This document shows positions 1 to 64,000 of a DNA stretch of 64,000 bases, in pieces (positions within the stretch are counted from its first letter, which is position 1; every line of letters starts with the position of its first letter). The position numbers and the translations under genes are program-made. The stretch covers positions 16,097,024-16,161,023 of the forward strand of contig OY987231.1 in assembly GCA_963920705.1 (NCBI GenBank). The letters are read 5' to 3'. Below the pieces are notes generated by a model. That model was not told the origin of the DNA and searched no databases. It worked only from the letters and a program-made list of their open reading frames with translations. The DNA is from Odiellus spinosus (Eukaryota > Arthropoda > Arachnida > Opiliones > Phalangiidae).

Positions 1-1879
1 TATATATGTACAATTTATTTCGAAGCCAAAAAAATAAACGGTGTTAGAAATTTCCCGAGGCTTCGAATCAGATGAAAAAAATAAGGATAAAAAAATGTTT
101 AAGCAGTTGTTAAATGGTAAAAAAATGCAAGGGCAGAAAGCTAATAAGTGGAAATGATGTAGGACTAGGCATTCGTTGGCCGCCATGCACCGTTTATGTC
201 TCGCTCTATCCCCTTTAAATCAGTCGATGATGTGCGTGTCACCTTCCATTTCCATCCGAAACGCGGGCATTAGAAAAAATGTTATTGCGAATTTAGTTTT
301 ATATCTAGTTTATTAAATAGCATTCATGGTCTGTCCCAGCATTTGGAGGAATATGTTCAACTGTGGCTCGTTTCACTGTTTGATCGGTGAAAGCTTGTAG
401 CAGAATATTTAAATGTCTTCGTTAATTTTTCTTACGTTAATTATAAGCACATTTGTGATAGATTTCAGAGTAATAATAAGCCTTGGTAAGTTAATCTACA
501 CTTGTACGAGAACGGTTTTCGGTTGTAGGTTGTTACGAACATGGGGATTCATTGCTTGGAGTTGGGTTTTATTGCTCCTAGGTGGAATGCAAGTACATGT
601 AAAGACATATTGGGTTTTATATCCTCATGAAAATTTAAGGGGTAAAGTTAAAAACTGAAACACCCTTAATTGATTTTCTCCCAATGGAAAGATTTTGAAC
701 TGAAGCGCCCTTATTGGCTAGTTCCCGTCATTAGTAAGGCCCTGGTTTTCCAAGGGCTAGGGAATCAAATGGGAATAAACACTTTCAAGAACGAATGGAA
801 GCCCTTTAGATATCCTCGCGTACTTCATCGTAAAATGGCGTCTGCTTATTGATTAGTCATATTTCACCACGATCAACTGAAATCTTTGGAGATGCGTTGC
901 CAATAAATAAGCGGACGCCATTTTTCTACATCACGCCGACTGAACTAATCATGTTCAAGGTTCTTAGGGCCGTCTTCAATTCATTTTACACATAGTTTTT
1001 CATAGCCATATCATCTGAAGTAATTCATTGTGCGTACAGTCCATTTTACTTTCTTGGATATACAGCGCGCCACCTTGTTTAAAAAAATCTTTTCGGGTTC
1101 AAGAAAGACGGAGACGCTTATCGCGCCCTTAAACATCGCGTTTTTGGTAAAGAGATATTAAGAATTGAATAAAAAATTCGTCTCCAACCACAATTATACG
1201 GTGTATAAGTGTATATAGTTAAAATTAGGGTTTACGACAAGGCGAAAGGAAGCCCGACGATAAGTATAGCGGCACCCCGCCCGCTAATGACTTTGAGAAG
1301 TCTACCCTCAAAGATGATTACTTTTAACGCCATATCTTGAGAGCCAGACCTCCACCTGCCGATTTGTCGCCCGAATCGACAGTTTTTGGTCACCATCATT
1401 TTAGAAAAACCAATTCCTATCATTTTGTTGCGTGGTGCGTGATTATACAAGTTTTTAGATCTTCAAAACAAGTTGGTTTTTCATCGAGTTAACTCTTATC
1501 ACAGTTATTTCGAATCGAATAATAAATACTCGGAAGACCGGAGTTTCATTATTTTTATCATGTTTTTCTTTAAATATAATTTCATACTAAAAGTATGTTT
1601 TTTTTTTGTTTTTATTCAAGGAACAATTGTATCTTATCTATAATACGAAGTTTGTTTGAAAGGCCTATATTTGGAAATCTTTATATTTTATCATATTTAT
1701 TTTAAATTTGTTGCTCAGAGCATTTGAATTCTCTCGTTTCTTATTGCCTAGAGCGCTTTGGTTTATCGCTCACGGTTACAAGAACTAGTAATAACTCGAT
1801 TTTAACGTAGAATATTGGGGGTAACTTTCTTTCTCGTATCAGTTCCCTGTTGTTTAATTGGTAATTTTTTACGCCTCAG
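1..1879 (+). other. Intron of the Iroquois gene (3' part)
   Basis: This stretch precedes the first recognisable exon and ends in a pyrimidine-containing acceptor (TTTTTTACGCCTCAG) whose AG is at 1878-1879. No homeobox motif was found by reading it, so the homeodomain exons are taken to lie upstream of the window. It is AT-rich. A short hairpin-forming repeat occurs at 832-924. Small open frames here (413-658, 670-852) show no protein-like composition. Confidence 0.6.
832..924. repeat. Short inverted repeat (hairpin, ~93 bp)
   Basis: The left arm AAAATGGCGTCTGCTTATTG is matched in reverse complement by the right arm ending GCGGACGCCATTTT, with one mismatch in the GGCGTC(T/C)GC core. The loop is about 45 bp. 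It is probably a miniature foldback element inside the intron. No clear target duplication is seen. Confidence 0.5.
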
Positions 1880-2850
1880 GCTCAAATATGAAGCAAGAAG
1901 AAGATCTGTCACGAGATTCCTCGGACTACAAGTTGCACCATCCTCATCGAGGAGGAGTGGGAAGAACCAGTAGTCCGGACAACTCGTCCAGCTCGGCGGA
2001 TTGCGTCAACCCGTTATCGACCCCGCTGGCATCGCACAACCTTCATCTGCAACAACAGAATATCTTGTTGAGAGGCGGTTTGCCGCACGGTCACCACGTC
2101 ACTCCTCCGTCCGGGCTCAATCTTTCGGCATCGCGTAATTCGGCCTTCGTATTGGCTTCGGGAGGAGGGGGCGTCCACGGTCATTTGGGCGCCCTCGCCG
2201 CTATGAGAGACTCCCCGACTTCGGATAACAACAGGCCGAAAATATGGTCCTTAGCTCACACGGCTACTTCGGACAGTCCGCCACCGGTTCGTAGAAGTCC
2301 GGTGGTTCATCAGAACCCAGTACCCGCGATCCCGAGTGGTATAAATCGTCAGGAGTATCGGGACCCCAAGTACATTAAGTCGGAAATGGACGGTGATATG
2401 TATTGCGGGCGAGGCAACTTGGGCAACCAGGGGCCGGGCGCCGTAGGACTGTACAGGGTGGCCGGCGAGCACGAGGTCAAACCAATGGGACATTACGAAG
2501 ACCATTACGCCATGAACGGGGTGACGAGCGCGAAAAACTGGATGAATGGGACGATGGGGCACGTAGTTAAAAACTGTTCGGCGCCTTCGTCGACGTCGCC
2601 GGTCGGAACGGCGTCCGCTTTTGACCCCGCGAACTCGGCGGGTGACGGCCAGTCCAAAGATCCCCGTTTGACGCCGGGAAGCGATAGCTGCAGCGGCGGT
2701 AGCGGTAGCGGTTCCGATTCGAACCCGCCTTTATTCCACCGCTCGCCTCGCGGTTCGGAAGAAGGAAACCGGGCTTCGCAGCCTTACTGTGATATTACGT
2801 CTCCTCACGGCATGGGAGCGTCCGCCATGGCTTACGACCTACAGCACGAA
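1880..2850 (+). CDS. Iroquois-class homeobox protein, large C-terminal exon (partial gene)
   Basis: Iroquois (IRX; ara/caup/mirr in flies) proteins are TALE-class homeodomain transcription factors that pattern eye, wing, notum and other fields in the nucleus. The key motif is PKIWSLAHTATSDSPPP, encoded at 2236-2286; the PKIWSLA(E/D/H)TATS block just C-terminal of the acidic region is a hallmark of the family. The rest is low-complexity Ser/Pro/Gly/His sequence, normal for these proteins: SPDNSSSSAD near the start, a GGGG run, a GSGSGSDSN stretch and DPRLTPGSD. The exon opens after an AG at 1879 in the middle of a codon (nGC), so the first in-frame Met (1888) is internal and not a start. It closes on a whole codon before a consensus GTAAGT donor at 2851. 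GC content is much higher than in the surroundings, as expected for coding DNA here. The homeobox lies outside the window, so mirror and araucan/caupolican cannot be told apart. Confidence 0.88.
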
Positions 2851-2928
2851 GTAAGTGTTCGAGACGCGATCGGGAACCATACTTCGATAACGAGACACTA
2901 ACGCTGGTATCCCCAATTTCGCCCACAG
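2851..2928 (+). other. 78-bp phase-0 intron of the Iroquois gene
   Basis: It has donor GTAAGT at 2851, a branch-point-like ACTAAC at 2897-2902 about 27 bases before the acceptor, and acceptor CCCACAG ending at 2928. Splicing joins two complete codons. The length is a multiple of three, but an in-frame TAA at 2899-2901 would stop translation if the intron were retained. That stop lies inside the branch-point motif. Confidence 0.8.
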
Positions 2929-3079
2929 TCTCAACAACACGATCGACATCCGCCTCCTTTGGTCAGAACCTCGCCACCAAACTCTTGCGGCTATACCGGA
3001 AATTCAATGACCGCGTTATCAGTGGCCGCCAAAAACGCGTTGGACCATCTGAGGAACTCCGCGGATGGCGACAATTCGG
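2929..3079 (+). CDS. Iroquois-class homeobox protein, next C-terminal exon (partial gene)
   Basis: This exon continues the frame of the previous one without a stop for 50 codons. It begins SQQHDRHPPPLVRTSPP and continues through an Ala/Leu-rich stretch (MTALSVAAKNALDHLR) to NSADGDNS. The amphipathic Leu/Ala segment is the kind of short conserved C-terminal helix expected in a transcriptional regulator; I do not claim it is the canonical Iro box. The exon ends one base into a codon before donor GTAAGA at 3080, so at least one further coding exon with the stop codon is needed. I could not place that exon with confidence: either it is short and hidden in the AT-rich DNA downstream, or it lies beyond the window. 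Confidence 0.78.
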
Positions 3080-5795
3080 GTAAGAAAACTTGTTAGTTAT
3101 TCATTATCTTATAGTAGTTTTCACTGGTATATTGAATGATTTACGCTACAACAAAATAAAAATATGCAACACGATATTTTCATCTTCAACCTATGATGAT
3201 GATTCAAGAACGCGTACCAAAAGTATATATTCTGCAAGCCATTAGCCAAATTCATAGCTTAACTCCAATAATAAAAAGGTACATTTTTGTACTACTTTTG
3301 CGTTGAAAACGTTGTCTGTCCAACAACGCTAAGGAAACCAAATCAAAGTTATATGGCTCATACTCATTTGGAATCATCTAAAACATTGTGTATGCGTTTG
3401 GACAAGGGCTAAGAACAATGCTCTTTTTCCGACATTAGAGTAGAACAAGATTTGGGCGTCTTTACAAATTAGGTGATATTATTTTTTGCTACGTTACAAT
3501 GAAAAAAGAAAAAAAAAAAAAAAATGGAGTCGAACGAAACTCCCACCCCTTCGCGTGAGTCAAAACTCCTGGTATAAGCGTTACGGCATCGACGTAAGAA
3601 AAGTTACAGCCCCCTCTTTCCATATATTACATTTTCTTCGCGGTAAAGCGCGTAGGCTTAATTAGATAATTATACTAAACCGAGAACTAAATCGATGAAA
3701 CTAAATTTCCATATTCTAATTTCCGAGTTTCATTATTTGGCGGTACACTTATTTTTCACTCTTTCCTCTAAATCAAAAATGCGCCATTACAAAGTCGCGA
3801 AGAAACGAATATTTACTAATCGGCTTCGAGCTTGACTCGTTCGCTTGTCATGGCGCCTTATCTCGAGTTGCAAAAACGACGAGAGCGTAAAAATACAAAA
3901 TCTAGTTACTCGAGGCTAGGTTGCGGGCCAAATTCTCGATAGGCGAAACAATATGCAATTTCTGTTAATGGTACCGTATACTTAAAGAGGGGGGTGGTTT
4001 TAGTGGTAGATTATTCTTTTCGATTTGGCGACAACCCAGCAACCACCGTTTGTATACGTACACTCGGCATATCCGGCCTTAAATCTAATTACGCGGGGTG
4101 GACAATTACCGCGGTTACATTGTTCGTTTAGTTAGCGACGAACGGGGTAAGAAATGTAGAAAAAAATCTTTATATCAAATTAGGTATCGACAAATAATGA
4201 TACGGTGGATGTCCGAAGCCTCGAGCCATTCCAACGCAAGGTGGTATCTTACAGTCGCGCGAAGACTTGCCTTTTCTTAATCTAAACTGCGCGTATAGCC
4301 ACGAGGGAAACATTATCCAACTAGAAGCTCGTTGAAACAATGGTCTTTATGAAGCGTTAAATATTTAAGCTCCGGGCTAACAATTCTAATACAAGCTTAA
4401 AGGTAGGATGAAGATGAAAATGAAGTGATTTATTTATTAAATATAAGAATGGTTCACGTATTAAAAGATTGGGAAATGTCTCTATATTGTGCTAAAAATA
4501 GGAAAAGATTCACATTTTTGCATTCAATTAAAACGAGATCAAAGACTACCCACCATTAGCTCAATAAAATAACCGCAACAAGCGCTGTTGTACGCACAAT
4601 TGTGCGCGTAAAAATAATCTAGAGTTTTAGATATTAACTGGGCTATATAAATACCCTACCCAAGTCTTGTGCAAAAAGCGTCAGGATTAGATAATATTTT
4701 CTAGCGCTTAAGCTCACCTTTCATCGTTAAAGGTCACGCACCACAAGGGGGGAGCGTGACCCTCTTTGGCGCGTAAAATTTGAGCAGTGGAAAGGATAAA
4801 AAGCTGATATATTTTCCGTCGATATTAAAAATAGTGTTCGATTAAAAAAGTGTGTCCCAGCAAGTATCACGGGAATTTTATCAAGCCAAAGGTGGGGCGT
4901 CTTTATATTAGTCAGAGGTTCTAGTTTTAACTAAATGCCAAAATTAAAAGGTTTCAGAGACACTCGCGGAATATTTTACTACAAAAATATGTCTTATTTT
5001 TAAAACCAGAAAAAAAGCTTTATTTTCTTCTTCACCCTCCCTTTAAAGGTCTACCAGGGGCCAAGGCTTAATTTCGGATGTAGGTGCAGCGGTGGTTTAC
5101 CATTTATATATAACAGAAAGTGATTTTACATTAGTTTAGAAAGGAAATGTAACGGTATCAAGGTTATTCAATTGTCGAATGAGTTAATTTTCAAGAAATC
5201 GAGTTTGGAACGGATTTGCGCCTTCGGGTAATATCAAAGTAAACAGGAAAATAGTTTCCGTTCCTTGAAACTAATTTTTTGAAATAATAAATTCGTTGCG
5301 GTTTAATGTAACTTTAATAAATTAAAAGTATTATTTCATGAAATTGCATTGAAATCAGAGGATTTCAAAAATTAAAACCATGAATTTCTGACTTCAATAT
5401 CAATACACGATTCTATTTTTGTATATTTCAATTAACCCCTGACACCACATTTCATTAATATTATTGTCTTATCTAAACCGTAATAACTTATATACAAAAG
5501 CCATATAAGCATTAATTTCCACAGGGAAAAAGAAATACAATAATTCGAGTCAATTATACCGTCTCGAAACTCGAAACACCAATACCCGTTAAATCTGACG
5601 GAAGTAATTTGTTTTATGGCATTAAAACTAGTTATAATTCGTTCAACACGTACAATAATAATTGAAGGTTTTGTGAATAGAGAAAAACAATTATTATTTC
5701 TGTATATGGTCGACCAAATGAATGGGTATTCAAATTTATATTCTATCGATAGAATTATTAAAATGAATGCAGGCATTTATAACGTTACTTCATTC
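3080..5795. other. Non-coding, probably intron of the Iroquois gene
   Basis: No gene is visible. Because the exon ending at 3079 stops inside a codon, this stretch should be intronic. It contains a homopolymer A run at about 3508-3524 and a few GC-richer patches (3540-3900, 4020-4330). No transposon ends were recognised up to the TTAA at 5796. The 114-codon minus frame at 5432-5776 is AT-driven and has no recognisable content. Confidence 0.45.
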
Positions 5796-6287
5796 TTAAA
5801 GGGAGAATGAAAGGCCGAAACAACCTATTTTTAATCGATTAAGAATGCTAATATAATGAGAAAAACAATAATATAACTCACCAAAAATATTTCGTTATTT
5901 TATAATCAATTTCCAAAGTTCCGATGCTAAGCCTTGTTTGCCTAGGTCGGTGAACTAGGCTAGCACGACCAGTATTTTTTTTTTTTTTTTGATATTCGCG
6001 GCTGTTCTTGTCACCAATCACGAGCGAGTACGCGTATTTTAAACATACGCGTACTCGCTCGTGATTGGCGACTAGATCAGACGGGAATATTAAAAAAATA
6101 CGGCTCGTGCTCGCCTAGTTTGCCGAACTAGGCAGCCAAGGCTTAGCATGTGCAAGTTTCGGAACTTTGGAAATTGATTATAAAATAACGACATATTTTT
6201 GGTGAGTTATATTATTGTTTTTCTCGTTATTTTAGCATTCTTAATCGATTAAAAGTAGGTTGTTTCGGCCTTTCATTCTCCCTTTAA
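5796..6287. mobile_element. TTAA-flanked near-palindromic MITE, family A copy 1
   Basis: The element begins TTAAAGGGAGAATGAAAGGC and ends with its reverse complement at 6287. The two halves pair over nearly the whole length. The centre at about 6018-6067 is a perfect long hairpin around the CGAGCGAGTACGCGTA arms. TTAA at both ends matches the target preference of piggyBac-like transposases, but the internal end sequence does not prove the superfamily. No coding capacity. A poly-T run (about 5975-5990) distinguishes it from copy 2 at 37367. Confidence 0.88.
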
Positions 6288-6417
6288 AGAGACACTAGGA
6301 GCTAAAAATGTAAAACTTCTCAAATTATTTTCAGTATATGCATACAAAATTCTAAATAAAATAATATTTCCCTAACTAAAATTTATTAATTTAAATTCTA
6401 AAGCTGAACTAGGTTTG

Positions 6418-6570
6418 AATTTCACGCATTATCTTTCGAAATCGATTTATTTAGTTTCATCTATCGGTTGTTGTTGAAACCGAATCGGTATGAAACTGGT
6501 TCCCGAAGCAGTTTCGAGAAATCGAATCAAATCGATTCGACAAAAGACGGTTTTCCGTATGAACGCGGCT
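6418..6570 (-). mobile_element. MITE family C, truncated copy
   Basis: It shares the block ATCTATCGGTTGTTGTTGAA (rest: ACCGAATCGGTATGAAACTGG, then CCCGAAGCAGTTTCGAG) with the copies at 13247, 31882 and 34893. It ends at the GAACGCGGCT terminus. The opposite ~135 bp, including the other terminus, is missing. Confidence 0.75.
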
Positions 6571-6784
6571 AAATTATATTAGGCTCCTATAAATTAATAG
6601 TCAACTTTCCTTCAATGGTATTATCAAATATAATTGTTATTTAATATTTTTTTTCCCCTTTAGCTCAAGTTCAATAAAAATTAAAGAAAAAATATTGGGA
6701 GATAAAGAACTTTGTAATTGGAACTCGAATGAACTGTGCGCGATTCAAAGATAAACTGAACAGTAACGTGGACAAAGGCCCAAG

Positions 6785-6821
<37 letters not shown>

Positions 6822-8260
6822 GATGATTTGTGATGGTTTCCGGTTTAATAACGCGAGGATTTTAATTGTGCAAAAACTAATAATCGTCGCGTTTCTCATT
6901 AAATTTAATCGTCATCACGCTCAACACTTCAAAAAACAAATTAAGAGAGGGAGCTTCAAAGTTCAATTTTGATTTGAAATGATAAGAAAAAAATCTGAAT
7001 ATTATAATTAATATTATTATTATTATTATTATATAAAAATGTATAGTATTTATATCATCAGATGTTTCACCGAAAATATCTTAAATGAAAAAACAAATCT
7101 TTAATTTATAAATGATCACGTGCTTATACGAATAAACCAATCACCAGCCATTTTTTTGCACCAAACGAAAAAGGGTGTATCAACGATCGGATTATAATTA
7201 CTAGAAGTGAATAACCAAATGGAAAATCTACTAAACAATAATATATATGAAATAAAAAAAATGAACGCTCATAATCAATTTTAAAAATTTCAATTGACTA
7301 TGATCAAGCTATATTGACCTGCCCATGTTAATAAAAAAACAATGATATTGAATATTCACTTCTAGTGATTAACTTCTGGTAACAATTTATTAAACAAATT
7401 GTATATGTACAGTAAAACAAACTGAAAACAAAATAAAAAATAATTTTGATTCAATTTGAAAATTTCTATGCAAAACTTTTGTTAAATTTCAATTCAATTC
7501 TTCTCGTTTCAAATTAGGTTTGGTTAACTGAAGTTAATTCAACCGTTTTATAATTAAATATAAAATGGAATTCATCAGATTTATAAATAAAGAGGTTTTT
7601 AGCGAATAGCGGAATGGACGAATGATGAAAGAATTTTAAATACGCTTTTTTAATTAGGCTTAAAGTTAAATAAGAACGAAAATTTATTTTACCAACGGAT
7701 AAACTATGAAAAATAGTAATTTTTAAAAAAATTCGTGCGAAAAAAAATGCAGCACGAAATTCTGGTCAGTTATATATTGTGAATTTTTCTTTTTGAAACT
7801 TAGAGAATAAATAAAATTCGCATGAACAGTCATAAAATGTGCATTTATTTTTCAATGAGATAATCAATGATATCTCTCGAATGAAACTTAAAGAGTATTA
7901 CTTGATACGTTTGATCAATTCAATAAATTAAAAGCTACAAATGAGATAAGATGCGAGCTAACATCACTATAGATATAACTGCCAGTAAGGTTTATCGACT
8001 ACAGAGTTAATGCGTTTAAATTATTGCCGAAATCATATCTTTAAATTTAAGTAAATTAATTAATGCCTAGGAAGTAGTTAGTTAAAGAGAATAAGAGAAA
8101 ACATAGCCAGCGATAAAATTTTTATAAGTTTTGTGTATTGGATTTCAAGATTTTGAGCTTCAACGGTATTTGGAAAGAGATTTTTGGGGGTTCCCTAAAC
8201 TTCTCGGATATAAAATGTTAATCTCCCTGGAATGACTTTAAGATATTGTTCTAAGTGTTC
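6571..8260. other. AT-rich non-coding with simple repeats
   Basis: No gene seen. An A homopolymer of about 31 bases lies at 6788-6818, and an ATT microsatellite at about 7005-7034. The rest is unstructured AT-rich sequence. Confidence 0.5.
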
Positions 8261-8261
8261 G

Positions 8262-8470
8262 GTAGGTTTGTTCCCATTTCGCCCAAATATTTCGCCCAAA
8301 ATTCGCCCAATCCTACTTCACCCAAACGTATTATCATTTGGCCCAAAATTATCGATTCCCAATTCGCCCAAACCAAAATTTCCTTGTCCCAATTCGCCCA
8401 ATCCCACTTCGCCCAATCGTTTTATCAGTTAGTAAAGAATTATCTATTCCCATTTCGCTCAACCTAAAAT
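8262..8470. repeat. Degenerate GCCCAA-rich minisatellite, left arm
   Basis: It holds repeated variants of TTCGCCCAA and CCCAATTCGCCCAA at 10-30 base spacing. The motif is the reverse complement of the TTGGGC motif at 8590-8830, so the two form mirror-oriented arms around the TTAGG run. It is open in all three plus frames, which gives spurious open frames rich in Pro, Asn and Ser. Confidence 0.8.
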
Positions 8471-8495
8471 TCCTTTTCCCGTTTCACCTAAAATT

Positions 8496-8531
8496 GTTAG
8501 GTTGGGTTAGGTTAGGTTAGGTTAGGTTAGG
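8496..8531 (+). repeat. Interstitial arthropod telomere repeat (TTAGG)n
   Basis: About seven units of GGTTA/TTAGG, with one variant (GTTGGGTTAGG) near the left end. TTAGG is the ancestral arthropod telomere repeat and is lost in Diptera. Here it is internal, not at a chromosome end. Confidence 0.88.
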
Positions 8532-8589
8532 TAGAAATAATTAAACAGGACGAAGGAACCGATCAAGAGGATTTTGTTCGCATATGCGA

Positions 8590-8835
8590 AATAGGATGGG
8601 CCTAATAAATTGGGCTGATTGGGAATTGGGCCTAATAAATTGGGCTGATTGGGAATTGGGCCAGTTGGGATTGGGCCAGTTAGGATTGGGCCAATTGAGT
8701 TTGGGCCAGTTAGGATTGGGCCAATTGAGTTTGGGCCAGTTAGGATTGGGCCAATTGAGTTTGGGCCAGTTAGGATTGGGCCAATTGAGATTGGGCGAAA
8801 TGGGAATTGGGCCAAATGTTTTGGGCGAATCGGGG
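8590..8835. repeat. 30-bp minisatellite, right arm of the telomere-like block
   Basis: Two identical 30-bp units lie at 8601-8660 (CCTAATAAATTGGGCTGATT plus GGGAATTGGG), and four 30-bp units at 8671-8790 (TTGGGCCAGTTAGGATTGGG plus CCAATTGAGT, last copy with one change). Degenerate TTGGGC units continue to 8830. Because 30 is a multiple of three, all frames read as Gly/Leu/Ile-rich repeats; these are not genes. Confidence 0.92.
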
Positions 8836-8840
8836 TAGAA

Positions 8841-9907
8841 CCGTTCGGTATCTTAGCAAGAGTGTGTCTGACCATTCAAGTAAGTATACCTTCAAATGGA
8901 GTAAGTATGCGAAAGAAAGCCTAATAATTTTTAAGAAACTTCAAAATAAAAATGTCCAAAATCATAATTTTTTCAACTAAACGGCATAGAATCTGGAAAA
9001 TCGTGATATAAGTTAACCAAACAACCCAATTTGGGGCGCTCCCCTACGCGAAACTGCTCTTAATCCGGCCCTACCACTCATTTCATATTTTTAATTATTT
9101 TTCAGTTCCCCTCTTTTCAGTTGTAGTTACTCTATGGGCATAAAACTATTTTGAAATCATTTTTCGTAATATTTAAGAAACACTAGAAATTCTGATTTCT
9201 TTTGACAGCGACTCAATACGTCGAGATATATACATTTTTTTTTAATTTAGAAAAATATGAAGTTCTATCAAAAAGGCGAACTTCAAACAGATGTCTCGGT
9301 TATGCAAATTAGCAGAGCATAAAGTCGGCTCTGGTATCTCTCCGACACCGCAATTTTATACAAAGCAGCCGAGTGCGAGGTTGCGTCTTTCAATATCAAA
9401 TCGTTCCTTCTCAAAACGTATTTCAAGCGCGATATTGAATAATGGAAAACGGTCTACAAACGTTTATTATTAAATTCTACGATATTGTAAAACTAGAAAA
9501 AGAAAAAAAAGGACCGAAATTCAATATATATTTGGGTATAAGAACGACAGAAGGTCTCAATTCAATTTAATACTAATCTCAAACGCGTCTTCCGATGTTT
9601 ATAGTGAGTGACAGTCGCGTTGCTGCACTAGCTAGGCCTAAAAATGCTAAAAATGCATTCGTTCAAGCGTAAATATCTCAATAATGGGTTCCGAATTGTC
9701 TCATTTGATTAAAATATATCGCGCCACGAAAATTTCTAAAACTTCTTAAATTTAATATGTGATTTGGATATTGTTTTTACAAAAATAATATCTACGATAA
9801 AAAAAGTTTAAAATTCGGAAAATTCGAGTTTTTAGCCGGTATTTATTAGAATTTCATTAATTTATTCATTAACCTCTTTAAATTTCAATATACTAAAAAT
9901 TAGTAGT
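8841..9907. other. AT-rich non-coding
   Basis: No gene, RNA or clear repeat boundary recognised. The 60-codon plus frame at 9291-9473 has no recognisable domain. Confidence 0.4.
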
Positions 9908-10237
9908 AATACCAAAAATCCATTCAGGTTCCATAAGAATATGGGAGCATAGCTTTAGCCTCTGGTATACCATCCTCCCAAACTTTGTAACAAAAGTTCG
10001 TCTGCAATTTTCGCAACATTTGTACGCTTAGATCTTTTTTCGGTCGGCTCCATTTTTATTACCCAAAATATTATGTCAAGGTCGTTAGTGGCCCGGGTTA
10101 ATAATATAATGGCAGGAGCGATTTACTTGAAAAATCGATTCGAAGCAGACGAACTTTTGCTACAAAGTTTGGGAGGATGGTTATTGAATCGCGGCCCTCC
10201 CATATTCTTATGGAACCTGAATGGATTCTTGGTAATT
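9908..10237. mobile_element. Foldback MITE (~330 bp, ~115-bp arms)
   Basis: The left arm contains ATCCATTCAGGTTCCATAAG then AATATGGGAG, and further in CATCCTCCCAAACTTTGTA and AAAAGTTCGTCTGC. The same blocks occur in reverse complement and mirrored order in the right arm (10150-10237). The blocks are exact while the linkers between them differ. No coding capacity. Target duplication not resolved. Confidence 0.85.
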
Positions 10238-10309
10238 CTAACTAAATTGTAATTGGAAAACCACGAAACTTCTTAAATTCAGTATGGGTTTTGAATATAA
10301 TCTGCGTTT

Positions 10310-10463
10310 TACCCTCTTCAGACGAGTCCTAATTAGCCGTTTTAATCAGATTTAAATGAGGTTTTAATCAGAATTAACCGAGATTGGTTGAACTGAGAAT
10401 GTTACATGTAAACCTAGGTTAAGTTTGATTAAACTGGCGAATTACGTCTGTCTGAAGAGGGTA
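10310..10463. mobile_element. 150-bp MITE with TA target duplication
   Basis: Inverted ends CCCTCTTCAGAC at 10312 and 10461 are flanked by TA on both sides. The similarity of the ends continues inward for about 45 bases (a TTTAATCA block on both sides). A TA duplication is typical of Tc1/mariner-type elements; the assignment is inferred. Confidence 0.8.
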
Positions 10464-11379
10464 TTAGAACAAAAAAATCAAATCTTTAGTTTAAGTTAGA
10501 TACGTTAAATATCGCGCTGATTTGTAAAATGTTTCCATTTTCAGATTTTGCCGGACTTTTATTAAGTTAGCCCTGTTTTTTTGGTATTTTAATAACCTCT
10601 TAAAGTTAGAATTTTTCTAAAACTTAGTATTGCCTAAATTTTCGATTTTTCCTGTGAATTCAAGTTATTTCCAAAGAATCTTTATAGGGGCTACGATAAT
10701 TTTTGTTATTTGATATTATTTGAACGTATAAACCTAATAGACCATTGCGAAGTTATTCCGTATGCTAACGAATGAATGCCGATATTTTTCAGCCAATTTG
10801 TTACAATAATAAATTTTTATTCAATTTGTAAATAATTAAAAACGAATCTAAATTCAAATCACGTATTTTTACTTCGCGGTTGAAATACAAGAAACCTCCC
10901 TATATATTTAACCCTACGTTTGATGCCAAGCAATGAATCGCAAATTAGAACGTTTTTTGGCATATCGCAATTAGTATCAATTTGCGGCTATGTAAATTCG
11001 AGCGACAGTTGCGACATATTCGCTTCGAAGGTCGCGGCGTATTAAATGACAAGCGGAAATTTTAATTTAATATCGTATAATAACAAATTCTCTCCCAAGT
11101 TTCTACTAAACTAGAAATCCAAACAGGTATCAGAAACCATTAAGTAAAAGCCACTTCCGGTACGAAACGCCAAATGAAAATGAAATCAGCTCTAGCCCCG
11201 AATAGAAGTATACAAAAGGATTAATTCATAACGGCCACGAGCGTAGGAAATCCTTCTCATTGATTTTTAACAATTTATTATACAGAAATCGCTTACCGAG
11301 TTCAAAAATATCGTAACTCGAAAAGTATAGGGATTTGAAGATATTAAGTAATTAATTTACGCGTGATTAAGAAAAACAG
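10464..11379. other. AT-rich non-coding
   Basis: No feature recognised. Confidence 0.4.
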
Positions 11380-11702
11380 GAAGAATGCAACCTAACAAGT
11401 GATTTTTTTATCGATTCCTTATTGTTTAAATAGGCCTAATCCACTAGTAAAAATATTTACGAACAAATTTAAAACTTACCCGGTAAATAGGCTGATCCTG
11501 ATTTCCTCGCGCATAAGGTCTAGTGATCAATCAAACGCGATTGTAAGTCTCGTGGAGATCTCGCCTTTGCTCATTGGGCGCTAGACATTACACGGAGGAA
11601 ATTCAGGATCTCCTGCTAAGTCTATTTTCCGGATAAGTTTTAAATTTATTTCTAGTTTAATATTTGTTTTGTAAATTTTTTCACTAGTGGATTAGGCCTC
11701 CT
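11380..11702. mobile_element. MITE family B, copy truncated at both ends
   Basis: It shares GAATGCAACCTAACAAGTGA, TTTTTTATCGATTCCTTAT and GTTTAAATAGGCCTAATCCA with the element at 37839-38272. Its right part carries the mirrored TTTTAAATTTATTTCTAGTTT and GGATTAGGCCT. The right end stops at about 11702, without the terminal repeat. A GC-richer palindromic centre lies around 11500-11600. Confidence 0.75.
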
Positions 11703-13079
11703 TATAACCTCGTAGGAGTCAATAGATAATTTAATCTGAAAAATATGTCCAAATTTGACAAATATGTCCAATAAAAATTCAAGATGGTAGTAACCCAGTT
11801 TTGATGATAAACTTTCCATATAGAAAATAAAAAAATTTAACCTATAGCATAATTATCTCTATTAAATTTTCAATAAAAGAGATATATAATATTTAGGCGC
11901 TCAGGAAGCGAAATCCTCTTATAGAGAAGCGATTTCCGATGGCGCACGCTATTATTTCTATGCCTCGGTTAAAAGTCACGTAAAGCGCGGCGATACAGAC
12001 AGCTGGGTACGCTAAAACTTCGATTTCGCTAAAGCGCTTTTTCGCCTTTCGTGCGCTATAGACTTTTTATTTTTCTTTTTATTTATTTTTTTTTTTTCAA
12101 TAGTCCATAAGCAGGTAAAACGACAGAAAAAGCCTTGTAATATCGCATGTACGTTATTTTTTTTAACAACTTGCCATTAATCATTTACGGCTATAAAACA
12201 TGGGTATAAAAAAATAAGGTGGTTAAATCAAGGTTATTTTCCCTTTCCTCAATCAAAATGTTAACAAAAATTTGCTAAATGACAAAATTTTGAAAAATTC
12301 ATATGGACGCAAATTAAACGTTATTTTTTTTTTAACAAAAATTCCCATGTGGTGCAGTTTACGATCGGGTAACATATAATTGTTACCCGTTATATGGATA
12401 TTTCTACCAATAAGAAAAATAAATTAATTCGAATTGCATCAAATTATAAAGTATTCTGATATAATTACGAAGGCTTAACTTATTAAAATATTTAAATATT
12501 ATTAATGTACGCATGTCAGTAGGGAAGTCTAAAGTTTACATGCGACGTTAGAAAAATGAAAAAAAAGGCTGAAGCTAATTGATATACAATGTTAAACCTC
12601 ATTGGGAAAAAGTAGTCCATGCGAATAACCAGGCAGCCAATTTCAGGTATTTTTAAAAGCAATTTTTGGGTATCGGAGTTCGGGTACTTTAAATTTGTTT
12701 TGATTTTGAAACTAAATAAATAATACGCGCTCGTGAACTTTCCAAAATTTTGCTAAACATAATAAATCCTTGGCAAATATAGTGTCCAGTATATACCGTT
12801 GTTCATAATTACCGTAAACAGCACTTATGTTTTACGTTGAAAATACGTGCGTGGTATACTCAAAGAGATTCGATTGAACAACACGCAATATACGGCTATT
12901 TTATTTAGAGCCATTCCGAATATAAGCATCTGGCTTTTTACTACGACGGAATGATACGTTATTTTAAATTCAATAGAAAAAAATGTAGGAAGGATAATTT
13001 CCGACTGACTACTAGAATAGGCCTTAAGATTAAAGATAATAACATATATGTTAGTAACTTATCTACTACGTTACGCTTT
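11703..13079. other. AT-rich non-coding with a GC-richer patch
   Basis: No gene seen. A CpG-containing patch at 11890-12060 stands out from the AT-rich background and could be regulatory. A perfect 9-bp stem (CGGGTAACA/TGTTACCCG, 6-base loop) lies at 12366-12389. The part near 12570-12620 belongs to a dispersed repeat also present near 13690 and 21100. Confidence 0.4.
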
Positions 13080-13640
13080 CTAAACCCAAAAACCATAAAC
13101 CCTAAACTAGAAATCCATGAAAAATATAAAACTATAAATCCAAAACAAAAACCTAAAAAATTAAGCCTTGGACCTTAACTAAACTCCAAAAACCAAAAAA
13201 CAGCCAAAACTCATATTTTTAAACTTAAACCTGGACCCTAAACTAAAGCCGCGTTTATACTAGGCGTTGGAATCGATTAAAACCGTTTCAAAACGCTTCA
13301 GAGGAGTCGTGTCAACGGGACCGTCTATTCTCGAATCGATTCGATTTCTGGAAACTGCTTCGGGAACCAGTTTCATACCGATTCGGTTTCAACAACCGAT
13401 AGATGAAGCTACAATAAATCGATATATAAAAATAATACGTGAACGCTTGACATTTAAAACGATTCCTGGCGATTTGAATATCGGTTTGATTCTACAGTTT
13501 CAAATCGATTGAGCAATGCTAGTGTGACCGTGGCTATAAAAACATAAAATCCTACGGTTTAAATCCCATACCCCCACAACCTTAAATTACAAAAATTACC
13601 CAAAACTTAAATCATAAACATTAATCCAAAAATAAATAAA
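13080..13640. repeat. Degenerate A/C-rich repeat (AACCCTAAA-like), split by a MITE
   Basis: Loose repeats such as AAACCCAAAAACC, TAAACCCTAAACTAG and GGACCCTAAACTAAA run over 13080-13246 and resume at about 13560-13640 after the family C insertion. The purine/pyrimidine strand bias (A/C on plus) is strong throughout. The unit is too degenerate to define a period by eye. Confidence 0.55.
13247..13535 (+). mobile_element. MITE family C, full-length copy (289 bp)
   Basis: It begins AGCCGCGTTTATACTAG and ends CTAGTGTGACCGTGGCT. The two ends are imperfect inverted repeats (AGCYRCGKTYAYACTAG). The inside is rich in ATCGATT and CGATTT steps. The open frame at 13267-13512 is a by-product of this sequence; a matching frame in the copy at 34893 reflects shared descent and not a gene. 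Confidence 0.85.
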
Positions 13641-16214
13641 ACACTGCTTCTATTCAGGATAAGTTGACGTAATGTGAAAATCCGTCGCGGATTAATATAT
13701 AATGATAAACCTTATACGTAAAAAAGTAGTACACGCCAAATCCCTTTGGACACGAGTATAGGAAGGGGCAGAAAACAATCTTATCGTGATTATAAAGAGG
13801 TGATGACAGATGAGACAATGAAAACATAGCCCTTACAACACATTTAGTCGCATTATCTTAATTAGATCTACTTCAAAACTTGTTATTTTTAGTTTATCAA
13901 ACTTAGAGAATCTCCCGAGAAATGTATTAATAGTTACACTTAGTTACAAGCTTGGAAAGAAATGACATTCCCATTTAATAACCGGTTTATCTACGCGAAT
14001 TTCGACCCTTTTTAAGACTGTAAAAATATATTACAATAGACCATTAAATAAATAAACCTTCGTCAAAATCTCAACATGGAGCAATAAAGACAGGGTACAC
14101 AAACACCGGAGTGTTTAATTCCTAACTGCTATACTTTTTATTAATGGAGCTATTGTAGAATAATCGTTATATGATTTCCAACTAGGTTACAGAAATTAAT
14201 TAAATTATATTACTTCTTATTTATTGTTTATTTATTTATTTTGTTTATGCCCTGTTGACTTAATGATTCCTGAGATGTCTCAGGGGCAAGTTACATCCCT
14301 TCAGAGAGTACACTTAATTGGATTTATTCATGCTAAAATCTAATCAAAAAATAATCCATGTACTGTGAAAGGTACGTTGAAATTTTTAAATTAAATTTAC
14401 CACTTGATTTAAATAAAATTTACCACTTGATTTAAATTAAGTATACCCTGAAAAGAAGACAACACTTTAAGCTTCAGTGATTGGGTGTAAAGTCACGTAT
14501 AATAAAGTTAACCAATGACTATCGAGCAATGTACGTATAAGTTTAGAAAACATAAAATATGTTAAAATAAAAAGTTTACAAGCCGTGTCGTTAGAATACG
14601 GATAAAAATGAGTAAAAGGCCTGTTTTTTTTTTATCCTAAAAATTCGAAGCTGATTTCATTATTGCATGTTCATGCGATAGAAAGTGTAGGGGGTTCCTT
14701 TAACAACGCGTCAAAAGATGTTATCAACGCCCATGAAACGCGAGTATACGTCCTGGGACGCCAAATTCGAACATGTTGAATTAGTCTATACTCGTGTCGA
14801 GAGTTGCGTTTTTCGTATGTAGTCTGTTTCAATACGACGCGTATATATACCCTATGTACAACGTTTTAAATCGAGCATATACAACACTACTCGCTCGATA
14901 TTAAAGGGGAAATGTAAGCTAAACAAGATAATCATAATAAGTTTTAGTCAAAACATGTGTAAGAGATTCTCAGAATATTTAGCCCAATTTTGGGAGTATT
15001 TTTTACAGGAAACAATTCTTTTTCAAGGCCATTACAGCTCTTGAATGTAAATTCTCCAAGAGAGAGGACAGTATATAGTGTGTACAAATAACTTATACAA
15101 TTAAGTTAACATATATTAAAAACATAGTAAGTTTAAAATAGGATTAGGTTAGACATTCTTTCACCTACACGTATATCGGTTAGATGAGGTCATTATTACT
15201 TAATAAATTTTAAGGAGCCTCGTGTAATCGATGTAAATGCTTAATTTCATTTTACAGTGTTAATATAGTTTCTCTTTAAGCGTGCATGTAAGGATAGGAT
15301 ATTCTGGTATACGAGGTCGGGTTCTCATTCGTCGCGCGAAGTGCCTACTTATTATTCCGAACTAGTTCCGAATCGCTCATGCGTTCTCTTTTCCATTCGA
15401 CAATACTATGGGAGAGAGTTAGCGCACTGGGACTTGGCTTATAAGCACGGAGCTTAGACTTGTGTTTTTCGCGTGCGAATCTATAATATTTAGTCGTCAG
15501 AGACGCGAGCGGGCGGGGGAAATGGCGACAATGGGCTCTTATAGTTTCTACCAGTCGATTTTTGCTTAAATAGTACGACCCATACTAAAACTATATAAGC
15601 TATATTGACATAACGCCGTGTACTTCTAAACGAGAAACGCGTAGAAAGGACAGATATGGAAAGAAACGTTGTAGGGTTACGGATTTTAACATCGACGCTT
15701 TTGTTTCTAAACTGAGTCATACGCTGTTAACATTGATTAGAACAAGCGTAGGGTATATCGCTTCCACGCAGAACTAGGGACTTTGATTACATCCTTGGCT
15801 ATAAATCAACCTAAACATGTCACAATATCCGTGTTTCGAGGTTTAATAGACATAAATAATGCGCGAGCATTTGTAAACCGATAAGAACATTATGAATGTA
15901 AAAGAGGTTAATGACAAATTTTTGATATTGGTCCGATAATATTTTTAACCAAACATTAACCAAGCACCAACTGGTATAATTGAAGATCAATTACTTTACT
16001 TCAAACCTAACCTAACTCAACCATAAAAAAAAATCACACCGAATTGGAGGTGGTATTTGGAAGGTGTTGTATAGCTGATCTTCAATTTAGGCCTTGATTC
16101 TTTGAACCACTTTAACAGGGGCCTTATGCGTAAGAAAAATATCAACTATAGTTTGTTCTCAAGATGAGCCCCATTGGTCAGTTAACAATAATCCACGGAG
16201 AGTTTAATATCTCT
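13641..16214. other. Non-coding, with GC-richer patches
   Basis: No gene recognised. A dispersed repeat (GATAAACCTTATACG ... AAAGTAGTACACGCC) lies near 13690-13740. Patches of higher CpG content occur at 14690-14900 and 15300-15540. The minus frame at 15490-15720 lies in the second patch and shows no known domain. Confidence 0.4.
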
Positions 16215-16455
16215 TTGTCAACGAATTAGGCTTAAACGCCTAGAATTTCTTTCGCCTGTCACACTGGAAACAAACTCCTTCCAGAAGGTAAGCCCAATTC
16301 CAGTGAAAGAGGGAAGTGACAGGCAGACGAAATTCCAGGCCTTTAAGACATCTTCGTGGATGCTTAATGTTAAGCCTAATTTCCGGATAAATTAAAAATT
16401 CATGGGTCTTTTTAAACGATAGAGCATCGATAGAAAAATCACTTAACGTTCATCA
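16215..16455 (-). mobile_element. Diverged foldback related to MITE family B
   Basis: Read on the minus strand, it opens with AAGTGATTTTTCTATCGATG followed by CTATCGTTTAAAAAG, which matches the start of the elements at 37839 and 11380. Internally it folds: CTAGAATTTCTTTCGCCTGT pairs with ACAGGCAGACGAAATTCCAG. Ends are degraded. Confidence 0.5.
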
Positions 16456-19400
16456 TCTTCGGAACTCAAAAACTGACAAATTTCAATTCAATATATTAAA
16501 GTAAATTCATCAAGATTGAGATAAAGCGTGCGAAAAGCTATCAAATAAGTTTGTAAATCGTTATTCATTGCCACATCACAAACTTCCTGTTTAGATAAAG
16601 GATAAAAGGCAGAAACCTTTTGACCATCTTAATGACCGAGCATGCTCGCCCGAAATAGTAGAAAGCGTTCGGATTAATTCGAGAAACACGAAGTTCCTAA
16701 TATCTGTCATGTTTCCTGTTGTAATATAATATTCACGACTAAACTATCAACGCGGACCGATAATAAGGGCTAATAGATCATAACCTCAGTAATTTTTTAA
16801 GACAGAAGCAGCTGCCTATTTCGGACGAAGGAAGAGTATGAAATTCGAGGGGTTAAACACTCAGATAAATTGCGTACAAGGTTTAAAGGATATTAAAATG
16901 GCGTGTAGCAAGTTTAAAGATAAAATTTTCAGTTTAAAATGATTTAACACGATGTGGACATACGTTTTATTGTTTGAGGATGATTAAATCAAATTTGAAA
17001 TTTGAAATGACAAGTGCGTGTACGAGAATGAATGTGTTGTCCGATCCCTCAATACAGAAAAGAGAACGACAAAGAAGAACGTTTAATTCACGAAGGGGGA
17101 TGAGGGAAAGACGGTAGAGGGGAGATCATTCCTGATTAGGGGACCAGGTGAGCTACGATTTCCCAGAGGCGAATGAATGCGTCGTCTTCTTACGGATTAT
17201 ACTTCCCTTCGATAACCATTAGGGGAAAAGCTGTTTGGTTACTGATTAAGCTTAGCTTCTGCATCTAATACAACCTTATCACGCGAATGCTGGTAGTTTT
17301 TTTTTCGCGTCGTAACCAAATACATCATAACAGAATTTTAAACATACAGACAGAGAGTTGAGGTTGAAGTTTTTTCTAGAGTCTTTAAAGAATCCGACCA
17401 CAGAATCTATAAGAGATTTTGAGTTTCAAAGGTAACTATAATTAGGATTTTCTACGATAATATTAATTAATGATAAATAAAATATCTCAAATGACTTATG
17501 AAAGGAGGATGGCAATTTCATAAAATTGATTTTTTCAATCACAGAGTTACAAGAAATGAGTTTGTTCCATGAATCTGTAGACCGAGTATATAGTGCGTAA
17601 TAGGCGAAATAAAACTTCAGTTTTCGTAGTTCAACTATGTGACTATGCAATCATAAGACAATCTTTCGTATAGGCCTGTTTAATTAACGTCAAACCTCAA
17701 GTTTATTAAAAAAAAATCTTCTTTGGGGAAGTTTCTAACTCTTCAGTTTCAATAAAACATCAGGGTTTCGTCGAGTTAACTGACTTGCGAGCTGAATAAC
17801 ATTGTTACTATTATGTTTACTGCGAAATAAAGTCGCCATTTCGAGCTCAGATAAGCTGTGGGGTGCGCTTTGCTCGGCTTCCAAATAAACCTGCATATAA
17901 TTAAGCCTATGTTTTTACAAAAACTAGTCGTACGATGTAAGTCTATGAGTTCGTTTAGGAATTCTTTAGTTTAGTCAAAGGCGAGACTATATTACACGTT
18001 TTTAACATTACGATAATAGGGAATCATTTTATTTAAAGACCTGGCGTAACTCGTTACTTTTCCGCAAATAGATGGTGCTAAACAAAGTCAGAAATAAAGT
18101 AAGACGCCACCTATCGTCGAGAAACGAAAATACGTGTTTCACGATTTCCTAGTCAACAAGATGAACTATGGACTTCGACATTACATAAGAAATGACGTCA
18201 TAACGGAATGAAGTAGTAAAAATTTAGAAAATAAGTAAAACATCTTTGAAACTATGATGTTATCATAGTGACGGAAGTCATTTATTCGATGTAATTTTAT
18301 CAGGCAAAACGTCCAGTGGCTTTCTGTTTTAACTAAATTTCCCGTAATAAGTTTCGGAGCTATATATACAAGAATGAAAAAGTCAGTGACGACAGGGAAT
18401 AAGCGTCTAAAAAGCCGATAACTAAAAAGGTTTAGCATCAAACTTATTACATCGTTCGATGAACCGCGAACGGGAAAAGGTGGGGAGAGAGAAAAATGAT
18501 GTTTGAGAATGAAACGTGCTGAGACGTTCCGCGTGTTGGGCTGTCGCTTTGTATAAGTTTTCATAGTCCTTGATTTGTTTGATTAAGAGATAAGTTAAAA
18601 CGTTTTTTTAAGCGCAGATTAAACATTTTAATTGTTTTGTTTCGACAGCTGATATTAAAAAGATTTTGGATTTTATTTTGAGATATATTTTAAAGTTTCT
18701 TGTGGGAAATATATAGTATGGTGATAATAACAAAATTTATATTTTTATCCTTTTCAAATAATAGCAGCTTAGTAAATTAATTTAATAATATTCATCACCA
18801 TGGTCATTAAATTTTGCGTCAAGGAATTTCAAAAGCTGTTACATTTTCAGCTCTTCGTTTCTATTTAAGTGTTTATATAATAATAGCAATGGTAAAATCA
18901 AGCGGCAAATCAAATTTACGTCCCCTAAGGTGATACACTGTTTTCGTGTTTTCAAAGTTGACAAAACAGACACCAAGTAAAAAACATCGATTATATTTTG
19001 GCATATTATATTATTACGGCAATCGAAAACGAGGTTATCATTAACAAATCGGTAAGGGGGGCTAATAATGATATATCAATGACAAATGATACATTTCCTA
19101 TAGATATACAAACACAATTCTCGTCATTTTTCCACCAGAAAAATATGAAATAACAAGATTATACCCAGTAATACGAGAGAATCATAAAAAGCAAAACCTT
19201 ATATTACGGAATGATTAGCGAATTTTCAAGGCTTAAAAATGTTTCGGAGGGAAGAGGGAGAGGGGGGTATCGTGGTGCGTGGACACAACCGTATAATAAC
19301 ATCGTGAAGTTTTAATAACTGTATTCCGAAGAGCGCGTGTCTCTATAATAGAATTAATGGTCGTCGATGCCGACCGGCTCCAGGCCTCTCGATCGGAACG

Positions 19401-19565
19401 AAAATATATAGAAATATAAATTTATATCCATCTGATTAAAGTCCACGTACAACCCAACATTTATTAGCGTGATATTGCAAATGGATGATATACCAGAATA
19501 TATAAAACCTTATCTAGAGTATTTCTTTTACAGAATAATTTGGGAAAATTGCACAAACGATATTT
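16456..19565. other. Non-coding, nothing convincing
   Basis: No gene or repeat boundary recognised. The longest frame here, 127 codons on minus at 18181-18564, has hydrophobic random-like composition and no known motif. The segment 19220-19400 is CpG-richer than its flanks and may be a regulatory island. Confidence 0.4.
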
Positions 19566-19773
19566 AAATCGCTGGGAATTGTTTTAAGTGCCACCTGTTC
19601 ACGTATCATCTTCATAAACAGATTTATTAAATCTGTAGATTGTTGTAACCGAAGCAGTTTCGAGAAACCGATTCAAATCGATTTAAGAAAAACGGTTTTC
19701 TGTTTACACGACTGCAGTGACACGTTTTGAAACGGTTTGAATCGACTTCAAAGGCCTAGTATGAACGCTGCCG
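19566..19773 (-). mobile_element. MITE family C, truncated and diverged copy
   Basis: It matches the inner and right parts of the copy at 31882, including GTTCACG(T/C)AT(C/T)ATCTT, CGAAGCAGTTTCGAGAAA and GGCCTAGTATGAACGC. The block ATCGGTATGAAACTGG has been deleted, and the left terminus is missing. Confidence 0.7.
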
Positions 19774-22699
19774 AAAGCAAATGAAGGCTCATTAATACAA
19801 AAGCGATTCGATTTAGATAACTGGTTATCAAACCAAAGCTTATCGAAGTCGAACGCTTTCTAGCATAGATACTGTTTTTAACAATAAAAACTTCATCATC
19901 TCTACGCGTTTCTTCCTTTAATAACATTTTCAAATAAAGTTTAAAATTAAATCAAGTTTAGGTTGCAAGTGGACTTTAAGTGGGTTCACGGCGCGATGGC
20001 AGTGGCGGAATGGGGGTCAAAAGGCAACCGCCAGAACAAGACTTTCGTTTTGTCCCCTTTTAAACAAGGCGGCGTTCCGTGGGGAGGATGGGATTCTAAA
20101 ACCCCCTAGACGAGATCGCCATAGTCCGAGAGACGAACGAGCCCTAATGATCTTTAATGATAGAGTTGATCTTCCTCGCGGCGGGCTCCCGATAGCGGCT
20201 TTTGGCCTGGTACAAGAACCAAACGCACTTTCCCCCTCCTCTCCCATGCAGGTACAGCCTTAATTCTTTGCCAAAAACGTTAATCGACTACCAAATGCAA
20301 TCCTAAATCAACCCCCCTCGCCTCATCCTCGGATACGTAGTCTTAGGTTTTTTTAGTCGGAAGGATGTGTTCAAACTCAAACTGACAATTTAGACCATAT
20401 TTTTCAAGATGATTTCGATATTGTAAAGGTACTAATTTATGGTTTGTATGTCAATTAGAGTTTACACGCTTTTTGAAATGTATTTTTAGTAGAAAACTCA
20501 GTTTTCTTTGGAAAATGTAAAGAAGCAACTGCGCGAGACACATGGGGTAGTTCAATTATGAAGATATTGTATTGTGAAAACGGTGAAGATTGTACCAACT
20601 TAGTGTCATTGAAGTTTACGATTAAATAAATTTCCATAATTAATGTATTTTTAAGAGTTTCCCTGATTTTTTTTTGCAATATTCAAATTCCCTGTTGTCC
20701 AGTTGTGTATGAACCTTGCTGTATCATCCATATATTAGCAGGACTAAAGGTACTTGTACTAACTTGTACTAAACTACAGAAAAACCTGGTTAGGATAATA
20801 GGCGACAGACATTCTCGAATGCGAACGTAATCGCGTGAAATTCTGTCTGGTAGCGAACTATCGTATAAGTGCCCCTCCCTCTTATCTCGAGATGTTTGAG
20901 TTTTGAAAAATGACCATAGCGTTCGGTATTTGATCGACCCCAAGGCCCTTAGATGTTGCTTCATACTTTTTATATATATTATATTCGGAAGCCCTCCCCG
21001 AAATCGAATTTCATCTGGACCCCGCGGACAAAATCAGAAGTTCGCGGTTGCGATCTATAAGCTATCTATAAGCTGTTTGCAAGATAGTGGGACCAAAGAT
21101 GGATTAATACACATTGTTAAACCTCATACGGATTAAAGTAGTTATTGAAAACAGATTCCGAACAAGAGTGTAGCTACTAACAAAATACAAAGGTAGCTGC
21201 ATACCTAAAATCGGTTTGAATTTTCGAGGCTTAATTTTTGGAGCCTGTAAGGTTTGAACGCGATGAAAAACTCAAGATGAAATTGATAAAAACAACATAA
21301 ATTGATATTTTGTATAATTTAAAGTGTACGTGAAGCAATATTCTCAGAATTTGCTAAAATTAATTATAAATATTCATAAAATTAATTTTTGTGAGATTAT
21401 TAGTATCAATTATTATTAGTCTCCTCTTTCCTAAGACACATTTCGATGAAATCCCCTAGCGTGTACCGTTTCTATTTTAACTATAAAACCTCGGTATAAG
21501 TGTTCCAAATGGAATAGCTTTTTCGTAGAAAAAATATTCAAAATATTTATATAAGTATGCTATAGAAAAATTATCGCAACAGGAAAAATAAACTTTTTAT
21601 AATTTTCGAAATCTTTAAAAATAAATATTTCCTGCCATAATACGTCATCACTATGGAGCCGCCTTTTGCCTGTACAACAGTTGATTCTAAGGTAATCTGT
21701 CACCTGATGTTAATCCAAAAACCCCCGCCTATCGTTAATTACGTACCAGAATCATTATAATCATATCAAGTGGGGAAAAAAATGAATCCATATTTTTGAA
21801 ATTTCTTAAAATCTCGAGATCACAGACGTGTGAAATTTTGAATATGGGTTTTTAATAATATGAAAATCCAACAACAATATTATTGGAACAATATTTAAAT
21901 TCAAAAAGACGAATTTTATCTAGGAAACCTATTTTAATGATCCTGTTTTTGATCAAATTTTCGCGAAACTGATAGATACGTTATGTTTGTCACCGGCACA
22001 TTAATCACTATGATCGTTGTTGTTTCGAAAAATGCTAATTAAGAATTTAAAAACCTATAATTTGGCACTCGTACTACAAAAGAATAAGTGCCTTACTCGC
22101 TAATGAACTAGGGTCAGTATTGTATTAAATCCAGTGAGGAAAATTTAATTTGAATGTCAAATGGTAATTTCGTCATTTTTATTTTTTAACTCCTTCGTTC
22201 GTAAAGCGTCGGAATCTGCCCAATTATTTTAGAGTTAATTTCTAGATAACGGTTTCGACATAGATCACTATATAGTCATTAACATGGAAAATAATAAGGC
22301 GTTTTTGACCTTCGAAAAATGTTGTTTTGGGACGTAATTAACTCGCAACACTCATTATAACATAGTTTTCAAACCAATTCGACGCCATTTCAAAGTCTAT
22401 CATAATATTTAAGACGCTTCATTTCAAATAATCATTACCAAAAACTAATAATTAGTATCTATCCCCAACTTTAGCTGTTTTTTCTTTTTTTTTTTTTTTT
22501 TTCGTTCGTGACATCAGTACTTGAATTGGGTTCAGATAGAAACTTGCAAACTCAAGTTATCATAATCTTAAAGCGCTGCTGTCATTTTTCGAAGGTTTGG
22601 ATACAATTAAAACCTATTTTAATGTTTACACCTGTGGGTTGAGGCGTTTTAATTAAGTTCACAATTAAAATATTAATTTAATTTTTCGTTGGATGACGT
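19774..22699. other. Non-coding with a GC-rich island at ~19.98-20.35 kb
   Basis: The island at 19980-20350 has dense CpG and homopurine steps (GGAGGATGGGATTC, GCGGCGGGCTCCCG-like) against an AT-rich background; no exon could be defined in it. Dispersed repeat fragments lie near 20590-20690 (shared with 50540-50690) and 21095-21140 (shared with 12590 and 13690). A poly-T run lies at about 22483-22502. Confidence 0.4.
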
Positions 22700-22830
22700 A
22701 GAATGTGGGAAAAACCTAACTAATTATATTTTTAATAAGTAGGACTTTCTGGATCAAGTACTTTCACGAATAGGACTGCGCGAATGCAACCATAACGTTC
22801 TAAAACGCGAGAGAACTGATGCCTCACCAT
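22700..22830 (+). mobile_element. Diverged fragment of MITE family F
   Basis: The block TTTCTGGATCAAGTACTTTC and the following ~60 bases align by eye with 26956-27040 of the element at 26864. The termini are not recognisable. Confidence 0.4.
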
Positions 22831-23697
22831 ACGACTTATGGGGCTCATGTTCAATGTGTGATGATACACTCATATTTCATAAGGTTTTGGCGAGATATCG
22901 GTAATAGAGTAATTTTATATTATTCAAAAACTTAATTTTTATTTATTTAGCAAAATATTTCGATTATTTCTGTTATATAGATTGAAATGTTGAAGCCAAA
23001 CCAACAGATTATAAAACGAAAGTTATTGGAAATCTAGAAACTTAAAGCCACGTGGAAATGATAATTAATTTTGAAGTTAAGTGGTTATTCTTCGCGGGGA
23101 AATTAACAAACAGTTTTCGAGGTTAATTGTTGTTGATAACCGAATTTTAAATTGACGTTTTTAACGATTCGATTGGAAAACTTCAACGATTAAAGTTTAA
23201 GCTCTATATATCAAGATAGCAAACAAAATAATAATATACCAGTAATTCGTAAAATTGTCCTTAATTGCGACCCTGAGTGATTTTTACTAATTACGAAAGC
23301 GATAAAAATGATACGTATTCATCACGATACCCTTGAGTCATTAAAAATTATACTCTTTTTAATTAAAGTTCGAAACTAAAAAAAAATATAAATTTCAGAT
23401 TGTGATTGATCACCGGTGAATATTCAGATTGGATTCAAAATATAAATGAAACTTTGTTTGATTAAATTTCCTTATTCTGTTTAATTTTTAATTATTTGCA
23501 AGCTTTATAAACTTCAATCAAACAATAAGTATTTTTAATTTGAAGTTAAATATCGTTAAAATTTCAATCAAATCGATTTGAAAAATATTCATTTTTGAAA
23601 GTTTTATCTTGATGAGGAAAAGTTCGAGATAAAACAGTGAAAATATAGAGCATTTTGATAATTTATACACGCAATTAGAAGAATAGTGATGAAAAAA

Positions 23698-24050
23698 CTT
23701 TTAGCAGAAGCCGATGAAACCCTCCTTTGAAGTCTATAACTCCCGGGTCTTGTCTACCCCTCTCTGTATGGGTTAGTTTCAAAAAGCGCGATTCGTAGGC
23801 CTCCTAACGGTAGATATTTTCGGAGCGGGAGTTCGACGAGCGAATATCTCTAGCGGCCTTGGAGTTCGTCAAAAAAACGTCGTCGTTTGTGGAGAGAGAG
23901 AATTTTCAATTTCCCGTATACAGGGGGGTATGAAGTAGGACCCCCTCCGATCTCGCAAAATTGGGAATTTTACCCATACAGAGAGGAGCTCTATATCGAA
24001 CATTAGAGTAGTAGACTTCAAAGGAGGGTTTCATCTACTTCTGCTTTTAG
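23698..24050. mobile_element. Foldback MITE with 7-bp target duplication
   Basis: The direct repeat CTTTTAG at 23698-23704 and 24044-24050 brackets inverted ends starting CAGAAG. The arms share GATGAAACCCTCCTTTGAAG followed by TCTA. A CAG start resembles hAT elements, which usually make 8-bp duplications, so the superfamily is uncertain. A further inner pairing involves ACCCATACAGAGAGG and CCTCTCTGTATGGGT. No coding capacity. Confidence 0.85.
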
Positions 24051-26858
24051 TTAACCCTGCACGACAGGCTTCAAGTGACAGAAACATTTATTTTGTATAA
24101 GCTTCTCTTGGAAAAGCGAAAGCAAAAGGTTGAAAAACTTGATTTAAAATGTGGCATAACTGTTAATATTATTTCTCTAATTATTTATAACCATCATGAC
24201 GTCATTTCAATAAGAAAAAAAAATCTTCCTTAGAGTAAAAATTTCCATAGAGAACAGGTTTTTTTAATGTTAAATACAATCCTAATTCTGTGGATTCTAA
24301 AATATTCTTTGATGCTTCTGCTTTAGATTTCCATTTTTGTTTTGTTTTATAATTTGAAAGGCTTCGCATAGTTGTTGCGCAAATTCTACTAATATTTCAC
24401 CAGGGTCTTGGCTGTGTATCCTAAACGATGTCGCGTATATATCAACTTGGTTGCTTTTTTTGTTTGACCGCATGCACATGCAAGTCCCTTATATAAAATT
24501 CGCTGTTTCACCTAAATCGCTGATACGTTATGAGAGAGATACGTATAGGTAAATTAGTATTACTCGCACGATCTCGTCTTCATTAAAACCGAGTCGTAGC
24601 CTCCTAATGGCGAGGTATTATCACCCCGAGTATATCGCTGTCGTATAGTAGGAATCAAAATATTTCGTACGGGTGCCAAGAAAAAAAAAAACCCCACGTT
24701 GTTACTATGTGGGTTCCCCCAACTCTCTCTTTAGCATATTCGTCGGGAACTGTTTTGTTATATTCGGACGGACGGATAGGAACATTTGTTTTTTGGAATA
24801 AATTAACTTCGTGTATGGGATATGAATATTTGCTGATTTCTTCCTAATGAGATGTATGACATCTTTGCAATACGTAATTCAAATTTTTTCATTCGCTGTT
24901 CTATACCTCAAAGTAGTATAGAGTGAATATATATAAATTTTTACAATCTTTTTGATATCATTTAATCAGAACCTAAAAGTAACGCGAGGTATTCAAACTT
25001 TTCTTAAAAGTGTAGACCTTTTCGTAAAATAATTGTAGCTTATTAATAAGATCACAGGTAAATCATACTTCAAGTTTACAACAAGGCATACGATGAACTA
25101 AGTCCGATTCGCTCGGTCGGTGGTTTCACCCTAAGTATTCCGAAATTTGTACAGAATAGCAGAGAGGCCGAGTAGTTTCTCTACAGAGTACTTGAACAGG
25201 AAAAGAACAACCTAAACCTTGGCGCCAGCCATCAGACAGCTGGGGTTCTTTAAGGTAAATTTTACCCCCATACGATTTAGGAATTACTAAATGTTTAAGA
25301 CCAATAGCAAAGGCTTAGAGATCTTTCTATGTTCCTCCTTTTAATTGTGATAAGACAGCAAGATTTAAAAGCATTTTGATGCAGTCACCAAATTGAATCT
25401 TGTGTTGTTATTTGAAATAAAATGGGAATTTAAAATTAATTTATAGTTTATAAAATGAGTTTAATTGGTTTAATCATTTTTAGGTTTTCAATGAAGCCTT
25501 AGTCATTCGTTCCCACATAAAAACCCGACGATTCCTGGCTAGAACTAATAATTACGGTATTATCAAACAGCTGTAATTACTAATTACCAACCAATAGTGG
25601 GAAAAATTTAGTTTTGGTAGGCAAGACTTATCTATAAATACAATATAATAGTGGTTTAGCGAACCTAATCTTACATATCGTAACAGAGGTTGATATAAAG
25701 TCCTGGTTTTTGAAGTCCCATAATCGGCAGTCGAAAAATAACAAAAGGGGTTGTGTGTCCATTAACCCACTGAAGAGCGCCCCATTGTCAAAAAGTGCCA
25801 GGTGGAAATCGCGAACTCGGAAATACGTCATTTTTCGGATCAAGATCATGGCTACGATTGGCGTTAGCGATATCTATAGAGTATTAAGCGCGTCGTTTTC
25901 TCCCTAGACTTTAATAATGATGGATTGGTCGGGGTGACTCGGCAGTATCTGTCCCCACTTTCCTCCGAACCCACTCTTGGTCTACTCCGTGGAACTGCAC
26001 GAAATCGGTCAGAGGTTTCGGTAAGGAATAGCTTGGTACCGTAAACTCTCTAAACAATATGGTAAAGTCCACCATGTCGAATCGCAAAACATTTGCGCGA
26101 GTATTTCCCTTCATCAAATAGTGTCTTTGCAAGAAGACGAAAACACAAGAATTGGGCTAAACAGTGTCAAATCAAATTGCAACCGAATTGTCCCAAAATA
26201 TTCACGTAGCAAGATCATTTTTGTTCGGGGTGAACCGAAATTGAACTGGTTCAACTTTCAAAATCCCAGTTTTCTCAAATTTATTTTACAAACCCAAGCT
26301 GCAAACCATGCCCTTTCACCTATAGTTTTCTCAAATTATTTTTGCACTGTCGTTTATTCAAAATTTTTCCCACAACACGACGACGAAATCCATTAGCCTC
26401 ACCGTTAGTTTTAATTTTGAAAGTAGCCAAAAATTGAAAGCCGATTCAAAGAGATAGTTTATAAGGGATGCAGTCTAACTTTATACGTTTCGAAATCTGT
26501 ACCTGGTTCATACTTAGTCAATGGCCTTACCGGGATAGTCTGAATAGGGGGAGCGAGAACATGAGCTTGCTTGTCTTTGGCCAAAATATTTTTGGGGTTT
26601 CAAATTACAACGTGTAGAGGGGTTATTATATCGGCGGCCTCTTTCAAACCCGCTTTGTCGGGGAGCGGGTAGTTATTGAGATATTTGGCTATAAATCGCG
26701 CGCGTAGGTTTCTTTCGATTCGAGAGAAATGACCCGAGCATTCGCGTTGACTCTTAAAACGGAGAGGTTCGCGAAAATTTAATGTCTTAGGGTATATGTG
26801 TACTTTCAAAAGACAGCTATAAGGCAATCAGGTCGTGGGATTTTATGTTCTATTTCAT
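24051..26858. other. Non-coding, with GC-richer patches
   Basis: No gene recognised. GC-richer, non-repetitive patches at 25090-25250, 25780-26110 and 26510-26830 are possible regulatory islands. The small frames there on both strands have no protein-like features. Confidence 0.4.
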
Positions 26859-27144
26859 TTAAAGTGAGGCTGTCACCAAATATCAAAAAGGTTTAAATTT
26901 TGTTCCTGTACTTTATGTAGTAATTAATTCTCTAAAGTTTAAAATTAAAGGCGTGACTTCTGGATTAAGTACTTTCACCAAAAATACACCATGAAAGCGA
27001 CCATACCACGTGACAGAACGTGCGAGTGTAGGCTCTATAATAGCCACACGATTTGGTTTTCAAAAATTTTCAAAAGCAAAACTAGGAACGCCTTTCAACA
27101 ATCTTCCCAAAAATTCTACTAAAATCGTGACAGCCTCACTTAAA
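26859..27144. mobile_element. MITE family F (276 bp) with TTAAA target duplication
   Basis: Inverted ends GTGAGGCTGTCAC at 26864 and 27139 are flanked by the direct repeat TTAAA at 26859-26863 and 27140-27144 (it may be a TTAA duplication plus one base). A related end, GTGAGGCTGACAC, occurs on the minus strand at 60732-60744. Confidence 0.82.
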
Positions 27145-30100
27145 GGGTTATACGATATTAGAGTCCATTTGAGATTTTATTTATTGTCCAATTAATTATT
27201 TAACGACTAAGTTGAAAAGTACTGATTTGGGGTCAAATACACGCGTGTAAAATTTAGGGGAAGTTCAGTACAATGATATAAAATAATATTATTGAACTTG
27301 TTACTATAATAGATCCAACATTACGGTTAGTTTTAAGAATGAATTGAATGTATATTAAAGAAATTGATATAATTTTGAAATTAGTAAAATGTAATTAAAA
27401 ATAAACTATTTTTCCTGAACTTGAATCTCAAGTTTTATTTACAGGAATTTTAAAATTGAAACGGTCAGTGGTCCGCACTATAAGCCTCTGAGAAATTCCA
27501 AAAGATTGACTATAACTAATCACCATTTGAGAGGTGAGGTCAGGTTTTCTCATACGACACCCTTAAATTTCGCGCGGGAAAATACCCCTAACGAACTATA
27601 TTACCACGAGTCAACTATAGTTAATTATATTCAATTAAAAGCAAGATGTTTTTCCGCGAAATACACCAATCTTGTAGCTGACGCTGTATAAGTAGGGTTA
27701 CGTCTAATTACAATTTATTCCTTGAAACAATGAAGCACTCTTCAGAATGGTATCATTCCTTTTTCCCATACATTAACTCGACTGATAGATGAATAGACGG
27801 GTTTCTAATATAGTACGTACTACGTAGTAATAAAAGTCGGAATCGTATCAAATGTAAACGCCCGAGAATAGCGAGAATAGCCATTATCCCAACACCATAT
27901 TTTAAATTATACCGGTATCGTCTTATTATAAAATCCGTGAAATAATTAAAGGAGTTTTAATTCGAGCTAATTTCGCTGCCAAGAACTGGATTCGAAGCGA
28001 GATTACGAGGTCTATTCATTCACGTGTGATCGTGAAATCAAGGGACGCGAACTCCGACGATCAGAGAGCTTTATGGATTAGATAGAGAGGGATCAGAGAA
28101 GAAAATCAACTTTAACATGATGGGAGTTTTATACAAAACGAGCCCTACGTCTTCAAACATCGCGGAAAAGATCTTCGGGGCAATTAGCCTCTTATTATTA
28201 AATCGCCGAGTATGAGAAGAACATACCTCGAAATAATTATTTTCTCTCTACGGGTCTCGTACTAGGGGCGCCACAAACGTATATTTAAAAATCACGTAAG
28301 CCTTAAAGCGTGTAAATTCGGCATGGTAGTTATAATAAGAGAATTGATAGGGGGGCTTGTATCGTAGTAGTCTAACATTGTAAAATATATTAAATAAAAA
28401 CATAATTGCCCGAGGCAGAGGGAATTTTTTAAGCTTCATTAGACATACATCTTGTATTTTTTGGTGTCGCCCCCTTTTGTGATGATGAAGTTAGTTTTAT
28501 TTGTAAATAACTAGAATATTCATGTTCTTTACTATAAGGCATGCTTGGTAGATTAATGTCAACGTCGTTTTTCGGCTTATCCCCTAGTAATCAAGGTAGG
28601 GGACTGTTAATTTTCAAGCGTGAAGTCGAGCGCATGTTCCCTATAGCTGCCCCATTCGTATCTATCTACCGACCGCTTGAATGTATTTTGTTTTATTATT
28701 CTTGTACATTTTAATTTTGGGCCTAGATTGCAAACCAAATCAAAAGCACGCGTATTAATACACGATGGTATATTTTCATAGAGTATAAATCAGTTTTGCA
28801 AACTTCTCTTGAACAAGAGTGTATCTTTCTTTATATATTTAATGATAGCCCACGTGCTTACCCTAGGTTAAAAATGATCAGAGTTGTATGATAGGCAAAA
28901 CAAAACAAACTTTAGCCCCTAAGTGTCTTTGAAACGTTTGAGATTATGAATTATGGTTTACATATTTTGCTACACCGCTATACTATACTGCACAATATAT
29001 AATGTACTATAATTGCTACCTGTTACTTATTGGTTAAGTATTTCACAATTTATTACTACAAGACTAATAAATTAGCTGAAGTTTTGGAATAAAAAAAAAA
29101 CTGGATTTTTTTTTCATCTTTTTGAGAGTGAGGCTTTGAAAATTCCAGTGGCTTTTATTCTGGGGCGATTTATTACCAAGAGCTTATAAAACAAAACGGG
29201 GTGTATTGAAGAAAATATACCTTGTCCTGGACTTCCCTTAACTTCCTAATCAATTTAACTACTAAAAATAATAAGTTAGGCAAACCATTCATTCAACTTG
29301 AATTGGCAGAACGCAAGAAATGAGGCTACATTTAAATCTAAGAAAACAAAACCAGAGTTAAAGGGATAGCCTATAGCTTTGCACATGTCGCAAATTCAAT
29401 TATGACTACTAATAATGTAAAACGAACATTACCAATCATCCCCCTGCTTGTTTAATTTTAATTTATCTAAACACGTTTATTCTGGCAATATAATAAGCCC
29501 TTGGAATATGTTGTATTGTTAAATATCTCTAACAAACCTTGAGGGTAATTTTCTCATGTAATGAGCTAAGAGGAGGCGAGTTTTGGCGTATGCTAATTAA
29601 TGCTTTTTAACTGTTTAATATTTGATTACGTTTTAGTTTTTTTTCCCCTCCTGTTCTCTATATACAAGTATAATTGCCAATTTAGAGAAATATATAAATG
29701 GAATCCTCATTTTACGATAAATTTAAATAACAATAATACGATGGTATAAATCGCGTATTGAACTTAATACATAATTTTTGGGATGTTAATCGTTGATATT
29801 TTTATTTCATGAATGAATCGGTTTTGTAAAATAAATGTAACACATTTTAATTCGTTCATTCATCCTTATTTAAGGGCGTTAACTAGATAACTAGAATATT
29901 TTAGCATTTTAAAAAACAAAAGGGGAGAATTAGGATTTTTACTACGATATTATAAACCGGTAATGACATCGATTTTTGATTCATTAGATAATTTAGAAAG
30001 TATGCAAACGATCATATCGTGTTAGAGTCAAATTTCCTGGTTAACCCACGGATGAATGACGGATCTATGAAAATAATTTAATTTGGTCCACGCCAGGCTA

Positions 30101-31777
30101 ATATAATTATACCCACTTAAAAGTATATAACGTTTTTGTAGGACTAATTATTTATTCATATTTTTAAATTTGAATAAAGTTTTCACCATCAAGGTTTTAA
30201 GCTTGCTTTCTATTCCTATTGTGATGTATAAAGTTTCAAAATTTTAATTTAAAACTGTCACACGTAATGGATTCGAGTATCATTATCTCACGCGATGTAA
30301 GGATATTTAAATCAAAATTAAACTGATTTCAAAAACCAGTTAGACTTTGCAATTTTTCTATTACCCAAACTTAAAACCTAACTAGAACTCATTATTAAAA
30401 TTAATTACTTGTATTTATATAAATTTAAATTTCGTAAATAAATCTTACTCTGCTTTGAGAGATTTTTGGGATTTCACTGTTAATTTGTGGTTAACGATAA
30501 AACAAAATTGAAAGGTTTTAATTAGCTTACCTTATAGGAATATAGTAGTATACCTAATTACGGCGAAATTTCAACCCATTTCATCACAAAATGCACACGT
30601 GATTATTCTTATTGCAGAATTATATCCAATAACGCAACGTTTTAAACACTTAAATTGGTAATTACTTAGTGGCCAGTTGAAAAAAAAAAACGGTATTTAA
30701 AATCTAATTCACTCGGTAAGTAAAGTCGACACGAAATCCAAGCCCACGCACTTCGATTCATTTTCTCGTTTCGAGTTGAAATAAATGAATTACGAACAAG
30801 ATTGTACGTTAAAATAAACTTATAAACTTTTAAATTTAACTTGAAATATCGAACTACACGAAAAGTTTAAATTTTTATCCGTTTTTAAGCCGGCAATACA
30901 CACGCGAATCCAACACTGCCTACGACTTGACGTTTTGGCGCCCGATTTAACCTAATATCAATTTGTTTTCAAAGGTCGCCGCTAGATGGCGAGACTGGGC
31001 CCAATTGCTGAAATTTTCGAGTAAAAAATCTGATATATTCCTCGCCTTGGACAAAATGGTATTAAAAGCTTTAATAAGAGCATATAGCTTTATTAGAGCA
31101 AGAGGCTAAGCGTGTATGAAAAAATTATTTTCACTGAAATAAAATTACGGTATGCGTTTGTTTGTGTTTAAATAAATGGATAATGTTAAATTATTAATTT
31201 ATATTTGTAATTTTCATATTTAATAATATAATAAAGTATATTAAATTTGGAAATATTTTTTCTGGTATTCTAATCTTTAATAAAGATAAAATAGACTAAT
31301 AAAACAACGAATTTTAAGCGGAATAATAATCACAGGAAAGCTTAAATGAAAGAAATTAAAACCTATTTTAACGAGCGAATTATAATATATTATATAAGAG
31401 GGTGGTAGCTTAATTAGTGTTAATAATATTGGCATTAATTAATCTTAACTTTTTTTCCTCCGAATTCCAAAAATCCGACTCGAAACGACGATAGAATATA
31501 TTTTACTCAGTTTAAGCGAGGTTTTTGGAATTCCATTGTTATAATTTGAAAGGTATACTTAATCAAGCAGGTAATTAGTCGTAATTTTAATAAGTTTGAC
31601 TTTCGCCTCTTTATTTAAGAATATTAAACGAGTAAATACTTAATTTTCGTAATTAAGTAAACTAATATTACTTAAAATCATACTATAATAATATTTATTT
31701 TTCTACGGAGAGCAGTGCTCTAATCGACATTTTATATGTCAAAATATGTCGCTTTTGATTTAGTAACTTTGTTATAT
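27145..31777. other. AT-rich non-coding
   Basis: No gene or bounded repeat was recognised over 4.6 kb. CpG-containing patches at 27530-27690 and 27960-28270 stand out, as does a short one at 30900-31020. Confidence 0.4.
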
Positions 31778-31809
31778 CAGGGTTTTTATAGTATCCTATA
31801 AAAACCCTG
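31778..31809. repeat. Perfect 14-bp stem hairpin
   Basis: CAGGGTTTTTATAG at 31778-31791 is followed after 4 bases by its exact reverse complement at 31796-31809. The loop is too short for a microRNA precursor. Role unknown. Confidence 0.8.
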
Positions 31810-31881
31810 GTTATTTCATGATATTAATCGATCATAGATCTAAATTTGGTGCAACCGAAAACGGTTTAAAACGGTTTCAAA

Positions 31882-32176
31882 AGCTACGGTCACACTAGCA
31901 TTTCTTAATCGATTTGAAACGATAAAATCAAACCGATACTCAAATCGCCAGAAATCGTTTTAAGCCTCAAGTGTTCACGCATTATCTTTATAAATCGATT
32001 TATCGTAGCTCCATCTATCGGTTGTTGAAACCGAATCGGTATGAAACTGGTTCCCGAAGCAGTTTCGAGAAATTGAATCAAATATATTCGAGAAAAGACG
32101 TTTTCAAGTTCATACCACTCTATAGCGTGTTTTGAAACGGTTTAAATCGATTCCAAGGCCTAGAATGAACGCAGCT
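31882..32176 (-). mobile_element. MITE family C, full-length copy (295 bp)
   Basis: The left end is AGCTACGGTCACACTAG and the right end CCTAGAATGAACGCAGCT, inverted relative to 13247 and 34893. The internal sequence is collinear with those copies over the full length. Confidence 0.87.
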
Positions 32177-32754
32177 AATGTGTCTAGCGTGAACCCAATT
32201 TATATTTCTTATAATTAAAACGCTAATTAGTTCGAAATGGCATATGTGGTAGAAAGAAAAATATATTTTCCAAGATTACCGTGCCAAAAATCACTCAAAA
32301 TGTCGTGAGAAAATCGTTAATAGTACCGTATGAAAATATTAAGATTAGTTTTGAATATATTGCCATTATAAAGAAAGCAAAAGAATCCAACGTACGGATA
32401 ATTAAAATGAAATCAAATACGAATTAAATCATTTGAAAAATCTATAACTACGGGCTCGAATCAATGGTAAGTTAGAGGATAGGCACATCGGACTATCAAC
32501 AATGGCATGCGCCGCTAAAAACACATAATATCGCGTGTCAATCACCATTAGTGAAAATATCGAATTTCTTTTTTTTTAAGTCGAGTCCATAATCAAGACC
32601 ATCCTTGATGATATATCTTCTACGTGCAGGAAGTTGCATTAGCCAGAAGCTAAATTAAATTCGTCTTGATAATTACAACAAGCAAACACTCCGTTAGGTT
32701 TTTTTTTCTATCCTTACTTTTAGATTTATTGCGTAGCAGCGTGTTGTATTCTTA

Positions 32755-32942
32755 AGCTACGTTCACACTCGACACTTTGCAATCGTTTTCAAACCATTTC
32801 GATTGTTCAAATCGATTTTTCGAGCCCAAATTTCATTTTTAAACAAAAAAAAAAAATCTCTACAGTTGACCCCAAAAGTTTTCATTTTGATTTTTCCAAA
32901 ATTGTTGAAAACCATTTCAAAGTTTGAAATGTGAAAGTAGCT
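32755..32942 (+). mobile_element. MITE family E (188 bp)
   Basis: It begins AGCTACGTTCACACTCGAC and ends GAAATGTGAAAGTAGCT, an imperfect inverted pair. The diagnostic inner block ATCTCTACAGTTGACCCC recurs at 35366 and 40028. The end sequence resembles family C, so both may be mobilised by the same transposase (inference). Confidence 0.7.
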
Positions 32943-33299
32943 TTATAGAGTAAGGGGATCTATAGAATTTAATTTCGGCAGGTGCGCGTTATACAACTTT
33001 AACATACCGTTCCCTCTTAAGGAACATTATAAGGTTGGTCCGGCTTGGACGGCGATTCATTACGGGGGTTTCATTTAGACAGGGTTCTACACTACCGAAA
33101 ATGTCATAAATACCTTCAATTAGGAGTTTTTTATAGTCGAGCGTGAAAGGGGCACTTTATCGAGGCGCGTGTCTATTAGTAATCATTTTCCTAAATGAAG
33201 CGAAAAAAAAAAAAAAAAAACATATTGAAGAAGTTTATATTCGTTTTCACTCTCACATAAGTGTTGGGTGTAAATTATATTTTTCTGTGATAATATCTT

Positions 33300-34150
33300 A
33301 ATATTTTTCAAGTATTGTTTTAGATAATTTCTCGAAATGTCTTCCGAAAAATATCCAAAATTTCAAGAATAATCTTCGATATTTTTAATATATTATATTT
33401 GATATTTTTAAAATAATATTTAAAAATATTATTTTAAAATTATCAAAAATAATATATTAAAAATAAATTGAAAATAATATTTCACAAATATTTGTGAAAT
33501 ATTATTTTCAATGTTTTTAAAATAATATTTTTTAAATATTTTTGATATTTTTAAAGTAATACTTTGATATTTTTAAAACAAAATTCTATTTTACGATGTT
33601 TTGCCAAATATTATTTTCGATATTTATAAAATATTTCTGATCATTTAAAAATATTATTTCCGATGTTTGCAAATTATATTATTTTCGATATTTGTAAAAT
33701 ATGATTTTCGATATTTGTAAAATATGATTTTCGATATTTGTAAAATATGATTTTCGATATTTGTAAAAAATGATTTTCGATATTTGTAAAATATTATTTT
33801 CGTTATTTGCAAAATATTATATTCGATATGTGCAAAATATTATATTCGATATGTGCAAAATATTATATTCGATATGTGCAAAATATTATATTCGATATGT
33901 GCAAAATATTATATTCGATATGTGCAAAATATTATATTCGATATGTGCAAAATATTATATTCGATATGTGCAAAATATTATATTCGATATGTGCAAAATA
34001 TTATATTCGATATGTGCAAAATATTATATTCGATATGTGCAAAATATTATATTCGATATGTGCAAAATATTATATTCGTTATTTGCAAAATATTATAGTA
34101 GTTATTTGCATAATATTATATTAGTTATTTGCAAAATTTTACATTAGTTA
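33300..34150 (+). repeat. 23-bp minisatellite with homogeneous core
   Basis: The core at about 33808-34080 holds about 11-12 near-identical 23-bp units (GCAAAATATTATATTCGATA then TGT). It is flanked on the left by about four TTCGATATTTGTAAAATATGATT-type units (33680-33780) and then by decayed AT-rich copies back to about 33300. Decayed units also follow on the right to about 34150. Because 23 is not a multiple of three, the repeat is open in all three plus frames and gives overlapping 81-125-codon frames; these are not genes. Confidence 0.93.
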
Positions 34151-34892
34151 TTTGAAAAACATCAACATATTTTCATTATTTGCTCATGACAATTTTACTA
34201 GCATCGTTTTAGATTATTTTTCCTATTTTTAAGAGACTATATAAACTGTCACATATATTTCTATAATTATGTCAACCATTACGGATTTTTGGCGCTCTTA
34301 TTTTTCTATTTAACATACATTTTCCGAAATCAACGTCGATGTTGTATTGACATAATTTCGTTAGCATACGAACATATTACAAGGTACCAGTATTTAAACC
34401 GAAACCCATATTTTCGAATTGTTAGCGTAGAGGGAAAAAATCATATAAGTCCAATAATGTCCTTCAGAATTGGATACTCCTAATATCCTACATATTCCTA
34501 CATATAGAATATAAAAAGAGATAAAGCGCTTCATTTCGTAGACTAAATAATTTAATTCCATCATTGTACGAAATTTTGAACATTCCAGACTGAAAATTAA
34601 TTATCTCGAGCAATTAAATAAATGTGTTGGATTTGTTTTTCAAATGCAATAATTAATATTTAAGTTGGCGTGCGGCATCGTTAGTCATTGTAAAATTCTG
34701 AACAATTTGATATTAGGGGCGGTACCGAAGTACTCGTACTGTCATGTAAATGCGCGTAATATACGAAACACATGTCATAGGGACTCGTTATTGCTTTAAT
34801 CCAACACACATAAATGTCATGTACCGCTCGTATCGATACTCTAACAAGGATGTGCAGATGTCGCGACAAGTACGAATTTGACAATCCTACAT
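34151..34892. other. AT-rich non-coding
   Basis: No gene or bounded repeat recognised between the minisatellite and the family C element. Confidence 0.4.
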
Positions 34893-35168
34893 AGCCGCGT
34901 TCGTATTAGGCCTTGGAATCGATTTAAAACGTTTCAAAACGTTTCGCTAGAGTCGCGTGAACGGGAAACCGTCTTTTCTCGAGTCGATTTGATTCGATTT
35001 CTCGAAACTGCTTCGGAAACCAGTTTCATACCGATACGGTTTCAACAACCGATAGTTGAAGCTATAATAAATCGATTTATAAAGAGCATGCGTCCTGGCG
35101 ATTTGAATGAATATCGGTTTGATTTTACCGTTTCAAATCGATTAACAAATGCTAGTGTGACCGTAGCT
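34893..35168 (+). mobile_element. MITE family C, full-length copy (276 bp)
   Basis: It begins AGCCGCGTTCGTATTAGGCC and ends CTAGTGTGACCGTAGCT. It is collinear with the copy at 13247 apart from a short internal deletion near 35090. The open frame at 34878-35201 is a side effect. Confidence 0.86.
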
Positions 35169-35278
35169 TATTTCTACGAAGCTACATTAGTCCTTGAATA
35201 GATATTTAAAGCGAAATTTATCGATTAGTCTAGGCTATGAATTATAATTTTTATATTTTCATAATATTAAAAACCTAT

Positions 35279-35439
35279 TAGCGAACGCAACTAGTTTTCA
35301 AACTCGACTAGTTCAAATTAACTTGTCTAGCAAATAATTTCATTTTATGACTCGTGATCTCTACAGGTGACCCCAAACTATTGCAATTTGACCTTTACAA
35401 AACGTTTAAAAACGTTTGTCTCTAGTATGAACGCGGTGT
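35279..35439. mobile_element. MITE family E, second copy
   Basis: It contains ATCTCTACAGGTGACCCC and ends CTAGTATGAACGCGGTGT. The left end is degraded (AGCGAACGCAACTAG). It is separated from the family C copy by only about 110 bp. Confidence 0.6.
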
Positions 35440-36395
35440 TTAAGGGGCGCTGATACTTTTGTCGTCTGCTAATGTGTTGATCCCTGTATGTAGCCACGCT
35501 TAAACTCAACACCTCAGGTTTTCGACAACGATCAACAGGTATAAGCTTTAATAGCAATTTTTAGCCACAAAAAAACAATTGACTTGCCACGAAAATCGCT
35601 TGGTGAAAATTAACCTTAAATCTCCTACAAATAAAAATGGGTCAATCAATTTCTCGCAAAAACAGGATTTAAACTAAATACTATAGTTAAAAAACATCAT
35701 TATTTCTTATTATATTCGAGATCAATTTCGCTATTATTTCTAACACCTTGAAATTCCATTTAAAATTACCCATAATAATTATTTATTATTTCTATACACT
35801 TTAGCATTTGAGTGTAGGCTGGTAACAATCCGATATCACAATAAAAATAATAGCTTCCAAGTGACACTGTCGGAATTTCTGTCAAAGGCCTATCTATACG
35901 GGTTATAGTTCTAGCATAAGCCTATTAATTCATCACCCGTAAGTTGGAGTTCCCCATTGAGCCCTTCGTATTCAGCACTATACAGGAGAGATAGAAATTT
36001 GAAGCCCTGCGCCACCTCGTGGAAAAAGCTATAGTTAATTCTACCCATCCCACCTCATTTCTCTTGACAGGAAACAAGATGTCCTAGCATGCATTGTGAA
36101 AGCTTCAAGCTACCACCACTAGATCCATTTGAGTTGCAAGACTGGCCAATCATTAGCTTAACGCTAAAACGACCCTCGTTTGTAACTTACGGGTTAATTA
36201 ATAGACTTATGGTTTTAGCTTATTCGCGTTATTTAAAACATAGGCTGCAAGTTTTAAAGAAATTATGTTATGATACAAAATCAAATCTAAACCAAGCTGG
36301 GAAAAGAATCACGTGCTAGGCTCATGCGAGACCATGCACTGTGTTCTATTTCTACAGTTTCCCATATGTTGGTTTTTAGTAAACAGTCTAGCTAG
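35440..36395. other. Non-coding
   Basis: Nothing recognised. Small plus frames at 36089-36319 and nearby lack known motifs. Confidence 0.35.
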
Positions 36396-36567
36396 TGTGA
36401 CGTCGAGGGGTCAGACACTCTTGAATTCGTTTGAGTTCACTGAGTTCAGCTTTGACAGTGCATTAAGTTCGAACTCTTATGAACTTCCGAGTTCAGCTTT
36501 GATAGTGCAAAGAGTTTAAATATTTTGTACACCTGAGTTCGAGAGTGTCTGCCCCCTCGTGTGACGT
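36396..36567. mobile_element. MITE family D (156 bp) with perfect 8-bp target duplication
   Basis: TGTGACGT at 36396-36403 and 36560-36567 brackets the element. The inverted ends are CGAGGGGTCAGACACTCT and CGAGGGGGCAGACACTCTCG. The interior consists of GAGTTC/GAACTC steps with the palindrome GAGTTCGAACTC-like repeats. An 8-bp duplication points to hAT-type or related transposition; the family name is not known to me. Confidence 0.9.
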
Positions 36568-37366
36568 CTTCCCCACTCTATATTCCATTATGTTATAACG
36601 TAGAATATCGTGAATTTGACTATGGAAAATTTTACGTGGCATATTTATATATATTTCCAATCATTTTTTAACAAAATTTTCCGAAAATTCTATTCAAAAT
36701 CGATTTGATTTTAATGTGAAACCGATTACAGTGTCACTTTAATACCGATAAAAAAATCAAAATAATATCCTTTAACCGATTGCATTTCTAAGTAGCAATT
36801 TCAAAGGCGTACATACTCATTAGTCGTATTTAATTTCATATTCTCATCGGCACCTTTCAGTCTACAGCCCCATTTCAGTTTTAGTTTTTAGCAAATACTG
36901 ATCAACGCTTGCTCTTAATCTCGTAGAAAATTTATAATTGATATAATAGGAGCTTTTAACTTTCTACTCACTGAAAACTAATATCGCGCCGATTATATAC
37001 CATCACAGTTATTCCAGTTTAATTAGGGACAATAAGGCATAAAAAAACAAAGTCATCATTAATTTAGGATAGCAAAGAAATGCTCGGAAAACTCGTAGCA
37101 AGGGTAGACATGTAATTTTCCATATACAACCTGGTTGTTATTATATGTTCGAAAATTCATAGATCGGTTTTAAAAAAGCGTTAACAGCAAACTTTAGGGA
37201 AAAAACCTAGGATGGGGAATATCACCATAAGAATATGAAACTACATCCAAGTATTCTTATAAATCCTACACGAGGGTTTTGAAGAACGATTTAAAACATA
37301 TAATTAAAATATTAAAAGGTGTACATTAAAAATATTGCATATCCTCTGTTTATTTTTAATTTTACC
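36568..37366. other. AT-rich non-coding
   Basis: Nothing recognised. Confidence 0.35.
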
Positions 37367-37842
37367 TTAAAGGGAGAATGAAAGGCCAAAACAACCTTTT
37401 TAATCGATTAAGAATGCTAATATAATGAGAAAAACAATAATATAACTCACCAAAAATATTTCGTTATTTTATAATCAATTTCCAAAGTTCCGGTGCTAAG
37501 CCTAGGCTGCCTAGCTCGGTGAACTAGGCTAGCACGACCTGTATTTTTTTAAATATTCCCGTAAGAACTGGTCACCAATCAGTACGCTTATTTTAAAAAT
37601 ACGCGTACTCGCTCGTGATTGGCGACTAGATCAGACGGGAATATTAAAAATAATACGGCTCGTGCTCGCCTAGTTCACCGAGCTAGGCAGCCAAGGCTTA
37701 GCATCTGCAAGTTTCGGAACTTTGGAAATTGATTATAAAATAACGAAATTGTTTTGGTGAGTTATATTATTGTTTTTCTCATTATTTTAGCATTCTTAAT
37801 CGATTAAAAATAGGTTGTTTTGGCCTTTCATTCTCCCTTTAA
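37367..37842. mobile_element. TTAA-flanked near-palindromic MITE, family A copy 2
   Basis: It is nearly identical to 5796-6287 over both arms, starting TTAAAGGGAGAATGAAAGGC. One central arm has a short deletion (GAGCGAG missing near 37580). The right TTAA at 37839-37842 is shared with the next element. Confidence 0.9.
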
Positions 37843-38272
37843 AAAGAGAATGCAAGCTAACAACAAGTGATTTTTTTTATCGATTCCTTATCGTTTAAAT
37901 AGGCCTAGTCCAAGAGTAAAAAAATTACAAACAAATATTAAACTAGAAATCATTTTTAAACTTACCATCAAAATAGGCTTAGCTGAATTCATGGAGTTAT
38001 CCTGAACTCATCGTATAAGGACTACCGACCAATGATCATGGAGATCCTGCATTCCCCATATAAGAGGCAGCGATCAATGTCATTGGTCGTTTCTTATAAG
38101 GGCAGGTCAGGTGATCTCCATGAATCCAGCTAAGCCTACTTTTGGGGTAAGTTTTAAATTTATTTCTAGTTTTATATTTGTTTTTAAATGTTTTTAATGT
38201 CGGATTAGGCCTATTTAAAAGATAAGGAATCGATAAAAAATCAATTGTTTTTAGGTTGAATTATCCCTTTAA
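37839..38272. mobile_element. TTAA-flanked MITE, family B, full-length copy (434 bp)
   Basis: It starts TTAAAAAGAGAATGCAAGC and ends GGTTGAATTATCCCTTTAA. The arms pair over about 110 bases (ATCGATTCCTTATC, TTTAAATAGGCCTA). The centre contains GATCATGGAGATCCTG-type palindromes. The left end has drifted to TTAAAAAGAG, while the right end still reads TTAAAGGGATAATT on the minus strand. It directly abuts family A. Confidence 0.88.
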
Positions 38273-39720
38273 CACGAACAAATACATCTAGGCGCGTTTT
38301 ATATCTAAATAAAGAAATTAAATACTTCATTACTGGCTAGTCTATAGTCAAATCAAGGCTAAATTAAGTAAAGCTTACATGGAGATGTTATATCATAAAC
38401 TTATGATAACGAATGGGATAATCTTTATAAAATTAATTATAGGTGAAAAAACGATGGAAAATCCACGTTTTTTTTGTTTTTTGGGATAGTAAAAAGCTCG
38501 ATCTCATTAGTTTTCTTTATTCGCGCGGTTCAAACGATCCGACAATTAAAATTAATATTTTTTGAGAGAAAACGGGGTCAACTCGTTAATATATCTTAAA
38601 TTCCAATTCGAATTACGATTTTTGTTTTCCTCTTGGTAGTACCGGGTTAAAATTAATAATGGTAAATTGCTTATTTTACATTTCTTCAGGGTTCACTATA
38701 AGTACCCTACAGGTGAAAATAAACAATAATTAAAGGATTTATTTTTAAATTTCCTAACACGATTTGGTTAAAAGGTTCGTAGTCTCGTCATAAGTCTAAC
38801 ACTGGATATGTTCCGGATCCGGTGGCTGATTATTCAGCGAACGCCGGAAACGGAACATACCTAGTTTGAAGCGTGACCCACAGCCAGTTTCCCCAAGTCT
38901 TCCTTCGGTTTATTATCGATGATCTCGTTCATATAGGTCAGGGGTCATGGCGATCGATTTTTAGATTTAATTTTTCCTCGCGATCGACTTACAAAACCAT
39001 TATGCATTTTAATATTAGTTGGGATTATTTATTTGGTGTTTCGAGAAACCCAAAACATTCACTTTCATCAAATGTCAATAGAAAACAAATTGAAAATTGG
39101 AGAAAAATTGCTAAACTGGCAACACTAAATGTATGACACTCTGTACAGACGTCAGTACACGTCATTTGTGAATGATCCCCTTATCCACTCTATATAACAT
39201 AGATGGTTCACATTCATTCAAGTTTATAATTGAAATAAAGGATTAAAAAACCATTTGTTCTTATCTGATGATTTCTGCATGTTTTTACAGCTCGTATATA
39301 AGATAAGCTAAAAAATAAGCACCAATTCACTTTCATCCTTATCCAAGGATATAATTTTTAGAAACATTAAGATGAAAGAGATGTTACAAATGAAAAGATA
39401 AGAACTGCTGGAAACAATGGTACACTAGGAATCACGCTCCAGAAACTGTCATCGTAAAAATTAAACTCTGTGGTATATACTATCGTTCAACCTCACCCGA
39501 GACTAAAAGAAGAAATTTAGAAGGTATCTCTGTGACTTTGCTTGTCGTCTTAGGTGACATTGACAAGAGTCTAGTAAGAAAGTTAATAGTTAAAGAAAAC
39601 TCAATGTTTTACAACACAGTACAACGAAAGTGCGCATGACAGGATATTTTGGATTTTTTGGCCTAAATAATGAAATAAGGAAAAAAATAACATTTTAACA
39701 TACTAAATTTAAATTTACAA
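38273..39720. other. Non-coding with a small hairpin at 38807-38859
   Basis: TATGTTCCGGATCCGG at 38807 pairs with CCGGAAACGGAACATA ending at 38859 (two mismatches). Otherwise no feature was recognised. The frame at 38873-39136 has no known domain. Confidence 0.45.
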
Positions 39721-39925
39721 AATGTGGGAAACAGTTCCGAGATAGTGAGGAACCATTTCAAAGTTAGTGAACAACGGTTTAAAGATATATAGTGAACAAT
39801 TTCAATTTTATCAAAGTTTGTGAGAAACTAATTCAAGAGAGCGAACAACGGTTTTAAGTTATAGAGGTCAAAGGTTTCTATGTAATAGACAACGGTTACT
39901 AAGCAGATAGTAAAGGTTACAAGGT
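39721..39925. repeat. Degenerate minisatellite (AGTGAACAACGGTTT-like)
   Basis: Loose units such as GTGAGGAACCATTTCAAAG, GTGAACAACGGTTTAAAG, GTGAACAATTTCAA and GCGAACAACGGTTTTAAG recur about every 30-50 bases. The period is irregular. Confidence 0.5.
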
Positions 39926-39932
39926 CAATTTT

Positions 39933-40068
39933 AAGGTACGTTCACACTAGTGATTTTGAAATTTTTTTTTTCAAACATTAAATGTTCAAATTAACTTTTT
40001 AACTAATAATTACAATTTTTGACAAATGATCTTTACAGCTGACCCCGGAATTTTTGGAATCGGACAAG
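39933..40068. mobile_element. MITE family E, truncated copy
   Basis: It starts GGTACGTTCACACTAGTGA and carries ATCTTTACAGCTGACCCC. The right terminus is missing. Confidence 0.55.
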
Positions 40069-41069
40069 TTTATGTACAACTTTATAACTATTCCACCTCG
40101 ATTTGGCAATATTAGGAAGAACTACCAAATCATAAAAATAATAGAAATCCTAAAGATTTGCGTGTGCTGCCAACTGAAGGTGGAATTGACTATACTAAGA
40201 GATATTTCAATTTTAAATAAAGGGTTGGAAAGAAACATTCAACTGGGCTATTTAAATACAGAATGGGTTTGTTTTTGTTCGCGCAAATAATCATTGTCTA
40301 AAGGAAACTCGAATAATTAAGAAAAAGAAATTGGGTTGACCTTAATATTAAAACCAATAGGAATTTCCGTAACGGGTCAAATTATAAGCAAGGCTGTCAC
40401 TGTGTCATACCGGTCAGTTTATCGTACGGAACTCAACGTAGGAAAGCTTAATTACTAATTAGTAAATTAGAAGCGAGATATATAATTATCAACGTTTATC
40501 CCATTACCGTAATAAATAATTCCCTTTGATTAGTAATTGCTCTACGCTGATACGACATTATATAACCCCAAATTCTTGTTTATATATCGTATACGACAAA
40601 AACCTTCCCTCTGCAATAAAATGAAAACATGGAAAGTAGGATTCTAGCTAGCGACCGAGCGAGTTGCTCACGGGTCACGTCGTATTATTCGTCCGACCCA
40701 AATTGGCGTTGAATTAGCATTTGGCGTGTTTGATGAGCTCCGAATAGTCCCGAATATCATAGTCATTAGGAATTAAATAAAATCAGCAACGCGTCGATGA
40801 ATAATTCAGATATAGGAGATATACGGGATATTGTTTTTAATTTTTAAACGTTTTAAAGACTAAGGATAAAGTTTAGGATATTCTTTTAAAGAAATAGTTG
40901 CACCCATTTAATTTGTTATCAGTTTTTTCCAGGGTTTCTTTAACCTATTTCAACCTTGGTATCCCGAAAATAAAGCAAATTTTCACAGAAATAAATATAA
41001 AATGTTACATTAAATAAGATCATATTTTTGGTCTTTGAAATTAAAAAGTTAATCAATTTAATTATGTTA
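40069..41069. other. Non-coding
   Basis: Nothing recognised apart from a GC-richer patch at 40640-40790. Confidence 0.35.
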
Positions 41070-41400
41070 ATGTGTATGATCTTAAAATGTTTATTGGATA
41101 TCTACTTTCTAATGGTGCAATCGGTTTATGCCTAGGAGATCGCGGAGAAACGATATGGCCATTTGAATTTTAATATAGGGTTAATTTTTGGACTTTTGGT
41201 CGATTTCTATCGAGTGGTGAAACACTTTTTTCGAGTGTCGAAACATAATTTGATGATCTTAAAATATTGTTCGGAATGTCTACTTTCTAATGGTGTAATT
41301 AGTTTATGCCTAGGAGGTCGCAGAGAAAAGTTACGGCCATTTGCATTTTAGTATACAGGGCTTATTTTAACTTTTGTTCGATTTCTTCACTGTCGATTTC
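41070..41400 (+). repeat. Two-copy tandem duplication, ~177-bp period
   Basis: ATGATCTTAAAAT at 41076 and again at 41253 starts two collinear blocks that share CTACTTTCTAATGGTG, GTTTATGCCTAGGAG and ATGGCCATTTG-type sequence, with about 15-20% divergence. The second copy runs into a family D fragment. Confidence 0.8.
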
Positions 41401-41490
41401 TTTGACAGTTCGTTGAGTTCGAACTCTTATGAACTCTTGAATTCAGCAAAGAGTTCAAAAACTTTGATTAGTCCTGAGTTCTGAAGTGCC
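41401..41490 (+). mobile_element. MITE family D, degraded copy
   Basis: TTTGACAGTTCGTTGAGTTC then GAACTCTTATGAACTC, followed by a CCTGAGTTCTGAAGTG right part, match the 36404 element. The CGAGGGG ends are lost. Confidence 0.65.
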
Positions 41491-43900
41491 AACTTACTGG
41501 GTTCAATCTACGCGGTACAAGGGTTATTTTTAATTCATAAACTTATATAACTCTAGACATATAATTAAACTAAACGTAACTCTCTCTTTAAAAGCCCCTA
41601 TAGCCATTATCACAATTAGCGCCTAAAATTGCTCCGCTTTTTAAAAGGTCTCTTGATTCGTTCAATCTGGTTTCTTTTGGGTAGATTTTAATTACCGAGG
41701 GAGGTTAATTCTCTATTATGCAAAATGTCAGGACGCCGAGTCAGACAAAGGAAGAAACACAGGGGAAAGAAAAAAATAAAGCATTAGAAACACAATAGGG
41801 TGAAAGGTCGTTATGTTAATCCGACGTTTGTTATAGAGAATTATATCGGCGGTGCGCGCTCTAATAAGGTTTTAAGACCGCTTTTGACTCGTACTTAATT
41901 ATTGTAATTAAGAGGAAAAAATTTCTTAGCGATGTATTTGGTAACCCTAATAAATAGGCCGAAAATAATTTTGCGTTTGCAAAATAAAAAAAATAATGAG
42001 AACTCTAGTTATTTTTTTCCTTTAGCCGGGAAGAACAGATTTTATAGCGATATATACCAAGAAATATTACTAAGAAATGAATCACAAATAAGTGATTTGT
42101 TAATAAATCGTAACAAAAAAAGAAACTAAAATTATAAGGCAAAATTATATATCCAATTACATTAAGGTTGGTGAAAAATGTACGAGAACAGTTTATATAC
42201 AGTGTTAATAAAACCTTGGATCGACTTTGGATTCTTAATAAAATAATTTTCCTTTAGAGCGCTCTTAAAAATTCTCAATATTAAATCTTTCATGACCTAA
42301 TATAATAATAATATATATAAACACCCCTATGAAACTGTGGCACCCTGTTAACCCAGCTGGACATCTACACAAAACTTTTACCTCTCAAGTTAAATAAAAG
42401 ACGGACGTATAAGTGAAATAAAAAGAATTCCAATTTTTTTTCTAACTTATATAGTGCACTCTAGAGCGAAGAAAACAAGAAGGTTAAACTCGTCTTTATA
42501 GCCACACCCAAGACATATGTCATTTTTGATTTTAAATGAAACTTTTCTACAGTAGTTCCTCTATAGATGTTACTATTCTGGTTCATAGAACAAACGTCAC
42601 GTATCTGTAGACGCAAGAGTTTGAAAAATTCAACGAAGAACGTGTACGCGTAGATGAAGAATCCTCCTACACCTGATCAGTCACGTGATAAGGTTTGTTC
42701 AATTAAAAATAAATAATACGCGGATCCTTCGATCGATTTCTCAAACATAATAGCCATCTCGTTTTTGAACGTAGCGTAGATAAAAAGGAACTGAGTTCGT
42801 GTAGAGTTAGAAATAAAGAGAGGAAGGGGGTCTAATGGGGGGAAAGAAAGAAAGCGATGGTTGGGAGACTTGGGGCTTAATGCGACTCCGATTAGTGCTC
42901 CCTTCAATAAACCCTACTGGATCGTGATGTCATCCGGAGCTCGAGACACGTGTTGTCACTTTGAAAAATGACGTCAAACAAGTAGAGCTACAAGATTGGG
43001 CAACGAGAATCCCTACAAAGCAAGAAGGTGGTTTTTTCGCCCAAAAAGAGAGTGCCCCAGATACTTTCAAATAGAAAAGAAATGAGAAAGGAAAAAAAAA
43101 GGAGTAGAAAGACCTTTTTCCTTCGATAAATTCGGTGCTTTTAAAATGGATATATTTATATACTCGTGCTTTAAGAATGAAGGGGGAATCATTTCGGCTT
43201 AATGTAGGAAGTTATTTAACTCAGGATCTTTGCTCAGATCTTGGGAATTCACTCGAGAGATTTAGAGTGACTATAAATAAATTTGATTATTTATAACGCC
43301 ATGTTATACGTAGAAATGGCATATTAAGATTGTTGTTGAACAACATGATATAATAACGAAATCTTTATATAAAGTTTATCCGTTAAAGAATTAAGATCTA
43401 AACACTGATCAAATTATAATTTGTTTGAGTAACATTAAAGGTCTATTTGACGAAATTAAAATGAATTGTAATCAAAATTAAAATAACCAAATTCAATTAT
43501 CTTGATACCAAAATTGAAATTTGTGTTTTAACAATGATCTCAAGTATTATTTAAGTTTCAATTAAATATGTCATTGTATTGAGATAGTTTGGCGTGGCTA
43601 TGACTGTATTTAATGATTGAATCTATTGATCCGCATATCCCTAAGTTATTTCCATAAATCAATCCTTAATTATCCCATGCCGCATTCGTGAACTAATCCC
43701 CATAAAGCTTTTATTACCAAGATTTGTATGCGCATTTCGAGACGTGGTAAATTCTAATCTATATCTCTCAGGGATATTTTTTTCTCCAAAGTTGAAGGTT
43801 ACTATATACATGATAACTTTAAGAGAAAGCTACAAAATACGAATGGGCAACAACAAACTCAACTAAACCTCGTTAAAAATAAAAAAACAAGTTATAATCT
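41491..43900. other. Non-coding
   Basis: No gene or bounded repeat recognised. The segment 42600-43100 is GC-richer than its surroundings. Confidence 0.35.
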
Positions 43901-44600
43901 AAGGACAATCAGCCCGACGAATTCCGCGATAAGTGTATTCTCAAAAATTGTCGGACGGAGCGTAGCGGCCGAGTCGTCGGAGAGTCTGCGAGACAGAGTG
44001 TTTCAACCGATAAAAAGGCAAGCGCTGAAAATATATCCAAAAATCTCCCGCTCAAAGTGTACATACATACAGTCTACTTTTTTATGGAGTCCCATTATGG
44101 TTCGGATCCAGTCAAAGCCATATTCGCCCACCCCAACGCACCACTTCGGCTGCTTCTTTATTTTTGCCCCCCTTACTGGAAGTTATATCATTGTACGTAT
44201 ACCAGCGCGATACACGCGGGAGGGGGGGGGGGGGGGTTTCGAGCCCTCGCTACTCGTGGAAACTACAGTTCATTCGCTTTATTGAAAGCAACGAATGGTA
44301 TTTAAGTGATAGACTACTATCCACCCTTTTCTCGTTTCGAACCAAATTGCTTCAAATTCATCGAACGGCCTTTAGGAGGGAAGCCAGGCTCTGCATAATA
44401 CAGAAGAGCGAATCGAAGATGAAGTGGAATTCCGTGTTACCTTTCACGGAGAATCGGACAAGGGGAGATGGCAAATGCGGGAAGGGGGATGAAAACCCCC
44501 CTTTTTCGCCCCATCCCCACACTGCCCCTCTCTTACGAAGTGAGGGGACATGAGGGGCAACTTTCATCAGACTCCTTTATCGCGAAGAGAACAACTACGA
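43901..44600. other. CpG-rich island, no defined gene
   Basis: Dense CpG at 43915-44000 (GCGTAGCGGCCGAGTCGTCGG), a G homopolymer of about 14-15 bases near 44223-44237, and overlapping open frames up to 129 codons on plus (44164-44553) without recognisable motifs. It could be a promoter, an enhancer or an unrecognised exon. Confidence 0.3.
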
Positions 44601-44797
44601 AAATATAGTTTTCTAGGTCTAGTTCGCTTTACACGTTTTATTGGGTTTTTGCAGATTTCGAGACGAAAAAAACTCGTTTCCTAGCATAAGATAATAAGTG
44701 AAATTTCATAAGTCTAGCACCAACGTCGAATGACGTAAGAAAAACGTCATATACAATCTATAAAAAAATCATATCAGCACCCAAAGATATTTGTGAA

Positions 44798-44934
44798 AAT
44801 ACTCAAGAACTGTGAGGTGTACAAAATTTTGAAACTATTTCCTATACAAAAGATGAACCCGGCGTTCACAAGAGTTCAAACTCAATACACTGTCAAAGTG
44901 GAACTCGGTGAACTCAAGAGTGACATCCGCCTCG
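44798..44934 (-). mobile_element. MITE family D, degraded inverted copy
   Basis: Read on minus, it begins CGAGGCGGATGTCACTCTTG, then has GTTCACCGAGTTC, CTTTGACAGTG and GAACTCTTGTGAAC as in 36404. The far side retains TTTTGTACACCT-like sequence. No target duplication remains. Confidence 0.65.
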
Positions 44935-45229
44935 CTCTCAAAGGTTTGCAATGGACTTCAAACCAATTCCAGTGCAAAGTTAGAGGCAATTAACCATCCG
45001 CAGTATTATTTTATATTGGGTATTTAATTGGAGGTATTAATTAAACATGTTTGGTAAAAATATATCTGCTGTACATTCAATTATAACTAATTAATAAAAT
45101 CAGGTTCCCGTTGGAAGCGCTAGAAATCCGAATACTACGAAAGATTTTTCGATATATACTTCTCCCTGTAAATTATTTCTGAACATGATTATAAATCCGA
45201 ACAAGACCCCTCCCCTATATGCGCGGGCA

Positions 45230-45740
45230 CAGCCGACCGACTTCCAGAAGGCAAACGTTAGAGAGCGTAACGGCTAAAGGAGAACGAGAGTCAGAGAGGA
45301 GAAGAGAAAAGCTATGAGAAGAGCGAGTTAAGGCGAGCTATAAGACTGTAAGAGGCAAGGAAAGCGCGCGGCTGTGAAGGGATGAAGGAAGCTGAGGATG
45401 AGAGAGAAGAGAAGGAGAAAGAGGAGGAGATGGGGTTGGGGGCGTCGGTATTGGAACGGGTCAGACACGGAAACTACATTAACTCCGACAAGAGGAGCTA
45501 GAGCGTCTCCCCCCCTCTTCGTGGGAAGCCAACTGCACCCCCCCCCTCTCTCTCTCTTTCTCCTCTCCGGGTTCTCCGCTCTATAGTCGGTCTCATCCGA
45601 TTTCAGGCCTCCTCCGCTTCCTACATCCCGTTCCTAATACGGCCGCTAGAATCTTTTCTGAAGCTTTCTTTTTCTACCTTTTCTCCCGACTTGTCGTTAT
45701 TTTCTGGGTTCGGCTATATAGCTCTTGAAGGGTTAGTTAA
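45230..45740. promoter_or_regulatory. Purine/pyrimidine strand-switch, GAGA-rich block
   Basis: From about 45260 to 45450 the plus strand is almost all purine, with many GAGAG and AGAGAG steps. From about 45500 to 45740 it switches to pyrimidine-rich (CCCCCCCCTCTCTCTCTCTT, then CTTTTTCTACC). GAGAG is the site of insect GAGA factor, found at promoters and Polycomb elements; the link here is inference. No transcript start can be assigned. Confidence 0.3.
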
Positions 45741-46129
45741 ATCATTTTTAAGGAATTCGAAGAAAATCGCGAATCAATGTTCTATTGGGAATGGGTAATT
45801 TAAAATTTAAAATGAGAATTTTCTTTAGGTTAATGCTGTAAACCTGGAAGATTTACCCTATTGTTTGGTTTATAAATATGTATATTAATTCGTTATAATT
45901 AATTTAAAAAAAAATACGAGGGAAAAGATTTTTAAAATTTTAAATTCATGTAATCAGTAACTTCACAGCCAAACCTATCTTAATACTTGGTTTTCCAATA
46001 ATTCCGATATTGGATATTAAACTTTTATAAAGAATGAAATTGTTATTAAATTATTGAATTTTAATTAAACAAGAATTATAAAATTTGAATTTATTTGGTT
46101 AGATCTAGGAATAATGGACAACTAACCCT

Positions 46130-46430
46130 TTGAAATTGAACGAAGGGGGTAGGATAGTATCGGTATATAGCCGCACCCGCGTTTTGGCGAAAAGGAGAAC
46201 ACGGGAATTTTACCAGAGGTCGACTTTTCTGATTTGTTTAACACGCCCGATTAATACCCCTGCGAATTTTCGACGCGCGCCGCTTCGCGGTCTTTCTAAC
46301 TCTTCTCACTCTCTTCAATTGCCGATATTTTTGATGAAGGAAAGGATGTGTGAAAGTTAGAACGACAAGAGGGTCTAAACTAAAAGTAAAAGGAAAGGAG
46401 ATTTTTCTATAAAAGGTGCTACTTGTCAAG
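46130..46430. other. GC-richer patch, no gene defined
   Basis: CpG-containing, non-repetitive stretch with short frames on both strands that lack motifs. Candidate regulatory island. Confidence 0.3.
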
Positions 46431-47784
46431 AGCGAACTTTCAACTTTCGTCGTCTATTAAGATTGACTATTGATTATAATTTGGAAGTGTTTTAGTCAAA
46501 TGAAAGAGACGTAGATGTGACGTTATTATCACAAAAGCTCTACATTTTCTAGAATTATTATTAAAAACACAATTTACCATAAAATCGTAAACTTATGAAT
46601 ATTTTGCAACATCTATAGGATTCTCTGGTATCAAAAACTATATGGTTTAAAATTAATTTTCTAATGAATAATGTTGGCAAAGAATTCTAAATCAGTATCA
46701 GGGTAATTGTAATTTACTGTTTACAGCTCCTAGATTTTAAAAATTTGACGAATTTCTGTAAATTACAACAGTAATTTACCGGATAATTGATCGATTTATA
46801 AAATTATGGTAATTTTGAGAGCTCTACGTTGGCAACAATAATCATCAAACGTAATGTAGCCCTAGTTCTGGATCAATTTTAGCTTTATTTTAGCGTAAGT
46901 TTAGCTGTATTTATTTCTTAGCTCCTATATGGCAGCTTTGCCCCGAACGCCGGTGTTCAGTAAGTGCAACACTTGTACAGGCGATTTCAAGGAAAAATAA
47001 AATAGAGATAATAAAATGGATACTAAAACTAAATGTTTAATTACGTTTTGATTGGTGTTTATACGCTGTAGAACGAAAACCAAGCTTGTTTAAATACCTT
47101 GATTTACTATCTTTCATATAATAAGGACATCGTGACTTATTAGACATAGACGCGTTCTATAAATAAAACCTCAAAGGGCCATAATAGATACGTCTCTTCT
47201 CGTTAACGTATAGCGCGTCAATTAGTTAACTCTATCCTACAATCCATCTGCCTGCCCAATTTATCCAGTTAGCGTGGCACATACCCCCCCTCCAAGTAGA
47301 GAATAGAGATAGGAGGCGCTTCCCCCGCAATGATAGAATGGAGATCGCTCTCCGTATAATCGCTTAATGCCTTCTAGCTAAGGCCATAATACGCTTAATC
47401 CCACTAATCCACTAATGGATTTACCAGGTTAATTTTCGGATGGGAGGCATCGTACCGCCCGCTAGAGATACGATCCACGAGGAGGGAGAAATGTCCGGGG
47501 ATGGGGTGGAGGAGAGAAATAGGAGACTGGGTTGACGCGAAGAGGGATTTGATAGTGGGATTCCATCGCGCCCTCTCTATCATCCGCCCTGAGGGCATCG
47601 TGGGGGCACTTCGCGCTAAGTGACGGGGGTGGCCGTGGGGATTTTACCGCCTGTATCGCTCGGAAGCCATCTTTCAAAGGGGACTACCGAACAGGGACCG
47701 ACTACACGAGGAAAGTTGCGTTAACTATATACGTACAGGCCGCTAACAATGTTACAATCTACATCCCTATACTTAATTAAGCAT
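46431..47784. other. Non-coding with a GC-rich part at 47.26-47.75 kb
   Basis: The left half is AT-rich with nothing seen. The right part (47260-47750) is GC-rich, with strand asymmetry (GGGGATGGGGTGGAGGAG), and has no recognisable exon. Confidence 0.35.
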
Positions 47785-48050
47785 TAAATCATGATTAAAA
47801 AGTTGCTAAACCTAATATGAAATTAAAAAGTAGCTAAGCCTAATATGAAATTGAAATTGTAGCTAAGCTGAGCCTAACAAGAAATTAAAAACACACCTAA
47901 GCCTATGAAATTAAAAGTATAGCTAAGCCTAACATGAAATTAAAAGTATAGCTAAGCCTAACATGAAATTAAAAGTATAGCTAAGCCTGAATGAAGATTT
48001 AAATGAGCTAATAAACTTAAAATAAGGATTGTAACTAAGCCTAAAATGAA
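47785..48050 (+). repeat. 29-bp minisatellite (~9 copies)
   Basis: The best units read AACATGAAATTAAAAGTATA then GCTAAGCCT, three nearly identical in tandem at about 47900-47990, with degenerate units on both sides. It is non-coding. Confidence 0.9.
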
Positions 48051-50539
48051 AATAACTAAAATTCAAGGATTATGGAGTTAAGAATGCATATTTGCGCTTA
48101 GATGTGTAAAGAAAATCTTCTCAACGAATGGCTCAGTAACAGGGAACGAAGGAGACTTGAAAGTTCAAACTATTTGAATCAGCCAAATCATAATAAATGG
48201 TTGTAAAACCCAAAATGTTTTCAAAATACAGGTAAGATACATTTCATTCATGGGCCACTAATTTAAAAATAATGTGAATTATTAACTTGTTCAACCGCGT
48301 GGTTCTTAGGGAGTGGTCCCTAAACTTGGTTCGCGACGGGACAGAGAAGCCCGTAAAGGCACGCGGCCCTATTATACATGGCCCGTGTACCGCGGGAAAG
48401 AGGACTTATTGCGAAAAGATGTTCAATGACATTATAATGGGAAATGAGGAACTGCCTTAAACGTCGAACGACGCCGCCAACCCTGGGACGTTTTAACGTC
48501 GCGTAGCCGGCCTCGCGCGTGTGTTTTCTTCCCGAGAGCCTATTTGCGGAGAAAGGGGCCACGTGGCGCGCTGTGTCTACTACTTCGTTAGTGCCGGACG
48601 CGTCACCGCCACTTTTTAATATCCGAGAGAGCATTGTGACAATGTATTACGATCGTGGGAAAGACTGCTTGCGAAAACACGAAAGGAGGGGAAACCAGTA
48701 CTTCACATTGGAAACTTATTGAAAATAATATGTGGCGGAGTCATACCCGATGTTAAACTCGCGAGAAATAAAAGTAGTGATAATATTATTCTACTATACA
48801 ACCGTCGATATATAATCGAAGGTTGCGCGAGAATCTGTTTTGTGTCGCCGACCAGATAATACAAGAAGACTGTTTCGTGCCACGAAGTAGGCGGAATTAA
48901 TCCCCAATACAGATTATATTTTTCAAAATACGGGAAATACAGGATGGGGGTTTGGGTTTTACGTCTCGTTAACGAGGTTCCGATTTACAAAAGGATGAGA
49001 GTATCGCGAGTGCGTCCTGTAGCGCAAGATTTTACTTCCGTTATTTAATTTTCCCCCAATTTTCAGTGTTATTGGTTGTAAACTAGTGTTGGTTAAACAG
49101 CATTGATTTTACATAATATCAAACAACATACACATAATTCAAAGTATATCGTCTCAAGTACCTCTTGCTCTTTTCCAATATAAATCCTAGCAACCAATTG
49201 GGTAGCGGGAAAATATTTTCACTAAGCGATTAATTGAAGAGAAGAGTTTTTTTACTTTAAAAGGGATACGACTAGATCAGATTAGATCAATTATAGTTGT
49301 TAATCTGAATTCGCCCCAAAGATATACATGTCAAAATACTGCGAGTTTTAAGCTTGTTTTTACTACTTATTGTGTGTTTATTCGGATCAAAAGGAGTTAG
49401 AATTTATTCAAATATCATATTATGTCAGATAATTATGAATCAGATGGGATTTGGATTAAATTAAATAAATTTCAGGTCAGATTGAACCGGAGATGGTTTC
49501 CGTCAATAAATATTTGTTTTAAACATCTGATATTTCTGATCCAAAATACCCTAATCACTTTACCATCGTTGATATTCGTCAGAAATGCAATACAAAATAT
49601 AAAATTGATCTTCATTTTAGTTAATTTGGGTCTGTATAGCAAATTAGTAAAGTAACAAAATTGCAAAAAAAGGTAAGAACATAAAGAACCTTTGAATAAA
49701 TTGTAATTCCGTTATTTACTAGGTATTCGTGTTATTACACAGCTAAGAGGGAAAAATTAATGACAATATTTATGAAATTCCCATGACAATATAAATGAAA
49801 CGAGTTGGAAGTAATCTCATTTAATATTGAAAAAGTTTTAATCACGATTATATTTTGTACGCATTTTTTCCCCGGATGATTTCGCTGGAACTCGGAATGT
49901 AATCAGCCTTTTCTATTGTTGCCGTATATTATTACAATTTAGATTGTATATAGCGTGCAACGAGTTGCCTATCGGGAACGACTATGTGACGGGGGGGAGG
50001 GATGGAATGAAAGGGGGGTTTACTGTTTATTTAAGGGATTAAGGGGCCCGGGACGTCGTATATAAAGTCTCGCGGAAAAGGATTTTAATATTCCGATGGG
50101 GCAAAACGCTCTTTCCATCAATAAACCGAGAAACTTCGCTCCCCGAAAACTTTTACGCGCCAGATTACAAATCCCTCGCGCGACCGACAGACCAATTTCC
50201 CAGCTCATTCAATGTTCTTGTCAAAAGCGAGGCCCATTTTAACGTGACTATGCTAAAGGAATCGCCAATACAAAGTTGCGCTTTTATTAAAACGAACAAG
50301 ACGTCGCGACTAGAGCGAGAGAGAAAACCTTTCCGCAAAGGAAAACGAGTTTTCAAATTAATTTATCTATGATCCAATGTTCAAAAGAATATATCATGAA
50401 TAACAGTGACCCCCATCGCTCTCTTACAAAGTTTCCCTGATTTTTCCAGGTTTTACCAGAGATTTTCCCTGATATTTCAAGATGTACTAAAGGTTTTAAA
50501 AAAAACCCTAGTTAAAACTATGAATTTTGCTGATTAAGG
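48051..50539. other. Non-coding with GC-rich islands
   Basis: Islands at 48290-48720 and 49970-50340 have high CpG (for example CGCGTAGCCGGCCTCGCGCG at 48500) and are non-repetitive. Short frames on both strands show no domain. These are candidate regulatory elements. Confidence 0.35.
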
Positions 50540-50690
50540 TTGTCCCAATTTAGTGTCATTTATGTTTATGATTAAGCACTAGGCAGAGTACTTCCAAGAA
50601 TTTTCTCTGATTTATATCAAATTTTTAAGAGTTTCTTTGATTTTTTGCCAAATATTAAGATTTCCTGATATTTCCCTGGTATTTCGGGTT
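50540..50690 (+). repeat. Dispersed repeat fragment shared with ~20590-20690
   Basis: GTTGTCCCAATTTAGTGTCA, then TTTATGATTAAG, TTTTTAAGAGTTTC and GATTTTTTGC blocks align in order with 20588-20690. No ends are defined. Confidence 0.5.
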
Positions 50691-50784
50691 CGTATTAACC
50701 TACATTTTTGCGTTTTGGAAAGATCAAATTGTTTGCAATGATGATAGAATTATTGCTTTGAAAAAGGTTTTTTGAACATCCAAA

Positions 50785-51450
50785 TTGATTTGGAAACGAT
50801 TTTAAAGTCTCTCTAGAAATGTGTTCATACATTCAAGTATTTTTAAATATTTTTTAGCTGTTGTTGAAAGATCAATTGTAAACCTTTTGGGTCAACTTCA
50901 GGGATAAGCTTTCAAAATATGAAATTGTTAATTTCAAAAGTTAATTTGAACATTCAAGACGGAGCTCACTGTCAACGTAACTTAATGTGAACAAATATCT
51001 ATAATAAAACCGTCTGTTTCCGCAATAGAGTACAGCCAGACTTTACGCTTTCGTAAGTCGGTCTTTTTAAAAAGGTTCTTGTATTAATTCAAATCCAGGT
51101 ATAGTACAAATCGTGTTGCAAGTTTCCAATTTGAAATTTTGTCGTACAAGCGCAAATTTAGGGGTAGCGTTCTGTCATTTAAGTAGGCGACGCGACCAGA
51201 ATTCTCAATTCTTCGCGGAATTCGTGTACAAAGTAGGGCGGAGGGCGGAAAGGCGTTTTGTTAATCCATAATCTTCGATTGCTATGCTAAGTCATTCAAA
51301 TCGTCGATTCCATCACCGAGTTCGCGGGGTGACGTCTTTTGATTCGCGCTTTTCAACGCAAACACTGACAGATGTCACATTTTAAAGTCCAACCGCGAGA
51401 ATTTAAGGACTGATTATCTTATCAGGAGTTTCAGCAAATGTTTTCATTTT
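50785..51450. other. Non-coding; possible diverged family E remnant
   Basis: GGGTCAACTTCAGGGAT at about 50889 resembles the reverse complement of the family E core. The remainder is unremarkable, with a GC-richer part at 51180-51400. Confidence 0.3.
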
Positions 51451-51454
51451 TATA

Positions 51455-51580
51455 TTCCCTAACTGGACACCCCCTGATCAAGTTTCGATACAGTTTTAAA
51501 TTCGTAGTTCCCTAACTGGACATCCCCGAGTTGGTTTTCCATTAATAATTCTCTAACTAGACATTTCCAGATCAGCTGAT
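51455..51580 (+). repeat. Short three-copy repeat (TTCCCTAACTGGACA)
   Basis: TTCCCTAACTGGACA at 51455 and 51508, and TTCTCTAACTAGACA at 51549. Each is followed by a C/T-rich run and a GATCA or GAG step. The spacing is 53 and then 41 bases. Confidence 0.7.
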
Positions 51581-52713
51581 AGCTTTTTCAGTATCGTAAT
51601 ATATATACTTCTATTATTTTTGTTGCATAATTAAATTAAATGAATTATTTGGCTAAATTTTTATAATTCAGGTGGATTGCACGCAGCCATATATTAACTT
51701 TATACCTTCAAGAATAATTAATGGGAACTTGTAACAAAGTGACGTCAGTTAAATATCACAAAATTCGTTGAAGCAAGCTATAACTAAGACAGGACGAGTC
51801 AAAAACTTATTATTACTCCGTTTCAGTGCTACACGCGGTCTTTAATTTAAAACCAGCGTCGACAGACTGTCCTTGGTTTGCTATAAAAACTACGGTGATA
51901 AAAACGAACGGTGTAATAGGCTTAAAGTTGACCAAAAACCCCCGGACCCATCGGAAATAGCAAGTACAAGGTTTTTGAGGATTCCGGTCTTTCCTCTCGG
52001 CGGAAAATCGCTTAGGTTGTCCCCTAACCGTGTCGAACACGGGATTGGAAAATATATTTCGTTTTTCCCCTTCCCCGTTTCTAGCGGCTATATAGCGTTA
52101 AAAAAAACGTGCGTGACATTTGACAGAAACTTACACGGCTACTTATAAAGCGCTCTCTTAAAGGACATTCGAAACTAAATGTTAGATTTCGTGTTCTACA
52201 AATCAACCTTTAAAGACATCCCGTGTAACCCTCGAAAGGTTTTATCGCCTTTATACTGTATAACCCGCCACCAAATATAAGAAGGGGGGGGGGGTGAAAT
52301 AAGATTTCCGGTTGAACACCCTCATTTTTAACTTATAATTGGAACCCGTTTTCATAACAAGCATATTCATTCAAAGTTTCAAATTAGGGTTTATCATATT
52401 TTGGTCAGAGTACATGTTGAGATGGTACTCTTCATTTTCTACACTGGTTTAAGCTTTTTGTTTCAATTATCTATGGTTTTTAGGCCATGTGGAAGGTTAG
52501 TAACCTACTGAGATAGGCACTTCAGCCTCACTCCTGTTGAAAAGCCTTAAAAAATCATTTTTATAAATAACTTTCTTATGGTTTTGTCATTTTGTAATTC
52601 TGTTTGCTAAAGTCTTCAAAAACACTGAGTTTCTCGGAAACAATTGCACATTTTAGGGGACAAAACATTGAACGAGATCCAAGGGGGGAATTTTCGATTA
52701 TTTGTACATGTAT

Positions 52714-52831
52714 CTAAGTTCACTGAGTTAAGTTTTGATACGACATGGAGTTAAAACTCCTATGAACTCTCGAGTTCAGCTTTATATTACAAAGCGTAGA
52801 AAGATCCAAGTTCTCAAATGTCTGCCACCTC
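52714..52831 (+). mobile_element. MITE family D, degraded copy
   Basis: AAGTTCACTGAGTTAAGTTT, CCTATGAACTCTCGAGTTCA and the right end CAAATGTCTGCCACCTC align with the 36404 element. The left terminus is lost. Confidence 0.65.
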
Positions 52832-54761
52832 AAAGAAACCACAAGAACTATAATCATCGTAAGTTCACTCGTGAATAGGAATAAATTATGACATGGTCTT
52901 TTCATTGTTTTGTTAGTGAAATAATAGTTCATCATATGTATCTTCTTAAACTCTTAAAAATCACTTAATTGAAAGAAAAATTCAATTCAAATATAAGTTT
53001 TAAACTTAGTAGTGAAAGTTTGTACAACTACAAACCATGATGGTAAGTTTGCTTGGCTGGAGATAAATTTTCATATGGTTTATTTAATTTGCTTACTATT
53101 TCAACTATACCCGTTTACAATACCTTCTCGAAGATAACTCAAATTCCTCAGAAAATGTAACAGTCGGTAAGACTTTACAGTGAAAGCAACTTTTGGGGGA
53201 AACAGCTCGATAAAACGAGAACAAGGTCTTCTCGTATATATTTTTCTATTGGACATTAGATTTCGTGATGAAGCCTAATTTATAAATTTTGCGGAGCTTA
53301 AGCGCTATAAAAATATATTGCCTTTTAAACTCACGTCCCTCAAAATGGCAAATCCGGGAGCTTACGCGTATTTTGATATAATTTCTTATCAAGTAAAAGA
53401 ATCTCCCCATCGTAAAACCCGATATCGAGCAATACGATTTCAGTGTCAGTTTCGTTTCTATCCGCGACGTTGATCAGACAGTTATTCGAGCGTCAAATAT
53501 TGGCGGTGTGCCAAATTGGCCGACTTTCTCGATGGAGCAAAAACACCCTAGGCCGCGTTTCAAGCTGGCCAGTTTTGAAGAAAGAAATAAACCCCGCATC
53601 GCGCCTGACACAATGAAATGGGAACTATCGAATCCCGGGCGTGAATCGAACAATGAATATCTCGGCGCTAGCCTTTTCAAGTCCATTTTATCGCGAGATC
53701 CCCGGCCGCCCAGGGGAAGTTAACGTTATACCATATAAAGCAAAAGCTTACCTGAAATTCGGAATACAGGATTATCTCCTACCGTATCATTACTCCATTA
53801 TGCGCATTAAGTTGAGCTTGTTTCCCTGTAGGAGAACCGCAGGATAAGTTTGGAGTACGAGGATCAGTTCTCTGACGCTTAAAGTTCACACGCAAGCTAA
53901 TTTCAACCGACTTTATAATTAAAATGAGCGATTTAAAGTGATACCCAACCAGGACATAAGCATGGATACAAAGGCCTAAATGCCACAGTGCGCGCGGAAC
54001 CAGCGCGACCCCTAGTGACTTCAATTTGAGCAGAAGGGAACACTTTTGTTCCTGGTTTCATTATCACTTTAACTTTAAAACTCTGACCTTGATATCTCAT
54101 TTAATCTTATCCTGATAAATAGTGGAATTAAGTACACCTTATTTAATTCCAAGGTTGCTATCAAATTAGGGCAGTGTCTCACTTTAAAAATAGTATAAAC
54201 CTTTTGGCTGTGTTGATTCCTAATGTAGTTGTGCCGACTTTAGAAACAGCTATAGTTTCAAACTTTCCTAAAAGCGGGAATCGGAAATGATTCAAATGTT
54301 GAAAGCAGGTGCGTGCGATTCTAAACTCTTCCAAACGATTGAATTACTTTTGTAGGTAAAAAAGGGGTTACATTTAAAATGTCTTTTGCTTCCGGTGTTA
54401 AATTAAAATTCGGATTCAACACGTAGATGTTCAAATTTAACGCTATGTGGAACTACCACTCCTGTTTAGCGTATAGTTTCAAACTTTCAAAGGACGGAGC
54501 TATAACACAATGACGATTTCATACAATCGTGACGTCACTAGTTTTAATCATCTTGAGCAAGTGTGTAAGAGACTAAATCACTGAGCAGGATTGAACCAAA
54601 TTGATATTTCCAATACCTTGACTTATATGGGTTTTCCTTGAACATTTCACTTGACCATTATTAATCATTTTCCCTGACCAAATGGCATTTCTCTATAGGT
54701 AAACCCAATTTCCCATAATTTTAAAGGTTTTTCCCGATCTGTGGCTACCACCATTCTGGGG
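52832..54761. other. Non-coding, GC-richer at 53.45-54.03 kb
   Basis: No gene recognised. The GC-richer segment has several short open frames on both strands, none with a recognisable domain. Confidence 0.35.
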
Positions 54762-54823
54762 GTAGTATTCGAGGGGCTAACCACTTCCCTAAAATCTGTA
54801 CACCGATTATGTGATTACGGAAA

Positions 54824-57800
54824 TGCATTTTCGAAAAACCAAATAAGCGAAAATGAAATTGAGTTTTTCGCGGATTTTCAAAATGTCAAAAATAAAGTTT
54901 CTAATCTGGAACTTTTTTCGGTGGCTTTCGATCGCTTTTGGGTCCTATTTCCATTAAAGCGAGTTCAGACCAGTTCGTTAATTAGTTTTGTCAAAATAAA
55001 ATATTTAAAATCCAGATTTGCCATGTAAAATCCCCATAGAGCGTGGATAATATATTATTTTTTAAAATTTAATTGATTTTGACCTGGTTTCTGCTTCGTA
55101 ATTAGTTACGTTAATTATAATTATATAGTTTAAACGTCTTTTAACGAGAAAAAACCCGATTAAAATCAACCAAATATTCCAAATAATACCTTATTGGCGC
55201 CCTATGGAGATTAAGCATGGCTAATCTGGATTTTAAATATTTTATTTAAACAAAACTGATTAACGGATTGGTTTCAACTCGCTTTAATGGAAATAGGACC
55301 CCAAAATGAACAGAAATCCATCAAAAAAAGTTCCAGATTCGAAACTTTATTTTTGCTCATTTTCGAAAAACCAAAAAAGGGAAAATGAAAATTTGAGTTT
55401 TTCGCCGATTTCCAAAATGTCAAAAATAAAGTTTCGAATCTGGAACTTTTTTCGGTGGCTTTCGATCGCTTTTGGGGTCCTATTTCCATTAAAGCGAGCT
55501 CAGACCAGTTCGTTAATTAGTTTAGTCAAAATAAAATATTTAAAATCCATATTCGCCATGTAAAATCCCGATAGAGCGTGGATAATATATTATTTTTTAG
55601 AATTTAATTGATTCTGACCTGGTTTCTGCATCGTAATTAGTTACGTTAATTATAATTATATAGTTTAAATGTCTTTTAACGAGAAAAACCCGATTAAAAT
55701 CAACCAAATACTCCAAATAATGTATTATTGGCGCCCTATGGAGATTAAGCATGGCGAAATATGATCTAAAATATTTTATTTAAACAAAACTGATTAACGG
55801 ATTGGTCTCAACTCGCTTTAATGGAAATAGGACCCCGACATGAACAGAAATCCATCAAAAAAAGTTCCAGATTCGAAACTTTATTTTTGCTCATTTTCCA
55901 AAAACCAAAAAAGGGAAAATGAAAATTTGAGTTTTTCGCCGATTTCCAAAATGTCAAAAATAAAGTTTCGAATCTGGAACTTTTTTCGGTGGCTTTCGAT
56001 CGCTTTTGGGTTCCTATTTCCATTAAAGCGAGTTCAGACCAGTTCGTTAATTAGTTTTGTCAAAATAAAATATTTAAAATCCAGATTTGCCATGTAAAAT
56101 CCCCATAGAGCGTGGATAATATATTATTTTTTAAAATTTAATTGATTCTGACCTGGTTTCTGCTTCGTAATTAGTTACGTTAATTATAATTATATAGTTT
56201 AAATGTCTTTTAACGAGAAAAAACCCGATTAAAATCAACCAAATACTCCAAATAATGTATTATTGGCGCCCTATGGAGATAAAGCATGGCGAAATATGAT
56301 CTAAAATATTTTATTTAAACAAAAGTGATTAACGGATTGGTCTCAACTCGCTTTAATGGAAATAGGACCCAGACATGAACAGAAATCCATCAAAAAAAGT
56401 TCCAGATTCGAAACTTTATTTTTGCTCATTTTCCAAAAACCAAAAAAGGGAAAATGAAAATTTGAGTTTTTCGCCGATTTCCAAAATGTCAAAAATAAAG
56501 TTTCGAATCTGGAACTTTTTTCGGTGGCTTTCGATCGCTTTTGGGGTCCTATTTCCATTAAAGCGAGTTCAGACCAGTTCGTTAATTAGTTTTGTCAAAA
56601 TAAAATATTTAAAATCCAGATTTGCCATGTAAAATCCCCATAGAGCGTGGATAATATATTATTTTTTAAAATTTAATTGATTTTGACCTGGTTTCTGCTT
56701 CGTAATTAGTTACGTTAATTATAATTATATAGTTTAAACGTCTTTTAACGAGAAAAAACCCGATTAAAATCAACCAAATATTCCAAATAATACCTTATTG
56801 GCGCCCTATGGAGATTAAGCATGGCTAATCTGGATTTTAAATATTTTATTTAAACAAAACTGATTAACGGATTGGTTTCAACTCGCTTTAATGGAAATAG
56901 GACCCCAAAATGAACAGAAATCCATCAAAAAAAGTTCCAGATTCGAAACTTTATTTTTGCTCATTTTCGAAAAACCAAAAAAGGGAAAATGAAAATTTGA
57001 GTTTTTCGCCGATTTCCAAAATGTCAAAAATAAAGTTTCGAATCTGGAACTTTTTTCGGTGGCTTTCGATCGCTTTTGGGGTCCTATTTCCATTAAAGCG
57101 AGCTCAGACCAGTTCGTTAATTAGTTTTGTCAAAATAAAATATTTAAAATCCATATTCGCCATGTAAAATCCCGATAGAGCGTGGATAATATATTATTTT
57201 TTAGAATTTAACTGATTCTGACCTGGTTTCTGCTTCGTAATTAGTTACGTTAATTATAATTATATAGTTTAAATGTCTTTTAACGAGAAAAAACCCGATT
57301 AAAATCAACCAAATACTCCAAATAATGTATTATTGGCGCCCTATGGAGATAAAGCATGGCGAAATATGATCTAAAATATTTTATTTAAACAAAAGTGATT
57401 AACGGATTGGTCTCAACTCGCTTTAATGGAAATAGGACCCCAAAATGAACAGAAATCCATCAAAAAAAGTTCCAGATTCGAAACTTTATTTTTGCTCATT
57501 TTCGAAAAACCAAAAAAGGGAAAATGAAAATTTGAGTTTTTCGCCGATTTCCAAAATGTCAAAAATAAAGTTTCGAATCTGGAACTTTTTTCGGTGGCTT
57601 TCGATCGCTTTTGGGGTCCTATTTCCATTAAAGCGAGTTCAGACCAGTTCGTTAATTAGTTTTGTCAAAATAAAATATTTAAAATCCAGATTTGCCATGT
57701 AAAATCCCCATAGAGCGTGGATAATATATTATTTTTTAAAATTTAATTGATTTTGACCTGGTTTCTGCTTCGTAATTAGTTACGTTAATTATAATTATAT

Positions 57801-60659
57801 AGTTTAAACGTCTTTTAACGAGAAAAAACCCGATTAAAATCAACCAAATATTCTAAATAATACCTTATTGGCGCCCTATGGAGATTAAGCATGGCTAATC
57901 TGGATTTTAAATATTTTATTTAAACAAATCTGATTAACGGATTGGTTTCAACTCGCTTTAATGGAAATAGGACCCCAAAATGAACAGAAATCCATCAAAA
58001 AAAGTTCCAGATTCGAAACTTTATTTTTGCTCATTTTCGAAAAACCTAAAAAGGGAAAATGAAAATTTGAGTTTTTCGCCGATTTCCAAAATGTCAAAAA
58101 TAAAGTTTCGAATCTGGAACTTTTTTCGGTGGCTTTCGATCGCTTTTGGGGTCCTATTTCCATTAAAGCGAGCTCAGACCAGTTCGTTAATTAGTTTTGT
58201 CAAAATAAAATATTTAAAATCCAGATTTGCCATGTAAAATCCCCATAGAGCGTGGATAATATATTATTTTTTAAAATTTAATTGATTTTGACCTGGTTTC
58301 TGCTTCGTAATTAGTTACGTTAATTATAATTATATAGTTTAAACGTCTTTTAACGAGAAAAAACCCGATTAAAATCAACCAAATATTCTAAATAATACCT
58401 TATTGGCGCCCTATGGAGATTAAGCATGGCTAATCTGGATTTTAAATATTTTATTTAAACAAATCTGATTAACGGATTGGTTTCAACTCGCTTTAATGGA
58501 AATAGGACCCCAAAATGAACAGAAATCCATCAAAAAAAGTTCCAGATTCGAAACTTTATTTTTGCTCATTTTCGAAAAACCAAAAAAGGGAAAATGAAAA
58601 TTTGAGTTTTTCGCCGATTTCCAAAATGTCAAAAATAAAGTTTCGAATCTGGAACTTTTTTCGGTGGCTTTCGATCGCTTTTGGGGTCCTATTTCCATTA
58701 AAGCGAGCTCAGACCAGTTCGTTAATTAGTTTTGTCAAAATAAAATATTTAAAATCCAGATTTGCCATGTAAAATCCCCATAGAGCGTGGATAATATATT
58801 ATTTTTTAAAATTTAATTGATTTTGACCTGGTTTCTGCTTCGTAATTAGTTACGTTAATTATAATTATATAGTTTAAACGTCTTTTAACGAGAAAAAACC
58901 CGATTAAAATCAACCAAATATTCTAAATAATACCTTATTGGCGCCCTATGGAGATTAAGCATGGCTAATCTGGATTTTAAATATTTTATTTAAACAAATC
59001 TGATTAACGGATTGGTTTCAACTCGCTTTAATGGAAATAGGACCCCAAAATGAACAGAAATCCATCAAAAAAAGTTCCAGATTCGAAACTTTATTTTTGC
59101 TCATTTTCGAAAAACCAAAAAAGGGAAAATGAAAATTTGAGTTTTTCGCCGATTTCCAAAATGTCAAAAATAAAGTTTCGAATCTGGAACTTTTTTCGGT
59201 GGCTTTCGATCGCTTTTGGGGTCCTATTTCCATTAAAGCGAGCTCAGACCAGTTCGTTAATTAGTTTTGTCAAAATAAAATATTTAAAATCCAGATTTGC
59301 CATGTAAAATCCCCATAGAGCGTGGATAATATATTATTTTTTAAAATTTAATTGATTTTGACCTGGTTTCTGCTTCGTAATTAGTTACGTTAATTATAAT
59401 TATATAGTTTAAACGTCTTTTAACGAGAAAAAACCCGATTAAAATCAACCAAATACTCCAAATAATGTATTATTGGCGCCCTATGGAGATTAAGCAGGGC
59501 GAAATATGATCTAAAATATTTTATTTAAACAAAACTGATTAACGGATTGGTTTCAACTCGCTTTAATGGAAATAGGACCCCAAAATGAACAGAAATCCAT
59601 CAAAAAAAGTTCCAGATTCGAAACTTTATTTTTGCTCATTTTCGAAAAACCAAAAAAGGGAAAATGAAAATTTGAGTTTTTCGCCGATTTCCAAAATGTC
59701 AAAAATAAAGTTTCGAATCTGGAACTTTTTTCGGTGGCTTTCGATCGCTTTTGGGGTCCTATTTCCATTAAAGCGAGCTCAGACCAGTTCGTTAATTAGT
59801 TTTGTCAAAATAAAATATTTAAAATCCATATTCGCCATGTAAAATCCCGATAGAGAGTGGATAATATATTATTTTTTAGAATTTAATTGATTCTGACCTG
59901 GTTTCTGCTTCGTAATTAGTTACGTTAATTATAATTATATAGTTTAAATGTCTTTTAACGAGAAAAAACCGATTAAAATCAACCAAATACTCCAAATAAT
60001 GTATTATTGGCGCCCTATGGAGATTAAGCAGGGCGAAATATGATCTAAAATATTTTATTTAAACAAAACTGATTAACGGATTGGTCTCAACTCGCTTTAA
60101 TGGAAATAGGACCCCGACATGAACAGAAATCCATCAAAAAAAGTTCCAGATTCGAAACTTTATTTTTGCTCATTTTCCAAAAACCAAAAAAGGGAAAATG
60201 AAAATTTGAGTTTTTCGCCGATTTCCAAAATGTCAAAAATAAAGTTTCGAATCTGGAACTTTTTTCGGTGGCTTTCGATCGCTTTTGGGGTCCTATTTCC
60301 ATTAAAGCGAGTTCAGACCAGTTCGTTAATTAGTTTTGTCAAAATAAAATATTTAAAATCCAGATTTGCCATGTAAAATCCCCATAGAGCGTGGATAATA
60401 TATTATTTTTTAGAATATAATTGATTTTGACCTGGTTTCTGCTTCGTAATTAGTTACGCTAATTATAATTATATAGTTTAAACGTCTTTTAACGAGAAAA
60501 AACCCGATTAAAATCAACCAAATATTAGAAATAATACCTTATTGGCGCCCTATGGCGAAATATGATCTAAAATATTTTATTTAAACAAAACTGATTAACG
60601 GATTGGTTTCAACTCGCTTTAATGGAAATAGGACCCCAAAATGAACAGAAATCCATCAA
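54824..60659 (+). repeat. 535-bp tandem satellite, ~11 copies, each a foldback
   Basis: The motif ATGAACAGAAATCCATC recurs at 55306, 55840, 56375, 56910, 57445, 57980, 58515, 59050, 59585, 60119 and about 60641: steps of 534-535 bases, the last about 522 because of a deletion. Within a unit, for example 58405-58790, the left arm (GGCGCCCTATGG ... TCCAGATTCGAAACTTTATT) is the reverse complement of the right arm (AATAAAGTTTCGAATCTGGA ... CCATAGAGCG). The centre is near 58595, and a ~149-bp AT-rich spacer follows. Units are highly similar and fall in two sequence subtypes. The 71- and 85-codon frames that recur on both strands come from the two arms and are not genes. Confidence 0.96.
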
Positions 60660-60960
60660 TCTGAGTCAGATTGCGTGTCTATTTTGACCGATAGTGCTAG
60701 TCGGACTCCAATTGGAACTGATGAAAAACCCGTGTCAGCCTCACTTTAAAGGAATTAATCGAAAATTAGCATTTTGACTCAATTAAAAAGGCGTATTTGG
60801 TTAAGCCCAAAAAGAGCTTCAAATGAGAACAATTATATCAAAATCGTTGTTTCAATTTGTTTCAGCTTTTCAAATTTAATTATTCCAGCTCCTCTTATTA
60901 GTAATTATACGTTTTATTTTGTAATTCTGTAATGATTTCTTTGGTAGTACTAAATGCTTA
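60660..60960. other. Unique segment between array and right terminal repeat
   Basis: It begins abruptly where the last array copy is cut. It contains GTGTCAGCCTCAC followed by TTTAA at 60732-60748, the end sequence of MITE family F on the minus strand, so a family F relic may have ended the array. Confidence 0.5.
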
Positions 60961-61010
60961 GTAATCACTACAGGCGTGTACACCGATTACGAGGAGTGGC
61001 CAGCCCCTCG

Positions 61011-62114
61011 GCCGTATCTTACTTTCGGGTCAACTTGTAATATATTTTGCACCCTAAATTGTTGCGTGTGATCTTTAAAGCCACTCTTGAATAATTTGCA
61101 GTTACCATGTTAGATTGTCGTCTTCTCGGGGGTTTGTTGCCAAAGGGGCAAACACGGGTGTTCGAGAGAGTGTCAGTCAGCTTCACGGCTGTCCATCAAA
61201 CGATATTAACCTACAAAGGAACAAATCGGGTTCTTTTAAATATCGCCGTCAAAGAAATAACATCGGCAAGACATCTTGGAATAATATAATAAAATTCGCC
61301 GCTCCCGTAAATAATCCAGGCTGGCTAGAATTATAAATATTTTCCGGGAAAATGTTTCTAACAAAGAGTGTGACAAAAAATTTGATGTAGGATTACGAAT
61401 CTACAATACAGAGCTGAAAGGGAGGTGGGAAGAAAAATAATAAACCCCGCGCAGATTCGGCAAAGGCCTTAAAAATTATACTTACAATTTACATTTAGGC
61501 ACTATTATTCTGACATATCAAGAAATCGCAAGATAAAAAACCGTAACCGACCTCTAATTTCACTAAACTGTACCATTACACGGACTAAAATCTAAAACAA
61601 ATGTCAGAAAATTAATTGTTTCACGAACACGACTACACGAGAACCTAGGCCCCAGAATGGATGTTCGCGAACTTTGCCATCTTCGTTTCTGTCCTCTACT
61701 CCCTCTATCTTCCCCACTGATATATGCATGGAAATAAGCTACCGAAAATGGCGCTACCTTCTAATCTAGATATAGACAGACTAATAAAGACCTGGGAGGT
61801 TCAGGAAAAATATTTAAAAATCTCCAACCAAAAATAAAAACGTGTTTGAAAGTTTTAAAATTTTCATCCTAAAATCGGATTTGCGCTGCCTTTGTTTTCC
61901 CAATAATAATATAAATAGTACTATTCCAGAATGTCTTAGAATATGCTTTCTCGAATAGGGAGTGAAAAAAGCGACAATTTCTACGTCACTAGCATCCTCA
62001 GTTCAGTTCAGTCTAGGAGCCACAGAAACAAAACAAAAAATTTCTGCTATTCTAATTCTATCATTGCCATTTTGAGGGAACTTGTAGATAGACGGTCTTG
62101 GTTATTTAGGTAAA
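61011..62114. other. Non-coding
   Basis: Two overlapping short plus frames at 61107-61336 have mixed composition without a recognisable domain. Nothing else seen. Confidence 0.35.
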
Positions 62115-62912
62115 ATGGTTAGAGTTTGTTGTTTGAAGATTTGTAAAAAGGAAAAGTTGCGTTTTTCCCGAATATCTGCTATTATAAAAAACCAAGGCGA
62201 AGCTACACATAAATTGTCTATTGAGAGTTTTGAGACTTGAGAGGCGGAATCTTTGGTTGAAAGTGAAGCCTTGGAGCAGCGGTGTGAATGTTAACAGAAA
62301 AACTGAGAAAATACATTCGAAACATTTTTCTCAAGTAAGAATGCTTTTTTCTAATACGAAATTCAACTAATAATCTAGGTTATTTTAAATTACCAATTAT
62401 CATTTAATAGGTGCTCCCACAACCTTATTTGATCAAAGTAACGGTAACCCAAACTTGGTACCAAGCCCAACCTGTAGCTACGGTGGTTGAAAAGGCGTTT
62501 AAGAGATGAGAGGAGAAAAATCGTTCACTGTTAAAACCAGTCACTAATGTAATGAGTGTTCCTAATTTGACATTACCTGAGTTTACAAATCCCTTTAATG
62601 GAGCTGAAGAGCTTGAGTCTAATGATCCCGTTACCGAAAATGTATCTTACGCTAGCATTAGTAAGTTCCACGTCACTAATAATATTTTTCTTTTAATATT
62701 CGTAGCTAAGTGAGAACTAATTGATATTTCGTAATTTAGGTTCTACGACTCCAGATATTATTAAGGCTGTACCGTTGTAAGAGGAGGTTGGTGATGAAGC
62801 TGAAAATGATCCAGCAATTAAAAACTTTAGCCAGCATTCAAAGGAGCTGTGTGAAATTAGAATATTCATTTCATCCATTGGCAAATATACCCAGACATTG
62901 CAAGATTTAAAC
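62115..62912 (+). pseudogene. Broken THAP-domain (C2CH zinc finger) gene
   Basis: THAP domains bind DNA and occur in P-element-type transposases and in host proteins derived from them. From ATG at 62115 the frame reads MVRVCCLKICKKEKLRFSRI, matching the start of a THAP domain (paired Cys, then a basic stretch and an FRFP-like LRFSR). A TGA follows at codon 42. After a frameshift the exon ends KIHSKHFSQ, where THAP proteins have a (I/V)CSKHF signature; the Cys is replaced by His. A 76-bp intron (GTAAGA at 62335, AG at 62410) leads to APTTLF, like the conserved AVPT(I/L)F that closes the domain. Exon 2 then continues in another frame (NVMSVPNLTLPEF) to GTAAGT at 62661. A 79-bp intron leads to exon 3 (62740-62912), with one in-frame stop and a long acidic then coil-like stretch (EEVGDEAENDP ... 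FSQHSKELCEIRIF). The frames do not join cleanly, so I call it a pseudogene. No terminal repeats were seen. Confidence 0.45.
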
Positions 62913-63814
62913 GTAAGTGTTATTGATAGAGAGTATTGATTCTAGTACGCAAGCTGTCATTCACAGTACAAATTCTAGGACTCAAACGCTATTTAGAACA
63001 ATTGTTTGAACTGGAATTCGTAGAGTTAAATTTATGTTGAACGTGTGATTGGTTTGTTACGGCAAAAGTGTAAAATTTTGTGATCGACCCTTCTTTTGCA
63101 AAACTTTTGCACGGCGCTTCAGAATTGGAAAAAGAAAAAATTCCACCGATTGATAAAATATTAACTGTTGCTTGAAGGCTAATTAATCTAATGTCCCCGG
63201 TGATTCCAATTTCATGAATAAATGAATGCTAACCTGTACCCAGGGTTTTTTGGACCGTAGAACTCGGATTTTCAATTTAGAAGATCCGTTCAGTAGTTTC
63301 GGAGATATGGATTGTCACTTTAGGAGATTTGACTTTGACCCCCAACAGTAACCTCTGTTTTTCTCAGCTACTAATTGAGATAAAAACACTCAAAGGGTCT
63401 CATTTTAAAGGTAATGGGGAGCTCTTTTCGAAAAAAGATTTAGTTTTAAACTGTCTCTAAATTAACAATGAAAAATATTGATTTTTAACACTTTACCTTT
63501 GACCTTGAAAATAGCTTATCATCGATTTTCAAAATTATATTTCTCTGGGAATTTTCTGCCCACGGTTTATTAGTATACCAAAAATTGCGAGGGTAAAATT
63601 TTTCGTTTTCGAGATAAAATATGTTTTTCAACCCCCAGTGCAACAAAACATAAAATGAAAAAATGTATATTATTTAATTCATTTTGAACAAAAAGATGGA
63701 ATATCCTTATTCAACCTTTAGGCTATCCTCATATATTCCCTTCCCTATACGTTAATAAAACTGATCTTAATTAAAGGATATGAATAGATTTACCTCCAAG
63801 GCTCCAAATAATAC
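62913..63814. other. Non-coding, possibly the decayed rest of the THAP pseudogene
   Basis: Short protein-like snippets up to about 63180 may belong to the same relic, but no frame is long enough to judge. Beyond that, AT-rich sequence without features. Confidence 0.3.
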
Positions 63815-63945
63815 TATTGGGATTTTACATAGCGAATCTGGATTTTAAATATTTTATTTTAACAAACTGGTTAACGGATTGTTCTCAACTTGCCATAATG
63901 GAAACAGTATCCCCAAAAGCAATCGAAATTCCCCCAAAATGGTTA
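63815..63945 (+). repeat. Diverged single arm of the 535-bp satellite unit
   Basis: CCAAATAATACTATTGGGA, then GCGAATCTGGATTTTAAATA, TTAACGGATTGTTCTCAACT and AATGGAAACAGTATCCCC follow the order of the unit's left arm, with about 15-20% differences and one ~25-base deletion. It lies 3.2 kb outside the array and outside the proposed right terminal repeat. Confidence 0.85.
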
Positions 63946-64000
63946 GTCAAAAACTAATGAAACATAATGAGTAAGTGTCCTATATACTCCTATAATTTCA

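Follow-up and report, generated by a model that had tools for sequence, protein, structure and literature searches.

How did about eleven tandem copies of a repeat that folds back on itself come to stand at one locus of the Odiellus spinosus genome, and is the repeat itself a mobile element or something that mobile elements carry? The locus lies in a stretch of 64,000 nucleotides, referred to here as the window. An earlier note, made from the letters alone, had described it as a satellite of 535-bp units, each a large foldback, and had suggested that a foldback MITE became tandemly amplified.

The window array and its unit

The number and length of units proposed in that note agree with our count (Table 1). 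Neighbouring units run head-to-tail with anchors 534 or 535 bp apart, the 10 in-register units are 95-100% identical in pairwise comparison, and autocorrelation peaks at 535 (0.83), 1070, 1605 and 2140. Tandem Repeats Finder, for which the longest period is 500, returned no rows for the window.

The array was also said to read almost the same from both strands, and this is borne out. The window unit matches its reverse complement at ~78% identity (0.54-0.58 in 10 mononucleotide shuffles), the doubled consensus has a local score of 917 against its reverse complement (maximum 36 across 20 mononucleotide shuffles), and nearly the entire array can be aligned to its opposite strand, at ~75%. The inverted-arm signal within units, whose absence had been named as the result that would speak against a foldback, is therefore present both as self-complementarity and as pairs of arms. 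Ungapped arms of 415 nt are 77-78% complementary and lie 119-120 nt apart in neighbouring units (25 of 97 pairs listed), which is close to the 386-bp inverted repeat and 149-bp spacer described before. The spacer, however, is itself weakly symmetric, so that each period has two dyad centres, at consensus ~237-248 and ~504, and the 535-bp unit is described more accurately as an inverted dimer than as an inverted repeat with a spacer. Dyad identity is flat, with per-array means of 0.75-0.82 in 32 arrays and 0.68-0.85 in single units. In some arrays (C2:1553654 onward) an arm-2 site occurs on both strands in a 217/316-bp alternation, which hints at local homogenisation.

Table 1. Positions in the window (position 1 is its first letter) and T-framed arrays grouped by target duplication
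Feature	Position	Strand	Remarks
Tandem array	54824..60659	+	10.9 units of 534-535 bp; consensus ~475 to ~441
Example unit, dyad centre 1 to dyad centre 1	58330..58864	+	Dyad centre 2 near 58597
Left arm, conserved inverted core at dyad 2 (helix 5), example unit	58487..58572	+	Mean column identity 0.952 (30 arrays)
Right arm, conserved inverted core at dyad 2, example unit	58623..58707	+	Mean column identity 0.959
Right flank R	60660..60937	+	278 bp; full-length match at one other place
Isolated unit fragment	63814..63939	-	126 bp; 82% identical to unit (80% on + strand)
C-like piece	50418-50472		About 4 kb left of array; E down to 4e-7
C-like piece	54604-54681		E 0.003-0.03
T-like piece	61780-61873		73%
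T arrays with 8/8 duplication			L029, L032, L030/L054, L039/L040, L043/L050, L052/L053
T array with 7/8 duplication			L038/L049
T arrays without matching duplication			L041/L042 (1/8), L044/L051 (4/8)

Dispersed arrays and their probable carriers

A genome-wide search placed the repeat in short arrays scattered over many chromosomes of the 443-Mb assembly and far apart (among the matches listed), not only in the long pericentromeric arrays that the earlier note had set against its own reading. The long homogeneous heterochromatic blocks of a classical pericentromeric satellite were not found among the matches listed for this assembly, where such blocks may be collapsed or missing. The assembly has TTAGG runs at an end of one contig, and its mitochondrial contig carries COX1 (by Pfam) and frames recognisable as ND2 and COX2. 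A 35-mer from the unit has 2403 matches with at most 3 mismatches and its reversed control none; the genome copy number of the unit is hundreds or more. Units are homogenised within arrays: for 124 full-length units in 32 arrays, identity averages 97.3% within arrays vs 89.4% between them. These loci were not a random sample, being picked from the best matches and by nearness to the first carrier, which we call T.

T has the ends GGGGAGATTTCCGTTAACC and GGTTATCGGAAACCTTGCC, or else GGGGAGATTTCC at each of its two ends in inverted order. Such terminal inverted repeats flank nine arrays for which both outer ends were read, and an 8-bp target duplication is perfect in six of these; mismatched pairings of T flanks never exceeded 5 of 8 (0/72). 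The seven arrays with 8/8 or 7/8 duplications range in length from 2144 to 11654 bp. T copies stand in inverted orientation at the array ends in 8/9 arrays, and in the same direction in L039/L040. A 430-bp stretch, B, can lie between array and T. All or part of B is there on both sides in four arrays (L038, L043/L050, L044/L051, L052/L053), on one side in four and on neither in one. The symmetric T arrays are foldbacks of the order T - B' - array - B - T', in which very long inverted repeats make up most of the element; L039/L040 does not have this form. L029 consists of T arms and an array that runs from one dyad-1 centre to another. The array-B-T joints recur (L028, L030, L032, L038, L039, L043, L044).

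T also occurs alone, as a MITE of ~375-380 bp with a sequence distinct from that of the 535-bp unit; among eight solo candidates, the 8-bp duplication is perfect in L060 and 7/8 in L057. Derivation of the unit from T was considered and rejected: the two have a collinear stretch around CATG.TAAATCCC.ATAG, and this similarity is not significant because, in the best of 20 comparisons, 4/100 dinucleotide shuffles scored as high.

A second carrier family, C, makes target duplications of 5 bp, so that each carrier has a duplication of fixed length. C-type ends (at most 3 mismatches) flank four arrays on both sides, with a 5/5 duplication in three of them (L014, L023/L033, L025) and none in L016, where one end is degenerate; these duplications are short and AT-rich, and every mismatched pairing reaches 3 of 5. 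The C piece to the left of the L017 array has TAATT at either border, in keeping with a nested insertion. Helitrons and Helentrons are not known to leave target duplications or to have inverted ends. Arrays carried in that way were rejected for the framed loci, which have both.

The two carriers follow the relationships of the units. In a tree of 32 array consensi (7 labelled T, 9 labelled C and 16 unlabelled) the labels need one change each for T and C, and 0/500 shuffles were as low. L013, an unlabelled array, groups with the C-side clade, yet T pieces lie within 1.3 kb on its left; a T label there would add one change. The window array is sister to L009 (100/99), an array that adjoins C on the same contig 2.6 Mb away, and lies within a clade of 12 rows, 8 of them C and none T. 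Its right flank R matches the right flank of L009 (C7:18735699-18735972) at 92%, with 40 of 69 candidates scored.

Beside the window array itself there are no T, B or C ends, and no T or C end motif with at most 3 substitutions occurs in the whole 64-kb window, which holds the C-like and T-like pieces of Table 1. The array is best read as an unframed relative. It belongs to the C-side clade, and we propose that recognisable ends were lost from it or were never there. Other unframed arrays exist: L018-L021, L027, L035 and L036 have no T, B or C piece in the flanks read, and L011, L022 and L024 have only short ones. A 50-bp inverted match (E 0.010) was considered as a frame of the window array and rejected, as it overlaps a dispersed 43-bp motif (29/40 rows listed). 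A 5-bp repeat, AAATG, was seen by eye at the left edge of the array and just past R, and may be chance.

Origin and spread of the arrays

We think it likely that the unit is an inverted dimer of old origin and that its tandem arrays are carried as cargo by non-autonomous DNA transposons, T and C. A single head-to-head duplication, preceding the spread of the arrays, would have given rise to the unit; T frames one set of arrays and C goes with the other clade, transposase presumably being supplied in trans, and array length may have changed by unequal exchange or replication slippage. This would make the repeat a well-resolved case of a satellite spread through cut-and-paste transposons, with one repeat in two carrier families, and elements alike in their ends and target duplications, 2.1-11.7 kb long and holding from ~2 to at most ~20 units, would be array growth caught inside a mobile element. 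Speaking against this reading are the T and C pairs that lack a duplication, the shortness and AT-richness of the C duplications, the T pieces near L013, the direct T parts of L039/L040, the missing frames of the window array and several others, and the selective choice of loci.

The suggestion of a tandemly amplified foldback MITE holds in part: the repeat is dispersed, its arrays lie inside TIR transposons with duplications, and some of these are foldbacks, but the data do not support the 535-bp unit itself being a MITE. That the unit itself is such an element, with T and C as bystander MITEs inserted near the arrays, we consider unlikely. Its inverted-dimer form and the apparently nested C piece at L017 agree with this, and chance T neighbours are possible because a search with 97 bp of T and 62 bp of array gave 1588 first-look candidates (40 scored, 65 matches). 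Against bystanders stand the duplications at the outer ends of structures that enclose the whole array, 6/9 of them perfect, and the recurrent array-B-T joints. Single-unit copies with target duplications were not seen at L045-L048, a small sample of four loci with a single exact match, which hold rearranged or diverged copies of ~1-3 units without T or C end motifs; a fifth locus chosen for this reason, L044, proved to be one end of an array framed by T. An ordinary satellite that spread without transposing, through segmental duplication, recombination or the reinsertion of circles, would fit the window array and L009, with array and 278 bp of flank in common on one contig, and the several arrays without a frame on the flanks read. 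It is rather improbable in view of the target duplications at the carrier ends of framed arrays, the wide separation of arrays on many contigs (among the matches listed) and the carrier labels that follow the unit tree.

Since the unit is palindromic, selection on the dyad symmetry of a satellite can be tested here. The predicted fold of one unit as single-stranded DNA has -147.3 kcal/mol in one register (-49.4 +/- 3.8 in 100 dinucleotide shuffles; z -25.6) and -145.6 kcal/mol in the other (-50.3 +/- 4.6; z -20.7). The 85-bp arms at dyad 2 are conserved (0.95-0.96) above most of the unit, with 98.1% of cells paired in helix 5 and 47/79 pairs invariant. This strong fold and paired core are what a palindrome retained for function, as a hairpin RNA, cruciform or small-RNA precursor, would lead one to expect. 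Compensatory change in the arms, however, was not seen among 30 units, one per array: 5 pairs had both sides changed vs 7.0 +/- 1.9 in shuffles (455/500 at or above the observed value), and 92.1% of cells were paired in both observed and shuffled arms, giving no pairing excess. Maintenance of pairing by compensatory change or arm-to-arm conversion was therefore rejected for this sample, and retention for function seems very improbable. The covariation test thus gives no support for selection on dyad symmetry, yet the sequence of the core is conserved. As a speculative addition to the cargo explanation, the dyad-2 core might be a putative multiplied, strand-symmetric platform that binds transposase or a host protein. 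If so, the cargo would be useful to its carriers, which would explain both why two transposon families have the same array and why conservation peaks in the core despite pairing without compensatory change.

Related systems

This route of making and spreading a satellite is already known, and the new twist is that several short arrays of a near-palindromic unit are transposon cargo. Among open-licence PMC papers, 6 contain one of five strings taken from the end motifs and the unit, and to judge by title and start of abstract none of the 6 concerns transposons or satellites. A search of open-licence PMC papers for satellites in two transposon families, with terms that were perhaps too narrow, found none.

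The closest precedent in the sources cited is Tetris of Drosophila virilis, with the TIR-220 satellite and the MITE DAIBAM (PMC4079207). As described there, Tetris is likewise a non-autonomous foldback with 8-10-bp duplications and internal tandem repeats grown to kb arrays, and a short MITE has the same ends (DAIBAM there, solo T here). Its ~220-bp repeats lie within each TIR, where a 37-bp stretch links TIR to repeat, whereas here a 535-bp inverted dimer lies mid-element and bears no significant similarity to T, and other arrays go with a second carrier family. Galileo, of the P superfamily in Drosophila, has long TIRs, a foldback look and, in some copies, 2-3 internal tandem repeats of ~210 bp; it differs in its 7-bp duplications, transposase-coding relatives and few repeats, and the sections cited describe no inverted-dimer satellite (PMC3573991). 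In Xenopus, Xstir and miDNA4 are tandem arrays inside or derived from MITEs, and for miDNA4 it was proposed that a MITE captured a tandem repeat that already existed (reviewed in PMC12628747 and PMC9659126); these are other elements in other hosts, and the passages cited mention neither a palindromic unit nor two carriers.

Dyad-symmetric organisation is known from the macro-dyad satellites of Tribolium madens, where, according to the portion cited, a ~110-bp element lies in multi-megabase, probably pericentromeric regions with dyads of tens of kb (PMC13081366), in contrast to the half-unit dyads and short dispersed arrays here. For Crassostrea gigas, the text cited describes satDNA-like arrays that are short and are spread by a mobile element (PMC7492417), the carrier being a Helentron there and an element with inverted ends and target duplications here.

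Inverted structure of the 535-bp unit

An earlier note had described a 535-bp satellite, each unit an inverted repeat of about 386 bp plus a spacer of about 149 bp. The tandem satellite is borne out: both the sequence reading and autocorrelation give this period, with 534 or 535 bp from one unit anchor to the next. Pairwise identity among ten in-register units is 95-100%. The identity table separates the units into two or more types, which match at about 95-96% and are intermixed along the array. TRF, whose longest period was 500, did not list it. The unit consensus aligns to its own reverse complement over its full length (overall 78% vs 54-58% in ten shuffles) with two dyad centres per period (see table), the arms being better at dyad 2 and identity lower around dyad 1. 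Without gaps, the recurrent arms are 415 nt long and 119-120 nt separate neighbours; the predicted single-stranded DNA fold is about -146 kcal/mol in either register, far below shuffles. Because of the self-match, the two dyads, the recurrent arms and the fold, each unit is an inverted dimer. The proposed inverted arms thus stand, but the "spacer" is the lower-identity part around dyad 1, and the strands, said to read nearly the same, are alike at a level of about 75%.

One unit from each of thirty arrays was aligned. Conservation over long stretches is highest in the 85-bp arms around dyad 2 (0.952 and 0.959); the remaining long stretches have 0.83-0.90, and a piece of five columns has 0.94. 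On the boldest, rather unlikely reading these arms would be a protein-binding core. In them, 98.1% of cells pair. Paired changes across the alignment, however, show no excess over shuffles (5 pairs vs 7.0 +/- 1.9; 92.1% of cells paired in both observed and shuffled data), and so the data show conserved sequence rather than selected pairing.

Positions of the features discussed (C1-C7, contigs)
Feature	Reference	Position	Remarks
Window	C7	16097024-16161023	assembly 443 Mb, 286 contigs
Array	window	54824-60659	period 535 bp
Open frame	window	1858-2901	347 aa, Ser/Gly/His-rich
C-like motifs	window	54604-54681	weak
Piece related to ~43-bp motif	window	54767-54809	inverted order
~43-bp motif	window	60968-61011	TGTACACCGATTACGAGGAGTGGCCAGCCCCTCGG...
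T-like fragment	window	61780-61873	69-73%, both orientations, ~1.1 kb right of array
Dyad 1	unit consensus	~237-248	
Dyad 2	unit consensus	~504	
Largest T element with duplication	C7	13840482-13852135	11654 bp
Array, arm-2 site exact on both strands alternately	C2	1553654-1556037	35-mer search
Array, arm-2 site exact on both strands alternately	C1	33339377-33340264	35-mer search
Array with other spacings	C4	14038645-14043550	537-544, one 1089, vs 535 bp

Two transposon families as probable carriers

Flank comparisons revealed likeness between the flanks of different arrays. One array subfamily is bounded by T, a sequence that starts GGGGAGATTTCCGTTAACC and is probably a non-autonomous DNA transposon. 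Nine T-framed arrays had both outer ends read, some through the ends alone. Their 8-bp flanks are identical in six (GACTGTAG, GATTTTTG, AATCTTTA, GTTAGGAT, GGGTCAGC, TATAATTT), match at 7/8 in one (GTACAAAA/GTACAAAC) and are unmatched in two (1/8 and 4/8); 72 mismatched flank pairings, used as a control, reach at most 5/8. T is inverted at the two array ends in 8/9; in L039/L040 both parts are direct, so that this array looks as if it lay inside one T. A further stretch, B (430 bp when whole), joins the array at consensus 309 and separates it from T on both sides in four of the nine, on one side in four and on neither in L029; on one side of L038 and L052/L053 it is only 23 bp. L029, 2307 bp long and holding about 4 units, is a foldback in the order T, array (dyad 1 to dyad 1), inverted T. 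The seven T elements with 8/8 or 7/8 duplications range from L043/L050 (2144 bp, about 2.3 units) to one with 10.7 kb between array edges (see table), in which 16 units among the matches listed and about 1.6 kb uncovered would put the unit number at up to about 20. T also occurs without an array: among eight solo candidates the duplication is perfect in L060 and 7/8 in L057, and a scripted scan found none at the T ends of L055, L056 and L058. The T ends of L059, L061 and L062 adjoin a 30-bp minisatellite (..GTGTGTCAATAGGGACCCATAA..) and have the flank GCCCATAA in common.

The other subfamily adjoins a second family, C, with ends CAGGGTTGCCACAG / CTGTGGCAACCCTG. Counted at up to 3 mismatches, C-type ends lie on both sides of four arrays. 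Duplications of 5 bp occur at C ends in L014 (CTATA), L025 (TTATG) and L023 (ATATT, left end in L033); none occurs in L016, where the right end is degenerate. C-type sequence joins the array at consensus 187-189 in six arrays (L009, L010, L015, L016, L017 and L023, the last with its end motif partly missing at the joint). Since pieces of B lie to the right of L010, L015 and L017, B seems to be older than the split. C may have entered a T element, or there may have been a separate capture.

The nearest precedent is Tetris with the MITE DAIBAM (PMC4079207): Tetris is a foldback with 8-10-bp duplications and internal repeats grown to a satellite, and DAIBAM, a short MITE, shares its ends. Excerpts on Galileo (PMC3573991), Xstir and miDNA4 (PMC12628747, PMC9659126) and the dyad satellites of Tribolium madens (PMC13081366) each share parts of the picture. 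Compared with all of these as there described, a palindromic unit in mid-element and two carrier families are found here alone.

Distribution and history of the arrays

Two genome searches, each with a unit from a different array, gave at least 549 and at least 496 matches; among the best ~150 of each, short arrays lie on contigs C1-C8 and C11-C15. For a 35-mer taken from one arm, the genome gives 1201 forward and 1202 reverse matches at up to 3 mismatches, and none for the reversed control. The alternating exact sites in two arrays, on C2 and C1 (see table), suggest that the two arms of these arrays were made alike. TTAGG runs lie close to the C1 end among the matches listed. Of 13 COX1 matches, 9 are on contig C17, contain stops under the standard code and probably represent mitochondrial DNA copied into the nucleus. 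C286 seems to be the mitochondrial contig. The frames beside COX1 on the COX1-bearing contig we take to be ND2 and COX2.

In a tree of 32 array consensuses, with carrier labels that we set from flank and end readings (16 rows unlabelled), the T rows (7) and the C rows (9) need one change each, and none of 500 shuffles was as low. All 7 T rows fall in a clade of 11 rows that has no C row; a second clade, of 12 rows, has 8/9 C rows and no T row, the remaining C row, L025, lying outside both. A counter-case is the unlabelled L013, on the C side of the tree yet with pieces of T to the left of its array, as far out as 1.3 kb. Unit identity (124 units) is 97.3% within arrays vs 89.4% between them. 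Because the labels divide the tree and identity is higher within arrays, arrays appear to travel with their carriers and to homogenise locally.

The window copy and its flanks

The window array is sister to L009 (support 100/99), which lies on the same contig at a distance of 2.6 Mb, and the two have 278 bp of right flank in common at 92%. Among the 40 scored of 69 candidates this flank matches at full length only at L009; nine further sites give short matches to part of it (~28-99). The whole window has no T or C end motif, and there is no B beside the array; we read the array as having lost, or left, its carrier. The 347-aa frame matched nothing in Pfam (E up to 0.1) or among solved structures (E up to 1). 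The ~43-bp motif is dispersed, and fills 29/40 rows among the right-flank matches listed.
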